NCBI GenBank assembly: GCA_013824245.1
Contig: PNNN01000067.1
Span: forward strand, 1 to 64,000
From: Chlorobiaceae bacterium
GTDB taxonomy: Bacteria; Bacteroidota; Ignavibacteria; UBA10030; SZUA-254
Direction of reading: 5' to 3'
DNA: 64,000 nt
Shown: piece by piece, positions 1 to 64,000 of the stretch
How positions within the stretch are numbered: the first letter of the stretch is position 1
How the letters are laid out: each line of letters starts with the position of its first letter
Program-made: the position numbers and the translations under genes
Notes under the pieces: generated by a model
The model's database searches: none
Seen by the model: only the letters and a program-made list of their open reading frames with translations
Told to the model about the DNA's origin: nothing

Positions 1-130
1 AATATTTATACTAATTTTTCAGAAGTCTCTATCAATTAAAACTCTGGTCTGACTGATTTGAAAATACACAAATTTCTTTTCATCTTCAACCCAACCGGTT
101 AAAGTCCACCTCTTCATTTATTCTAGTCTC

Positions 131-228
131 GACCCCTTTTTCATTTCCCACTCCCGCCTTCGGCGGGATGTTCCACTTGCGAAGGCGATGTCCCGAGTGA
201 AACGAGGGAGGGAAAAATAAAGGGGGTC
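131..228. repeat. ~98 bp palindromic repeat element, copy 1 (MITE/REP-like)
   Basis: Imperfect terminal inverted repeats GACCCCTTTTTCATTTCCC (131-149) and GGGAAAAATAAAGGGGGTC (210-228); internal hairpin CCCGCCTTCGGCGGG; near-identical copy at about 314-412. Confidence 0.75.
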
Positions 229-313
229 ATAATTCGTAAGCCCATGTACCTAAGAAATCTTACCCCCATTGCATTTTCCTAATTATCTTTGCAATTATTT
301 TGTCATCGTCCTC

Positions 314-412
314 AACCTCTTTTTAATTTCCCACTCCCGCCTTCGGCGGGATGTTTCACTTACAAAGGCGATGTCCCGAGTGATACGAGGGAGGGAAACA
401 CAAAGGGGATCA
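314..412. repeat. ~98 bp palindromic repeat element, copy 2
   Basis: Direct copy of 131-228: ATTTCCCACTCCCGCCTTCGGCGGGATGTTyCACTT...AAGGCGATGTCCCGAGTGAnACGAGGGAGGGAAA...AAAGGGG. Confidence 0.75.
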
Positions 413-442
413 TAATTATTGTTCATGCGTGTTTGTGAAGTT

Positions 443-994
443 TTACTGCGTCTGCTTAGTTCTCATAATCTTAGCAACATCAAAACCCCTCTCTTTCATC
501 CTGCCGAGAATCCCTTGTATAATGTTCTCATCCATCTTTGGAGTGCGGGAAAGAACCCACAAATATTCTCTGTCCGGCTCGCCAATAACAGCATAAGTGT
601 AAGCAGTATCAATCTCCAATACCCAGTAGTTACCCCAAACAAACGGCAGGAACGAAAGTATTGCGGGTGCAAAACGTACTTTCAGTTTCGAGTTCGGTTC
701 ATCGTCGCTTGCTCTCTTGGCGCGGCCCTCCGCTTCAGTTACTTCTCCGTCTTCCTTCTGGCAACGGTTCACAACTTTTATCTGTCCGTCATCAAGTAAT
801 GTATAAGTGGCAACAACATCGCCTGCACATTTTGTCTGGAAACCATTCGGTAATCGTGCAATCTCGTACCACATTCCGCAGTATCGCGCAAGATCAACAG
901 AGGGAACAACCTCGAGCGGCTGTTTGGATTTGTCCTGCGCTTTTAACGATGCTGAAATAATAACCATTAAGATAAGACAAATTATGAATTTCAT
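443..994 (-). CDS. lipocalin family protein (Blc-like)
   Basis: Signal peptide; lipocalin motif DLARYCGMWYEIARLPNGFQ and C-terminal YLWVLSRTP. Confidence 0.93.
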   Translation of the reverse strand: MKFIICLILMVIISASLKAQDKSKQPLEVVPSVDLARYCGMWYEIARLPNGFQTKCAGDVVATYTLLDDGQIKVVNRCQKEDGEVTEAEGRAKRASDDEPNSKLKVRFAPAILSFLPFVWGNYWVLEIDTAYTYAVIGEPDREYLWVLSRTPKMDENIIQGILGRMKERGFDVAKIMRTKQTQ

Positions 995-1091
995 TATATG
1001 AACTCCTTTTTCGTTGCACCATAGAAGTTACCTAAATAAGTTCAACGTAGCAAACTTTTCCGTGGCTAAAGGAACGTTATTACCGGGGTAT

Positions 1092-1130
1092 AAAAACAAA
1101 AATGCCCCGCTCAACATTGAACGGGGCATT
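1092..1130 (-). terminator. intrinsic terminator downstream of S9 peptidase gene
   Basis: ATGCCCCG...CGGGGCAT stem followed on the minus strand by ATTTTTGTTTTT. Confidence 0.75.
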
Positions 1131-1143
1131 GTATATAACGGTA

Positions 1144-3042
1144 CTACTTCTGGTCAAGCAAATGTTTTGCTAAAAACTTTTCCATAGCTTCGTAGAAATC
1201 AAACCGATTTTCTTCGTTGCGGAATCCGTGTCCTTCGTTTTCCTTCACAAGGTATGGAACATCAATCCCTTTCTTCTTCAACGCATCCACTATTTGGTTC
1301 GACTCGTTGATATTGACGCGGGGATCTTTTGCGCCCTGCGCTACAAGAAGCGGCGCTTTAATGTTATCTACATGAAATACTGGCGATGACGAAGCCAGCA
1401 ATGTACTGTCTTTCTGCATATCTCCAACCATCTCATAGAACATATCGAGATATGGTTTCCAATACGGTGGAATGGTTTTCATAAATGTGAACAAATTAGA
1501 TACACCGACATAATCAACACCGCAGGCGTATAGCTCGGGCGTGAAAGCAAGTCCTGCAAGCGTAGCATAGCCGCCGTAACTTCCGCCGTAAATCGCAACG
1601 CGTTTCGGATCGGCAATACCCTGACTGATGAGCCACTTAACACCGTCGGAAATATCATCCTGCATAGTTTTTCCCCATTCCTTGAAAGAAATTTCCCAGA
1701 ACTTTTTTCCATAACCGGTAGAGCCGCGGAAATTCATTTGCAAAACTGCATACCCGCGGTTAGCAAGAAATTGCACTTCGGAATTGAACCTCCACATATC
1801 ACGCGCCCATGGTCCGCCATGCGGATTAACAATTACAGGAAGATTTTTTGCATCTTTGCCTTTGGGCAATGTGAGATAACCATGAATCGTCAATCCGTCG
1901 CGGGATTTATATTCGATAGGTTTCATCTCAGCCATATCTTTTTCTTCGAGCCAAGGAGAACGGTCTGCAAGTTTTGTAAGATTATCCGACTTCTTCTCAT
2001 AAAGATAGAACGAACCGCGTGTTCTGTCGCTCGATGTAGATACTGTAAATACTTCCTCATCCTTGTCGCTGGAGACAACTGTTATATCATAACCGGGAAG
2101 TTTCTTTTCAAGCTTTGCGTATAAGTCTTCGGTTTCTTTGTCGAGGAATTTGTGCTCAACCTTCCATGTTACGAAACCTATTTCGGTTAAAACTTTTCTT
2201 AATCGTGAATAATCCATACCGTTAACATCAACATCGTCGCGCTCGTATAATACTTTCACTTCTTTTTTATTGGCGATATCGCACTCTACGATTGCAGTTT
2301 TATCTCTGCCGATGTTGGATACCGCGTAAATATTTTTATTGTCAAATGTAAAGAAAAGAGGTCCAAACGACTCCTTGAAATTTGTAGTCATAACATTTTG
2401 GAATGGATCCTTCTCAGTATTACGATAAAGTATACTGGTGTTCACGCCATCGGTTGTTGTGGCAATTCTGATATTACCGTCATGATCGGTGACCCAGCCA
2501 GTTATATTCCCGGGATTCTGGGCAACCATTGTAAGTTCACCTGTTACTGTATTGAGTCGGTACACATCAAATATTTCACGCACACGTTTGTTCATTCCGA
2601 TAAGCACATCCGTTGGGTGATCTTTTAAATCGTCAACAACATCAACCCGCACGCTGTCGAATGGCGTCAGGTCTTTCATTTCTTTACCTTCTCGATCAAC
2701 CGCAAAGAGATGGAAGTTTTCATCGCCGCCAAAATCTTTTACAAATAATAAGCGATCGCTGCCTTTCCAAAAATATCCTGAAAGATCACGGTCGGTCACT
2801 GAGGTGATTCGTTTTGCTTTGCCGCCTGATATGGATTGTACGAATATGTTCATACGCCTTTCGTACGGTTCAACATGCGCGACATATTTACCGTTCGGCG
2901 ATATTGTAAATCCGGATTTTTCAGGATTCTTGAAGAAATCCCGCATCGGAATATTCTTCGGAGTTTGAGCCAAGGATGATGATGTGAAAGCTAAAATACA
3001 GACCATCAAAACGATGGTGCTGATATGGTTGAATAATTTCAT
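1144..3042 (-). CDS. S9 family peptidase (prolyl oligopeptidase / acylaminoacyl-peptidase like)
   Basis: Signal peptide; N-terminal beta-propeller; C-terminal alpha/beta hydrolase with GGSYGGYATL and late Asp/His (QGAKDPRVN, NEGHGF). Confidence 0.93.
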   Translation of the reverse strand: MKLFNHISTIVLMVCILAFTSSSLAQTPKNIPMRDFFKNPEKSGFTISPNGKYVAHVEPYERRMNIFVQSISGGKAKRITSVTDRDLSGYFWKGSDRLLFVKDFGGDENFHLFAVDREGKEMKDLTPFDSVRVDVVDDLKDHPTDVLIGMNKRVREIFDVYRLNTVTGELTMVAQNPGNITGWVTDHDGNIRIATTTDGVNTSILYRNTEKDPFQNVMTTNFKESFGPLFFTFDNKNIYAVSNIGRDKTAIVECDIANKKEVKVLYERDDVDVNGMDYSRLRKVLTEIGFVTWKVEHKFLDKETEDLYAKLEKKLPGYDITVVSSDKDEEVFTVSTSSDRTRGSFYLYEKKSDNLTKLADRSPWLEEKDMAEMKPIEYKSRDGLTIHGYLTLPKGKDAKNLPVIVNPHGGPWARDMWRFNSEVQFLANRGYAVLQMNFRGSTGYGKKFWEISFKEWGKTMQDDISDGVKWLISQGIADPKRVAIYGGSYGGYATLAGLAFTPELYACGVDYVGVSNLFTFMKTIPPYWKPYLDMFYEMVGDMQKDSTLLASSSPVFHVDNIKAPLLVAQGAKDPRVNINESNQIVDALKKKGIDVPYLVKENEGHGFRNEENRFDFYEAMEKFLAKHLLDQK

Positions 3043-3238
3043 AATTATTTCCTTTGTATTATGAATTGATTGTGAATTTTTAAATTGAATTACATTGCTG
3101 TGGAGAAGCGATTTTTACATTCCTTCATGTTTACGTTTAAATCAGCAAAGTGTTGCTAAAACAACAGCTCCATTTTACTCTTTACTTATACTCCCGAAGT
3201 CCCTCATTCGACTCAAGGCAGGCCTCAAAAGTGAACTT

Positions 3239-4123
3239 TTAAATCAACACCCCTTCATTCCATCCAAGCTTGATAAGCTCAATCTTCTTCATATCTGCTA
3301 CACCAACACCGTGTTTCTGCTCCGCCGCTGCGATATGTTTTGGCGATGGGCGTATTGGCAAATCTTCTTTGAAATATTGCCGCCGCTTCGCCTCGATTAT
3401 TTTTAGTCCGACCGAATCGAGTGCAACTGGATCTGTACCAACAAGCAATCCTTTATATTGCCAGACAAATTCTTTATCGAAATGATGCGGTCCCAAACAA
3501 TTGAATTGCGGCGTCAGCATTAGAAGAACATTCAACCGCGTTTTACCTTTCACAATCGGAAGGTTGTACAAACTCCCCAGATCAACACACGAATCGGGAT
3601 GAAGATCCGACGGCTCGGGAGTGAACATAATATAATTCTTCAAGCAGCCGCTCACACCCGCCCAGTGATGTGCCCGCATCGGGCGTGCGTTGATCAGTGC
3701 CGTCGCTTTGAGGAAAACGGGATTGCGTAACACACCCTGATCATCGATGCTGATATTTTCTTCTTGAACACCAACACTCCTCAATCGTGCTTTTAGCGTG
3801 TTCTCAACTTCTGCCGGCGTGGGTAAATACTTCCACTTATTCGACTTTATCCCAACAATATCCGTTGGTTTGATAATCTGCTTCCATGCCGCTTCGTGAG
3901 TTTTCGAGTCGAACAGTTTTACCATTACCTCATCAAGCATCTGCTCAAAAACCTTCTGATCAACCCTTCCGTCTTTATCTACAATGTTCTGGTGACGAAT
4001 AAGTATAACCTTTGATTTTTTTTGTGCGCCTTCTTGTGCGAATAATGGCACTCCTGCGGCTGCTATGATCGTCGCAGCGCCTGTCTTGCGGAGAAAATCC
4101 CGCCTAGTTATTATATGTGTCAT
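3239..4123 (-). CDS. DUF362-like protein with Tat signal
   Basis: ORF 3239..4228; internal Met gives MTHIITRRDFLRKTGAATIIAAAG (twin-arginine signal); DUF362-like body; ATGA overlap with upstream gene. Confidence 0.75.
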   Translation of the reverse strand: MTHIITRRDFLRKTGAATIIAAAGVPLFAQEGAQKKSKVILIRHQNIVDKDGRVDQKVFEQMLDEVMVKLFDSKTHEAAWKQIIKPTDIVGIKSNKWKYLPTPAEVENTLKARLRSVGVQEENISIDDQGVLRNPVFLKATALINARPMRAHHWAGVSGCLKNYIMFTPEPSDLHPDSCVDLGSLYNLPIVKGKTRLNVLLMLTPQFNCLGPHHFDKEFVWQYKGLLVGTDPVALDSVGLKIIEAKRRQYFKEDLPIRPSPKHIAAAEQKHGVGVADMKKIELIKLGWNEGVLI

Positions 4124-5025
4124 TGCAATCTCCTCTTGAATGTATCGATTGTAATTACTGCTTGCTCTTTTGTGGGTGAATCGAAGTTTATGAGCAAATA
4201 GTTTTGTTCTTTTACACAAGCTGTCCATTTTTTGTTTTCGGTTTCAACAATTCCCTTCCCTTTACTATCGGGCATATAATGTGCAATGAAACTATCGTAA
4301 GCTGAATCGGTTTGTTCTTTATCCGGATAACCGATGAACAGAATGGTGCTCTTATCGTTCTTCAATTTCACAAGAACACCATCGGTACTGTCGTTCAGGT
4401 TTAATATATTCTTATCTGCAACAAAATAATGTATGTTCAGAATTTCATAACGGAAGAAATACCGGATGCTCTTTTCTTCAATTTTATTTTTCGGCAAGAG
4501 GCCGATTATTTCGGGAATTGCTCCTTTACTCGGTATCGCATTTGAAATCGATTTTCCGATATCAAATACAGTCCGCGACGCTTCTGTGTTTTCTTTTTCG
4601 ATTTGGACACAGACGAAATATTTATCTTTCCAAAAAGTTAAAAGACCGAGTTTATATTCGCCGTTCTGACCGATTGAAACACCTGTGCCGCGTCCGTGCA
4701 TATAAGTAGATACTCCATAAGCATTCCGCGCCGATCCCATATCGAATATTTCAACCAGAATTTCTTCTTGGCTCGGACAAGCATACCGCTGGACAGTTAG
4801 ATTTTGGAAATTGTAGGTGCGGTATATTTCTCCCGCTCCATCCATGTAATCGAATATCTCTTCGCCGGAATATAATCGCGCCGTGTCCGACATTTCCCAC
4901 CCGTTCATATTTTCTGGAAGCAATTCGCTCGTCTTAATTTGTGAAAACATACGATTCGGCAAAATTATGAGAATGAAAAATACAATTATTTGATACATGA
5001 TAGTCCTTAAAATCTTTTTATTCAA
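4120..5025 (-). CDS. DUF6599-like secreted protein
   Basis: ELLPENMNGWEMSDTARLYSGEEIFDYMDGAGEIYRTYNF resembles the DUF6599 signature as I recall it; signal peptide. Confidence 0.7.
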   Translation of the reverse strand: MNKKILRTIMYQIIVFFILIILPNRMFSQIKTSELLPENMNGWEMSDTARLYSGEEIFDYMDGAGEIYRTYNFQNLTVQRYACPSQEEILVEIFDMGSARNAYGVSTYMHGRGTGVSIGQNGEYKLGLLTFWKDKYFVCVQIEKENTEASRTVFDIGKSISNAIPSKGAIPEIIGLLPKNKIEEKSIRYFFRYEILNIHYFVADKNILNLNDSTDGVLVKLKNDKSTILFIGYPDKEQTDSAYDSFIAHYMPDSKGKGIVETENKKWTACVKEQNYLLINFDSPTKEQAVITIDTFKRRLQ

Positions 5026-8000
5026 CGGTAATACACTTTGATCGTTACTACACCGTGTTTCTTCGTCGGCGCTTTTATTATATTTCCATTAACTGATATG
5101 GCATCCCCATCCTCTTCCATGAAGTTGGAGATTACAGCTTTTTTCGGATTCTCTGGCAATGTCAATTTTGCTTCTGATTCTACACCTGTGGCATCATACC
5201 ATTGATAAATCCACGCATCTGTATCTTCGGCTTTTTTTATGCTTGATAGAATAAGATTATCGGGTAAAATTTTAACGAGTGCCTGTTCAGATGGTAGCTT
5301 TCCATTTTGTTTTTCAGTTATCATCGCAATCAGAGGAGTATTATATTCATACCCGCGCTGAACTGTTTTTGCATCTTCCCATTTTCCGGTATGCGGATAA
5401 AGTGCATATTCAATTGAATGTTTTCCTCTGTCGGCAGTCGGATCGGGCCATACAGGCGAGCGAAGAAGTGAAAGTCGAATTATATTTCCTTTTATATCAT
5501 AACCATATTTGGAATTGTTTAGTAAACTAATACCGTAATCGGACTGAGATAAATCCGCCCAGCGCGATGCCGGAACTTCAACTTTCGCACTGTCCAAACT
5601 GTTCCGCCATTCTGTTGAACGCTGTATTGTTCCATATGGAATTTCATAAGTTGCAACTTTGCTCTGGATGTTGACCGGAAAAGCAACTTTGAGCATAGTT
5701 TTTTCTTCCCACCAATCTACATTTGTTGTAAAATCAATCCGGTCAATTCCCTGATACAGCGATATATCTTGCGTGAAGAATGAATTCGGATATTCCGCCG
5801 CCGGATATTCTTTTTTAACTCCTGGCTTCAGATAATCGCGTGTAATACGGATGGTTTTACGCACAGGTCCGTTTTCTATCCATTCTATTTTTCTCAGTGT
5901 TGTGTGATATTGCACTCCCGTTAAACCTACGTTCCATGCATCCCATGCAGCCGGTTTGTCTTCCAGCATTTGCAGTTCATTGCCGGCACCGGACATCAAC
6001 TCCCGTCCGTTCCGTTTATCTGTAATACTTTTCAACCATCCTGTCGATTCATCTATTTTAACGACGAAGAAATCATTTTCCATTGTAAAGTTAGAATTGA
6101 GAATATTATTTTTCGTAACCTCTTTATTTTTTATCAATGAAAATGATTTGTATCCCATTGATGGAATATTTGACGCTTTAAAAAGTATAGTTCGATGATA
6201 TTTATCTTTTTGGATAATCTGAGATTCAATTGCTTTACCCGAAATTTCAGCAATAGTATAATTGTTCTCATCGGCTTCCGGCAGATCGATAGAAACAATA
6301 TCGGTTCTGGTCCATGAAAGAGAATTGAATACGACAATCGGTTTTCCTTTTACTTTGGTTGTGTTGATTTGTTTTGAAAGATAACCGAGAGATTTATCCA
6401 ATTCGTACGATCCCGTTGCTTCTGCTAATTTGTATCTTTCGGGTGAATCTATATAAACTTCGCGTATACTTGATCCGGGAAGAATATCATGAAATTGATT
6501 GAAGAGAACATTCTTCCATGCTTCTTCAAGATCGACAGAATTATAATTGCGTCCGAACAAAGAAGCGAGTGAGGAAAATTTTTCGGCGTTGGTCAGCAAT
6601 ACCTCGCTGTTTCTGTTCCACTCTTTACTCTTCCCCTGAGTTGTGAATGTTCCCTGATGATATTCGAGATATAATTCATCTTTCCAAACAGGAAGAGTTG
6701 AAAGATTCTGCTTTTTCAACCAATCGAGATATTGAGTCGTAGTTCCGTATTCAATCGACGGATAAATATCGAGCTTCTTCAATCTTTCGATGCGATCGAT
6801 CATATCATCTGTCGGTCCACCGCCATGATCGCCGACACCGAATAGAATCATCATCTTGGTAAACCCAGTGTTTGCGTCGAACTGCCGCACCCAATCTACC
6901 AAACGGTAAGGATCATCAACAGTGTTCACATAATCGAACGGAAAATAACTTAGCACTCGCGAGCCGTCGGGGCTTTCCCACCAGAATGCACGATACGGGA
7001 AAACATTCGTTTCGTTCCAACCGATTTTTTGGGTTATAAAAGCATCGATGCCGGCGTTCGCATAGAAAAGAGGCATATTCCAATTATAACCGAATGAATC
7101 AGGGTTCCAGCCAATTTTTACATCTACACCAAATTTATTTTTGAAATATTTTTTTGCGTAAAGTAATTGCCGCGCCCACGATTCGCCGCTCGGTAAATTG
7201 CAGTCAGGCTCTATCCACATACCGCCGATTATTTCCCAACGCCCATCTTTCACGCGCGGAATTATTCTTTTAAAAACTTCGGGATAAAGCTTCTCCATCC
7301 AATCATAGTAAGCGGCTGAGCTTTGAGTGTAAGTAAAATCCGGCCGTGCATCCATCATGTTTAACACCGAGATAAAAGTATTCTTGCAAACTTCAATAGT
7401 CTCGCGTTCACGCCACAACCATGCCGCATCGATGTGGGCATTCGCATCAAAAAACAATGTGTATCTTTTGGCGAATTCCCCGATTGGCTTCGATTGCGAT
7501 TTTACTTTTTCAAGCGACTCATTGAATTTTTGCATCGAACCCGCGGCAAGCGATTTTACATCAACATCTGCTGCAAGTTTTTGCAAAAGAGTGTTTAGCT
7601 TAATTTTTTCTTCACGATCCATTCCCGATTTATCGGTGCCCGGGTCTTGTTTTCTCCGCGCATTAGTTTGATAAGTATCGAAACTTAAAAGTTTTTGTCC
7701 CACCTTCATACTCATTGTAAAATCTTTTATTGTCCGACTTATAGACTCAGACTGTTTCGATTCCGCATATGCCCTAATTAAACGAAGCGGTCCGCCTGTG
7801 TTTATTGCTTTTATTGCAATTAAAAACTTTTGACCCGGCTTGGCATCGTTGGTCAACTCAAACTCACCATCCCACGGAAAATATCCTTTGCTTTCACCGT
7901 TGATCCAAAGATATCCGTAATCGTCCACCGATACCAAAAGTTTAATTGATCCTGAAACTTTTTGTCCGAGAATTATTTCCGGTATTACAATCTCTTTTCG

Positions 8001-8243
8001 AAACCAACATGAATCGAAAGTCAGCCGGTCGTTTAATTTATAATTTGCCCATTCTGAATCGTTGAATTCTTGTTTGGTCGGATCTCCTGTGATCGGAATT
8101 TTTAAGTCGGCGCCGACTTTCCAATTATTGTATGATAATGTTCCGAGGGAATCGAGTGTAGTAACAAGCTTATCGACGTTGGTTTGCGCAAGTAAAACAT
8201 AAGGCATTATACAAATCAAAACAATAAAGAAGAATGTTTTCAT
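5022..8243 (-). CDS. glycoside hydrolase family 38 alpha-mannosidase, secreted
   Basis: DANAHIDAAWLWRERETIEVCKNTF, NPDSFGYNWNMP, FGVGDHGGGPTDDMI typical of the GH38 catalytic domain; signal peptide. Confidence 0.92.
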   Translation of the reverse strand: MKTFFFIVLICIMPYVLLAQTNVDKLVTTLDSLGTLSYNNWKVGADLKIPITGDPTKQEFNDSEWANYKLNDRLTFDSCWFRKEIVIPEIILGQKVSGSIKLLVSVDDYGYLWINGESKGYFPWDGEFELTNDAKPGQKFLIAIKAINTGGPLRLIRAYAESKQSESISRTIKDFTMSMKVGQKLLSFDTYQTNARRKQDPGTDKSGMDREEKIKLNTLLQKLAADVDVKSLAAGSMQKFNESLEKVKSQSKPIGEFAKRYTLFFDANAHIDAAWLWRERETIEVCKNTFISVLNMMDARPDFTYTQSSAAYYDWMEKLYPEVFKRIIPRVKDGRWEIIGGMWIEPDCNLPSGESWARQLLYAKKYFKNKFGVDVKIGWNPDSFGYNWNMPLFYANAGIDAFITQKIGWNETNVFPYRAFWWESPDGSRVLSYFPFDYVNTVDDPYRLVDWVRQFDANTGFTKMMILFGVGDHGGGPTDDMIDRIERLKKLDIYPSIEYGTTTQYLDWLKKQNLSTLPVWKDELYLEYHQGTFTTQGKSKEWNRNSEVLLTNAEKFSSLASLFGRNYNSVDLEEAWKNVLFNQFHDILPGSSIREVYIDSPERYKLAEATGSYELDKSLGYLSKQINTTKVKGKPIVVFNSLSWTRTDIVSIDLPEADENNYTIAEISGKAIESQIIQKDKYHRTILFKASNIPSMGYKSFSLIKNKEVTKNNILNSNFTMENDFFVVKIDESTGWLKSITDKRNGRELMSGAGNELQMLEDKPAAWDAWNVGLTGVQYHTTLRKIEWIENGPVRKTIRITRDYLKPGVKKEYPAAEYPNSFFTQDISLYQGIDRIDFTTNVDWWEEKTMLKVAFPVNIQSKVATYEIPYGTIQRSTEWRNSLDSAKVEVPASRWADLSQSDYGISLLNNSKYGYDIKGNIIRLSLLRSPVWPDPTADRGKHSIEYALYPHTGKWEDAKTVQRGYEYNTPLIAMITEKQNGKLPSEQALVKILPDNLILSSIKKAEDTDAWIYQWYDATGVESEAKLTLPENPKKAVISNFMEEDGDAISVNGNIIKAPTKKHGVVTIKVYYR

Positions 8244-8284
8244 GATAAATCCTTTCAGATTAAAAAGAAATTGTTTTGCAAAGA

Positions 8285-10159
8285 TTATTTTGCTTTTCCT
8301 TCGATTAATTTTTGAATAGCAAGTTTATCGGGTGCGTTTGGATAAATTGTTAGATATAATTCCAGATACTTTCTCATACTCGTACTATCATTCATCGCTC
8401 CAAACGAAAGCCCTGCTCCGAAATATGCATCAGGATGATTTATATCGAGCGAGATAGCGCGGAGAAAATTTGACGTGGCTTTTGAATGTCGTTTCAATTT
8501 AAAATTTGCCTCACCAAGCTTCTGAAATAAGTCCCTATCTTTTGCGCCCAAATTGACAGCGCGTTCAAGATGCTTTATCTCTTCTTCTCTATTATTCATC
8601 AACAGATAAACATGCGCTATGCTTCGAAGAATCCGTGAGTTTGATGAGTCGAGTTCAATATATTTCTTATAATAATTTACAGAATTCTCACCATCCATCC
8701 GTCCGCGGAAATAAATCGCCAGCTCTTCGTACCCGGAAAGCATTGACTCTTTGCTCCATAAACGAGAATCAGAAAGTGTTTCGAATCTTTTTAATGATAT
8801 TTCTTCGTTTGCGTTAACAGAAATCCACGAAGCAGTGTGAATAATTGAAAGAACAACTATCATTATAAATAATTTTCTTTTCGTGGTTTGCTCAAATTGA
8901 ATTTTATTCCATGCGTATCCTGCCAAAACCACTATACCGAGCAGGAAGGAGGAAATCAAGTCCCAATCACGACTCATCCCAATTCTAAAATTTAAGATTG
9001 TTGTAAAAACAATTCCACTTGTCGCGCTAATCACTAAAAATAGAATTGCTTTATCTCCTTTGAATATCTGCTTAGAAATTGTAAACAAAGATACGATAAT
9101 GATAATAAGTGCAAAAGGAGAAATTAACATCTGGATATTTATCAGGTTGATTAAATGTCCCCAACTGATAAGCTGATACCCGTTATAAGAAGTAATCCGT
9201 ATAGATCGGTTTGAATTTTGAAGCAACTGATCTGCAAATATTTTGAGCGAATAACCACACAACCACAAGAGTGTTGCTGTTGTGATTATTGTAGCGCCAA
9301 TTGATGTGAGTATGTCCTTTTTTTTGTCAGCTCTATAGGAATGATAATAAAGAATGATTAAAGAAGGAGCAACGATCAGCATCCCGAAGTGAGATACAAA
9401 TAGAAAACCATAGATAATTGACGGAACAATTAGATCAATTTTGTTTTGCGTGTATAAGATTGAACTCCACAAAAATAAAAGCATGAAAAGATAAACGAAG
9501 GAATAGTTTTCCACGTAACCAAAGAAGAGTTGCAAGCCCCCGCTTCCGATGAAAAATAAAAACAACAAAATTCGATCTATGATGTCGGATGCAATCGTTT
9601 TAGAAATGGACCAGATAATTAGCAAGGATATAAATCCGCTGATTATGCTGATTATTATGTACGGAATTTCAGGGACAATCGACACATTGATTGCGTGCAG
9701 TAGTTTCCATAATTTCCAGATAAGAAAAAGGGGTAGCGGCTCATTGTACGCGAAATATTGATCGCTTGCACTTTGAAGTGTCGGTAATATCCTGAGCATC
9801 AAATAACCGTCTCCAAGCAGGTATATCTTTTCTCTTGCAATCCAGCAGACGGAGGCAAATAATAAACTTAAAATAATTAATATAAATTTACGCTGATACT
9901 TTGTTAGTTCGCTGAATTTTCGAATGGCTTTCTCTAATCGATAAATTAAATTTTGCTGAATCGATGGAATGAGAGAAATTGTCATCAGCAATAAACCGAC
10001 AATGACAAAAACTATATTTAAAAAACCGAAATAATGAAATCCCCAATTCAAGGATGACGGTGCGACAGCACCGACGAGATGAAGCAACAGTATAGCTCCT
10101 CCGATGATTGAAAAAACGATAGACAGTTTTTTTGATTCGGATGTTAGATGGGAATCCAT
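8285..10159 (-). CDS. polytopic membrane protein with C-terminal TPR repeats
   Basis: Many hydrophobic segments, then TPR-like region (YKKYIELDSSNSRILRSIAHVYLLMNNREEEIKHLERAVNLGAK...). Confidence 0.75.
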   Translation of the reverse strand: MDSHLTSESKKLSIVFSIIGGAILLLHLVGAVAPSSLNWGFHYFGFLNIVFVIVGLLLMTISLIPSIQQNLIYRLEKAIRKFSELTKYQRKFILIILSLLFASVCWIAREKIYLLGDGYLMLRILPTLQSASDQYFAYNEPLPLFLIWKLWKLLHAINVSIVPEIPYIIISIISGFISLLIIWSISKTIASDIIDRILLFLFFIGSGGLQLFFGYVENYSFVYLFMLLFLWSSILYTQNKIDLIVPSIIYGFLFVSHFGMLIVAPSLIILYYHSYRADKKKDILTSIGATIITTATLLWLCGYSLKIFADQLLQNSNRSIRITSYNGYQLISWGHLINLINIQMLISPFALIIIIVSLFTISKQIFKGDKAILFLVISATSGIVFTTILNFRIGMSRDWDLISSFLLGIVVLAGYAWNKIQFEQTTKRKLFIMIVVLSIIHTASWISVNANEEISLKRFETLSDSRLWSKESMLSGYEELAIYFRGRMDGENSVNYYKKYIELDSSNSRILRSIAHVYLLMNNREEEIKHLERAVNLGAKDRDLFQKLGEANFKLKRHSKATSNFLRAISLDINHPDAYFGAGLSFGAMNDSTSMRKYLELYLTIYPNAPDKLAIQKLIEGKAK

Positions 10160-10172
10160 GAGCGAAACGATA

Positions 10173-10766
10173 TTAAAACATAATCATATGAATACCGAGT
10201 ATTACTCTGATGCCGCCGAAATCACCGTAAAGCTCTTTTTTCTCAGAGCGGCGGTAATCATAAATGACATCGGCAAAAAGTGATAAATGCCCCTGTTGTT
10301 CAAGCGGCTGTTCAATTCCGATGCCGCCATAGTACCCAAGTTTTTTGTCTGCTTCTATGGTTGTTGCCGGTGTGCGGTTACTCGATAATATTTGTTTAAC
10401 CGTTGTATAACTAATTCCTCCGGATAACCGGATGAAAATATTTCCGGTTAATGGCTGTTTATTTAAAACACCGATGTGAATAAATCTTTCTTCCAATTTT
10501 AATGTGCTATCGATAGAAGGATCGACAAGCCCCTTCACGTTGAAATATGAAATATCACTTGTTGCAAACAGTGTTGGTGCCATCGGCAAGCCAATTCCGG
10601 CACCCCAGATCAAATCGGAGTTTGATTTATAATTCGAACGAAAATCTATGTTCGAAGGTAGGAACAAACCGCCATAAAGTGTAAACACGAATGCCTGACT
10701 TTGTGCGATAATGAACGAGCTTGGAACAAATAATAATATGAATAATAAACAACGGAAGATCTTCAT
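10173..10766 (-). CDS. outer-membrane beta-barrel-like protein
   Basis: Signal peptide and alternating amphipathic strands ending in F (IRVILGIHMIMF). Confidence 0.6.
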   Translation of the reverse strand: MKIFRCLLFILLFVPSSFIIAQSQAFVFTLYGGLFLPSNIDFRSNYKSNSDLIWGAGIGLPMAPTLFATSDISYFNVKGLVDPSIDSTLKLEERFIHIGVLNKQPLTGNIFIRLSGGISYTTVKQILSSNRTPATTIEADKKLGYYGGIGIEQPLEQQGHLSLFADVIYDYRRSEKKELYGDFGGIRVILGIHMIMF

Positions 10767-11725
10767 TTCATCCTCATTTGATCCAACAAAACTGCAAAAA
10801 GAATTACAACACCAAGCACCACCATTTGAACATACGATCCGACGTTAAGAAGATTTAAACCGTTACGCAGTATGCCGATGAGCATCGCGCCTAAAAATGT
10901 TCCAACGATTGTACCTCGACCTCCAAATAAACTTGTACCACCTACAACGACAGCGGCTATCACATCCATCTCGTACATCAATCCGGCATTCGGCTGTCCG
11001 GAGTTCATTCGTGATGCCAGCAGAATTCCGCTGATTGCGGAAAGAACTCCACTGATAATATAAACAGATAACAATGTGCGGTTTACGTTTATGCCTGCCA
11101 ATCGTGCTGCTTCTTTGTTGCCGCCGACAGCATAAACATATCTGCCAAACTTTGTATGTTTCAGGATTGTGTATGCAACAATGTAAACACATATCATAAT
11201 AATAGTGGGAATCGGAATACCGAAAACTCTTCCGCTTCCAAGAAAACTAAATTCATCCGGAAATCCCCAAATCGGCCTGCCGTCTGTGTACATGTAAGAT
11301 GCGCCGCGCCAGATCGTCATGAGTGATAGCGTAACGATAAAGGGAGTAATGTTGAATCGCGTAACAAACAATCCGGCAATTGAGCCGGAAAATATTCCAA
11401 TCGAAAGCGCAATAACTACCGCCAAAGGAAATGAAAGTGCGAACGGTAAATCAAGTTTCAATACGCTCGTTGCAATGACACCGCTGAACGCAACCATTGC
11501 GCCCACCGATAGATCAATGCCGGCGGTTAGAATAACGAACGTCATCCCCGCCGCTATTATTGCAATAATGGAGGTCTGGAGTGTAACATTTAGAATATTT
11601 TCGGCTGTAAAGAAATACGGCGATAGAGAAGAGAATAAAGCGATTTCGGCAAGAAGGGCGATCGCAATTCCAAATTCACCGATGATGGTTTTGATTTTTT
11701 TTGATCGTGGTAATTGCTCAACCAT
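10763..11725 (-). CDS. sugar ABC transporter permease (RbsC-like)
   Basis: AGIDLSVGAMVAFSGV, GGNKEAARLAGINV, VVGGTSLFGGRGTIVGTFLGAMLIGILRNGLNLL; ORF extends to 11746, ATG at 11725 preferred. Confidence 0.93.
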   Translation of the reverse strand: MVEQLPRSKKIKTIIGEFGIAIALLAEIALFSSLSPYFFTAENILNVTLQTSIIAIIAAGMTFVILTAGIDLSVGAMVAFSGVIATSVLKLDLPFALSFPLAVVIALSIGIFSGSIAGLFVTRFNITPFIVTLSLMTIWRGASYMYTDGRPIWGFPDEFSFLGSGRVFGIPIPTIIMICVYIVAYTILKHTKFGRYVYAVGGNKEAARLAGINVNRTLLSVYIISGVLSAISGILLASRMNSGQPNAGLMYEMDVIAAVVVGGTSLFGGRGTIVGTFLGAMLIGILRNGLNLLNVGSYVQMVVLGVVILFAVLLDQMRMK

Positions 11726-13223
11726 GTGTTGCCTCCAAGTTGCCACCGGTAGCGAGCGTCATTATTTTTTCCTGCGTCGCTTCTGAACGAGACAGAACTC
11801 CCGTTAATTTTCCTTCACACATTACCGCGATCCGATCACTAATGCCGAGAAGCTCCGGGAGATCGGAAGAAATCACGATCACTCCGACTCCATCTTTCGC
11901 TAATTGGTTGATAAGGTTGTAGATTTCGTATTTCACACCGACATCGATGCCGACAGTCGGCTCATCAAAGATAAGCAATTTCGATTTCGTGAAAAGCCAT
12001 CGGGCAAGCACAACTTTTTGCCTGTTGCCGCCGCTTAAATTTTCAACCTCCTGTTCAATCGAAGGTGTTTTGATTCTCAGATCATTAGTAAATTTATCAG
12101 CTACCGAATTTTCCTTTGAGCGATTTATGAAAAATCCTTTCACAACATCATGAAGATTTGAAAGAGATATATTTTCTCTCACGTTCATCTGCATAATCAG
12201 ACCATATTTGTTCCGATCTTCTGTGAGAAGTCCTATTCCAAGATCGATAGCTTCGCGAGGAGATTTGGGATAAATTTCTTTTCCTTCTAAATAAATGAAC
12301 CCGCTTTCTTTTCTATCTGCACCGAAGATTACGCGGGCAAACTCGCTTCTACCCGCACCAACAAGTCCGGAAAATCCCAAAATTTCTCCGCGGTAAACAT
12401 TTAGATTGATATCTTTTAAAATACCGGCATTGAGATTTTCGATTCGAAGTATTTCCTCTCCGCGTTTCAATTCAATCTTTGGATATTCCTGCTCAAGTTC
12501 TCTTCCAACCATCCATCTAACCAAACTTCTGCGATCTGATTCTGCAACATTGCAGCTATGAATATATTTTCCGTCACGCAACACAGTCAATCGATCACCA
12601 ATTTCGAAAATTTCCTCAAGCCGGTGCGAGATATAAATTATTCCAACGCTGTCCTGTTTTAATTTTTTAATGACTGCGAACAGATTTTTCAATTCATTTT
12701 CAGTCAATGCCGCCGACGGCTCATCCATCGCGAGAATACGGACTTTCTTGGAAATTGCCTTGGCTATCTCTACAATTTGTCGTTGTGCAACACTCAAGGA
12801 ACTCACAATTGCTGTTGTGGGAATTTCTTCGCCAAGCTGAGTAAGGGATGTCCGTGCAATCTCATTCATCTTCTTGAAGTCAACAAATGGAGATTTGCCT
12901 TTGGTCGGTTCATTGCCGAGAAGAATATTTTCGGCAACCGTCAACTCAGGAACCAATTTAAAATCCTGATAAATCATTCCAATTCCGGCTTTTTGGGAAT
13001 CTGCCGGTGAATGAAATTCGACTTCTTTTCCATCTATGAGAATTGTGCCGCTATCTTTCTTGATAGCTCCTGAAAGTACTTTCATGAGAGTGGATTTGCC
13101 GGCGCCGTTTTCACCGAGAAGACAATGGACTTCGCCGGCACGAAGATCGAAGTTCACATCCGACAACGCTAGCACTCCGGGGTACTGCTTACGGATGTTT
13201 TGCATTTGGAGGAGAGACGTCAC
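11718..13223 (-). CDS. sugar ABC transporter ATP-binding protein (RbsA-like, two ABC domains)
   Basis: Two ABC cassettes: LLGENGAGKSTLMKVLSG and a C-terminal LSGGNRQKVVLARWL; ORF opens at 13247, GTG at 13223 or ATG at 13205 possible. Confidence 0.92.
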   Translation of the reverse strand: MTSLLQMQNIRKQYPGVLALSDVNFDLRAGEVHCLLGENGAGKSTLMKVLSGAIKKDSGTILIDGKEVEFHSPADSQKAGIGMIYQDFKLVPELTVAENILLGNEPTKGKSPFVDFKKMNEIARTSLTQLGEEIPTTAIVSSLSVAQRQIVEIAKAISKKVRILAMDEPSAALTENELKNLFAVIKKLKQDSVGIIYISHRLEEIFEIGDRLTVLRDGKYIHSCNVAESDRRSLVRWMVGRELEQEYPKIELKRGEEILRIENLNAGILKDINLNVYRGEILGFSGLVGAGRSEFARVIFGADRKESGFIYLEGKEIYPKSPREAIDLGIGLLTEDRNKYGLIMQMNVRENISLSNLHDVVKGFFINRSKENSVADKFTNDLRIKTPSIEQEVENLSGGNRQKVVLARWLFTKSKLLIFDEPTVGIDVGVKYEIYNLINQLAKDGVGVIVISSDLPELLGISDRIAVMCEGKLTGVLSRSEATQEKIMTLATGGNLEATHG

Positions 13224-13233
13224 AGTTTTAATC

Positions 13234-13328
13234 GACCCCCTCTTCAATTCTCCCCCTTATTAAGGGGGAGAAAGTTTGTTTTCTCTGCTTAATAATAGAA
13301 AGAGCAACCTTTGCAAAACATGGGGTCA
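13234..13328. repeat. palindromic repeat element with GACCCC/GGGGTC ends
   Basis: GACCCCC...GGGGTC termini; internal near-perfect hairpin TTCTCCCCCTTA-T-TAAGGGGGAGAA (13248-13272). Confidence 0.55.
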
Positions 13329-13353
13329 TATTTAAACACAAATACAACTTCAT

Positions 13354-14274
13354 CTACTTAACTGATTCTTTTTGCAACGCTTCTTTATCAACAATACCAA
13401 CTTCCACGGGAACGATTTTGGGAACCTGAGTTCCTGAGAAAAATTCTTTTATTTTCTGGATTGTTGTCTTACCGATTTTCTTTGGATTCTGGATGACATC
13501 GGCTTTCAAAGGAGTATCTTTCAGTATTGCATCGCGTGCAGGTGGTGTTGCATCGTAGCCTACAATCTTTATGTTCGTACGTTTATATTGCATTACCGCA
13601 TCAAGTGCGCCAAGTGCGGAATCATCATTGATACCGAAGATTCCATCGAGGTCAGGATGCGCTTGCAAAACATCAGAAGTAATTTGCATCGCCTTATCGC
13701 GGACACCCTCCGCATTTAAGTCTGCAACGATTTTGATGTCGGGATATTTTGCAATGACGTCTTTAAATCCTTGAGTTCGATCCAGCACAGAGGTCACCGT
13801 CGGTTGACCGATGATTGCGACTTTTCCTTTGCCGTTTAAAACTTTTGCAAGATATTCTCCCGCCAATCTTCCGCCGGCAACATTATCCGAAGCGATGTGG
13901 CTGACGATCTCACCTTCCTGTGAGGCAATATCGGCAGTGAAGACAGGAATCTTCGCGTCATTTGCTTTTTTTATTGCCGGACCGACACCGCGTGAATCTA
14001 CCGGACAGACGATGATAGCATCAACTTTCCGCGTAATGAAATCCTCAATCTGATTGCTTTGTTTCCCAAGATCAAAATCACCAGCGGTGACAATTAACTC
14101 GTAACCGTTCTTTGCGGCTTCGGTTTTCAGACCTTCTTCTAAATCTTTGTAGAAGACATGCGCGCGAGTGAGAAGCGTGACACCGATGGTTTTGGTGGAT
14201 TTGGTTTCTTGTTTTTTGCTACAAGAAATGATAAATAGGCAGAACACTAAAATTGCTGTAACTACATATTTCAT
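13354..14274 (-). CDS. periplasmic sugar-binding lipoprotein (RbsB-like)
   Basis: Lipobox FIISCSKK; VDAIIVCPVDSRGVGPAIKKANDAKIPVFTAD; IFGINDDSALGALDA. Confidence 0.92.
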   Translation of the reverse strand: MKYVVTAILVFCLFIISCSKKQETKSTKTIGVTLLTRAHVFYKDLEEGLKTEAAKNGYELIVTAGDFDLGKQSNQIEDFITRKVDAIIVCPVDSRGVGPAIKKANDAKIPVFTADIASQEGEIVSHIASDNVAGGRLAGEYLAKVLNGKGKVAIIGQPTVTSVLDRTQGFKDVIAKYPDIKIVADLNAEGVRDKAMQITSDVLQAHPDLDGIFGINDDSALGALDAVMQYKRTNIKIVGYDATPPARDAILKDTPLKADVIQNPKKIGKTTIQKIKEFFSGTQVPKIVPVEVGIVDKEALQKESVK

Positions 14275-14317
14275 AAAATTTCCTTTTTTACTTTTTCCTT
14301 TTTAATTTTTAATTGAT

Positions 14318-15274
14318 TCAGAATTTTCCGGTCTTCCATTTTTCGGCATACTCTTCAACATTTTCTTTTGTAATAATATCGAGTCCGGAATCAATTACAG
14401 GCTCGGTGGGAGTTTTACCTTCTTTGAACTCTTTCAGCAGTCTGATGCTTTCATATCCCCAGCCCCATAGTTTTTGGCCCATTAAAACTTGCACATACCC
14501 TTGTCGGACATAATCAAGCTGTTCGGGCAATGCATCAATTGAAACAACAAACAGATCACCCGGTTTCTTTGCGGCAAATGGACCGGGAGGCGGGGTAAAC
14601 AGCGCCCATGCGCCCGGCAAAACCCAGCCATTAAGATCGGGATGTGCCTGTATTGCCGCTTCCATTCCGCTTACACCCTTATTCACATCATCGTAACAAT
14701 ATTCTGTTGCAACAACTTTAATATCGGGATAAGCTTTGAAGGACTCAAGAATTCCCTGTCGTCGTTCTTCGAGATTAGGCGCACCCGGCGTTCCCATCAG
14801 CATTGCGACATTTCCTTTCGTTCCCATCAGCTTCACAAGATGCTCTGCCATCTGTTTTCCGCTTGGGAAGTTGGCTGTTCCGTAATATGCAAACCGTTTG
14901 CTCTTCGGCGCGTCCGAATCGAAGCAGACAACAGGAATTCCCGCATCAACAGCTTTGTTGATAGATTCGGTAAGCGCATCGGCATCGTTGACGGAGACGG
15001 CGATGCCGTCAACTTTCTTCTCTATCAAACTTTCGATGATTTGTGCCTGTTCGACTGCATCAGACTTAACGGGTGCAAAACGCTGGACTTCTATCTTTCC
15101 AGCACCCAAATCTTTCGCCGCTCCTTGAGCGCCCTGCCATGCAAGTTGAAAGACTGGGTTATCCAATAGTTTTGGCACGAAAGCGAAAACCAATTTCTTC
15201 TCTTCCTGCTTCTTGCCGCAACCGGAGAGAAGAAGAAGGATGATGGCAACGATTATAGATAGATATTTTTTCAT
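14318..15274 (-). CDS. second periplasmic sugar-binding lipoprotein (RbsB-like)
   Basis: Lipobox LLSGCGKK; KKVDGIAVSVNDADALTESINKAVDAGIPVVCFDSDAP. Confidence 0.92.
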   Translation of the reverse strand: MKKYLSIIVAIILLLLSGCGKKQEEKKLVFAFVPKLLDNPVFQLAWQGAQGAAKDLGAGKIEVQRFAPVKSDAVEQAQIIESLIEKKVDGIAVSVNDADALTESINKAVDAGIPVVCFDSDAPKSKRFAYYGTANFPSGKQMAEHLVKLMGTKGNVAMLMGTPGAPNLEERRQGILESFKAYPDIKVVATEYCYDDVNKGVSGMEAAIQAHPDLNGWVLPGAWALFTPPPGPFAAKKPGDLFVVSIDALPEQLDYVRQGYVQVLMGQKLWGWGYESIRLLKEFKEGKTPTEPVIDSGLDIITKENVEEYAEKWKTGKF

Positions 15275-15310
15275 TTGGATTTCCTTAAGTTAACATTTGT
15301 AGATCCCAGT

Positions 15311-15403
15311 TTGACCCTCTCCCAGTCACTTCGTGACATCCCTCTCCCGATCCTTCGACTTCGCTCTGGACGAGTTCGGGAGAGGGATTATAGGGTGAGG
15401 GTT
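15311..15403. repeat. palindromic intergenic repeat element
   Basis: CCCTCTCCCGA (15340-15350) and TCGGGAGAGGG (15376-15386) form a perfect 11 bp inverted repeat; flanking GTCACTTCGTGAC hairpin and GACCCTCTCCC...GGGTGAGGGTT outer arms. Confidence 0.65.
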
Positions 15404-15411
15404 TTAAGATG

Positions 15412-16356
15412 TCACCTTTTCGTTTTCCTATCCAATATAACAGCTAACAAAATTACAAGTCCGATTGCAACCTGCTGCCAGTAAGCAGAGACATTCAGAA
15501 GAACTAAGCCATTCCGCAAAATCCCCATTAATAAAGAACCGACAATAACACCAATAATAGATCCGCGCCCGCCGCTCAAACTTACACCGCCAATCACGGC
15601 AGCCGCAATAACATCAAGTTCATAACCAAGCCCGGATGTTGACTGACCGACCCCGAATCGAGCAGTGAATAAAACTCCGGCAATGCCAGCCGCAAGTCCG
15701 CATAAAGTATAAACCAAAATTTTCATTCTTCCAACATTCACACCGCTAAAGTATGACGCTTCTTCGTTTCCGCCGATTGCATAAATGTATCGTCCCCATT
15801 TTGTTGCTTTGAGGAAATATCCGATTGCGACAGCGAAGATTATCAGAATTAAAATTGGAATCGGAATATCTAAAATAGCGCCTTGTCCGACAGCAATAAA
15901 TTCCGGCGGAAGATTTCTTATTGTTTCACCGCCCGTTAGTGCGAACGCGAGACCGCGCGCTATACTCATCATTCCCAATGTCGCAATGAAGGGAGGTAAT
16001 TTTGTTTCGGTTACTAATATTCCATTAACAAATCCACTCAGCAATCCGACAACAAGACCTGCAATCGAAGCAGAGAAAATATCTATTCCATTATTTAAAA
16101 GAACGGCGGTAACAACACCAGAAAAGCCGAGAATAGAGCCGACTGATAAATCAATTCCACCCGAAATGATTACAGGCGCTACACCAATTGCCATGATTGC
16201 TATGAATGACAGAGCGCGAATGACCTGAGAAATATTAGACCAGTTTAGAAAAGTAGATTCGAACGAACCATCACTTCCGAAGGAAGAGGTGAGAATCGTT
16301 AGAAGGAGCACTTCTACGACCAGGGCGAGCCAGATGCCGAGATGTTTGGATTTCAA
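15412..16356 (-). CDS. second sugar ABC transporter permease (RbsC-like)
   Basis: SGGIDLSVGSILGFSGVV, GGNEEASYFSGVNV, VIGGVSLSGGRGSIIGVIVGSLLMGILRNGLVLL. Confidence 0.93.
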   Translation of the reverse strand: MKSKHLGIWLALVVEVLLLTILTSSFGSDGSFESTFLNWSNISQVIRALSFIAIMAIGVAPVIISGGIDLSVGSILGFSGVVTAVLLNNGIDIFSASIAGLVVGLLSGFVNGILVTETKLPPFIATLGMMSIARGLAFALTGGETIRNLPPEFIAVGQGAILDIPIPILILIIFAVAIGYFLKATKWGRYIYAIGGNEEASYFSGVNVGRMKILVYTLCGLAAGIAGVLFTARFGVGQSTSGLGYELDVIAAAVIGGVSLSGGRGSIIGVIVGSLLMGILRNGLVLLNVSAYWQQVAIGLVILLAVILDRKTKR

Positions 16357-16562
16357 GTTCTAATTTAAATAAATTTTGAACGATGAATAACTTACTAATT
16401 ACCGTTACAAAGCGGAATGTTTTATCTTACAAAGAAAAGATGGAAAAATCAATTCGCATAAAATATTGTCGTCGATTTATGAGATAAATGTAAAATGCGG
16501 TTTTATTAGATGGATTTGAAGAGAGAAATGATATAAATCCGCGATAATCTCTCCCCCGCAAT

Positions 16563-16636
16563 TTGTAACATCACCGAACCTATTTTCTTTTACCTCACGC
16601 GAGGTTCCCCATCGTACGGGAATGAATATGTTACAA
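16563..16636. repeat. structured intergenic inverted-repeat element
   Basis: Outer TTGTAACAT (16563-16571) / ATGTTACAA (16628-16636); inner ACCTCACGCGAGGT and TTCCCCATCGTACGGGAA. Confidence 0.5.
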
Positions 16637-16686
16637 TACTGGACCGTAAAAAGAAACGGGATATTTCTTTTCTATTCCTGAGAAAT

Positions 16687-17448
16687 TTATTTCAACTTCT
16701 CTAACTTTTCTCTCGTTCTTTTTGCGAACGGACTTGCCGGATATTTTTTTAGAAGGGTTTCGTATGCCTCTCCCGCTTTAGCACTGTTGCCCATCGCCTT
16801 GTAACTGTTCCCAATCATAATTTGGGCATCATCCTTTTTTTCTGAAACTTGGAATGTAAATATTTTTTCAAAATGTTCAATCGCATCGGTGTATCGGTGC
16901 GAACCGTAGGCGCATTCTCCTAACCAGTATTCACAATTATCTAAAAGTGTCGGGTGAATGTCGCTTTTCTGCACCATACCAATCAACCGTGCCGCTTCAT
17001 CATATTTTCTTTCGTTGAATAGCCGGAGTGCGTTGGCATAACTTTCCCTCGGATTCAATAAAGTTGGCTCTACATCAACTTTCGCCGGCTCCGTCTTTTT
17101 GTCTTTCCACTCAGCGAGTTCGGTTTCAAGTTCGGCAACGCGAGCAGTTACGGTTCTTTTTTCTACTTCGCACTTGGCAACTTGCTGCTGCAACGATTCA
17201 TTTTGATTGCGAAGGTCTGTTACTTCTTTCTGCATCATTTCTGTTGGGCTGGGCATTGCCGGAGCTTCCGGTTCTTTAGCAACCTCATCAGATCCTCCGC
17301 AGCCGAGTTGAGTAACGATTAAAAAAAATATAATTATTCCGGATAAAAAACTTGAACGAGCGTTTAACAGCATCTTTAATCCTTTTGGTGGTATTTTTTT
17401 TAAGAGAGGAACTGCGCTTAATTTATTGAAAATGTTTAAGAAAAGCAA
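16687..17448 (-). CDS. coiled-coil/TPR lipoprotein, YbgF/CpoB-like
   Basis: Lipobox-like TQLGCGG; coiled coil; Tol-Pal-like TPR block (YANALRLFNERKYDEAARLIG... IGNSYKAMGNSAKAGEAYETLLKKYPASPFAKRTREKL). Confidence 0.75.
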   Translation of the reverse strand: MLFLNIFNKLSAVPLLKKIPPKGLKMLLNARSSFLSGIIIFFLIVTQLGCGGSDEVAKEPEAPAMPSPTEMMQKEVTDLRNQNESLQQQVAKCEVEKRTVTARVAELETELAEWKDKKTEPAKVDVEPTLLNPRESYANALRLFNERKYDEAARLIGMVQKSDIHPTLLDNCEYWLGECAYGSHRYTDAIEHFEKIFTFQVSEKKDDAQIMIGNSYKAMGNSAKAGEAYETLLKKYPASPFAKRTREKLEKLK

Positions 17449-17518
17449 AAAAAGTTTGAGAATCGTGAGGTAAATTACTATATTTTTTCATCATAAAACA
17501 TTTGAATTACTATTTATA

Positions 17519-19198
17519 ATGAAAACAATTCTTATATTTGCGCTTATTTTGTTCGTTTGGGGGTGTTCCGGGTCGCGCAGCATCCCGACTCAAGTAACCG
17601 ATGCGCAAAGAAATTTATCTCTCGAGCATTTCATCGCCGGAAGCGCTCTCGACCAAAAGGGCGAATTTGCAAAAGCCATATTAGAATATCAGGATGCGCT
17701 ACAGTTAATGCAAGATCCGGCTATTTATAATGCTATGGCAAAAGATTATTCACTTCTCGGTAAACACGAGCTTGCAATGAACTCTGGGCGCGAAGCCGTA
17801 AAGCTCGATGCTAACAACCGGGTTTACCGGCAAACACTTGCAGAAATTTATTTGAACGCATTCGCTTTCGAGGATGCATTAAAAGAATATGAAGAACTGG
17901 TTAGAATAGATCCTTCTTATCAGGAAGCATGGTTAACGCTCGCGCGGCTTCGTCAAATCCGTGGTCCACAAAAATCTCTCGATACTTATAAAGAAATTTT
18001 AAATCGATTTGGTCCTATCGGAGATGTCTACCTGCAAATGGCACAGCTTTACGCCGCCACCGGAAAGTTGAGTGATGCTGCCGTGGCATTGCGAGGCATG
18101 CTCGTTTTAGATCCGGGGAATTATGAGATTACAAAATCTCTTGGAGATATTTTTCTGCGCCAAGACAGCGTTGATGCCGCGCTGAATATTTATAACGATC
18201 TAGCAAACAGGCGTCCCGACGATGTTGAACTGCGCGCCGCGATGGCTCATGCATATCTGTTGCAGCAAGATTACGACCATGCCGCAATTCAATTCAATCA
18301 GGTTATGGAAAAAGACACAATATCTGCCGATGAACAAATTCGGTTCGGTCAGGTGTTCGTATCTTTTATAGAAAAAGATTCTGCTGTTGCGCCTTATGCG
18401 CTTCGCCTGTTCGATAAGATTAAACAAAAGCACCCCAACGATTGGAGAGCTTATTGGTTTCTCGGAGCCATAAATAATATTCTCCGTAACGACAGTATCG
18501 CGCTGGAATATTTTCACCAAGTTATACAAAAAGCAAAAGGAAATCCCGACGGCTGGATAGGAGCCGCATCGATCTATTACGACAATAACCGGTTTGAAGA
18601 TGCTATAGCGCTTTTAACCGAAGCAAATAAATTTGTTTCAGATGAGTTCCGAATTTATTTCCTTCTCGGAATATCCAATCAGCGAATTCATCGCGCGGTA
18701 GAAGCCGCATCGGCTTTGGAACGCGCTGTACAGCTTAACGAAAAAAATGTCGACGCATTAAGCGCTCTTGGTTTGGTTTACGACGAGTTAAAACGATTCG
18801 ACGATTCCGACAGCATGTACGAACGCGCGTTGCGTCTCGATCCCAAAAATCATCTTCTCTTAAATAATTTCGGATACAGTCTTGCCGAACGCGGCATCGA
18901 ACTTGAACGCGCTCTAAAAATGTCGAAGGAGGCAATCAATCAACAACCCGAGAACCAATCGTATCTTGATACTTATGGATGGATTTTTTATCGTCTTGGA
19001 AATTATAATGAAGCAGAAGAATGGATTAGGCGTGCGATTGAACTTGGATCTAAGAGCAGTGTAATACACGATCATCTGGGTGATATATATTTCAAATTAT
19101 CCAACAAAGAAAAAGCAATAGAATACTGGCAGAAAGCATACGAGTTCGATCCCACAAACGAATCGATAAAAAGTAAAATCCAACGGGGAAGTTTGTGA
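17519..19198 (+). CDS. TPR-repeat lipoprotein
   Basis: Lipobox FVWGCSGS; multiple TPRs over most of its length. Confidence 0.88.
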   Translation: MKTILIFALILFVWGCSGSRSIPTQVTDAQRNLSLEHFIAGSALDQKGEFAKAILEYQDALQLMQDPAIYNAMAKDYSLLGKHELAMNSGREAVKLDANNRVYRQTLAEIYLNAFAFEDALKEYEELVRIDPSYQEAWLTLARLRQIRGPQKSLDTYKEILNRFGPIGDVYLQMAQLYAATGKLSDAAVALRGMLVLDPGNYEITKSLGDIFLRQDSVDAALNIYNDLANRRPDDVELRAAMAHAYLLQQDYDHAAIQFNQVMEKDTISADEQIRFGQVFVSFIEKDSAVAPYALRLFDKIKQKHPNDWRAYWFLGAINNILRNDSIALEYFHQVIQKAKGNPDGWIGAASIYYDNNRFEDAIALLTEANKFVSDEFRIYFLLGISNQRIHRAVEAASALERAVQLNEKNVDALSALGLVYDELKRFDDSDSMYERALRLDPKNHLLLNNFGYSLAERGIELERALKMSKEAINQQPENQSYLDTYGWIFYRLGNYNEAEEWIRRAIELGSKSSVIHDHLGDIYFKLSNKEKAIEYWQKAYEFDPTNESIKSKIQRGSL

Positions 19199-19959
19199 GA
19201 TATATCCATCTCTCAATTATGATAGCCGCCGTCATGATCTTATATTCCGGTTGCAGCAGTTCAAAAAGATTATCGAATAAAACAACTCTCACACCCGGCG
19301 AGCTATTTGAATTATTAAACCGGCGCGCCGATTCGATAAAATCTTTTTATGCCGAGGGAACAATTTCGTTCGAATCTCCGGATGTTTCAAATTCCGGTTC
19401 ATTTCGATTATATATCCAAGGAACAGATTCGGCGCGCATCGATCTGCGCGGTCCGCTTGGAATTCGGGTTGCGACCTTTCTTCTGACAGAAAAAAACGGG
19501 ATTTACTACGATTGGTTCGAAAACCGCGCCGTATTCTCCTCTGATTATTTGAGATCGTCTATCATTCCCATTTCTGTTGAATTTCATCAACTTATCTCTA
19601 TATTAACGTGGGGAATCCCGAATATAAATATAAACGATTCTTTAAATTATTTTTCAATTTCTCCCGAAGAATACTCATTAAACTATATATCTGTTGACGG
19701 AGAAAAAAGGATGTCAATAGATCGTGTTAATTATACCGGAAAATATTATCGATATTCAAAGCCCGATTCAACCATGCAATTGCTTGTGCAATCGTTTCAT
19801 AGTATAGATGCCGGTGGATTGAATTTTCCAGAAACAATCCGCATCACCGACCGTAACGAAACTAACAACATAACGGTTGTATACGACGATATACAATTGA
19901 ATGAGCCCGTAACATGCGCTTTCACGATTCCAAAATCGGCAAAGATAATTTATCGATGA
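19195..19959 (+). CDS. DUF4292-like / LolB-like lipoprotein
   Basis: Lipobox LYSGCSSSK; ADSIKSFYAEGTISFESPDVSNSGSFRLYIQGTDSARIDLRGPLGIRVATF. Confidence 0.7.
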   Translation: MRYIHLSIMIAAVMILYSGCSSSKRLSNKTTLTPGELFELLNRRADSIKSFYAEGTISFESPDVSNSGSFRLYIQGTDSARIDLRGPLGIRVATFLLTEKNGIYYDWFENRAVFSSDYLRSSIIPISVEFHQLISILTWGIPNININDSLNYFSISPEEYSLNYISVDGEKRMSIDRVNYTGKYYRYSKPDSTMQLLVQSFHSIDAGGLNFPETIRITDRNETNNITVVYDDIQLNEPVTCAFTIPKSAKIIYR

Positions 19960-21155
19960 ACCGGATTGCCGCAAATATTATTATCTGTTCTATCTTTCTT
20001 TCTGTTTTAAATTTTAGTTTCGCATCAACCGATCAGGATATTCAAAAAAAGCAAACACAAATTGAAAAACTGAGAAAAGAAATTGATAAATTTGAGGACA
20101 AAATAAAAGAAAGCTCTAAAAAAGAAAAAGCAACTCTTGAACTTTTATCGACCTATGACCGTCAAAGCTTGCTCTTGCGAAAGTTGATTACAAAACTTCG
20201 TGAGCGGGAAATAGCCCTCGAAGAAGAAATCAGACAAACAAAAGTAACTATCGGTGAATTGGGAGGTCAACTCTCATCTTTGAAAAAACACTATGCCGGA
20301 TATGTTTCTACCGTATATAAATTCGGTAAGGTATACGATCTCGAATTGCTCCTTTCCTCAAGGTCGTTCAACCAGCTTCTAATCCGTTCTGAATACCTTC
20401 GGAGATTTTCTGATCAGCGGCAAAAGGATATGATTCGCATCGACACGAAGAAAAGCTCGATGGAAACACAGCACGATATTCTCAATCAGCAGTTGGAGGA
20501 ACAGCAAGACATTCTTCAACAAAAGAAGAAAGAAGAAAACCGGTTAGCCGCAAAAGCAAAGAAACGAAAAAGTTTATTGGCAGAAATAAAACGTGATAAG
20601 AAAAATTTTAAAAAGGAGATTGACAGACGCAAGCAAGATGTGCGTGAGTTGGAAAAAATTATAGCACGCCTCATTGAGGAAGACATGGAGACTCGGAATA
20701 AAAAAGATAAGATTCTTGAACCACCGAGCGGCGGAGGTTTCCTTTCTAAACGCGGGCAATTACGCTGGCCCGTTGACCACGGTAAAATTACTACCCGGTT
20801 CGGATCGGAACGGCATCCCACTCTTCACACGATAACTCAAAACACGGGAATTGATATAACCGTTTCCGCGGGCAGCGATGTTATAGCTGTAGCCGACGGC
20901 GAGGTTTCAAAAATACATTGGCTGCCCTCGTACGGAAATTTATTGATACTTAATCATCGCGACGGATTCAGAACCGTTTACGCGCACCTTTCCGATATTT
21001 CGGTCAACGAAGGTGAATCTGTAAAAGAGGGCTCGCGTATAGGAAAAAGCGGTGAGTCGATAGTAGGTTCAATTTTACATTTCGAAATATATAAAGAGAG
21101 AGAAAAATTGGATCCCGAGCAGTGGCTTAAACAAAAAGGACTTACCCGGAGATGA
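19956..21155 (+). CDS. EnvC-like coiled-coil protein with degenerate M23/LytM domain
   Basis: Signal peptide, long coiled coil, LytM fold NTGIDITVSAGSDVIAVADGEV...YAHLS...ILHFEIY; ATGA overlap with upstream CDS (ORF opens at 19914). Confidence 0.88.
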   Translation: MNRIAANIIICSIFLSVLNFSFASTDQDIQKKQTQIEKLRKEIDKFEDKIKESSKKEKATLELLSTYDRQSLLLRKLITKLREREIALEEEIRQTKVTIGELGGQLSSLKKHYAGYVSTVYKFGKVYDLELLLSSRSFNQLLIRSEYLRRFSDQRQKDMIRIDTKKSSMETQHDILNQQLEEQQDILQQKKKEENRLAAKAKKRKSLLAEIKRDKKNFKKEIDRRKQDVRELEKIIARLIEEDMETRNKKDKILEPPSGGGFLSKRGQLRWPVDHGKITTRFGSERHPTLHTITQNTGIDITVSAGSDVIAVADGEVSKIHWLPSYGNLLILNHRDGFRTVYAHLSDISVNEGESVKEGSRIGKSGESIVGSILHFEIYKEREKLDPEQWLKQKGLTRR

Positions 21156-23800
21156 TGAAATATTTTTCCACAATGAAGCTATATCTGCCGATAGGTATCG
21201 TGTCTGCGATTCTCGTAATTATTATTTCTTATTTTTCGCCAGGAATAATTCAGACCGTTGACGATGGGTGGCTGAATATTGCTTATCGGATAAGGGGTGA
21301 AAGTAATATCGACTCTTCAATTGCAGTTCTCTACATCGATGCCGATGATATAAAAGCGCTCGGTGGCTTACCTCTGAAACGGAGTTACTATGCACTTCTC
21401 GCAAACGCTCTGAACAACCGGGGAGCAAGGGTGATCGGTTTTGACATTGCCTTCAGTGAGTCGAACGTTGAATACAAACAACACGATCGTTTGTTTGCCT
21501 CTGTAATTCATAATATAAATAATGTTGTTTTATCCGGTTATTTCCAAACAATATCCGACACTGGAACATCGGTAGAAGAAAATATTCCTTCCCGATTTTT
21601 AATCCCATTTAACAACAATGCACAATGGCATTACGGCTCTCGGTTTGATTTGCCATACCGAACATTGTGTGATGCGGCAGGAGGAATGGGTCATTCTCAC
21701 TTCAACAATTCAAAAAATGTTCCTCTTTTTATTGCAACTCAAGGAAAGCTGCTTCCTTCTTTTGCGTTCGAGTTAATTCGCGTGTGTCTTAGTAAGTCCA
21801 ATGCGGAAATTGCATTTAATCAAAATAATGTTTCAATCCAATCCAATGGAAACAATATTAATTTTCCTTTTGATAAAGATGGGAATTTGAACATTAATTT
21901 TGTCGGAGGAATTCAATCTCTTAATTTGATCTCCGCGGTCGAATTTCTGAAATCTTATGATGCCAATTCGATTAATAATAAGCAGGAAAATATACAAAAT
22001 TTTATTCAAGGGAAAATTGTTTTATTTGGAATCATTTCCGAGGGTAGAAGTAAATTTATTCAAACTCCTTTCTCAGACGAATTTCCGAGTATCGGTATTC
22101 ACGCAATGGTATTACATAATGCCTTAAACAAAAATTTTCTTGAGTACAGCAATACGACATTAAACACAATTCTGATTCTTCTACTCGGTTTCTTTGCAGG
22201 TGTTTTGTTAGCCATTCGAAAAGAAATATACAGATTGTTAAGTGTGCTTGGATTAGCGACTTTAATATTGGCACTGTCTTTGGGGTTGTTTTCATTGAAT
22301 AATTTTGTTCTTCCGGTGTCGGCACCAATTTTTACAATTGTACTTTCCTTTACAGTCGGTATTTTTTACAGACATCGATCCATGAAAACATTTATGCGTC
22401 ATCTTTCAGAGGAAAGAACGCAGTTTATTAATGAAATTGAAGAAAAACAATCGGCTCTTGAAAAATTACAAACAGAACTCGCCGGCAGTTCAAGTGCTGA
22501 CCGGACTTCAGATCGAGATAATATGCTTGTGCAGATCAAGAAATATGAAGAAGAGATAAGTCGGTTGCGAACAGCAGCTATTGATTATCAACCCGACTTA
22601 AGTTCGACAGAAAATAACCAGCCGGAGATGGAAATATTCGAAGGGATTGCTTATTCAACTAATGGTCCCATGCACGAAGTTATTTCATTCATTCAAAAAA
22701 TTGCTAACACACCTTCAACAGTGTTAATCTTAGGTGAAAGCGGAACCGGGAAAGAGCTTGTGGCTCGCGCTCTTCACGTAAGATCAGAAAGAAAATCGAG
22801 AGCATTCATTCCGGTAAATTGTGGCGCTCTTTCAGAATCACTTCTTGAAAGTGAATTATTCGGACATGAAAAAGGTGCGTTTACCGGTGCGATGAAAGAA
22901 CGCCCCGGAAGATTCGAGCTTGCCGACAGCGGCACAATTTTTCTTGATGAAATTGGAGATACGAGCGAATCGTTTCAAGTAAAATTGTTGAGGGTTCTGC
23001 AAGATGGCACTTTCGAACGAGTTGGTGGAACTTCAATAAAAAAAGTGAATGTTCGGGTGATCGCAGCCACCAACAAAAATCTAAAACAAAACGTAATAGA
23101 TAAAACATTTCGTGAAGACCTTTATTACCGGCTTAATGTTTTAACAATTCATCTGCCGCCGTTGAGAGAAAGGCGAGACGATATTCCCATTCTGATTCAA
23201 CAATTCCTTCAAGAAGAAGATGAAAAAATGCGATGCAGTCTTGGTGTTATGAATGCTCTGCGCCAAAATCCATGGAAAGGAAATATACGCGAACTCCAAA
23301 GTATAGTTAAACGAGCAATTCTCATAGCTAAAACAGAAAATCGCACTCTCATACAACTCCGCGATTTACCGGATGAAATTTCAAAAACTACGATCGTCTC
23401 CTTAGATTTTGAGGAACATATTCCAATGCTGTTGCGTGCCAAGAAATTTTCGAGAAATTCGATTTCCGAAACCGCCAAAGAACTTGGCGGAATAAGCCGC
23501 GGAACGGTTGCCGAATATTTCCGTGGTTATTGCTTCAAAACGTTCTGCGAATCAAATTGGGATATTGAGAAAACCGTTAAAATCATTTCAGGGTCCGACA
23601 ACCAAGATTATAATGAAAAAATTAGGAATAAAATTTCAGATTATTTTAACAATGCAATAGAACTTGTTGATCCTGTTGCCGGCATCGAAGAAAATATTCA
23701 AAAATCAAAACCGAAGTATAAAAATCTTCCTCAAAAATACCATACCTATCTGAATAAGTTAATTGAATCATACTGTCAGAGAAGTTGGCTTAAATTATAA
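21152..23800 (+). CDS. CHASE2-domain membrane protein fused to sigma54-interacting AAA+ activator domain
   Basis: N-terminal TM plus CHASE2-like region ([42 protein letters not shown]) and TM cluster; Walker [15 protein letters not shown] loop, Walker [12 protein letters not shown]-terminal HTH-like [21 protein letters not shown]. Confidence 0.9.
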
Positions 23801-23841
23801 TATTCTTCGCAATAATAAAGTTAGTTTTGCTTGAATCTCAA

Positions 23842-23875
23842 TTTTCCCGCACTTCGGATATGTTTTCCCGCATGT
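23842..23875. promoter_or_regulatory. candidate activator-binding repeats upstream of sigma54 promoter
   Basis: TTTTCCCGCA at 23842-23851 and 23863-23872, 21 bp apart; the second extends to CCCGCATGT, whose reverse complement ACATGCGGG is at 23981-23989. Confidence 0.5.
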
Positions 23876-23925
23876 ATAAAAATGAAAAATCTATCTTTTT
23901 AATCAATATACTTTAAAAAGTTGGT

Positions 23926-23940
23926 TGGCACAGAATTTGT
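23926..23940 (+). promoter_or_regulatory. sigma54 (RpoN) -24/-12 promoter
   Basis: TGGCAC-AGAAT-TTGT against consensus TGGCACG-N4-TTGC with exact GG/GC spacing; intergenic, about 100 bp before the 24044 ATG and directly after a sigma54 activator gene. Confidence 0.75.
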
Positions 23941-23951
23941 AAATTTTTAAA

Positions 23952-24022
23952 CGTCGTTCCGTTGCAAAAAAACCTAAATCACATGCGGGCATTGAGGGAA
24001 AAGCGACGGGACGATTTTTTTT
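23952..24022 (+). promoter_or_regulatory. possible leader hairpin / attenuator with U-tract
   Basis: CGTC(gtt)CCGTTGC pairs with GCGACGGGACG (one G-U and a 3-nt bulge), followed by ATTTTTTTT before the RBS of the 24044 gene. Confidence 0.4.
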
Positions 24023-24043
24023 AAAACCAATACAGGAGCATTT

Positions 24044-24997
24044 ATGAAACACAACAGATCGATGTTTGTAATCGTTCTCATAATCTTATCTCTTTTTATC
24101 GGATGCTCTAAAGATACCACAACTAATCCCACAGAAATAACAGATCAAGAAGCGATTACTCAGCAAGTTACGGGTATTGATTCAATCGCTGATTTTTCAT
24201 CCTCCGATGAAGCCACTATTGATGATGGATCCGCGCAAAGTTGGAGTTCGAATTTGGAAAAAATTACAAGTCCGATTACGCCTTTGTTGTGGGGTCGGAA
24301 AGTCGATAATGTTCAAAAAACCGTCACTGTAATTATTGATGGTGATACAATTGCCACAGCAACAATTAGAAAAATGGTAACTGGCCGGTTAATTATTTTA
24401 GCACGAATAACCGATACAACCGCAAGAATCGATACGGTACAAAAGCAGTATACGAAAGAATTTACAAGGCAAATTCAATTCGTTCGAGTTGCGCGAAATA
24501 ATGATCGTGTAAAAAACTGGAAACCTGTGGCAATCACTTCGATATTCGGCAAAACACAATTGAGAGATTTTAATATTGCAAGAGTAGAAATGATCACTCC
24601 AAAAGATACAGTAGTAATGACAGATACTTTGCCTCATTGGTTCCGTCTCGGCACGGGCACTGGAACAATTCCCGTGGTAAACGAAGGAGATTCTATCACT
24701 ATTAGATTACGTCTGCTCAGCGATAATCCAAACACAGAATACGCGGCTGTCCGCCACTGCGTACACCATCGTTTTAGCTACAGATATCGTGTCAGGATGG
24801 GAATAACAGATAGTGTTTTGATTGGCAGCAAATACGAACGTCAATTTGAAAAACGTTTTGCAGTTCGTTTGCCGGCAACCGTAGATGTTGCACGATACAA
24901 TGCCGTAGCCGATGTTATGTCTTATAATTCTATTAACGATGACACCGAACCGTTCATGAATATGGTCCTCGGAATACCATATATCGTAAAAAAGTAA
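24044..24997 (+). CDS. hypothetical lipoprotein downstream of sigma54 promoter
   Basis: AGGAG RBS at 24034; lipobox SLFIGCSKD; no family recognised. Confidence 0.8.
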   Translation: MKHNRSMFVIVLIILSLFIGCSKDTTTNPTEITDQEAITQQVTGIDSIADFSSSDEATIDDGSAQSWSSNLEKITSPITPLLWGRKVDNVQKTVTVIIDGDTIATATIRKMVTGRLIILARITDTTARIDTVQKQYTKEFTRQIQFVRVARNNDRVKNWKPVAITSIFGKTQLRDFNIARVEMITPKDTVVMTDTLPHWFRLGTGTGTIPVVNEGDSITIRLRLLSDNPNTEYAAVRHCVHHRFSYRYRVRMGITDSVLIGSKYERQFEKRFAVRLPATVDVARYNAVADVMSYNSINDDTEPFMNMVLGIPYIVKK

Positions 24998-25009
24998 ATT
25001 TTCGACACA

Positions 25010-25048
25010 ATGCCTGACAGAATGTTATGTCTGTCGGGCATATTTATT
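25010..25048 (+). terminator. intrinsic terminator after 24044 gene
   Basis: ATGCCTGACAG...CTGTCGGGCAT stem, then ATTTATTTT. Confidence 0.75.
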
Positions 25049-25092
25049 TTGCTATGTACAATATGATACAAATTTATTAAATTAGAGAAGAT

Positions 25093-25986
25093 ATGAAAAC
25101 CTTGAATTTGACCCGAATCCCGATTTTTCTTTTGCTCATAATTCTTTGGCATGGATGCCAGGAACTTGAGCCGGTTTCAATCACCAATGAGAATAACGAT
25201 ACTCAATTTATTGAGATGCAAACTATCGGTAATACGATAGATTCGTTGCTTGCACCTTCGGGTGTGGATAGCTTCGGGCTTGTTGGAAGCACGGGTAAAT
25301 ATTTTGCAAGAATGATTATTACCGGCATTCGGAATGATTTACCTTTGCGCAGCGACAGCGTCTCACAGGCAGAAGCAATATTTTTAGATCGGTTAAATCC
25401 CTTTCAAGCCAACGGAAGAACTTTTGCATATCCCTCGTTTGATATAGGTTCGATATTGTTGAACGGTGATACACTTATAAAACAACAACGACAGACACGA
25501 ATATCCGGGAAAGATTCTCTGTTAGGATACAGATATCAGTTGCGTAAAAATTATAGTTATGAATCAGGAAAAATTTATAGATGGCAAATTACCGGTAATG
25601 GAAATATTGATTCGACAGAAATTTCCATTTCATCTCCTTCAGAAATACGTGTTCTTCAAATTTACCCACCAGCTATTTTACCCGGTGTCCCATTGAATAT
25701 CAAGTGGCAATGCACAAATAAGTTTGTGAATATTGTTGTTAGCAGAGAAAGTGGTCTGCAGCAAAAATCTTGGGTTCCTATTATTCATCTTAAAGTTCGA
25801 AATTCCAAAGGTGAAGTCATAATCCCAGAAAAGATTTTAGATTTACTCCCAACTAAGCAATACCGGCGGTTTTTATTTACATTTTCATCAGAATCAAAAT
25901 TTTCAACAAACCTTAACGGGTATCCCGATTCGGTGCTCGTTGAATCGGCTTCGTTACACAATATACTATTAAACGTTGGTTCTTAG
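25093..25986 (+). CDS. hypothetical lipoprotein
   Basis: Signal and lipobox IILWHGCQE; no family recognised. Confidence 0.75.
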   Translation: MKTLNLTRIPIFLLLIILWHGCQELEPVSITNENNDTQFIEMQTIGNTIDSLLAPSGVDSFGLVGSTGKYFARMIITGIRNDLPLRSDSVSQAEAIFLDRLNPFQANGRTFAYPSFDIGSILLNGDTLIKQQRQTRISGKDSLLGYRYQLRKNYSYESGKIYRWQITGNGNIDSTEISISSPSEIRVLQIYPPAILPGVPLNIKWQCTNKFVNIVVSRESGLQQKSWVPIIHLKVRNSKGEVIIPEKILDLLPTKQYRRFLFTFSSESKFSTNLNGYPDSVLVESASLHNILLNVGS

Positions 25987-25991
25987 ACTGA

Positions 25992-28013
25992 ATGAGAATT
26001 ATAAAAGGATACATTATCTTGTTGGTTTTTGTCTTCACGGATTATCACAATACATATGCACAGCATCTAAGTTCCGCTCGCGGCATCGCCCTTGGAGCTT
26101 TTTCTTCGTTTGCGGGCAGTATCGGTTCGTTAGACTGGAACCCTGCGGGATTAAGCAGTTTAGGTAATTTGGAAATCAATGTATCCAACTTCACATCGAC
26201 CGGAAATCAATCAAGCGGGATAGGCGTTTTTAATTCAATCGGAATCGGGAAAAAGTTTTTAGACAATCAGGCGGCTGCGGTTCAATATTCACCCGGTAAA
26301 AAGCTTGATTTCGTTCTTTCATCTTCATTTTCTATTTTTGACACAGCAGGAAATAAAGTAACTGCAAAATTCGATCAGAAAATATCTTACAATCAAAATT
26401 ATTCTTTCGGCTATTCGTATTTATTTTCGAATGGATTATCGGTCGGAATCGGTGCGCATTATTTCGAAACGAAGATATCGGATATGCGATATCGATTCGA
26501 TGAGACAAATTCTATTCAATCGTATACGGAAGAATATACAGCTCAGATGTGGTCGATAGATTTAGGTTTAATAACATCAATTTCCGAGTATTGGTCGCAA
26601 GGATTAACAATCAAAAATTTATTTCAATTTTCAGAGCATGAACTGAATCAAAAATTTGAAAATTACCGCCTTAATTTAGAAAAGCTGTTGCGTTTTGGAT
26701 TCAGCTATACGGGTATTGATGATTTTAGAATCGCACTCGACGGCGATTCAAAATACAATTTTCAGTTCGGCACAGAATGGACTCCAGATTCGTGGCTTCA
26801 GTTGCGATCAGGCATTTATAATTCTAAATGGAAATCAATAGATGCAGTAGGTTTTGGATTAGGTATTATTTATAATCCTGTCCGAATCGATATTGCGTAT
26901 CTGAAATTTCCTCATTCAGAAAATCGAACCAACACTATAACCGGCGATGTTTTTAAATCGAATTCTTTTGTTGACATAGACTATACGGCTTTTACCGCCG
27001 ATCGATTATCGCTTACGGCAACAATAAATCTATGGCAAACAAGAGAATCTCTTGCGCGGATTGAATATGTTGAAATGCTCGGTGAAGTTTTTACAGCATC
27101 ACATCAAGTTTACGCATTCAGACCAATAGGCAAAGCGCGCGTGAAGAACATATCTTCAAAATCTATACAGGCAAAAGTAAGTTTTTTTGTTGAAGAACTA
27201 ATGACCGTCCCCACAGACACAAAGTCTTACACAGTTTCTCCGAACGAGGTTATTGAAATTCCATTTTTTGCTGTATTCAACGAATTGATTTCTGCCGTGA
27301 AGAAGTTTTCAATATTCGACGGAACTGTGTTCGTAAGCGTTGAAACAGCCGCAGATTACGACGATAAGTACCAAACCCGTGTTCTCGTCCGCAGTAAAAA
27401 CGATTGGGATGGTGATCCAATGTCGCTGAGGTATTTTATAACCCCAAACGATCCGGAGATTATTAAATTTACCCGCGATGCTTTAAGCATTCAAAAATTA
27501 TTTTTAGACAGTTCGAATATAGCTATACTTGATTTTTTGAAGAGTAAAATAATTTTTAACGTGTTTGCCGAAAAATTGCTTTACGTGCGCGATCCGATGA
27601 CAAGTAAAGATTTTGTTCAATATCCGTCCGAAACTTTGTCGCTCCACGGCGGAGATTGCGATGACCTTACAGTATCATATGCATCGCTTCTAATGAGCAT
27701 TGGAATTTCGGTTGCCCTGGTTGATGTTGTGCCTCCCGACCAACCTGACAAAGCCCATATTTATTTAATATTCGATTCAGGTGTGACACCCGAAAATGGT
27801 GATATGATTTCGAGCAATCCAAAAAAATACATCATAAGAAAAAATGAAAAGGGAAAAGAAACCATATGGATCCCGGTTGAAACCACATTCGTATCCAAAG
27901 GTTTCGATGAAGCATGGGTTGAGGGCGCACAACAATATTACGAAAATGCAGAACTTCATTCAGCCATTGAACGGGGTTGGCTGCGAATAATTGATTTACC
28001 AAGCGGAATTTGA
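25992..28013 (+). CDS. PorV/UPF0164-like beta-barrel N-terminus fused to transglutaminase-like C-terminal domain
   Basis: SSARGIALGAFSSFAGSIGSLDWNPAGLSSL (PorV-like start), then LHGGDCDDLTVSYASLLMSIGI...KAHIYLIFDSG...WIPVETT (transglutaminase-like Cys/His/acid). Confidence 0.75.
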   Translation: MRIIKGYIILLVFVFTDYHNTYAQHLSSARGIALGAFSSFAGSIGSLDWNPAGLSSLGNLEINVSNFTSTGNQSSGIGVFNSIGIGKKFLDNQAAAVQYSPGKKLDFVLSSSFSIFDTAGNKVTAKFDQKISYNQNYSFGYSYLFSNGLSVGIGAHYFETKISDMRYRFDETNSIQSYTEEYTAQMWSIDLGLITSISEYWSQGLTIKNLFQFSEHELNQKFENYRLNLEKLLRFGFSYTGIDDFRIALDGDSKYNFQFGTEWTPDSWLQLRSGIYNSKWKSIDAVGFGLGIIYNPVRIDIAYLKFPHSENRTNTITGDVFKSNSFVDIDYTAFTADRLSLTATINLWQTRESLARIEYVEMLGEVFTASHQVYAFRPIGKARVKNISSKSIQAKVSFFVEELMTVPTDTKSYTVSPNEVIEIPFFAVFNELISAVKKFSIFDGTVFVSVETAADYDDKYQTRVLVRSKNDWDGDPMSLRYFITPNDPEIIKFTRDALSIQKLFLDSSNIAILDFLKSKIIFNVFAEKLLYVRDPMTSKDFVQYPSETLSLHGGDCDDLTVSYASLLMSIGISVALVDVVPPDQPDKAHIYLIFDSGVTPENGDMISSNPKKYIIRKNEKGKETIWIPVETTFVSKGFDEAWVEGAQQYYENAELHSAIERGWLRIIDLPSGI

Positions 28014-28027
28014 AAAGGAGAAAGATC

Positions 28028-28735
28028 ATGAAAACATTAATAATATTTTTTATCGCTATTATATTTTTGAGCGTGTTTGCCTCTGCCGCCGATTTTAAAG
28101 TTATCGGATTAAAAGGCGCGGCAACAGTTCGCCACGGCGTTAATGAACGGTGGATTTCGGTTTCGGTTGGAGATGTATTGAGCTCCGATGATTCAATCGA
28201 ATTAGACAAACAATCTTCGGCAACTCTTCTTACCGGAACAGCGAAAATTACATTACCGGAGATGGTGATAGTTGATCTTTCCGATCTTCGACTGCTATCC
28301 CAAGAAGATTTACTCATGAAGCTGGCTATGGAAAATATAAAATCAATACCGCCGCGCGACGATATAAGAGAGTTAAACATACCGCGTGTTACAACTGTGC
28401 ATGGTGAAAAAAGAGAACAATCAACAACAAAAGCTCAATCCGATATTCAAAACGGTGTAAAACAGCTAAACGGCTGTAAAGTTTTATACCGAAGCGGTTA
28501 TTATGCAACCTGCGCCTTAAAAGTGAAACAAGTATTTCGTTTGTATCCGATTTTAACGGAAGATCTCGATATAAGAATGCTGATTGCTTCTTCTTTCGAA
28601 AAAATGAATTTGAATAAAGAAGCGCTCGAAGAGTATCATGCCCTTCTCGAAAAATCGCTCCCAGAAGAGAAACGATTGAAGCTTAATAAAAAAATTGAAC
28701 TGTTAACCAGTATGATAAAGTCTTCAAAAGACTAA
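28028..28735 (+). CDS. FecR-like periplasmic protein with C-terminal TPR-like region
   Basis: VIGLKGAATVRHGVNERWISVSVGDVLSSDDSIELDKQSSATLLTG resembles FecR-type domain; ORF opens at 28010, ATG at 28028 gives a signal peptide. Confidence 0.65.
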   Translation: MKTLIIFFIAIIFLSVFASAADFKVIGLKGAATVRHGVNERWISVSVGDVLSSDDSIELDKQSSATLLTGTAKITLPEMVIVDLSDLRLLSQEDLLMKLAMENIKSIPPRDDIRELNIPRVTTVHGEKREQSTTKAQSDIQNGVKQLNGCKVLYRSGYYATCALKVKQVFRLYPILTEDLDIRMLIASSFEKMNLNKEALEEYHALLEKSLPEEKRLKLNKKIELLTSMIKSSKD

Positions 28736-28784
28736 ATTTTTCCGAAGAATGCCTGCAATTAATCAAAATATCATGGAGGTTAGT

Positions 28785-30719
28785 ATGAAGAAACTAACTA
28801 CATACTTTGTCTTGATTGTTTTATCGTTTGTTATGTTAAATTCGATAAACGCTCAATCCGTTCCCCCTCCGCCCGCAAATCTGACCGTTGAACAACAAGG
28901 AGCAACTGCGAAACTCGCATGGAGTTTATCGCCTGGTGCTTCGTGGTACAAAATTTACAAATCGGTCGATTCTTCACCTTTTAATTTATTAATTACAATT
29001 CGCTCGAATAGCTTTTCCGACCCGGCTGTAAGTATAGGAAAAGTCTATCGATATTATGTTACAGCAGCTAATTACATAGGCGAAAGTTTACCCAGTAATG
29101 ATGTCGCGTTTGAACTTGGTGTACGACCGCCATCACTGATAAGGGGAATCATAAAAGGAAACATTGTCAACGATAGTTCCGGTTTTCCAATCGGCGGCGT
29201 TCGACTCCGTTTTTATAAAACTGACGGTTTTCTCTATTTCCGTGAAGCAAGAACTGATTCACTCGGTGATTATTCTATCCATATCGATACCGGTTCATAC
29301 TATATATATGCATCGAAATGGACCTATCAACCCGAATGGTTCGATAATGTTACGGAACGTGAAAACGCAACTTTAGTACCTGTTGCAAACAGGGATACGA
29401 GTATCGCAAACTTCGGATTAAAACCGATTGTTCCGCCAATCCCTCCGCGCTTGGTATCGATAAGCGGCATCGTTACCGATAGTATAACCGGTAATCCAAT
29501 TAAAGATGCGTTCGTGGTTTTCATGCGCTCGACCAGACAAATTCATTTAATCCAGAATCAAGAAGGTCATCTTTTTGGAAATCGGAACGAAACATTCATG
29601 ATTCCAGGTTTCGGAACTCTCATCGGGGTCATGCGCGTGGTTCGTACAACCGACGACGGATCGTATACTGCGTGGGTACCTGACAGCTTGAATTACATTA
29701 TGCTCGCTTTTAAACTCGGTTATATTCCTGAATTCTACAACAACAAACTCACACCGTATGATGCCGACCGGATTTTCCCGACAGCAAATATGACTGGTTT
29801 GAATTTCGATTTAGTGAGTAATCCAAACGCTCAAAATTCGGTTGCAGGTCAGGTAAAAAGTCTTGCTGGCGAGGGGGTATTGTCTAAGGTTGTGCTCTTC
29901 AAGAAAACACCGATCGGAGTTTTTCCGTTGCGATGCGGCATAACCGACACTAATGGAAATTATTCATTCGGTTATTTATATGCCGGCTATTATTATACGA
30001 AAGCGTATCCATTCTCTGCATACGCACCGGCGTGGCATTCGGTGGATAGCTGTGGAATTGGTTGTTGGGTAAACGCCGACAGTTTCTTTGTTGATGGCAA
30101 TACAACAGATATCGATATCTGCGTACAACCGATAACCATCAGCGGCTTTGCAAGTATCAGTGGAACTGTTAACGAATCCGGCAACGGGACAGAAGTTCAA
30201 GGCGCAACAGTTTATGCCGTATCACCTCTTTCAAATACTGTAGTTGGTTATGACATAACAGAACCGGATGGTACATTTGAAATACAAAATCTACCCCCAG
30301 GACTGTATCAGATGGTAGTTGATAAAGAAGGATATGCCGCTAACGACACACCTGTTTATTCTGTTGATGCCGTTAATAATTTTACTGTAAACGAAATTGA
30401 TCTGAGCATATCGAATGTTACGCTCGATGCGCCGGAAATTGAGAACGGAATGCCGACTAAATATCAGCTAAGTCAGAATTATCCGAATCCGTTCAATCCG
30501 GTCACCCATTTTCAATTCTCAATTGCTAATTCACAATTGACAATTCTGAAGGTGTATGATCTGCTGGGCAGAGAAGTAGTAACGCTTGTGAATGAAGTGA
30601 AGCAACCCGGTGCATATACTGTGAACTGGGATGCAAGTGTTTACCCAAGCGGTGTTTATTATTATCGATTGCAATCCGGCAGTTTTATTGAAACAAAGAA
30701 ATTAATTTTAATGAAATAA
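28785..30719 (+). CDS. T9SS-sorted secreted protein with FnIII and carboxypeptidase-regulatory-like repeats
   Basis: Signal peptide MKKLTTYFVLIVLSFVMLNSINAQ; FnIII-like domain; SISGTVNESGNGTEVQGATVYAV repeats; Por sorting domain YQLSQNYPNPFNPVTHFQFSIANSQLTILKVYDLLGREVVTLVNE... Confidence 0.9.
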   Translation: MKKLTTYFVLIVLSFVMLNSINAQSVPPPPANLTVEQQGATAKLAWSLSPGASWYKIYKSVDSSPFNLLITIRSNSFSDPAVSIGKVYRYYVTAANYIGESLPSNDVAFELGVRPPSLIRGIIKGNIVNDSSGFPIGGVRLRFYKTDGFLYFREARTDSLGDYSIHIDTGSYYIYASKWTYQPEWFDNVTERENATLVPVANRDTSIANFGLKPIVPPIPPRLVSISGIVTDSITGNPIKDAFVVFMRSTRQIHLIQNQEGHLFGNRNETFMIPGFGTLIGVMRVVRTTDDGSYTAWVPDSLNYIMLAFKLGYIPEFYNNKLTPYDADRIFPTANMTGLNFDLVSNPNAQNSVAGQVKSLAGEGVLSKVVLFKKTPIGVFPLRCGITDTNGNYSFGYLYAGYYYTKAYPFSAYAPAWHSVDSCGIGCWVNADSFFVDGNTTDIDICVQPITISGFASISGTVNESGNGTEVQGATVYAVSPLSNTVVGYDITEPDGTFEIQNLPPGLYQMVVDKEGYAANDTPVYSVDAVNNFTVNEIDLSISNVTLDAPEIENGMPTKYQLSQNYPNPFNPVTHFQFSIANSQLTILKVYDLLGREVVTLVNEVKQPGAYTVNWDASVYPSGVYYYRLQSGSFIETKKLILMK

Positions 30720-30739
30720 TTTGGATTTTATTGGTGGAT

Positions 30740-30777
30740 TACCGCCTCTTCGTTAAATAGCGGTGAGGCGGTATTTT
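30740..30777 (+). terminator. intrinsic terminator after T9SS gene
   Basis: TACCGCCTC...GAGGCGGTA stem followed by TTTT. Confidence 0.75.
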
Positions 30778-30830
30778 AAAAATTCCCTCAGGGTTTTTTT
30801 ATTCTAAGAAATATTTATTCATTGTAGAGT

Positions 30831-33692
30831 ATGCAATACGCCCGCTTAATAATATTTATACAATGTATTCTTTTTTCTTCCTTTTCTTCCGGCGCAGAAG
30901 AACGGCGTGGTAACCGTTTGCCCGTTCCGATTACCTGTTCAATTTTAAGCAAGAGTGCAACATTCAATTCAAACTCTCCTTTCCCGATCAATCGCTCTAT
31001 CCCAAACGTTCTAAAATCTCCCACATCAACAGTAATATTTCAGGAAGAATTCGACGGGGCTACCGGATTTCCACCGGTGGGATGGAAAACAGTTAATGCC
31101 GATGGTGGCGGAACAACGGGACCATGGTTTCAAGGTAATAATTCTATTTTTTATTCTTACAGCGGTGATGGATATGCTGCTGCTAATTATCAAGGAGCGG
31201 ATGACTTTTATATCGACGAGTGGCTGATATCTCCTCAGATTATCTCTATCTCTGAATTCGACACGCTTCAATTCTGGCATCAGTCTCCCGATTTTTCTGC
31301 ATGGGATGATTCACTCGAAGTTAGAATTTCTACAACCGATACTGCAGTTTCATCATTCACAATACGTTTGGGATATTTTAAAACCTCCACAAACGGTTGG
31401 TCGTTGATGCGATATCCACTAAAATATATTGTTCCCAGCGGAAGCAATATATTCATCGCTTTCAGATATCTTCTGTATAACGGCGGTGTATCCGGGTTAA
31501 GCTCGGATTATGTGGGACTTGATCTTGTACAGATATTAAGACCTCAGGTTGAAAAAGATATACAAGCACTATCCATAGATTATCCTTTTCAAAAAAGTAA
31601 AATTATTGAAGGATCGGTATTCACCCCGCTTGTCAGTTTTCGAAACGCCGGATTAGTACCCCAAGAAAATATCCCGGTAAAATTAAAAATTGTTGATCCT
31701 TCAGGTTTAGTATACGAAGACACATCTTCAATCTCTTCTTTAGCTGCCGAAGAAACTATTCAAATTGAATTTAACGATTATGCTCCTTTCGAATCCGGAG
31801 TTTATAAGATATCTGCCTATTCGAGTTTGGGAGACGATCAAAATATAAGCAATGATTCAATATCATCGTCGTTCCGTGGATCTGTTCTTCTCTCCGGAAC
31901 ATTTACGGTGGGAATTTCCGGGGATATTACCACACTTGCAACTGCATTTGATTCGCTCAATAATAATATTCTGTCGGGTGATGTTACTTTATCTCTGATT
32001 TCCCCTTTGTACACAGAACCGCCGCTCACATTGGGACCAATTGATTACGCATCTACTCCAACGCGGATTATTCTTAAAACAAGCGGAGAGCAAACATCAA
32101 CAATCAATGTCAATTCCACATCCGCGCAACCTTACGGCATTGCAATCCGCGGTACTTCAAATATAACCATCGATGGTTCAGACAATGCAACAAACAGCCG
32201 CAACATAACTCTCAATGCGATAGGGAAAAACGGAATGATCGGCATTTTCATAGGTGGAGTAGACGGCGCCTATGCAGATAGTAACATTATTCGAAATCTC
32301 ATTATTCGCACAGGAGCCGATTCCCTATCTACCTCGGATGGATACTATGGAGCATTACTTTATGGAAACAACATTTATTATCCAGATGCTGGAAACAGAA
32401 TTATCAATTGCGATATATCTAAACATGGCGCGGTTGGAATCGGCGTGCAGTGGCAATTAGGCAGTGTTATCGAGAATAACAGGATCCACGATTGGTTGCA
32501 AATATCGGGAGAAAACGATGTTCACGGCATCTGGCTTAGCGAAGGTGCAACAAACTCAACTGTCAGCGGTAATATCATCGGCAACATTCAAACTGCTGTA
32601 AATTATTTTTGGGCGTATGGAATCGAAAACGGCGTTGGTGAGGGATCAACTGTTAAAATATTTAATAATATGATCTATAATATTCTTGCAAAAGGTGCAG
32701 GCACAAATGTGAATTTCTCCCGCGCTGTTTACAGCAACAGCACGCTCAACTCAAACGATCAATATTATTATAACTCGATTTATCTTTCCGGACACGATTT
32801 TTCCACGAATTTAGAAAGTCGTTCGACAGGTTTCGAAATCTTGGGTGGAGCAAATCCGTTATTCCTCAATAATATAATTTACAACGATATAACTTTTACT
32901 CAGACTTCAACAGAAAATAAAGCTTACGGTATTTATATATCGGCGTTACCGGAAAATTTTATTTCAGATCATAACGATTTTTACACACCCGGGGTTCAAG
33001 GAGCGGTCGGTTATAACAACGAAAATCAAATATCGCTTATCGATTGGATCGATTCATTTTCTTCGTCAATCGATACGGCAAGTATTTCTGCCGATCCATT
33101 CTTCATCTCACCTCTAACCGGGAATTTGCATATCAACACAAGCTCCGCCTCATTGGTTAACGGTAAAGGAATCCCGATTTCCGGCATATCAATAGACATA
33201 GACGGAAACAGGCGAAGTGAAACGTTTCCCGATATAGGCGCTGATGAATTTTTACCGGGAGGCGTTGACGTGCAATCCACGTATCAATCAGGATGGAATC
33301 TAATATCTGTTCCGGTTGTGGTCGAAGATTTTCGTAAACATTCGATTTTTCCAACCGCCTCATCATCCGCATTTTCTTTTAATTCCGGCTATGTTTTGGC
33401 AGATACATTAGAAAACGGGAAAGGTTATTGGTTAAAATTTAGCACATTACAACAAGTTGGGTTCACCGGGGCACAGGTTAATTCCGATACAATCGATGTA
33501 AATCCCGGCTGGAATATAATCGGCTCAATTTCCGATACGGTGGATGTAACACAGATAATTCAAATCCCGCCTAATAATATCAGTTCAAAATTCTATAAAT
33601 ACGATTTTGCTTACTCTGAATCTTCTTTTATTGTACCGGGAAGAGCTTATTGGGTGAAGGCGAATACGGCGGGAAAACTAATCATCAAATAA
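30831..33692 (+). CDS. secreted protein with choice-of-anchor J-like domain and parallel beta-helix repeats
   Basis: EEFDGATGFPPVGWKTVNADGGG...DEWLISPQI; right-handed beta-helix region (NSTVSGNIIGNIQ...); C-terminal GWNLISVPV/GWNIIGSI repeats. Confidence 0.82.
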   Translation: MQYARLIIFIQCILFSSFSSGAEERRGNRLPVPITCSILSKSATFNSNSPFPINRSIPNVLKSPTSTVIFQEEFDGATGFPPVGWKTVNADGGGTTGPWFQGNNSIFYSYSGDGYAAANYQGADDFYIDEWLISPQIISISEFDTLQFWHQSPDFSAWDDSLEVRISTTDTAVSSFTIRLGYFKTSTNGWSLMRYPLKYIVPSGSNIFIAFRYLLYNGGVSGLSSDYVGLDLVQILRPQVEKDIQALSIDYPFQKSKIIEGSVFTPLVSFRNAGLVPQENIPVKLKIVDPSGLVYEDTSSISSLAAEETIQIEFNDYAPFESGVYKISAYSSLGDDQNISNDSISSSFRGSVLLSGTFTVGISGDITTLATAFDSLNNNILSGDVTLSLISPLYTEPPLTLGPIDYASTPTRIILKTSGEQTSTINVNSTSAQPYGIAIRGTSNITIDGSDNATNSRNITLNAIGKNGMIGIFIGGVDGAYADSNIIRNLIIRTGADSLSTSDGYYGALLYGNNIYYPDAGNRIINCDISKHGAVGIGVQWQLGSVIENNRIHDWLQISGENDVHGIWLSEGATNSTVSGNIIGNIQTAVNYFWAYGIENGVGEGSTVKIFNNMIYNILAKGAGTNVNFSRAVYSNSTLNSNDQYYYNSIYLSGHDFSTNLESRSTGFEILGGANPLFLNNIIYNDITFTQTSTENKAYGIYISALPENFISDHNDFYTPGVQGAVGYNNENQISLIDWIDSFSSSIDTASISADPFFISPLTGNLHINTSSASLVNGKGIPISGISIDIDGNRRSETFPDIGADEFLPGGVDVQSTYQSGWNLISVPVVVEDFRKHSIFPTASSSAFSFNSGYVLADTLENGKGYWLKFSTLQQVGFTGAQVNSDTIDVNPGWNIIGSISDTVDVTQIIQIPPNNISSKFYKYDFAYSESSFIVPGRAYWVKANTAGKLIIK

Positions 33693-33710
33693 TTTATTGA
33701 AGCTCGTGTT

Positions 33711-35873
33711 TCAAATCATCCCGCTTCTCTTTCTAAGGAACCATTCCAACGCGAAAAGGAATATTATCAGACCGGCTAAATATTTCCAGTTCCATAATTC
33801 AATTTCGTCAACCTTTATGATTTCTTTCGATTCAAATTTAACCTTACTCGATATTTCCGAAGAGAGCTGCTTTGCTTGCTCGATATCATTGTAACTGCCG
33901 CCGGTTCTATATGATATTTGCTGAAGAAGTGGCTTATTCATTTTCGTCTCAAGGAATTCTGCATTCGTTTGTCCCACTGTTAATTTTCCGCTATCGGCGC
34001 CAAGTAAAATATCATTATCCCTTGCAATGCCGCTAAAAGAATAATCGCCGCTGGCAAGATTTTCAAAACTACCTTCATATCGTCCATTGCCAACAGGGTT
34101 AAGCATTATCTCATCTCTTTGATGCAGACGGACGGTAACGTTTGCATTCTCCATCGGTCTCAGTTGGTCGTCGTATACTTCTGCCGTAAATTCAATCGGC
34201 TCCGAAGTTGTGTAAAATTCTTTACCCGGAACAATACAAACTTTCTTGTTATCATCCGGCGTGGTAAGCCATCTTACCGCGTTGTTTAAAAATAATGAAA
34301 GTAATTTATCTGTGCGATCATCGTTTTGTGATAACAGTTTCCACCGCCATAATCCATAGCCGGTAATACCAATAACTTTATAATGATTAATATTTCGAAT
34401 TCCAATCAACGGCTCGTTAATTCGAATATCTGAGCTTTCACAGCTTAGAATTATTTCCGCTTCCGGTTTCGCTTTAAAGATCGTTTTTGTTTTATAAATT
34501 GGCGGCATCTTCTGCCACGATTCGTAATCGATTCCGTTGCCCAAAGAAATAAGTGTATGCTTTTTTGCTTTCTCAGGTACCACACCTCGAATAAATATTT
34601 CATCGTTTCGTCCATCGGACCAGGAGAACGGAAGATATTGAGCTATAAAGGATAACTTTGAGTAATCGATATTTTTTGAATTAATAAATAAAAACGGCTT
34701 ATGATAATTTTCAATAACGGCGGCAACTTGAGTCAGCAATTTTTGAGATGTTGTTAAAGATGGATATCCGATTAATACAATGCAATCTGCACTATCGAGG
34801 AGTGGGGTAATGTTTGGCGAATCGTAATATTCATCTGTTGATTTTTGTATTATTGCATCAACTTGAAAATGCTCGTTTTCGCTCAGAGTTTGCCGGATCG
34901 CGGCAACATCAGAACTCGGCGCACCGGCTATCAGCAATACACGTATTTTGCTTCTCAATACTTTAACAAAAAACGATTGGGAGTTATTTTTTTCGGTTAA
35001 CTCGCCTGATAATTTAGATGCTTTTACGGTTAATTTCTTTGTTCCTTCTTTTTCGGGTTCAAAATATAAACGAACCGGATATTCTTTTGTACTTTTCTCA
35101 AGAGTAACTGTTGTGCGGTCTAATATTTTTGATCCCTCAGATAACACAATCTCAACATTTCCGTCTGAATAACCGGTACTTTTAATCCGTATGTCAACCG
35201 GCGTTCTCGCATTCGCGTAAGTAATATTATTTGTAACAGCGTGCAATACAACGATATCTTTTTGATCAATGGTATCTCCAACTCCCACCGTATAAATCGG
35301 GATCGACATTTCTTCGGTTGAATAAATGGGATTTTTTCCATCCGTATAATTTCCATCAGTGATTAAAACCACCGCCGATATATTTTGGGTCAATAAAGAA
35401 TCTTTCAGCGCTGAAAAGCTCGATGCAATATCGGTTGCCTCTCCTGAAAATGAAATAGAATTATTTGAGATGTCTGGAACTGTTTGAAGTTTTGAAGAAA
35501 ATGAATAATATTTCAACTGAATATTATTCGGGAAGCCATTAAGTGCCTCGCTCCGTAAATATTTTATTATCTTTTCAGATCTGCTTTCACCATTATCGTT
35601 CAGCATCATGCTTTGGGTGCCATCAACCAGTATTGCTACTGTTGGAGGTTGATTGCTGGATGATTTAAATCGGAGCGTAGGTTGAAAAAGTAATAAAATT
35701 AAACAGATTAAAGATGACGACCGTAATATGGAAAATAAAATCCGACTGCTTAACGGAACACGCGGAAGCGTGTAGCGGTAAAAGAAAAACCCGGCGGCAA
35801 CAGCAACAACAAGCTCAATGATTAAAACAAAAATATTTCCGTTCACAGCAAGTGAAATAGCAGATACGATCAT
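33711..35873 (-). CDS. VWA-domain membrane protein
   Basis: Two N-terminal TM helices, VWA-like VAILVDGTQSMML...AVVLITDGNYTDG, C-terminal TM; ORF opens at 35945, Met at 35873 preferred. Confidence 0.82.
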   Translation of the reverse strand: MIVSAISLAVNGNIFVLIIELVVAVAAGFFFYRYTLPRVPLSSRILFSILRSSSLICLILLLFQPTLRFKSSSNQPPTVAILVDGTQSMMLNDNGESRSEKIIKYLRSEALNGFPNNIQLKYYSFSSKLQTVPDISNNSISFSGEATDIASSFSALKDSLLTQNISAVVLITDGNYTDGKNPIYSTEEMSIPIYTVGVGDTIDQKDIVVLHAVTNNITYANARTPVDIRIKSTGYSDGNVEIVLSEGSKILDRTTVTLEKSTKEYPVRLYFEPEKEGTKKLTVKASKLSGELTEKNNSQSFFVKVLRSKIRVLLIAGAPSSDVAAIRQTLSENEHFQVDAIIQKSTDEYYDSPNITPLLDSADCIVLIGYPSLTTSQKLLTQVAAVIENYHKPFLFINSKNIDYSKLSFIAQYLPFSWSDGRNDEIFIRGVVPEKAKKHTLISLGNGIDYESWQKMPPIYKTKTIFKAKPEAEIILSCESSDIRINEPLIGIRNINHYKVIGITGYGLWRWKLLSQNDDRTDKLLSLFLNNAVRWLTTPDDNKKVCIVPGKEFYTTSEPIEFTAEVYDDQLRPMENANVTVRLHQRDEIMLNPVGNGRYEGSFENLASGDYSFSGIARDNDILLGADSGKLTVGQTNAEFLETKMNKPLLQQISYRTGGSYNDIEQAKQLSSEISSKVKFESKEIIKVDEIELWNWKYLAGLIIFLFALEWFLRKRSGMI

Positions 35874-35877
35874 ATTT

Positions 35878-37986
35878 TTACCGTATGAATACCATTTTCT
35901 TTGTAACGCTGGTTGTAGAAGTAGATAGCCGATAGAAATATACACCCGAAGGAGAACGCGATGCGTTCCAGAGAACTGAATTGCGACCCGGGTTATATAT
36001 ACCGTTTGCTATTTCGTCGATTTCTTCTCCCAGAATATTATAAATTTTTATGACAACTCTTTCTGTCCTTGTTAAATAGAAAGGAATTATTGTCATATTC
36101 CCCGGAATCCAACCGCCGGGAAAACTTTGATTTGAAGAAAACGGGTTCGGAAAATTTTGTTCAAGCGCGATCGATTTTGGGTTTATCGGTTCCTGTTGTA
36201 ATCCGGGGATTCCGTAATAAATCCACCAAAACCGGTTCAGCGAAGGAGCCGGAGTCTGATATTTTTTTCCGGAACTGTCGCTTGCTGTGATATAAAAATT
36301 AATTGTTGTACCTAATTGTTCCTCCGGAATTTCAACTATGTACTTTCCCGATGTTGTGAAAAATGCCGATGAGTCGAACATCATTGGCAATATTTGCTCG
36401 GTGCTGCTTCCTGCTGTAAAGTGAATTAATACGCTATCGGGATTCAAACCGTATGAAGACAATGCGGTTACAGATACGATAGTTTTCCCTGAAAGGACAG
36501 TTACGACCGGTTCATTTCCAAAAATCGGTCCAAAATATGTCGCCGCACGGAACGCATCTACCAAACCCCATCCAAGAAAATTATTTGGGAACGTTGGAAA
36601 GTTAAGCGTATCGATATGCCTTGCAGTTTCACGAATTGCATCACGGATTTGGATTGGAGTAAGTTCCGGTCGGGCAGAAAGAATCAAACCCGATGCACCG
36701 GCGACGAGCGGCGTGGATACAGAATTCCCCTGCGATGATCCGTATGTTGCAGGTCCAGGAACTGTTGCGTGATACACCCCGACAGCAAGTGCAACAACAT
36801 CAGGTTTAATCCTTCCGTCGTTGGTAGGTCCGGTAGAACTGGATGTCCATAAATGTAAATTATTATTTTTATCGAACTCAACACCGCCGACAGAAATAAT
36901 GCTATCGGCATCAGCCGGTGTTAGCAATGTTCCTTCTATACCGTTTCCATTTCCTTCGTTTCCCATCGATGTACATACAAGAACGCCAAGTTGTGCAGCG
37001 CGCGCCGCCGCACGTGCCACAAAGGAAGTTTTACCATTAAAATCACCATACGACCAAAAATATCCGGTTCCATCATCAAATATATCATAACCAACCGAGC
37101 TGCTAATAACATCAACGCCAGAAGCTTCCATCCGTTCAATTCCAGCCACCCAGTTATCTTCTTCCCGAATTGTTTCACTTGGGATGTATTCGGTTTTTCC
37201 TAAAAAGAATTCCGAGTCGAATGATGCGCCGATAAGTTTACCCGGCTGATAACCGGCGATGATAGAAAACGTGAGCGTTCCGTGTGCATCCTGATTGTTG
37301 CTGTCGTTCTGCTCGTTCGCGGTATTGTTGTCGTTAAAAATAAAATCGTGCTCTGCAATTACTTTGCGAGAACTGAGCGCTTCATGCGTTTTCCACCTAA
37401 AACCGGTATCAAGTAATCCGATCCGTACACCCTTGCCTGTTATCCCAAGGGTGTGAAGAGGTAGCGCATTTATCGCATTCAACTGTGTTGCAGATATACC
37501 GTAATCCAACGATTGTTGATTCATGATCGTTGGTTGATCATCACCTTTTTTTTGTTGAATAGATTTCCCGCGAAAAATTATTACCGGTAGTATTTTTTGA
37601 ACAAACGAAAATTTTGTGATTTCATTTTTTAAAGTTGATGAGAGATAAAAACTTGCAGCGTTCATCCAACGGCTTTTGCGGCAAAGGATTCCGCCCATTT
37701 GTTCAATAGATTTTAGATAAGATTCATAAATCGGAAGGTCTGCCGCATCTGTTAAATTACCGGTAGGTAATGTTTTTGCCCGGCGTATTAAAGCGTATTC
37801 GTCGAGATACGATTCAGCAATTTCGCTTTCACGTGAACCTTTTTGAAGTTGACCTGTGGATGGAATTGCAGAACCCTTATCGGTAAAAAACACCCAATAT
37901 TTTTCTTTCTGACCGAATGCGTCTGCGGTCAGAGTCAATAGAATAATTTCAAATAGAAAAATATGCCTAAGAAGGCGTAGAGACAT
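35878..37986 (-). CDS. S8 subtilisin-like serine protease with T9SS sorting domain
   Basis: Catalytic Asp IGLLDTGF, His DAHGTLTFSIIAG, Ser GNSVSTPLVAGASG; C-terminal LEQNFPNPFSSN...GVYFYRLSTSTTSVTKKMVFIR. Confidence 0.92.
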   Translation of the reverse strand: MSLRLLRHIFLFEIILLTLTADAFGQKEKYWVFFTDKGSAIPSTGQLQKGSRESEIAESYLDEYALIRRAKTLPTGNLTDAADLPIYESYLKSIEQMGGILCRKSRWMNAASFYLSSTLKNEITKFSFVQKILPVIIFRGKSIQQKKGDDQPTIMNQQSLDYGISATQLNAINALPLHTLGITGKGVRIGLLDTGFRWKTHEALSSRKVIAEHDFIFNDNNTANEQNDSNNQDAHGTLTFSIIAGYQPGKLIGASFDSEFFLGKTEYIPSETIREEDNWVAGIERMEASGVDVISSSVGYDIFDDGTGYFWSYGDFNGKTSFVARAAARAAQLGVLVCTSMGNEGNGNGIEGTLLTPADADSIISVGGVEFDKNNNLHLWTSSSTGPTNDGRIKPDVVALAVGVYHATVPGPATYGSSQGNSVSTPLVAGASGLILSARPELTPIQIRDAIRETARHIDTLNFPTFPNNFLGWGLVDAFRAATYFGPIFGNEPVVTVLSGKTIVSVTALSSYGLNPDSVLIHFTAGSSTEQILPMMFDSSAFFTTSGKYIVEIPEEQLGTTINFYITASDSSGKKYQTPAPSLNRFWWIYYGIPGLQQEPINPKSIALEQNFPNPFSSNQSFPGGWIPGNMTIIPFYLTRTERVVIKIYNILGEEIDEIANGIYNPGRNSVLWNASRSPSGVYFYRLSTSTTSVTKKMVFIR

Positions 37987-38002
37987 ATTACAGAAATTTC
38001 TG

Positions 38003-39007
38003 TTAAATGGCTTGAAGTAGTTTTTCAATGATTTGAATAGGAGTAACGCTTTCAGCTTCGGCGTTAAAATTTGGAACAATGCGATGCCGAAGAACGGGAG
38101 CAACAACTTTCCGAACGTCTTCGATGTCCGGTGTGTGCCTGCCGTCTAAGATTGCGCGTGTTTTTGCACCAAGGATAAGATACTGCGATGCTCTGGGACC
38201 GGCGCCCCAGCGCAGCCATTCTTTAATAAACTGCGGAGATGTTGATTCGCCGGGTCTGGTTTTTGTAACAACATTGACCGCATACTCTAAAACATTTTCA
38301 GCTACAGGAACGCGGCGCACTAATTCTTGAAAGAAGAGAATCTCATCCCTGTTTAATATATGTTTAAGTGAAGGTGCGTACATACTTGTTGTTGACCGGA
38401 CTATCTGCACCTCTTCTTTCACAGTCGGATAATCGAGCCAGAGATTGAACATAAAACGATCGAGTTGAGCTTCGGGAAGAGGATATGTTCCTTCCTGTTC
38501 AATCGGGTTTTGTGTTGCCAGTACAAAAAAAGGTTCTTCGAGAAGAAATTTTTGTCCGGCTGCCGTTACATGGTGCTCTTGCATTGCTTCGAGCAATGCC
38601 GCCTGAGTTTTGGGAGGAGTGCGGTTGATTTCATCCGCCAGAAGAATATTTGCAAAGACCGGACCTTTGACGAATCGAAATGATTTTGAACCCGTGGCAC
38701 GATCGTCTTCGATAACTTCTGTTCCGGTGATATCGCTCGGCATCAGATCGGGAGTAAACTGGATGCGGTTGAATCGTAAGTCGAGCACTTCTGCGAGCGT
38801 TTTGATTAGAAGCGTTTTCGCCAATCCCGGAACTCCAACAAGCAAGCAATGCCCGCGGGCAAGCAGGGAAATTATCAGTTGCTCGACAATTTGATTTTGT
38901 CCGACTATTGCTTTCGCGATTTCATCTTTAATTTGCTCGAAAGATTCTTTAAGCGCGGCAACAGCTTCAACATCGTTGAGTTGTTGTATTTCTTTTTGTG
39001 TTTTCAC
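38003..39007 (-). CDS. MoxR-family AAA ATPase
   Basis: GHCLLVGVPGLAKTLLIKTLAEVL, LADEINRTPPKTQAALLEAMQEHHVT, FVLATQNPIEQEGTYPLPEAQLDRF. Confidence 0.95.
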   Translation of the reverse strand: MKTQKEIQQLNDVEAVAALKESFEQIKDEIAKAIVGQNQIVEQLIISLLARGHCLLVGVPGLAKTLLIKTLAEVLDLRFNRIQFTPDLMPSDITGTEVIEDDRATGSKSFRFVKGPVFANILLADEINRTPPKTQAALLEAMQEHHVTAAGQKFLLEEPFFVLATQNPIEQEGTYPLPEAQLDRFMFNLWLDYPTVKEEVQIVRSTTSMYAPSLKHILNRDEILFFQELVRRVPVAENVLEYAVNVVTKTRPGESTSPQFIKEWLRWGAGPRASQYLILGAKTRAILDGRHTPDIEDVRKVVAPVLRHRIVPNFNAEAESVTPIQIIEKLLQAI

Positions 39008-39008
39008 T

Positions 39009-40310
39009 TTAATTCCCGTTCAATCTTACGTCCCAATAAATTTCCGAGCGAAGCTCGTGAATCCATTTTTGATATTCGGCATTTCTTTTATATGAGGTGG
39101 TGAGTTGTTCAAGCCGGACCCAGTCATCGTTTATATTTAAAGCATGTTCGGGAATAAGTTTTTTTAGATAGATGATTTGATAACCGCGCGCTTTTTCTGA
39201 AACAAATTCGAACGGATCGCTAATATCTTTTTCTTTCATATTCTTCAACACATCGGACATCGCCCGATCAAGCTGTGCGGCTGGTATCCTTCCTAAAAAT
39301 CCACCGAGCGAAGCAGACTCTTTGTCTTCGGAATAACGTTTAGCAAGATCAGAAAAGTTCGCTCCTTTGTTTGCACTGTCTTTCAATGACTTCAGAAATG
39401 CGATAGTAGAATCTACCTCAGAGACATCCCGCTTGAACTTGAATAAGATATGACGCGGATGCACCTGCTCGCCTCGCCGTTCAAGGAGTTGAATAATATG
39501 AAAACCGATCGGAGTTTCAACGATCTGAGAGAGTTCTTTATCTTTTAGTGAGAAGACAGCTTCTTCAAACTCGGCGAAAAATTCACCTCTTCTTACAAAG
39601 CCAAGGTCTCCACCTTGTGCTTTGGTGCCGGGGTCATCAGAAAATCGCCCCGCAAAATCGGCAAAATCTCCTCCCTTCGATATGGAATCCAATATATTTT
39701 GAGCTTGTTGCTTCAATAAATTTTTCGATGTATTGCTTACCTTCGGAACGATAAATATATGATACAATTCCACTTCTTCTTGGGCTTTTGGCAAACTGTC
39801 TTTATATTGAACAAAAAACTCTTCAACTTCTCTGCGCGATGCCGTTATGTTCATTTTTTTCATCTCCCAGAGTTTTGAGGATAAAATCTGCTTCCTCATA
39901 CCATCGCGGTATTCGCGTTTCAAACGGGCAAGTGGCATTCCGAATGCCTCTTCAACTTTTTTTTCAGAACCGAGTTGCTGAACTCGCTGGGCAATTTGCG
40001 CATCTAACTCGTTGTTAACTTCGTCCTCTGTAACCACTACGTTCGTGTCATCAAGCGCTTTGGCAAGAATTAGTTTCTCGTTCATCAGAGCATCGAGAAC
40101 CTGTTCGCGCAAACCGGGCATATTCGGATCCACACGGTTTGTAAAAACGTATAATTCTATCTGGGCGTTTAAGTCGGATAAAAGTATCGGCTCTTTGCCG
40201 ACTACCGCAACAATGCGGTCAACAACAGTCGGCTGTGCAACAGCATACGTAACTATTAATAGGTATGCTATGAAAACCGGTATTGAAAATCGGATTATTT
40301 TATTGATCAT
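39009..40310 (-). CDS. SurA-like periplasmic peptidylprolyl isomerase
   Basis: SurA N-domain VDRIVAVVGKEPILLSDLNAQIELY, two parvulin domains (GGDFADFAGRFSDDPGTKAQGGDLGFV, HPRHILFK); ORF opens at 40427. Confidence 0.92.
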   Translation of the reverse strand: MINKIIRFSIPVFIAYLLIVTYAVAQPTVVDRIVAVVGKEPILLSDLNAQIELYVFTNRVDPNMPGLREQVLDALMNEKLILAKALDDTNVVVTEDEVNNELDAQIAQRVQQLGSEKKVEEAFGMPLARLKREYRDGMRKQILSSKLWEMKKMNITASRREVEEFFVQYKDSLPKAQEEVELYHIFIVPKVSNTSKNLLKQQAQNILDSISKGGDFADFAGRFSDDPGTKAQGGDLGFVRRGEFFAEFEEAVFSLKDKELSQIVETPIGFHIIQLLERRGEQVHPRHILFKFKRDVSEVDSTIAFLKSLKDSANKGANFSDLAKRYSEDKESASLGGFLGRIPAAQLDRAMSDVLKNMKEKDISDPFEFVSEKARGYQIIYLKKLIPEHALNINDDWVRLEQLTTSYKRNAEYQKWIHELRSEIYWDVRLNGN

Positions 40311-40320
40311 GGAATATATT

Positions 40321-41169
40321 CTATTGTTGATTTTCAGAAAATTGATTTTTGTTGATATGTGTTTCCACTCGGTACCGTTTACGCAAAGAATCGAGTAATT
40401 CTGTATACTTATTTCTTCGTTTTTCAATATTTAATCGTTCGTTAACTTCGTTTCGAACAACTTCATAAGTGGGTTGATCCCCTTGATGCTTTCTTTCAAG
40501 AAAAACGATAATTGCATAACCGGTTGGTACCTTAACCGGGAAAGAGATATCGTTAGCATTCAGTGTTGCGGCAACTTTCCACATTTCTTCGGGAAATAAT
40601 GTGTGTTCAGTATAATAATTTGCAGGGATGCTGTTCATTAATTGATTTTTTTTGATTGTATCATTCCTGATTATCGTTAATGCGCTATCCCACGCTATAC
40701 CGCGCGCGAGAAATGCTGCAAATGATGCGGCAACTTCTCTTCCTGTAAAATGAGCTATTTCTAATTTTACAGCATCTTCCCGAACGGGAAATTCTTCTTT
40801 ATGATTTTCAAAATAATTTTGCGCTGCACTGTCTGAAATTGCAGATGTATCGGAGTATACTTCTTTTTCTAAGAATTGTTGACCCGCAATCTGCCGCTTA
40901 ATCAGTTCAAGCTGTTCTGTGTAATCTTCCGTTTTATCTATTCCAATTCTGCATGCTTCTTGGTATAGAAGCTCTTCGTTAATCCACCTCTGAACATACT
41001 GCCGTAATTCTGTTTCAGTGATAGACTTGAAGTTGTCAAGATGTTTGCGGACATTTTGTTCGGTTAGAACAGCATCTCCAACCCGCGCTAAAACGACATC
41101 CGGTTTTTCACGCTGACATCCGTATGTAATTAGAAGCGCAAATAAGAGTATACAATAAATCCGAATCAT
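40321..41169 (-). CDS. PpiC/SurA-like lipoprotein
   Basis: Lipobox LLITYGCQRE; VLARVGDAVLTEQNVRKHLDNFK; parvulin-like C-terminus. Confidence 0.8.
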   Translation of the reverse strand: MIRIYCILLFALLITYGCQREKPDVVLARVGDAVLTEQNVRKHLDNFKSITETELRQYVQRWINEELLYQEACRIGIDKTEDYTEQLELIKRQIAGQQFLEKEVYSDTSAISDSAAQNYFENHKEEFPVREDAVKLEIAHFTGREVAASFAAFLARGIAWDSALTIIRNDTIKKNQLMNSIPANYYTEHTLFPEEMWKVAATLNANDISFPVKVPTGYAIIVFLERKHQGDQPTYEVVRNEVNERLNIEKRRNKYTELLDSLRKRYRVETHINKNQFSENQQ

Positions 41170-43202
41170 TTCTGGTCAGGCGGATTAGTAAATGCTTTTA
41201 CAAGCACTTCTTTATACTGTTTTACCGGATAGTGCGACTTGACAGAATCGAGCCATTGTTTTTCCAATTGTTTCGATAAAAATTCCTGATAAACATTAGA
41301 AACTTCAGCGCCGGCTTCTTCGTAAGTCTTTAATCTTGAATTATCTTTCCCGATCACCTTAACAATTGCATACGATCCGTCCTCGAGCGGGAACGGCTCC
41401 GATAAATCACCACTCTGTAATGCTTGAGCATGTTTAGTAATTTCATCGGTTTCAACCGATTGTAAGCCGCGAGAACCATCTGCCGAGCGTGGAGCCGGAT
41501 TTTCATGATATTTCTTCTGTGTTTCTGCAAAGTCGGCTCCGTTTTTCAAAGAATCATAAACCATGAACGCCGTTGTATCGGTTTCAAAAATAAGAACTAT
41601 CAAGTTCACCCGATCTGGAAATTTAAAATCGCCGGAGTGAAGTTTGAAGTATTCACGAAGGGCGCTGTCTGTAACGGAAGTTTTATTCCAGACTTCCAAT
41701 TGTTCGGCTTTATAAAGCAAGATTCCGTCGGTATATTCTTTCATGAGAGAGGAGAATTCCGCCGATCGTTGTTCCATACCAATAGTTTTTTCTTCCAGAA
41801 GAATCGATTCCGATATTTTCTTTAATTTATTTCTTAACTCGTTTCCTCTGAGCGGTGTGTTTTGATACTCGGGTCTTTTCTCAAGAATCGAGATTACAGT
41901 ATCGAGTGTTATACCTTTACCGTTCAGCGCCATCAGAGGTTTATATTTCATTTCCGACGGAACAGTTTCCGACCATGCACTGTCTTCTGTTGTTTTTGTC
42001 GTATCAAGCGCGGATATGAAAGAAGATAACAAAGTTTCATCAAGACTAAACCTGAAATCGTTTTTAAGATTGGCGATGTATAAGTCGTAATCTTCACTAT
42101 ATCTTTGTTGTTGATAAGCTTTTTTTAGACCTTCGCGTAATTCCTTGTAGGGTGGAAATGGTTTGGCGCTGTCGCATTTGATGAGATGATAACCGAACGG
42201 GGTTCTAACGATGGGTGAAATTTGTCCTGGTGATAATTTGAATGCCGCTTCATCAAACGGCTGAACAAAGCGACGCCGTTCGAACCATCCTAAATCTCCG
42301 CCCTGAGGCGCACTACCTGCATCCTCCGATAACTTCACAGTAAGTTTATGAAAATCCCAACCCTTTTTTATGCTATCTTGTAAACTTATTATTCTGCTAA
42401 GAGCCGCTGAAGTGTCTGCCGAGTCGGCTGCCGATTGTTGAAAACGCGTCATCATATGCGAGACCCTGATTGATCCGCGTGAAGGTTGACGATCTAAAAC
42501 TTTTATTATATGATAACCGAACGCTGAACGGACGGGATACGAAAGAAGCTCGCCTTTCTTCATTTTGAACGCGGCATTCTCGAACGGTGTTACCATTTGC
42601 CCGCCCGTAAAATAATAAATATCGCCGCCGTTAAATTTTGCAGATGGATCTTCAGAATATTGCCGGGCAAGCGAATCAAAACTTTCTCCTGCTTGTAAGC
42701 GTTTCAGCAAATCGAGTGTTTTTGAATATGCTTGAAGAGTGTCTTCCGGTTTTGCGTCCGGTGTGATTTTTATTAGGATGTGTTGAGCGCGTATCTCTTC
42801 ACGCCGCCGTTCATACAAACCACGAACGCCCGGATCGGTTATTTCTCTGTCGATCAAAAATGTTGTCGCAAGGGTTGCTCTGTATTCTTGCAGTTCGTTG
42901 ACGATTTCCGGATCATTTAAAAGATTTTTTTCGTATGCATATTGAAGCTTCAATTTGTAGTTCGTTAGAAGGTCCAAAAAACGTTCACGCTCTTCAATCG
43001 AACTTTTCTGTCCCATCTCCCACCCACCGCTGTTCCGGGTGTAGAAATTTTCGTACTCGGCAAGCGATATTTTCTGTTGACCTACTTCAAGTACCAATAT
43101 ATCGCTCAATTTTGGTGAACAACCAAAGAAAAACGAGAATAAGATAATAGCGCTGAAAATCCCCATTGTGAATTTCATATATGCAGTTCCTTTCAATTGC
43201 AA
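41166..43202 (-). CDS. multi-parvulin periplasmic peptidylprolyl isomerase
   Basis: At least two parvulin domains (RAQHILIKITPDAKPEDTLQAYSK..., SMRVSHMM-like region ...GGDLGWFERRRFVQPFDEAAFKLSPGQISPIVRTPFGYHLIK). Confidence 0.9.
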   Translation of the reverse strand: MQLKGTAYMKFTMGIFSAIILFSFFFGCSPKLSDILVLEVGQQKISLAEYENFYTRNSGGWEMGQKSSIEERERFLDLLTNYKLKLQYAYEKNLLNDPEIVNELQEYRATLATTFLIDREITDPGVRGLYERRREEIRAQHILIKITPDAKPEDTLQAYSKTLDLLKRLQAGESFDSLARQYSEDPSAKFNGGDIYYFTGGQMVTPFENAAFKMKKGELLSYPVRSAFGYHIIKVLDRQPSRGSIRVSHMMTRFQQSAADSADTSAALSRIISLQDSIKKGWDFHKLTVKLSEDAGSAPQGGDLGWFERRRFVQPFDEAAFKLSPGQISPIVRTPFGYHLIKCDSAKPFPPYKELREGLKKAYQQQRYSEDYDLYIANLKNDFRFSLDETLLSSFISALDTTKTTEDSAWSETVPSEMKYKPLMALNGKGITLDTVISILEKRPEYQNTPLRGNELRNKLKKISESILLEEKTIGMEQRSAEFSSLMKEYTDGILLYKAEQLEVWNKTSVTDSALREYFKLHSGDFKFPDRVNLIVLIFETDTTAFMVYDSLKNGADFAETQKKYHENPAPRSADGSRGLQSVETDEITKHAQALQSGDLSEPFPLEDGSYAIVKVIGKDNSRLKTYEEAGAEVSNVYQEFLSKQLEKQWLDSVKSHYPVKQYKEVLVKAFTNPPDQK

Positions 43203-43351
43203 GTATTAGGTTGGATATTTAAACATTGAATAGAAAGTATAACCAAAATTTGTGAAAAAATCAAAAAAATGCCTCTATTCATACAAGTTTCTTGTTTACC
43301 ATACCTTTTTTCGATATATTTTTTTTAGTTCATTATTATGGAAATTATCTC

Positions 43352-44185
43352 TTGCAAAAATTTTTTAATTTTGTCAAAATAGAACATACTTTATTTACGC
43401 TTCCGCTAATTTACAGCGGTGTGGTTCTTGGCTCGCACAATTTTCCACCGCTTGATCTTCTTTTTCTGGTTTTACTTGCTGCTATCGGCGCAAGAACGGT
43501 GGCTTTTGCATTTAACCGCATTATCGATAGAAGCATCGACTTCAGAAATCCTAGAACTGCAAACAGAGAACTTCCGAGCGGCAAAATGAAATTGTCTGAA
43601 GCAATTCTTGTGTTAATCTCAGGACTCGCTCTTTACATTTCAAGCGCGGCAATGATTTCTTCTTTTTGTTTGGCTCTTTCACCAATACCACTTGTAATTT
43701 TCATTGTTTATCCTTACATGAAACGATTCACAGTCTTAGCGCACTTTGGCGTGGGTATGGGTATGGCTATGGCGCCTTTAGGTGGTTGGTTCGCTGTGAA
43801 TCATTCATTTGAAAATATTTTTCCCGCAATTCTTCTCTCTATTTTCACAATTTTTTGGGGCGCGGGTTTCGATATAATTTATGCGACACTCGATGAAGAG
43901 TTCGACAAGAAAGAAAATCTTTTTTCGTTTGTTTCCCGCTTCGGGAAGAAAAAAGCTCTTGCATATTCAGCCATTTTTCATTTTATCGGATTTATGGCTC
44001 TGGTAATTTTATTTATAAACACAATCCGTACATGGTACGCAACACCGTTCCTTCTTTTAACCGGGGGATTACTTTGGTTCGAACAGCGAAGCACTCCCAA
44101 AGTTGATTTCGCATTTTTTAAAATCAATGCAGGACTTGGCTTCGTCGTATTTGCAATGATTATAACAGGAGTAATCGCTCGGTGA
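43352..44185 (+). CDS. UbiA-family prenyltransferase (MqnP-like)
   Basis: KIEHTLFTLPLIYSG, NRIIDRSIDFRNPRTANRELPSGKM, DIIYATLDEEFDKKENLFS; ORF opens at 43292, TTG at 43352 matches the family start better. Confidence 0.88.
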   Translation: MQKFFNFVKIEHTLFTLPLIYSGVVLGSHNFPPLDLLFLVLLAAIGARTVAFAFNRIIDRSIDFRNPRTANRELPSGKMKLSEAILVLISGLALYISSAAMISSFCLALSPIPLVIFIVYPYMKRFTVLAHFGVGMGMAMAPLGGWFAVNHSFENIFPAILLSIFTIFWGAGFDIIYATLDEEFDKKENLFSFVSRFGKKKALAYSAIFHFIGFMALVILFINTIRTWYATPFLLLTGGLLWFEQRSTPKVDFAFFKINAGLGFVVFAMIITGVIAR

Positions 44186-44733
44186 GAATTATCGTTGCCA
44201 TAACCGGCTCTTCAGGCGCAATTTATGCGCTCGATTTTTTAAAAAGATGCCCCGCCGATAAATTTCTTATTGTGAGTAAATGGGGAAAAACTCTTTTAAG
44301 TGATGAAATAAAAATGAGCGATAAAGATTTACATCCTTTCGTGAAGAAGCAATTTTCAAACGATGATCTTACTGCGCCAATCGCCTCGGGATCAAATCGA
44401 TTCGATGCGTTCGTTATTATTCCCTGCTCAACTTCGACAATTGGAAAAATCGCTTCCGGGATTGGTGATTCCCTTATAACTCGCACTGCACAGGTCGCTC
44501 TTAAAGAAAGATATAAACTTATTCTTTGCGTACGCGAAACACCTCTTTCAACCGTTACACTTGAACAATGTGCAAAACTTTCGCGCGATGGCGCAGTTGT
44601 GATGCCGATATCCCCACCGCTTTATTTTGTGCCTGAAACAGTTTCGGAATATATTGAGGGATTTGTTAACCGCGTGCTCGGCGTACTTGGATTTAAGGTC
44701 GGCAAGGGTTGGCGCGAAGATGAGCTTGAATAA
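44182..44733 (+). CDS. UbiX-family flavin prenyltransferase
   Basis: RIIVAITGSSGAIYALDFLK, IIPCSTSTIGKIASGIGDSLITRTAQVALKERYKLILCVRETPLS. Confidence 0.95.
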   Translation: MRIIVAITGSSGAIYALDFLKRCPADKFLIVSKWGKTLLSDEIKMSDKDLHPFVKKQFSNDDLTAPIASGSNRFDAFVIIPCSTSTIGKIASGIGDSLITRTAQVALKERYKLILCVRETPLSTVTLEQCAKLSRDGAVVMPISPPLYFVPETVSEYIEGFVNRVLGVLGFKVGKGWREDELE

Positions 44734-44763
44734 TATTTATTTCCATCTCAAATTTGAAATTTA

Positions 44764-46608
44764 ATGCCTTCTTACGATTTTCAATCATATTTACAGACAC
44801 TAATCGATGCGAGAGAACTGCATAAAACAGAAATCGAGATCGACCCCGCTCTTGAATTAACAGAAATCGCCCGGCGTGCTATTCTTGAAAATAAACCCGC
44901 ATTGTTAGTTGAGCATCCGACAAATTCACGCTATCCACTTGTAATAAATCACTTTGCAAGCCACAGGCGAATTGAATTTGCTCTTGGCAGACATCCGGAA
45001 GAAATCGGAGAAGAGTTAATTGATTTTTTCGAACAAGCGGTTCCGCCAACATTCAAAACAATCCTAAACAATAAAGAGACGATAAAACGATTTTGGAGAT
45101 CGCGCCCTAAAAAAGTTTCTACCGCGCAATCTCAAGAAATTGTTGAGCCGCCCGATCTCGATATGCTTCCTATCCAAATTTGCTGGCCCCAAGATGGCGG
45201 AAGGTTTTTTACGTTGGGACAAGTTATTACATACCATCCAATGAACGGCAGAAGAAACATCGGTGTTTACCGCATGCATGTATTCGATAAGTCTACGACC
45301 GGAATGCACTGGCAAATTCAAAAAGGCGGCGGTTTCCATTATCATTATGCTGAAAAATTAGGAAAAGAATTCGAGATCGCCGTTGCGCTTGGAACATCAC
45401 CCGCGCTCACACTTGCAACAATTGCCGCGTTGCCAGAAGGTATTGATGAAGCTCTTTTCGCCGGCTTTTTGCAGAACCGAAGGGTAAATTTCACTCGCGG
45501 TAAATCGATTTCTATTGATGTTCCGGCAGATGCTGAATTTGTCTTGGAAGGAATTGTCCCACATAAAATCAGGAGGATGGAAGGACCGTTCGGCGATCAC
45601 TTCGGACATTATTCCGCCGCATCTGAATTTCCAATATTTCAAATAAAAACGATTACACGGCGGCGCAAACCAATTTACCCGGCAACTGTCGTCGGCAAAC
45701 CACCGATGGAGGATAAATTTTTAGGTGATGCCACACAGCAAATGCTTGGTCCTCTTATCAAATTGATTCACAAAGAAGTAACAGATATTTGGGCATACTA
45801 TGAAGCCGGCTTTCATAACCTCCTCGTTGCTTCAATCGAACAACGTTATCAAAAAGAAGCGATCAAAGCCGCGCTCGGAATGATGGGAACTGATCAACTA
45901 TCTCTTACAAAATGTATCGTGCTTGTATCTGCCGGTGTTAATGTTCGTGATTGGAATTCTGTGCTGAGAGAGATCAAAGAAAACTTTGATCCTCATTTGG
46001 ATTTTATCATGATACCAAAAGTTCCTCTTGATACGCTCGACTTCACGAGTTATAAGATGAACTTGGGAAGCAAGATGATAATCGATGCGACAAGGAAACA
46101 GAGAGCGAAGAACGTTGGACAAACAGATGAATTCAAGTCTCAAGTCTCAAGTCTCAAAACTCTCGATAGAAGGATCCTTGATTTGCATCTTATTGAAAAC
46201 ACACTTCTGCTTGTAAAAGTCGATGCACAAATTCAATACGCCAACACCTCACTCATTCACCGCTCCACTAATCCATCACTCCATTACTCCGATTCTCCGG
46301 TTGGCAAAAGTATAATTGAAAAACTAATTTCGCTTCCAGAATTGAATGGCATTAAGATCATCGCTGTAGTCAGCCCCGATGTTGACATACATAATAAAGA
46401 GAGCTACATATGGGGTGTTTTCACGCGCTTCGATTGTGAACGCGACGTTATATTCACCGAACAAAAGCTTGTGGGGATATCACCTATATATAGAGGCATT
46501 ATGGGAATTGATTCAACATGGAAACACGGATACCCCGAACCGTTGTTAATGAAAGAAGAAATTATAAAAAGAGTTGATGAGAAATGGAATAAAATATGGA
46601 AAAAATAA
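44764..46608 (+). CDS. UbiD-family decarboxylase (menaquinone pathway)
   Basis: EGPFGDHFGHYS, PATVVGKPPMEDKFLGDATQQMLGPLIKL; next to UbiX and UbiA genes. Confidence 0.93.
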   Translation: MPSYDFQSYLQTLIDARELHKTEIEIDPALELTEIARRAILENKPALLVEHPTNSRYPLVINHFASHRRIEFALGRHPEEIGEELIDFFEQAVPPTFKTILNNKETIKRFWRSRPKKVSTAQSQEIVEPPDLDMLPIQICWPQDGGRFFTLGQVITYHPMNGRRNIGVYRMHVFDKSTTGMHWQIQKGGGFHYHYAEKLGKEFEIAVALGTSPALTLATIAALPEGIDEALFAGFLQNRRVNFTRGKSISIDVPADAEFVLEGIVPHKIRRMEGPFGDHFGHYSAASEFPIFQIKTITRRRKPIYPATVVGKPPMEDKFLGDATQQMLGPLIKLIHKEVTDIWAYYEAGFHNLLVASIEQRYQKEAIKAALGMMGTDQLSLTKCIVLVSAGVNVRDWNSVLREIKENFDPHLDFIMIPKVPLDTLDFTSYKMNLGSKMIIDATRKQRAKNVGQTDEFKSQVSSLKTLDRRILDLHLIENTLLLVKVDAQIQYANTSLIHRSTNPSLHYSDSPVGKSIIEKLISLPELNGIKIIAVVSPDVDIHNKESYIWGVFTRFDCERDVIFTEQKLVGISPIYRGIMGIDSTWKHGYPEPLLMKEEIIKRVDEKWNKIWKK

Positions 46609-47636
46609 AACGAAATTCGGCTCGAATAATATTTCTAATAACTGCCGCTCTGCTGATAACACAATGCGGAAAGAAAGGCGAAAACAAACATTTTCGCTAT
46701 GTTGCCTCAGCGGAATGGTCAACCACATCATATAATGCACTGATCATATCTAAAGATGAGTACGACGAGGTTGTTGGCGCAACATCCGGGTGTGGGGCAG
46801 ACGCCACCACTGAAAGTGTTCGCGCACCCGATTATGCTCTTTTCTTGTCCGATACCGGTGAAACGAAATTAAAACAACTTTTTAAAAATGAACGGATACT
46901 GCCACCACACCAAATTAAGTGGTCTCCGCTTGGCGATAAGTTTATTTTATATGGCGGACGAATGTCGACTCTTTATATTGTCGATACCATTGGTTCATAC
47001 ATCAAAACAGATTCTCTGAAATATGCTTATGACGCAGACTGGTCGCCAGATGGTTCGCAAATCGTCTGCTCGGCTTTGCGCAGTGCACGAGTTTATCCGT
47101 CTCTTAATATCGTCGATGCAACAACGGGTACAACAAATTTGTTGCTCCCCGATTCCGTTCATACCGGTTCGGTATCATGGTCTGCAAACAATCAGCTCGC
47201 GTTTGTATTTTCCCGCGATTCTACAAACGGGATGGCTGTCATCAACGCCAATGGCACCGGTATGATGCTCCTCGACAGTTCTTCATTTTTTAACGCATTG
47301 CGCTGGTCTCCCGATGGATCTACAATTCTTTATGCTAAACATCTCAATTATGATTCAGATGTTTATACGATGAATGTTTTTACCACAACAACCATCCACA
47401 GATTGCATTTTACAGACGATACTCAGATAGCTTCGCTAAGGTATTCACCGAACGGGCAAAAAATAAGTTACTATTTATATGGATCATCGAACACAACATA
47501 CTTGTATGTGATGAATTTATCGGATGGAAGCGCTCAGCAGATCGCTGTACAATCTACCGATGGGAGCTGGTCACCCGACTCTAAGCAGATAGTTTATGTT
47601 TCTTACGATGATATATTTTTCAAAACAGTTGAATGA
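46596..47636 (+). CDS. TolB-like beta-propeller lipoprotein
   Basis: Lipobox LLITQCGKK; repeated DWSPDGSQIV / RWSPDGSTILY / RYSPNGQKISYY. Confidence 0.85.
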   Translation: MEKIKRNSARIIFLITAALLITQCGKKGENKHFRYVASAEWSTTSYNALIISKDEYDEVVGATSGCGADATTESVRAPDYALFLSDTGETKLKQLFKNERILPPHQIKWSPLGDKFILYGGRMSTLYIVDTIGSYIKTDSLKYAYDADWSPDGSQIVCSALRSARVYPSLNIVDATTGTTNLLLPDSVHTGSVSWSANNQLAFVFSRDSTNGMAVINANGTGMMLLDSSSFFNALRWSPDGSTILYAKHLNYDSDVYTMNVFTTTTIHRLHFTDDTQIASLRYSPNGQKISYYLYGSSNTTYLYVMNLSDGSAQQIAVQSTDGSWSPDSKQIVYVSYDDIFFKTVE

Positions 47637-47860
47637 ACATTTTTTTAAAATAAATCAACAATAGCTGATAAGGAAAACGCCCTAAAAGACAGGGGGATTT
47701 GAAATAAGGAGTAATGGATTGCTGGATTATTGGATTGTTGTAAAAGGTGATTTGGAAGTTTTGAGAAACTAAGCTATTTTATGCAGAAATAAAAAAACTA
47801 AAAGATACAAGATTCTTAATTTACTTAAAAAACATTTTATACATAGATTCAAAAATAGCA

Positions 47861-48172
47861 ATGATAAAAAATAAAATTTTTCAAGATAGAATATTTCTCA
47901 ATCTCATTGATGAAAACGGACACACCTTACTGATTAAGAAAATCCTAAAAAGTCCAATAGGACTTGCATCAGATATTATTAACTCTCTTTTTGAAGAAAA
48001 CATAGAATCTCTAAAAAATGATCTAGACAAAATTAAAAAGTTTGTTGCAGGTATAAATAGAGCTGATAGCTTAGCAAATCAATATTCATTGGCAAAATTC
48101 TATTCGCCAATGTTTTCTTTCCATCAGTTTTTTAACAGTTCATTTCGTGCTAGGCAAGGAAAGGTCCTATAA
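47861..48172 (+). pseudogene. N-terminal part of restriction-endonuclease-like gene, cut by in-frame TAA
   Basis: ...FHQFFNSSFRARQGKVL-TAA-EMIRNILENF; same frame as the 48176 ORF with only GAA between stop and next ATG. Confidence 0.6.
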
Positions 48173-48175
48173 GAA

Positions 48176-50353
48176 ATGATACGAAACATATTGGAAAATT
48201 TTGCTGGGTGTGATATAGTCCCAGAAAAAGTTAGAGAAATGCAGAATATATTGGCAGAAGCGTTAGGTGGGAAAGTCCCAAATCTTGATATAGATGTAAT
48301 GGGGTGCAATTCAAAGAAAAAGAAAATTATCACTATTCAACTTCGCTCTCGTGATGACACTGGAGGCACAACAGCAAAAGGGTCTCTTGTCGATATGTTG
48401 CGTGGAATATTGAGGATGAAAGCGAAAAGCTCAAAAGAAATCTTGTATTTGGTAGCTGTTTGGGATGAAAGAGATTCGCAACAAAAGAGTTCAACAATTA
48501 GTAAAATGTATTCTTCTTTAAAAGATTTAATTGATATTGACGAAGACAAATTTCAAAAGGATATCTCTAGTGGCGTCAGTATTGATAATAAGATTACTTT
48601 AAAAATGGCTTACGGCGTCGACGAAATAATGCGGGGAATTTTAGGGTGGAGCGGAAAAAGGGCGGATAAAACCGCGTTGAGTGCAATAAATAATATTACC
48701 AAACTTGTCGAGATTTGGGATGATCTCTGGATATCTTATACGCTTGCAAGTTTAGAGATAGAAGTTAGAGCATTCAAGAATTTATCCAACATTAAATTAC
48801 TAAACAATAGATTCAAACAAACAAATTCTAAATTTGATTTTTCATCGTATAAAAACTTGGTGAAATCAATAGACGATATTACTAATAAAATCGTCCCTAT
48901 TTGGAAAGAAAACAGTATTCCACTAAAATCACCATCAGATCAAATTCACTACATACGAGACATGCTTTTTTTGAAAGCATGTTATGATAAAAACCAAAAT
49001 AAAAAAAAAGTATATGATGTCGAAAAAACCAAGGTAGCAAGAAAAGTAAGGGAGCCTAACAGAAAATATCAGTTAGATATTTTCCCAAACCCAACAGAAA
49101 ATATTAAAGAGACTGAAACAGATGACTCTGAACTTAAACCCCAGTTAGTATCATTCAGGGATTATTTTCCCGAAATAACCGATACCGGATATCTAACGCA
49201 TTCAATCTATTATTATCCAGCAAAATTCATTCCACACGTAGTAAAGTACTGCATTGAAGAATATACTGATAAAGATGATTGGATTATTGATCCATTCGCT
49301 GGTTCTGGAACAGTTGGTTTAGAAGCCTTTATCCACGAAAGAAATGCAGTTCTGTATGATTTGAACTTGCTGCTAAACCATATTATGCCTATCAAAATAT
49401 TTACTAGCACTGAGGAACACTCAAAGTCAGAATTGCATCAGATATTACGAGGCTTTGATAACAATAAGAAGGAATTTCTTCCAACATGGATAAGCATTGA
49501 ATATTGGTATCCAGAAGAAATGTTGCAAGAATTGTGTACCTACTGGGGTTACTTGAAATCCTTGCCTGAAAATATTTATTCAATGGTAATTAAAGCTGCG
49601 CTGGTTAAGGCTAGTAAGCACTTCTCATATGCGGAGCATAGAACACCCAAACTCTTCCGTTCAAAAAGTAAAAAACATTACATCGAAGAATTGTTAAAAC
49701 AAGAATGGAAAACTCAATTAAAAAGAATGATCTATTCTCTTTCCCTGCAATATTATGACAGTGTGTGTCATTTACAGTTTTTGACAAAAGGTCACACAAA
49801 TCAAGTATTGTATTACAGTGGTGTAGATTCAGCATATTTCAATTTGGAAAAAGAAATTCCAATTAATTGTTTGATAACTTCCCCGCCTTATCTACAGGCA
49901 CAAGAATACATTAGAACCGCAAAACTTGAGTTGTATTGGTTGGGACACACGGAAGGAGAAATTAAGGGTATTTCAAAATTAGAAATTCCTTATAGAAAAT
50001 CAGATCAAATATTTGAAACAAAAACTTTGAATAATATAAAATCAAAAATTGAAAGAGTTGATTTGCTCGCAACCGTTGATTCTTATTTTTGTTATACCAT
50101 AAAGGCTTTAGAGCGCGCTATGAGTTACATTAAGAGCGGTGGAAAAAGTTGTATCTTCGTCGGTAATCCAACCGTTGAGGGGAAAGAAGTTGAAACATGG
50201 AGAATTCTCATGGAATATTTTTGTGATCGAGGTTTTGACTTCGAGAAAATATTTGATGACAGAATAAAGTCTCGTCAGTTATTCGGCTCTAGAAATAATA
50301 AAAATCCAGATGGAATGAAGTCAGAATATATGCTTATATTATCAAAAAAATAG
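48176..50353 (+). CDS. DNA methyltransferase with N-terminal restriction-endonuclease-like region
   Basis: MTase motif I WIIDPFAGSGTVGLEA and motif IV LITSPPY; upstream YYYPAKFIPHVV; N-terminal LDIDVMGCNSKKKKIITIQLRSRDDTGGTTAKGSLVD suggestive of a nuclease core. Confidence 0.8.
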   Translation: MIRNILENFAGCDIVPEKVREMQNILAEALGGKVPNLDIDVMGCNSKKKKIITIQLRSRDDTGGTTAKGSLVDMLRGILRMKAKSSKEILYLVAVWDERDSQQKSSTISKMYSSLKDLIDIDEDKFQKDISSGVSIDNKITLKMAYGVDEIMRGILGWSGKRADKTALSAINNITKLVEIWDDLWISYTLASLEIEVRAFKNLSNIKLLNNRFKQTNSKFDFSSYKNLVKSIDDITNKIVPIWKENSIPLKSPSDQIHYIRDMLFLKACYDKNQNKKKVYDVEKTKVARKVREPNRKYQLDIFPNPTENIKETETDDSELKPQLVSFRDYFPEITDTGYLTHSIYYYPAKFIPHVVKYCIEEYTDKDDWIIDPFAGSGTVGLEAFIHERNAVLYDLNLLLNHIMPIKIFTSTEEHSKSELHQILRGFDNNKKEFLPTWISIEYWYPEEMLQELCTYWGYLKSLPENIYSMVIKAALVKASKHFSYAEHRTPKLFRSKSKKHYIEELLKQEWKTQLKRMIYSLSLQYYDSVCHLQFLTKGHTNQVLYYSGVDSAYFNLEKEIPINCLITSPPYLQAQEYIRTAKLELYWLGHTEGEIKGISKLEIPYRKSDQIFETKTLNNIKSKIERVDLLATVDSYFCYTIKALERAMSYIKSGGKSCIFVGNPTVEGKEVETWRILMEYFCDRGFDFEKIFDDRIKSRQLFGSRNNKNPDGMKSEYMLILSKK

Positions 50354-50355
50354 TT

Positions 50356-52221
50356 ATGCCAATATATTTTCGCGATAAATATCTCCCTCCGATCTGGCAA
50401 AAACTCCAACTCGGTGAACGTCTCTCACTTGAAGACGGATTAATCCTCTTCAAGACTAACGACCTTATCTCCCTTGGCAAAATGGCTCATTACGTTCAGC
50501 AACAAAAGAGCGGGGATGCGGTTTACTTCGTACTTAACCAGAAAATTGAGCATACAAACGTTTGCGTTCTCTCGTGCAAATTCTGTGACTTTGCTAAGAA
50601 AAAAGGTGAGCCGGATGCATATGAGATGACGACTGATGAAATTCTTTCAAAGATCACCCCCGAGATAAAAGAAGTTCACATCACCGGCGGTATGCCTCAC
50701 GATTGGCGATGGGAACGTTACATCGATATCGTCAGAAGCATTCATAATAAATTTCCTGATGCCGATGTAAAAGCATACACGGCGGTTGAGATAGATTTCT
50801 TCCATAAAAAATTTAAATTACCAATAGAAGAAATATTGCGCCAGCTACAAGCGGCTGGTCTTCGCACCATGCCCGGCGGCGGCGCAGAAATTTTTACCGA
50901 ACGTGTGCGAAAACTTTTATTTCCGCAAAAGATCGGAGCGAAAGGTTATCTTGAAGTCCATAAAACCGCTCACAAATTGGGAATACCCACAAACTGCACA
51001 ATGCTTTACGGACATATCGAAACGATTGAAGAACGATTGATTCATATGGTAAAACTACGTGAAGCACAGGATGAGACAGGTGGATTCCTTTCGTTTATCC
51101 CTCTTGCCTTTCAACCCGGTGATACCGGAATTAAACCAAAGAATCAATTCACATCTGCGATCGATGACCTCAAGACAATTGCGGTATCGCGCCTAATGCT
51201 TGATAATATCCCGCACATTAAAGCATACTGGGTGATGTTGACTGAAGAAGTGGCATCTGTTGCTCTCAATTTTGGTGCGGATGATATCGACGGTACGGTT
51301 GGACAGGAACGGATCGCGCACGATGCCGGCGCCATCAGTCCAATGAAACTTGCAAAAGATAAAATAATCAAGATGATATCCGAAGCCGGAAAAATCCCCG
51401 TCGAACGAGATGCTTTTTATAATCCGCTCAATGTTTATTCAGAAAATGTAATCGGGAAAATTCCTTATTTGAATTCAGTCCCTTTCTATCACAATTTAGA
51501 AAAGTCCGCCACAGGCGGATTTAAAATTCTTCCGGTTGCTCCACGCAGAATGGGAATGTTAAGCAAGGAAGGACAAATTGATGCCGGACTTTTTTCATTA
51601 ATGGATTATTTTGATCAAGAAGAAAATCTTGAGTTGCTGGATTGGTGTATTGCAACGCGCGATCAGGTGAAAAGTGTTATGCTTTTTTCAAAAGAAGGTT
51701 GGACCGGTTTAAACGGAAAAAAGATTGGAATAACTGATGACACCGCGACTTCAGTTCACCTGTTAAAAGTAATTTTAGAGAAAAAATATAATGTTCGCAC
51801 AGAGTTTGTTCGTCTGCATCCCGGAGTTAACGATTACGCTTCTTTTGATGCTGTTCTGTTGATTGGAGATGATGCATTGAAGTATAACAAAGTCGGATTA
51901 AATGGATTTGAACTCGTATTTGATCTGGCTAAAGAGTGGTATGATTGGCAAAAACTACCGTTTGTTTTCGCTGTATGGGCATGCAAAAATAGTTTAAGTG
52001 ATATTCGAAAAGAAAAATTAAAAGATATGATTAGCGCGGCATTAAATAAATCAGAAGATGAGTACGGCGAAATTGGAAATATGCAAGGTAGACAAATAGG
52101 ATTGAATCTAAGTGAAACAAAAGAATACCTCGAGGGTTTTAACTACCGGCTTGGCGAGCGGGAAAGGGAAACTATGTCAATGTTCCGGAAATTAGTTAAC
52201 GAAATAAATATAAAGGTGTGA
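50356..52221 (+). CDS. mqnE-mqnA: bifunctional aminofutalosine synthase (MqnE) - chorismate dehydratase (MqnA) fusion
   Basis: N-terminal radical SAM CVLSCKFCDFAKKKGEPDAYEMTTDEI; C-terminal MqnA-type IGKIPYLNSVPFYHNL...DAGLFSLMDYF...GLNGKKIGITDDTATSVHLLKVIL. Confidence 0.88.
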   Translation: MPIYFRDKYLPPIWQKLQLGERLSLEDGLILFKTNDLISLGKMAHYVQQQKSGDAVYFVLNQKIEHTNVCVLSCKFCDFAKKKGEPDAYEMTTDEILSKITPEIKEVHITGGMPHDWRWERYIDIVRSIHNKFPDADVKAYTAVEIDFFHKKFKLPIEEILRQLQAAGLRTMPGGGAEIFTERVRKLLFPQKIGAKGYLEVHKTAHKLGIPTNCTMLYGHIETIEERLIHMVKLREAQDETGGFLSFIPLAFQPGDTGIKPKNQFTSAIDDLKTIAVSRLMLDNIPHIKAYWVMLTEEVASVALNFGADDIDGTVGQERIAHDAGAISPMKLAKDKIIKMISEAGKIPVERDAFYNPLNVYSENVIGKIPYLNSVPFYHNLEKSATGGFKILPVAPRRMGMLSKEGQIDAGLFSLMDYFDQEENLELLDWCIATRDQVKSVMLFSKEGWTGLNGKKIGITDDTATSVHLLKVILEKKYNVRTEFVRLHPGVNDYASFDAVLLIGDDALKYNKVGLNGFELVFDLAKEWYDWQKLPFVFAVWACKNSLSDIRKEKLKDMISAALNKSEDEYGEIGNMQGRQIGLNLSETKEYLEGFNYRLGERERETMSMFRKLVNEINIKV

Positions 52222-52225
52222 TACT

Positions 52226-52290
52226 CTCAGCGCTCTCTGCGACTCCGCGGTGAAAAATATCACCACTAAGACGCTGAGAACGCAGAGGTG
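52226..52290. repeat. palindromic intergenic repeat overlapping mqnC leader
   Basis: CTCAGCG (52226-52232)/CGCTGAG (52272-52278), CTCTGCG (52235-52241)/CGCAGAG (52281-52287), inner GGTGA-AAAATA-TCACC. Confidence 0.65.
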
Positions 52291-52295
52291 AAAAT

Positions 52296-53390
52296 ATGAA
52301 TCAATCATTGATATACGAAAAAGTAAAATCCGGACTTCGAATAACACGTGAGGAAGGATTATTACTTCTTCAAAAAGAAGAGCTTCTTGATTTGGGTGAG
52401 ATGGCAAATGAAATCCGTTACAGAAAGAACCCGGAACAGCAAGTAACATTCGTTATCGACACCAATCCGAATTACACAAACATCTGCAACGTCGATTGTG
52501 TATTTTGTGCTTTCTATCGTCACGCGGGTGACTCCGGCGAGTACACTTACACTGTCGATCAGATGATTCAAAATTTTAAAAGAGCGGCGGCAAATGGAGT
52601 AACTACGGTTCTGCTTCAGGGCGGTGTAAACCCGGCAATACCTTTTGAGTATTATCTTGAAATGATCGAACGGACAAAAAAAGAAGTTCCCGAAATTCAT
52701 CCCCACTTTTATTCGACAACAGAAATTATCGGAATATCTGAGGTTTCCGGTTTATCAATCCAAGAGGTTCTGAAAAAACTTTGGGATGCCGGATTGCGAA
52801 CGATTCCGGGCGGCGGCGCCGAAGTGTTATCGGATCGCGTACGGAAAAAAATGGGACATAAAAAAGGAACCGCCGAAGATTGGCTTGACGTTATGCGACA
52901 AGCACACAAGATAGGTTTTAAAACAACGGCAACAATGATGTACGGTCATTTGGAAAATGATGATGAAATTATTGACCATTTTGAACGGATTCGCGCGCTT
53001 CAAGATGAATACCACGGATTCACAGCGTTCATACCGTGGAGTTTTAAACCGGGCAATACGCCGCTGGAAAAAATCATTCCTAATTTTGCCCCGCCGATGC
53101 GTTACTTACAGATAATCGCTCTGGCAAGAATTTACCTCGACAACTTCGATCATATTCAGGCATCGTGGTTTTCAGAAGGAAAGAAAATCGGACAGGTAGC
53201 GCTCCACTTCGGCGCTGACGATTTTGGCGGAACGTTGCTAGAGGAGAATGTTCATGCTGAAGCGAATTTTGTAAACAAGACTACCGTTGAAGAAGTGATT
53301 CAATTGATTCAAGATTCAGGATTCACGCCGGTACAACGAACAACGCTTTACGAGAAGATTAAAACATATGAATTCGTACAAGCAGTTTAA
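52296..53390 (+). CDS. mqnC: cyclic dehypoxanthinyl futalosine synthase
   Basis: CNVDCVFCAFYRHAGDSGEYTYTVDQMI, LLQGGVNPAIPFEYYLEMIERTKKEVPEIHPHFYSTTEI. Confidence 0.94.
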   Translation: MNQSLIYEKVKSGLRITREEGLLLLQKEELLDLGEMANEIRYRKNPEQQVTFVIDTNPNYTNICNVDCVFCAFYRHAGDSGEYTYTVDQMIQNFKRAAANGVTTVLLQGGVNPAIPFEYYLEMIERTKKEVPEIHPHFYSTTEIIGISEVSGLSIQEVLKKLWDAGLRTIPGGGAEVLSDRVRKKMGHKKGTAEDWLDVMRQAHKIGFKTTATMMYGHLENDDEIIDHFERIRALQDEYHGFTAFIPWSFKPGNTPLEKIIPNFAPPMRYLQIIALARIYLDNFDHIQASWFSEGKKIGQVALHFGADDFGGTLLEENVHAEANFVNKTTVEEVIQLIQDSGFTPVQRTTLYEKIKTYEFVQAV

Positions 53391-54781
53391 ATCTGAATAT
53401 TTTCTCCTCTTGTTGGAATGGTAATCTCGTACTTCCCGACGTTATCAATACTTTTCTTCAAATCCGTAGACCTTTCAACTTCTCCGTGAACAATAAATAT
53501 GTTTTTAAGCTGTTTCTTGTCAAAACGGTCGACAAATTTTAGCAGTTCATTATTGTCGGCGTGCGCGCTGAACGAGTTATGCACTACCACTTCCGCGTTT
53601 CTCTTGTGAGGTGTACCGAAAATACTTACGTATTCTTCCTTATCGACTAAACGTTTACCTAAAGTATGTTCTGCACAGTAACCGACGATCATGATTGTAT
53701 TGCGAGCGTCTTCAATATTGTTGGCAAGATGATGAAGTATGCGTCCTGCTTCGCACATTCCCGATGCCGCAATTATCATGCACGGTTCTTTCTTATCGTT
53801 GAGCCGTTTCGATTCTTCGGCGGTGCGGACATATTGCAGTTGTTTGAATCCGAACGGATCGTGATGCTGTGCTATATGCTTGAATGTTTCCTCATCGAAA
53901 CATTCAGGATGTTTCTTAAAAATTTCGGTCGCATTAATTGCAAGCGGACTATCTATATATATCGGAATCCGGGGCAATCTTCCCTCGTCAAATAATTTAT
54001 GCAAAGAGTAAACAAGGTCTTGAGTTCTCCCAACGCTGAACGCAGGCACCAAAACTTTGCCGCCGCGGCTGATTGTGCGCTCAAGATCTGCAATGAGATG
54101 TTTTTCCATATCATCCGGCGGATCGTGCAGCTTACCGCCGTAAGTGCTTTCTGTAATTAGTGCTTCAACGCTTCCCATGTGAAGCGGATCGCGAATAATC
54201 GGCATATTCCATCTTCCAATATCGCCGCTGAAACCGATGTTTTTTGTTGTCCCGTTTTCTTTTGCAATAATTTTTATTGAGGCGGAGCCGAGAATATGTC
54301 CGGCGTCGGTGAATTTTGCCGTGATATTTTTTAACACTGCAAATTCTTTTTCGTAAGGAATCCCAATAAATAATTTCATCGTCTCCGCTGCATCTTCAAC
54401 GGTGTATAAAGGTTCAATCGGTGGTTCGTGATTTTTCCGATGCTTTTTATTTATGAACTCTGCATCGCGCTCGTGCAAATATCCGCTGTCTGCCAGCATG
54501 ATTTCACACAAATCTTTTGTAGCAGGAGTTGAATAAATATTACCCACAAATCCCTGCTTAACAAGATTAGGAAGATTGCCGCTGTGATCGATATGTGCGT
54601 GCGAAAGAATAACCGCATCGATCGATTTAGGATCGAACGGAAAATTTCTATTCCGCTCATTTGCCTCAGCTCGCTTTCCCTGAAACAATCCGCAATCTAA
54701 AAGGATGCGTGAACCATTTATATGGAGGAGATGCATTGAGCCGGTTACGGTTCGCGCGGCTCCGAGAAATTCTATTGTCAT
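53387..54781 (-). CDS. MBL-fold beta-CASP RNA-processing exonuclease-like protein
   Basis: LGAARTVTGSMHLLHINGSRILLDCGLFQG, LSHAHIDHSG, SFSAHADNNELL. Confidence 0.94.
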   Translation of the reverse strand: MTIEFLGAARTVTGSMHLLHINGSRILLDCGLFQGKRAEANERNRNFPFDPKSIDAVILSHAHIDHSGNLPNLVKQGFVGNIYSTPATKDLCEIMLADSGYLHERDAEFINKKHRKNHEPPIEPLYTVEDAAETMKLFIGIPYEKEFAVLKNITAKFTDAGHILGSASIKIIAKENGTTKNIGFSGDIGRWNMPIIRDPLHMGSVEALITESTYGGKLHDPPDDMEKHLIADLERTISRGGKVLVPAFSVGRTQDLVYSLHKLFDEGRLPRIPIYIDSPLAINATEIFKKHPECFDEETFKHIAQHHDPFGFKQLQYVRTAEESKRLNDKKEPCMIIAASGMCEAGRILHHLANNIEDARNTIMIVGYCAEHTLGKRLVDKEEYVSIFGTPHKRNAEVVVHNSFSAHADNNELLKFVDRFDKKQLKNIFIVHGEVERSTDLKKSIDNVGKYEITIPTRGENIQI

Positions 54782-54873
54782 TGGTGAGTTGTTAATTGTT
54801 AGTGGATATTCGTCATTCGTTATTAGTCATTCGTTAATCGCTCATAACTCAATGCTCAACGCTTTCTGCTAAT

Positions 54874-56985
54874 TTATTTTCCCTCCTGCCTGAGTATTAT
54901 TCCAGATGTGGCAGGAAGAGTTACAGTTTTTGAAAGTGTGGCGAGCGGTTTCTTGAGTGATATTTTTTTATCATTCGCAATCACCGACCAATTTCCTTTT
55001 GGAAGATTCACTGTTTCGGTAGCAGAGCTTCCGTTTAATATTACTATGAAATCGGTTTTGCCCGCAAACTTACCGGCTTTTTTTGAATCGAGTTTAAATG
55101 TTATCACAAATTCGTAATCGTTCTTTAAAAATTCAACCGCTTCCTTGGGCGCACTGCTGAAAATCGGGTACTGCTTACGCAACTCTATTAACCTTCTGTA
55201 ATAATCGAACAACTCACGATTTAGATCGCGATGGCGATAGTTCAAAAAATTTGTTTCGTTGTCCTTTTCATAACTGTTGCGGTCAATCATTCCCACTCGC
55301 GGGTCAGGTGCGTTCGACTGAGCAATCACTTTGCTGCGCGCATATTCCTGTCCTTCGTGAATCATCAACGGTCCCTGGGATGTTAAAAGAAACATTGCGG
55401 CAAGTTTGTTTAATGCTAATTGTATGGGTGTGAGTTTAATATGATCGTCGAGGTTTGCAACATGTGTTGTTTCTGTTGCAGTACCGGTTGCAATACGAAT
55501 GAAATCGCTCATCGTATTATCATCATGCGATTCAAGATAATTTACGCTGTGCTCTTTTTGCTTATACATACCGCCATCTTCGCGAAGTGTTCCGGTAATA
55601 AAACTCATTACGGATTTTTTTGAATTTTTATCTTGAAATCTTCCAAAAATAAATCCGGCATCGTTGTACGGATTTTGTCCCTTCACGCCGTTGCGGAAGC
55701 GGTCATTCCACGATGCCCAGCCAATATCGCTAAAGCCGGGCGGATCGTATTTGCCGCCGCCCCACGCTTCGGCAATTAAAATTACATTCGGATTTATTTT
55801 CTTCGCTTCCTCTGCAATTTGCTTACATGTTTCCCAGTCTATCATAGTTGCCAGATCAAACCGAAAACCGTCGATATGATATTCCTGCATCCAGTACCTG
55901 ATGCTTTCAACGATCAACCGCCGCGCCATCGGTCGCGATGTATAAAAATCATTCCCGCATCCCGATGCTTTTAGAAAGTTTCCATTCGAATCGGTATGAA
56001 AATAATAAAACTTGTCGATGTACTTAAACGGATTGTAATCGTACTGCGAAACATGGTTGTAAACAACATCCATAATTACCGAGATTCCTTCGCGGTGGAG
56101 CGCTTTTACCATATCTTTCATCTCATTAACTGCCCTGCCGCCAACCCCGTTATATTCTTCTTTCGTCATTGTTCCGTCAGAAGCGTAATAATTTTCCGGA
56201 GCGAAGAAGTAACTCGTCATATATCCCCAGTGATTTCGCTCATACGGATTCCATGTGTTGAACTCGCCGCCGTCGTTTAATACCGTGCTATCGCGATAAG
56301 GTATCTCGATGTTTCCGAATTTTTGTAATGGCAGAAACTCTACCGCATTCACACCCAATTCCTTCAGATAAGATAAGCCGCCTGTTTTTCCTTTCTCTGT
56401 CATTCCTAAATATGTCCCGCGCGAATCAACGCCCGACGAGCGATGCACGGTAAGATCGCGCAGATGCGCCTCATATATAATCAATTCGTTATGATTTTTC
56501 GGAACAATAAAAGTGTCGCCTTCCCAGTTATATTTTGAATCGAGGATTATTGATTTTGTCTGATGGTGGTAATTGTTTTTAGTTACCACGGCTTTCGAGT
56601 ACGGGTCTCCAATGGTTACGAGCGAATCAAATTTTTCTCCACTTCCTTTCGGACCATCAACGCAGTAGCTGTACAGTTTTCCGTATAATCTGCCGAACGA
56701 ATAATATTCCCACACGCCGTTAGAATCGCGGACCATTTTGATTTCCTGACCTTTTTCGTCGTCGTACTCTTCGAAAAGAACGAGCCATACCTGCGAGGCG
56801 CGTGGCGCGAAAATTCGGAAGGTTGTTCCATCCTTTTTAACGATGCATCCTAATTCTTTTTTAGAGTAAAGTGACGCAAATAGTTTTTCTCTCTCTGCCT
56901 GATTTAAATTTGAGGGTTGTTCACCCGCTGAAACTATTTTAATAGTCGACATAAGAAATACGAAAAGAATTATTTTAATAGACAT
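54874..56985 (-). CDS. secreted GH13 family (pullulanase/isoamylase-like) glycosidase
   Basis: Signal peptide; CBM48-like TTFRIFAPRASQVWLVLFEEY; GH13 motifs ISVIMDVVYNHV, GFRFDLATMI, VILIAEAWGG, NYLESHDDNTM. Confidence 0.88.
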   Translation of the reverse strand: MSIKIILFVFLMSTIKIVSAGEQPSNLNQAEREKLFASLYSKKELGCIVKKDGTTFRIFAPRASQVWLVLFEEYDDEKGQEIKMVRDSNGVWEYYSFGRLYGKLYSYCVDGPKGSGEKFDSLVTIGDPYSKAVVTKNNYHHQTKSIILDSKYNWEGDTFIVPKNHNELIIYEAHLRDLTVHRSSGVDSRGTYLGMTEKGKTGGLSYLKELGVNAVEFLPLQKFGNIEIPYRDSTVLNDGGEFNTWNPYERNHWGYMTSYFFAPENYYASDGTMTKEEYNGVGGRAVNEMKDMVKALHREGISVIMDVVYNHVSQYDYNPFKYIDKFYYFHTDSNGNFLKASGCGNDFYTSRPMARRLIVESIRYWMQEYHIDGFRFDLATMIDWETCKQIAEEAKKINPNVILIAEAWGGGKYDPPGFSDIGWASWNDRFRNGVKGQNPYNDAGFIFGRFQDKNSKKSVMSFITGTLREDGGMYKQKEHSVNYLESHDDNTMSDFIRIATGTATETTHVANLDDHIKLTPIQLALNKLAAMFLLTSQGPLMIHEGQEYARSKVIAQSNAPDPRVGMIDRNSYEKDNETNFLNYRHRDLNRELFDYYRRLIELRKQYPIFSSAPKEAVEFLKNDYEFVITFKLDSKKAGKFAGKTDFIVILNGSSATETVNLPKGNWSVIANDKKISLKKPLATLSKTVTLPATSGIILRQEGK

Positions 56986-57041
56986 GATATACTGTTCGAT
57001 TGATATTGTTGATATAATTGAAAATTATGTTGATAGATTTT

Positions 57042-57150
57042 AATCCGCCTTCGCGTTCCAGCTACGCGTTCCGCTCTGGTGAATGCTATCCGCTTCGGTC
57101 GCTTACGCTCCATAGCTTTAGCGACGGAGCGCGGACGAGAAGGTGCGGAT
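57042..57150. repeat. degenerate palindromic intergenic element
   Basis: AATCCGCCTTCGCGTTCC... pairs imperfectly with ...GGACGAGAAGGTGCGGAT. Confidence 0.4.
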
Positions 57151-57410
57151 ACAATTCCCCGTTGCTTTTAACGAGGTAGTGCAATAATTTCGATTATTTC
57201 AAATTAAAATTACATAGAAAGGAAATGAGATGCAAGAAATAGGTGAGTAGGTGAGTGGTTGAGTATATGAGTTGTTGAGTGAGTTAGAATTATCATCTGC
57301 TCTTTGGTCATTGCACACTGCTCTGTGCTGACATTTCATCTTTTATTAAATAAATTATCAATGTCCAACGCCTAATTGCCAATTATCAATTAACCGTCGG
57401 TGATTGACAA

Positions 57411-59870
57411 TTAGATGTTTATTGGATCCTCGGGCCAATTATGCTTTGGGTATCTTCCACGCATCTGTTTGCGGACTTCGGGATATGCGTTTTTCCAGAA
57501 ACTTGTAAGGTCTTGCGTGATTGCAATCGGTCTGCGGGCGGGCGAAAGAAGATGTATCAACACTTTTACTTCTCCGCCGCAAATGGTTGGCGTTGTTTCT
57601 TCGCCCAGCACATCCTGAAGCCGAACAGCAAGAACGGGCAGTGTATCGGTTTTATATTCGAGTGCGATCCGTTTATTGTTTTTGATTGTAATGTGAGTTG
57701 GCGTAAGGTGGTCTAATTCTTGGCGCTGTTTGTAAGAGAAAAATGAATCGACAATCTGACTCATATCTAATTTGGCTAATTGAGACTTTCGGGTTATCCC
57801 TCCGAGGTATGGAAGCAACCATTCGTGAATTGTATTCATCAGATGATCGTTTTCAAGATTCGGCAAATCTAATTTATTCAGATTCTGTTTTCGTAGCCAC
57901 TCGTTTCTTGTTCTTAGCGATATCGCATGATTTGTCCATGGTAAAACATCAAGTCCCATGCTTCGAATTCCATCAATCATCGCGGATCGTATCGCGTTCG
58001 AATCGGTGTTCATCGCGGTTTCAGAAAGAATAATATTGCCTAACTTTTTCATTCTCCGCTCAACAACCGTCTCAAGCCGGTCGTCCCATCGGATTTCATC
58101 TCCGTCTTTAATTAACTCTGCAAAATTCTCAAAAATATCTTTTTCCGAAATCGGTTCAGCTAAAAATATTTTTACCTCGCTACCCATTCCATCAACATCG
58201 GCAACGGCAAGATATTCTTCTTTTGAAAGCGCACTTCCTTTTGGTAATATCCCACCCGCTCCGCCGGTGAATTGATATTTCAAACTTTCCTTTTCACGGC
58301 GTTTTGCAATCCGTTCTGGGTAAGCAAGCGCCAATAAAACACCAAGTTTGTCTCCAGTATTGTTTTTCTGTCTAACTTCTAACAAATCCATTAATCGTGA
58401 CGATTGTGCTAACGCACGGTCGCGAGCGAATGAATCTTTTGTGCGCTTACTGTGCAGAGCCATCCATCGCGAATGTAAATCAATATCTGCCCCGCTCTCG
58501 CTACGTAAAAGGTCGCGCTCTTCAAGAAGCGCCGCCATATCGCAAGCAAGCGCGCCAATGCCAAGCTCCTTCCCGCGGATAAGCATATGAGCAAATCGTG
58601 GATGAATGCTGAGTTCGCTCATTGCCCGACCATGATTTGTTAATTTACCATCCGAATTGATTGCGCCAAGTTCTTTCAAAAGTGTGATCGCCTGATTAAG
58701 ATGCGGCGCGGGAGGCGGATCGAGAAATTGCAATCTTTCTCCGTTTGGTGTTCCCCACAAGGCAAATTCTAAAACGAGTGGTGCAAGATCGATTGATAAA
58801 ATTTCCGGCTGTGAAAATTTTTGCAACTGTGGATGGTGTTGCTCTGTCCAAAGCCGATAACAAACACCCGGTTGTTGTCTTCCGGCTCGTCCGCGTCGCT
58901 GATCGGCGCTTGACTGCGAAACCGGAACGGTTACAAGTCCCGACATTCCCCGCCTCGGATCAAATTTAGGAACACGTGAAAGTCCGGAATCGATAACGAC
59001 GCGAACACCGTCTATCGTCAGACTTGTTTCCGCGATGCTTGTTGAGAGAATAACTTTGCGTTTTCCATTTACAGTTGGTGCAACCGCTTTCTTTTGAAGC
59101 GCGGGAGAAGCATCTCCAAAAAGTAAATGCACCTCAACATCTTCAGGAAGTTTTTTCTCGGTAAGAATGGAATCCACTCTTCGTATCTCGCGCTGACCCG
59201 GAAGAAAAACAAGAACATCCCCCGTGTTCTCGCGCAATGCGCGCGCAACAGTTGTGGCAACAATCGGTTCAATATATTCGTTGTGCTGTTGAGTTAAGTA
59301 AATAGTTTCAACGGGGAACGATCTGCCTTCACTTTTTAGAATTTCAGAATCGCCAAGCAACGAACTGATTGCAAGACCATCGAGGGTTGCCGACATAACA
59401 AGTATACGAAGATCGTTGCGGAGATTTTCCTGCACATCAAGTGTAAGCGCTAATCCGAGATCTGCGTGTATGCTTCGCTCGTGGAATTCATCAAAGATTA
59501 TCAATCCAACCTCGGGCAGGGACGGATCGTGTTGCAAGAAACGTGTAAGAATTCCCTCGGTTACAATTTCGATGCGCGTTGATTTACCAGTTCGTGTTTC
59601 ACCGCGGATTCGATAACCGATTGTTTCGCCAACCCGTTCACCTATTTGTTGAGCCATGTATGACGCCGAGCGTGTAGCTGCTAATCGTCGCGGTTCGAGC
59701 ATGATAATCTTTTTACCGTTAAGCCACGGCTCATTCAGCAATGCAAGTGGAACACGCGTTGTTTTTCCGGCGCCCGGATCTGCTGAAAGAACTATATTTC
59801 GCTTTCGTAAAAAAGCGTTTCGAAGTTCCGGGATAACTGCATCTATTGGAAGAGGTGTTGTTTGAACCAT
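57411..59870 (-). CDS. hrpB: ATP-dependent RNA helicase HrpB
   Basis: LSADPGAGKTTRVPLALL, FDEFHERSIHADLGLAL, SADQRRGRAGRQQPGVCYRLW; HrpB-type C-terminus. Confidence 0.93.
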   Translation of the reverse strand: MVQTTPLPIDAVIPELRNAFLRKRNIVLSADPGAGKTTRVPLALLNEPWLNGKKIIMLEPRRLAATRSASYMAQQIGERVGETIGYRIRGETRTGKSTRIEIVTEGILTRFLQHDPSLPEVGLIIFDEFHERSIHADLGLALTLDVQENLRNDLRILVMSATLDGLAISSLLGDSEILKSEGRSFPVETIYLTQQHNEYIEPIVATTVARALRENTGDVLVFLPGQREIRRVDSILTEKKLPEDVEVHLLFGDASPALQKKAVAPTVNGKRKVILSTSIAETSLTIDGVRVVIDSGLSRVPKFDPRRGMSGLVTVPVSQSSADQRRGRAGRQQPGVCYRLWTEQHHPQLQKFSQPEILSIDLAPLVLEFALWGTPNGERLQFLDPPPAPHLNQAITLLKELGAINSDGKLTNHGRAMSELSIHPRFAHMLIRGKELGIGALACDMAALLEERDLLRSESGADIDLHSRWMALHSKRTKDSFARDRALAQSSRLMDLLEVRQKNNTGDKLGVLLALAYPERIAKRREKESLKYQFTGGAGGILPKGSALSKEEYLAVADVDGMGSEVKIFLAEPISEKDIFENFAELIKDGDEIRWDDRLETVVERRMKKLGNIILSETAMNTDSNAIRSAMIDGIRSMGLDVLPWTNHAISLRTRNEWLRKQNLNKLDLPNLENDHLMNTIHEWLLPYLGGITRKSQLAKLDMSQIVDSFFSYKQRQELDHLTPTHITIKNNKRIALEYKTDTLPVLAVRLQDVLGEETTPTICGGEVKVLIHLLSPARRPIAITQDLTSFWKNAYPEVRKQMRGRYPKHNWPEDPINI

Positions 59871-59939
59871 GATAAAATATAATCACGACAACAGTTCAAT
59901 CCTAATGAATCATAAGAAATATCTGATATTGATATGACA

Positions 59940-59988
59940 AAACCTCCGGTATCTGACTTTGAATTAGTGAAGAAGATACCGGAGGTTT
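59940..59988. repeat. perfect 15-bp inverted repeat in divergent intergenic region
   Basis: AAACCTCCGGTATCT (59940-59954) / AGATACCGGAGGTTT (59974-59988), 19-nt spacer. Confidence 0.7.
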
Positions 59989-60202
59989 GCTTTGCTACTT
60001 CCGACACCCAACCAGAATCAATAAAAAAAAGCACGTTGAAGCAGACCACCTTGCAGCTTTTCCGCTCTTCTAACCTTGGAGAACTGATTTCCTCTATAAG
60101 ATCACTATGCCATAAGCCCAATGTTTGAATTTCAGAAAAATTTTCTGCATTTTTAATTCATCTGAATTGATTAAGTTCATATTATTAACCTTAAATAGAT
60201 CA

Positions 60203-60952
60203 ATGCTTCTCGTTATACCGTCAATTGAAATTTTGAATGGAAGATGTTTCCACTCCGCAAAAAGCGCCAGCGGAGAACTATACAGCGACGATCCGATTGA
60301 AATGGCAAAACTCTGGCGAAAAGAGAATGCAAAATCTATTCACGTTACCGACCTCGATGCCGTTAGAACCGGTTTTCCTCTGAATTTCGACATCATCAGG
60401 AATATGGTGCGCACGGTTGATATACCTATTGAGCTTGGCGGCGGTTTGCGGACTTATGACGCAGTTAGAAATGCAATTGAGAACGGAATTTACCGCGCCG
60501 TTATCGGCACAATGTTTATTGAAAATCCGGATGAAGCGAAAAAGTGTATCGATAAATTTAACGCGAGTAAAGTTGTGCTTGCGGTGGATGCGGAAAATTT
60601 CAGGACAAAATTCAGAGACGGCGTTGATACAGGATTAACTCCAATTTCGGTAGCACTTAATGCAAAGGGACTCGGATTCAAACGAATCATTTACACAGAT
60701 GTTATTGCGAAGAATAGTTTGCGGGAACTCAATCCCGAAGCTATTAAGCTCATCGCTGAAAATACTAACATGAAAATCACTGTTTCGGGTGGTGTTTCGG
60801 GGCTTGACAATCTGTTGACTCTTCAGAAGTTGGAACCAATCGGAGTTGATTCGGTAATTATCGGCAGAGCGCTTTACGAAAATAAATTTTCCTGTCAACA
60901 AATATGGCGCATGTGCGAAAAAGGAAATTATCCTTACACGGCGAGGATATAA
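60203..60952 (+). CDS. HisA-like (beta/alpha)8 barrel protein, divergent
   Basis: MLLVIPSIEILNGRCFHSAKS, HVTDLDAVRTGFPLNFDIIRNM, IPIELGGGLRTYDAVRNAI, ITVSGGVSGLDNL; ORF opens at 60125. Confidence 0.8.
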   Translation: MLLVIPSIEILNGRCFHSAKSASGELYSDDPIEMAKLWRKENAKSIHVTDLDAVRTGFPLNFDIIRNMVRTVDIPIELGGGLRTYDAVRNAIENGIYRAVIGTMFIENPDEAKKCIDKFNASKVVLAVDAENFRTKFRDGVDTGLTPISVALNAKGLGFKRIIYTDVIAKNSLRELNPEAIKLIAENTNMKITVSGGVSGLDNLLTLQKLEPIGVDSVIIGRALYENKFSCQQIWRMCEKGNYPYTARI

Positions 60953-60996
60953 TCATTTTTATGAAATCTAATACACTTAAATAACTCATCAACATC

Positions 60997-61935
60997 ATGA
61001 CAATTACGGTAATCGGTCATCCTTGCTACGATGTTATTGAACAACCGGACGGTAAAGAAACTCAAAGTCCGGGTGGAATATTTTTTACTGTTTCAACCTT
61101 TGCAAATCTCTTGCGGGATAATGATCGAATATTACCGGTATTCGGAGTTGGCAAGGCAGATTACGATGATTTCATTGAAAGCTTGAAACGCTATCCCAAT
61201 GTTGATACATCTGGGATATTCAAATTTAACGGACAAACAAATCGTGTCCGGTTGACATATTCATCAAACGAAAAAAGAATTGAATGCTCGAAACACATCG
61301 CGGAACCGATCCCATGGAAAAAAATAAAGCCGTATCTTGAAACGGATTTGATTTTACTCAACATGATTTCCGGATTTGATATAAATCTGGAGACTCTCGA
61401 TGAGATACGCATGGAAGTACGCGATAATAAAACGCCCATTTATCTCGATGTTCATTGTTTGCCCTGCGGTGTAAGAGAAGATTTCACACGATATTATAAA
61501 GCCGTAGAAACATGGCGACGCTGGCTGTTCATGCTTCACGCAGTTCAGATGAACGAGGCGGAAACTGCGAGTATAACCGGTCAGAAATTATCCGACGAAC
61601 AACTTGCCAACCAAATTCTTGCTTTAGATACAAAAGCTCTGCATATTACCCGTGGCAAATTAGGCAGTACCGCATTTATAGATGTTCATAAACAAATTAA
61701 GCGTATTGATTTCCCTGCTTTCGAACCGGACGCAGCAACCGATACAACCAGATGCGGAGATGTTTTTGGTGCGGCATATTGTGCTTATTATTTAAAATCA
61801 AAAGATATCTCAGCCGCAACGAAGTTTGCCAACAGGGTGGCATCGTTTAACGCACAACTTCCCGGTTCACAGCAAATCGAGAAGTTATCAAAATTTTCAG
61901 TTTACGATTTTTCAGAAACGGAGATCAAGTTATGA
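60997..61935 (+). CDS. PfkB-family carbohydrate kinase
   Basis: SPGGIFFTVSTFANLL; C-terminal DTTRCGDVFGAAYCAYYL (PfkB GxGD-type signature, here RCGD). Confidence 0.85.
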   Translation: MTITVIGHPCYDVIEQPDGKETQSPGGIFFTVSTFANLLRDNDRILPVFGVGKADYDDFIESLKRYPNVDTSGIFKFNGQTNRVRLTYSSNEKRIECSKHIAEPIPWKKIKPYLETDLILLNMISGFDINLETLDEIRMEVRDNKTPIYLDVHCLPCGVREDFTRYYKAVETWRRWLFMLHAVQMNEAETASITGQKLSDEQLANQILALDTKALHITRGKLGSTAFIDVHKQIKRIDFPAFEPDAATDTTRCGDVFGAAYCAYYLKSKDISAATKFANRVASFNAQLPGSQQIEKLSKFSVYDFSETEIKL

Positions 61936-62669
61936 ATATTGCATTGCTTGGATATGGAAATATGGGAAAGGAAGTTGAGCGTCTAGCGAAGGAAAAGAAC
62001 ATCACCGTAAAAAAGATTTTTACAATCGAGAATAACCTAAGAGCTATGGGAATAACTAAAGAAGCTCTCAAAGAAGTTGATGTCTGCATAGATTTTTCTG
62101 TTCCAACCGCGGTAGTTGAAAACATCAAGACAGTTGCCGCACTCGGTAAAAATATGGTGATTGGAACAACGGGTTGGTACGATAAAATTGCAGAGGTTGA
62201 GAAAATTGTAAAAACCAATAAGATCGGTTTTCTTTATTCTCCCAATTTTTCTCTTGGAATGAATATATTTTATCAGATATTATCGTCGGCAACGCATATT
62301 TTTGAAAAATTTGATTGCTACGATCCGGCGATTCAAGAAACTCATCATCGCGGCAAAACCGACAGTCCGAGCGGAACAGCTCTAACTCTTGCTCAAATTC
62401 TAATCGGCAATATCCGAAGAAAAAGAAGTATGTTCCAAGAAACGGCCCATAAAAAATTAAAACCCGAAGAGCTTCATATCACTTCAACGCGTGTTGGACA
62501 TGTGGTTGGGAAGCACGCGGTTATTTTCGATTCCGAAGCCGACACGATAGAGCTTGTACATACTGCAAAAAACAGGGCGGGGTTCGCGATGGGCGCTTTG
62601 ATTGCCGCGGAATTTCTTAAAGGAAAAAAAGGTATTTATACAATGAAAGATGTAATCACTTCAATATAA
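61932..62669 (+). CDS. dapB: 4-hydroxy-tetrahydrodipicolinate reductase
   Basis: IALLGYGNMGKEVERLA, VIGTTGWYDK, QETHHRGKTDSPSGTAL. Confidence 0.95.
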   Translation: MNIALLGYGNMGKEVERLAKEKNITVKKIFTIENNLRAMGITKEALKEVDVCIDFSVPTAVVENIKTVAALGKNMVIGTTGWYDKIAEVEKIVKTNKIGFLYSPNFSLGMNIFYQILSSATHIFEKFDCYDPAIQETHHRGKTDSPSGTALTLAQILIGNIRRKRSMFQETAHKKLKPEELHITSTRVGHVVGKHAVIFDSEADTIELVHTAKNRAGFAMGALIAAEFLKGKKGIYTMKDVITSI

Positions 62670-62675
62670 AATTTT

Positions 62676-63569
62676 ATGAAAAGAAAAATATTATTTCGAG
62701 GAACCGGAACCGCTCTCATAACCCCCTTCACCGCCAACGATGAAATTGACATCAAGTCGATAAAAAAAATTGTTGAGTTTCAAATCAAAGGCGGTGTTGA
62801 AGCGATAATCCCAGCGGGAACAACGGGTGAAAGCGCCACATTAACCGAAGATGAGCAGGCGCTGGTTGTTAAAACTGTTGTTAAATATGCAAACGGTAAA
62901 GTAAAAATAATCGCAGGCGCCGGAAGCAATTCTACACACCACGCAATAACACTTGCCAAGCGCATGATGGCACAGGGTGCCGACGGAATCCTTTCCGTTT
63001 GCCCTTACTATAATAAACCCACGCAAGAAGGTTTTTACCAACACTACGCATCAATCGCTTCGGCAATTGATGCTCCAATTATTATGTACAATGTGCCTGG
63101 CAGAACTGCGAGCAATATGGATGCCTCAACAACAATTCGCCTTGCAAAAAGTTTTCCAAATATTGTCGGAATAAAAGAGGCATCAGGAAACTTCGGACAA
63201 ATAATGGAGATACTCAAACATCGGCCTGCCGGTTTCGGTGTTTGGTCGGGTGATGATGCTATAACATTGCCTTTGATTGCGCTTGGAGCTGATGGTATTA
63301 TATCTGTCGTGTCCAACGAAACACCTAAAATGTTTTCAGATATGGTGAGATTTTGTTTGAAAGGTGAATTTGTAAAAGCGTTAAAACTGCACAATCGTCT
63401 CCTGGAGTTGATGAATTTTAATTTTGTTGAGTCAAGTCCGATTCCCGTGAAAGCTGTGCTCTCATCAATGGGATTAATAGAAGAAAATTACCGTCTGCCG
63501 CTTATGCCATTGAGCGAAAAACACAGACAGACCATGAAAAACATTTTAAAGGAATTAAATCTCAGATGA
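62676..63569 (+). CDS. dapA: 4-hydroxy-tetrahydrodipicolinate synthase
   Basis: GTGTALITPFTANDEID, IPAGTTGESATLTEDE, IIMYNVPGRTASNM, VGIKEASG. Confidence 0.96.
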   Translation: MKRKILFRGTGTALITPFTANDEIDIKSIKKIVEFQIKGGVEAIIPAGTTGESATLTEDEQALVVKTVVKYANGKVKIIAGAGSNSTHHAITLAKRMMAQGADGILSVCPYYNKPTQEGFYQHYASIASAIDAPIIMYNVPGRTASNMDASTTIRLAKSFPNIVGIKEASGNFGQIMEILKHRPAGFGVWSGDDAITLPLIALGADGIISVVSNETPKMFSDMVRFCLKGEFVKALKLHNRLLELMNFNFVESSPIPVKAVLSSMGLIEENYRLPLMPLSEKHRQTMKNILKELNLR

Positions 63570-64000
63570 TTCTACAACAAATTATAGAGAAAATGTACGA
63601 TATGCCGGTTGAAAAAATAGACCGGAACGACGCACTCCAGGCGATAGACGAATTAAAGACCGCGTTGAACCGTGGAGAGGTTCGCTCAGCCGATTACTAT
63701 AGCGGTTGGTGGTGCGTGAACCAGTGGGTGAAGAAAGGAATTATCCTTGCGTTTCGCATCGGTGAATTGAGTGAAATGTCTGAAGATGAAATTTTTCAAT
63801 TCTTCGATAAAGATACAATGGGTGTTCGACAATTTTCTATCAATCATGGCGTTCGCATAGTTCCGGGCGGAAGTATTGTGCGCGATGGCGCTTTCGTTGG
63901 CGAAGGAGTTGTGATGATGCCTCCTTCGTATGTAAATATCGGGGCGTATGTTGATGAAGGCACGATGGTTGATTCACATGCACTTGTCGGATCGTGCGCT
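63566..64000 (+). CDS. dapD: tetrahydrodipicolinate N-succinyltransferase, truncated by window end
   Basis: ATGA overlap with dapA; translation MILQQIIEKMYDMPVEKIDRND...GVRIVPGGSIVRDGAFVGEGVVMMPPSYVNIGAYVDEGTMVDSHALVGSCA. Confidence 0.93.
   Translation, partial: MILQQIIEKMYDMPVEKIDRNDALQAIDELKTALNRGEVRSADYYSGWWCVNQWVKKGIILAFRIGELSEMSEDEIFQFFDKDTMGVRQFSINHGVRIVPGGSIVRDGAFVGEGVVMMPPSYVNIGAYVDEGTMVDSHALVGSCA

What the first reader, a model, noticed from the sequence alone, without database searches (positions are those of the whole stretch)
47861..50353. One in-frame TAA splits a fused restriction-methyltransferase gene
ORF 47861-48172 and ORF 48176-50353 share a frame: AGG CAA GGA AAG GTC CTA TAA GAA ATG ATA CGA = RQGKVL*EMIRN. 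The joined product reads as a continuous endonuclease-like domain followed by the MTase (DPFAGSGT, TSPPY). One change (e.g. GAA to TAA) would explain it. Options are disabled nuclease with active MTase, a reversible off-switch, stop read-through, or re-initiation at the ATG 3 nt later.
Basis: partly seen in the sequence, partly recalled or inferred. Interest (0 to 1): 0.7.

Follow-up and report, generated by a model that had tools for sequence, protein, structure and literature searches.

The report
Restriction-modification gene with disabled nuclease
A horizontally acquired bacterial gene that fuses a DNA-cutting enzyme to its protective DNA methyltransferase carries one recent stop codon exactly at an invariant, probably catalytic residue of the cutting half, so the cell has most likely kept the methylase but lost the scissors: a clear but ordinary case of a restriction system starting to decay.

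Summary
In detail: 47861-48172 and 48176-50353 share one frame, broken by a single TAA at 48170-48172. About 34 related loci settle what it is. The joined product aligns end to end (50% over 827 residues) with an intact 830-aa fused REase-MTase. Most other relatives are two adjacent genes split about 270 residues further on, never here. The TAA falls on the Glu of an RARQGKxxE motif, invariant in all intact relatives (GAA/GAG in 30 of 30). The REase models as a PD-(D/E)XK nuclease like EcoO109I, with this Glu in the long core helix where AvaII has its metal-binding Glu. The window keeps 40 of 41 invariant REase positions (only the Glu is lost) and 43 of 43 MTase positions. dN/dS against the nearest relative is about 0.09 on both sides of the stop. 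The stop is therefore very recent, or an assembly error. The cassette is absent from the sister species. No slippage repeat surrounds the stop; the ATG just downstream is an old Met codon. Best reading: a recent nonsense mutation disabled the nuclease; the MTase ORF is intact and may be translated by restart. Relatives show the same decay by other lesions. Ordinary; modest interest.

The parts
47861..48169 (+). N-terminal 103 residues of the REase domain (helical part and most of the long core helix), open up to the stop
   Evidence: 65% identical to residues 4-99 of the intact REase of L030; dN/dS 0.085 against L055
48170..48172 (+). In-frame TAA at the codon of the invariant Glu of RARQGKxxE
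   Evidence: GAA (21) or GAG (9) in 30 of 30 intact relatives; invariant in 31 aligned REases
48156..48178 (+). Possible restart site: AAGGAAAGG, 11-nt spacer that includes the TAA, ATG at 48176
   Evidence: Sequence; use as a start is inferred only
48173..48991 (+). Rest of the REase domain: Asp codons 48287-48289 and 48293-48295, Gln codon 48338-48340, Lys codon 48377-48379, all intact
   Evidence: 52% identical to L030; 40 of 41 invariant REase columns kept, only the Glu lost; dN/dS 0.087
48992..49123 (+). Linker between the domains, without an in-frame start codon of its own for the MTase
   Evidence: Last in-frame start codon before the MTase is at 48971; linker resembles that of fused L061
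49124..50353 (+). MTase domain: DPFAGSGT 49289-49312, TSPPY 49877-49891, stop TAG 50351-50353
   Evidence: Pfam N6_N4_Mtase 1.9e-14; PADLOC MTase_II 2.4e-25; 43 of 43 invariant MTase columns kept
47660..50415 (.). Acquired segment: absent from the same-genus genome G001, which has 32 nt here
   Evidence: Alignment with G001 and G006 and GC content 33% against about 41%

Best explanation
This is a horizontally acquired Type II restriction-modification gene of the fused, single-chain (Type IIC-like) form: an N-terminal PD-(D/E)XK nuclease domain, a linker and a C-terminal DNA methyltransferase, probably N4-cytosine. A very recent single-base nonsense mutation turned the codon of the nuclease's invariant helix Glu into TAA. 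Shown: the stop, its position on the invariant Glu, the intact and conserved MTase frame, the absence of the cassette in the sister species. Strongly inferred: the nuclease is off, because the 103-residue piece lacks all other active-site residues and any restarted product lacks the first 105 residues including this Glu. Inferred at about 50-60%: the ribosome restarts at the ATG 4 nt after the stop and makes a 725-residue protein with a working methylase. Losing the nuclease first is the safe direction of decay, because methylation without cutting does no harm.
For: Intact fused relatives, L045 aligned over 827 residues and others. Glu invariant in 31 REases, GAA/GAG codon in 30 of 30. Glu lies in the long helix 72-109 of a confident model, pLDDT 90.5; best fold match EcoO109I, prob 1.00; the related AvaII uses a Glu of the core helix, E123, with D147 and Q161 (PMC7337904). 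All other invariant positions kept: REase 40 of 41, MTase 43 of 43. dN/dS about 0.09 on both sides of the stop. Cassette absent from G001 and G006. Relatives with broken or missing REase and intact MTase: L062, L063, L111.
Against: No reads, so an error in the assembly is not excluded. The equal constraint on both sides of the stop means there is no sign yet of decay, which an error or a tolerated stop would also give. Synonymous changes are near saturation, so the dN/dS values are rough. That the Glu is catalytic rests on analogy with AvaII; the fold match is moderate (best E 1.4e-3). The MTase has no dedicated start, so its expression is not assured.
Confidence: 0.72

Rival explanations
1. 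The TAA is a base-call or assembly error, or a minority variant in the sequenced population; the gene is an intact fused restriction-modification enzyme.
For: It is the only lesion in 2.5 kb, constraint is equal on both sides, and every other invariant position is kept. No second genome of the species is held.
Against: The neighbouring genes are intact; a single substitution error in a 76-contig genome of 100% completeness that happens to hit an invariant Glu codon is not likely. Broken copies are common in this family.
Confidence: 0.14
2. Both halves are dead: no restart takes place, the MTase is not made, and the whole gene is a young pseudogene.
For: The fused gene has no separate MTase start. 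The closest relative, L055, also fused, is broken in both domains by 2 nonsense codons and 3 frameshifts.
Against: MTase frame fully intact with 43 of 43 invariant columns, though this only says the event is young. ATG directly after the stop makes a restart easy.
Confidence: 0.08
3. The stop is a switch or is read through: a small amount of full-length enzyme is made, or the state reverts often.
For: Strong constraint on the REase part after the stop would fit continued use.
Against: No homopolymer or short repeat at the stop, unlike phase-variable Helicobacter genes (PMC3936762). TAA is an ordinary stop here, ending 17 of 39 long ORFs in the window. No relative shares the stop. A stop on an invariant residue would need Glu or a stand-in to be inserted.
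Confidence: 0.05
4. The gene is naturally two genes with the boundary here, a split enzyme whose pieces reassemble.
For: Two ORFs with a possible restart between them.
Against: No relative is split here. The cut falls inside a predicted 38-residue helix and removes its invariant Glu.
Confidence: 0.01

Closest known systems
L045, intact fused REase-MTase of an Anaerolineales MAG (830 aa)
   Same: Same domains, order and length; 50% identical over 827 residues
   Different: Frame intact, Glu codon present
L055, fused gene of a Nitrospinae MAG
   Same: Nearest relative by DNA, 74% over the gene; same fused layout
   Different: Sense codon GAA at the window's stop (listing), but 2 other nonsense codons and 3 frameshifts hitting both domains
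[quoted passage not shown]
   Same: REase followed by MTase in one chain, derivable from adjacent genes by loss of the stop between them
   Different: RM.Eco29kI was engineered and from an unrelated R-M system; the window's chain is interrupted
EcoO109I / AvaII REases
   Same: Fold; order Glu on a long helix, Asp, then Gln in place of the acidic residue as in AvaII
   Different: No detectable sequence similarity to any PDB chain; Arg where AvaII has the motif Lys; target unknown; in the window the Glu is a stop
MTases of Sulfolobus viruses STSV1 and STSV2
   Same: 36% identical over the MTase domain, better than any plasmid or other phage match
   Different: No REase half is covered by the match

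Membership tests
Type II R-M, fused single chain (Type IIC) | REase and MTase domains in one uninterrupted polypeptide | tested here: not met
   Interrupted by TAA at 48170 in the window; met in L045, L053, L056, L058, L066, L067. The gene descends from such a form but as sequenced is not one.
Type II R-M, fused single chain (Type IIC) | Cleavage and methylation of the same target | not testable with these tools
   Needs biochemistry or a methylome
PD-(D/E)XK nuclease, EcoO109I/AvaII-like | Fold | tested here: met
   On the intact relative L038: Foldseek EcoO109I prob 1.00, E 1.4e-3, TM 0.37-0.52; moderate
PD-(D/E)XK nuclease, EcoO109I/AvaII-like | Active-site set: helix Glu, Asp, (D/E/Q)xK | tested here: not met
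   Relatives have Glu, Asp, Gln-x-Arg and a Lys 11 residues after the Arg, so the Lys position is unsure; in the window the Glu codon is a stop
CCGG-family REases (NgoMIV, EcoRII, PspGI) | Catalytic Lys followed by the R-(D/E)R recognition motif and a further acidic residue | tested here: not met
   The invariant RSRDD precedes the invariant Lys; EcoRII-C matches 1 of 31 members at E 0.05 only
N4-cytosine / N6-adenine DNA MTase | AdoMet motif (DPFAGSGT) and catalytic (S/D)PPY motif | tested here: met
   Both present; Pfam PF01555 54.6 bits over cut-off 26.7; 43 of 43 invariant columns. TSPPY suggests N4-cytosine (inference)
Phase-variable R-M gene | Slippage repeat or invertible element at the on/off site | tested here: not met
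   No homopolymer over 3 nt or short repeat around 48140-48200 (by eye)

The most novel reading that the evidence does not exclude
A single nonsense change in a fused restriction-modification gene, landing beside a ready-made start codon, converted it in one step into a translated and selected stand-alone methyltransferase that keeps an inert nuclease remnant.
Probability: 0.08. Interest if true: 0.45.

Novelty: new member of a known kind. Interest (0 to 1): 0.25.

Why it matters
It catches a fused restriction-modification gene at the first step of decay, with the lesion exactly on an invariant nuclease residue and the methylase untouched, which is the order of loss expected if the nuclease is the costly half. 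It also points to a REase family, found in bacteria and archaea in separate and fused forms, that has no model in Pfam, NCBIfam or PADLOC as searched here. Otherwise it is an ordinary inactivation event.

Tried and rejected
Family searches with the 103-aa piece and the REase domain gave nothing useful in Pfam, NCBIfam, PADLOC or PDB sequences. A first collection scan with the window protein alone found no relative; the alignment-based scan found 34 loci. Viral contigs gave none. Plasmids and phages matched only the MTase half. Whether the window's fusion is the same event as the Chloroflexota fusion is unresolved: the trees leave the window in an open fork although the linkers resemble each other. 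An MTase match on contig C5 with internal stops proved to be an intact 381-aa ORF. Membership in the CCGG family was considered because its Glu motif looks alike, and rejected on motif order. A split enzyme and a slippage switch were considered and rejected.

Full report
Observation. The frame from 47861 to 50353 holds 831 codons with exactly one internal stop, TAA at 48170-48172, followed by GAA and ATG at 48176.

Is the joined product real? Yes. A search with the part after the stop found two relatives in a sample of the class, one of them (G198) 52% identical. Its locus L030 carries a 374-aa REase ORF and an adjacent 429-aa MTase ORF. The REase of L030 reads FRARQGKVLEEMIKNILENY where the window reads FRARQGKVL*EMIRNILENF. 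A phylum sample and a scan of one genome per species (34 loci) extended the set to Bacteroidota, Chlorobiota, Cyanobacteriota, Poribacteria, Chloroflexota, Omnitrophota and several archaea.

Gene layout. Most relatives have REase and MTase as two neighbouring genes, usually R then M, sometimes M then R. Seven have both in one ORF: L045 (830 aa), L053, L056, L058, L066, L067, and L061, whose contig begins inside the REase. The joined window product aligns with L045 over 827 residues at 50% identity. The linker of the window resembles that of L061. In L039, R and M are in the same frame with a single stop between them, which shows how little is needed to fuse them. No relative is split where the window is.

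Where the stop falls. In 31 aligned REases the Glu of RARQGKxxE is invariant; in the 30 whose codon was read it is GAA (21) or GAG (9). The ATG after the stop corresponds to a Met that many relatives also have two residues after the Glu, so it is an old codon. AlphaFold on the intact relative L038 gives a confident model (pLDDT 90.5) in which this Glu (residue 100) lies in a long helix, 72-109. Foldseek's best PDB matches are EcoO109I chains (prob 1.00, best E 1.4e-3, TM 0.37-0.52). In the related AvaII, a Glu of the core helix (E123) holds the second metal together with D147, and a Gln (Q161) replaces the usual acidic residue of the (D/E)XK motif (PMC7337904). The family here has the same order: Glu, Asp, then an invariant Gln-x-Arg, plus an invariant Lys 11 residues after that Arg. 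That the Glu is catalytic is inferred from this parallel, not shown.

State of the rest. Forty of 41 invariant REase columns are kept in the window; the only one lost is the Glu. All 43 invariant MTase columns are kept. Against the nearest relative by DNA, L055 (74% over the gene), dN/dS is 0.085 before the stop and 0.087 after it within the REase; synonymous changes are near saturation, so these are rough. The end branch of the window is not lengthened in the REase tree (0.34, against 0.46 in the MTase tree). With 437 of 7461 possible single changes making a stop, 0.02 neutral substitutions per site would already give about 3 nonsense codons. The stop is thus recent, or it is an error in the sequence; the two cannot be told apart without reads.

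History of the locus. In the same-genus genome G001, aligned DNA on the two sides is separated by 32 nt where the window has about 2757 nt; G006, of another genus, also lacks the cassette. The cassette has 33% GC against about 41% around it. It was gained after the split from these relatives. L055 has a sense codon at the position of the window's stop, so the stop is the derived state.

Decay in relatives. L062 (Chlorobiales) has two frameshifts in the REase and an intact MTase. L063 (Anaerolineaceae) has a broken REase frame and an intact MTase ORF. L055 (Nitrospinae), itself fused, has 2 nonsense codons and 3 frameshifts over both domains. L111 (Chloroflexota) has an MTase with no REase found beside it. 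REase loss is thus recurrent here, by different lesions. A general survey finds stronger purifying selection on MTases than on REases, but also that solitary MTases seldom arise by decay within a species (PMC4176335), so the present state may be transient.

Mechanism and expression. Shown: the nonsense codon, the open and conserved MTase frame, and no in-frame start codon between 48971 and the MTase domain. Inferred: nuclease off; MTase made, if at all, from the ATG at 48176 by restart right after the stop. A purine-rich AAGGAAAGG lies 11 nt before that ATG, a long spacing; about a third of the long ORFs in the window have any SD-like site in reach (13 of 39). Without restart both halves are silent and the MTase should decay as in L055. 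A slippage switch is unlikely because there is no repeat at the stop, unlike the phase-variable Helicobacter Type IIG genes (PMC3936762). The idea that fused R-M chains arise from adjacent genes is established (PMC3039593).

Verdict. It is a clean, early-stage inactivation of the nuclease half of a fused restriction-modification gene, an ordinary kind of event. The REase family lacks a model in the libraries searched, which is worth a note for annotators.

Noticed in passing
47633-47665 and 50356-50415: The cassette sits at the junction of a lipoprotein gene and mqnE. The left edge keeps a short relic resembling the mqnE start of G001, while the present mqnE begins with a different 5' end (MPIYFRDKYLPPIW against MIISFKDNQLTAIW in G001), so the insertion seems to have brought or replaced the first 60 nt of mqnE.
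   Followed up: partly
G002:C179:16810-17489 and G004:C16:128402-128506: Partial extra copies of the mqnE 5' part lie just upstream of intact mqnE in two other genera, which suggests that this junction is a recurrent insertion site.
   Followed up: no
L055:2992-5467: A fused relative in a Nitrospinae MAG is broken in both domains: 2 nonsense codons and 3 frameshifts.
   Followed up: yes
L062:2989-4122: Chlorobiales relative with two frameshifts in the REase behind an intact MTase gene.
   Followed up: partly
L111:1327-2733: A Chloroflexota genome has the MTase of this family next to an unrelated ORF and no REase: a solitary MTase.
   Followed up: partly
L048:4407-6713: In one Poribacteria locus the MTase lies at the C-terminal end of a 769-aa open frame, about 290 nt after the REase gene; the first 365 residues were not identified.
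   Followed up: no
L038-L071: The REase family (conserved QLRSRDDTGGTTAK and RARQGKxxE) occurs in bacteria and archaea but matches no Pfam or PADLOC model, nor any PDB sequence, as searched here; the window's pieces match no NCBIfam REase model.
   Followed up: partly
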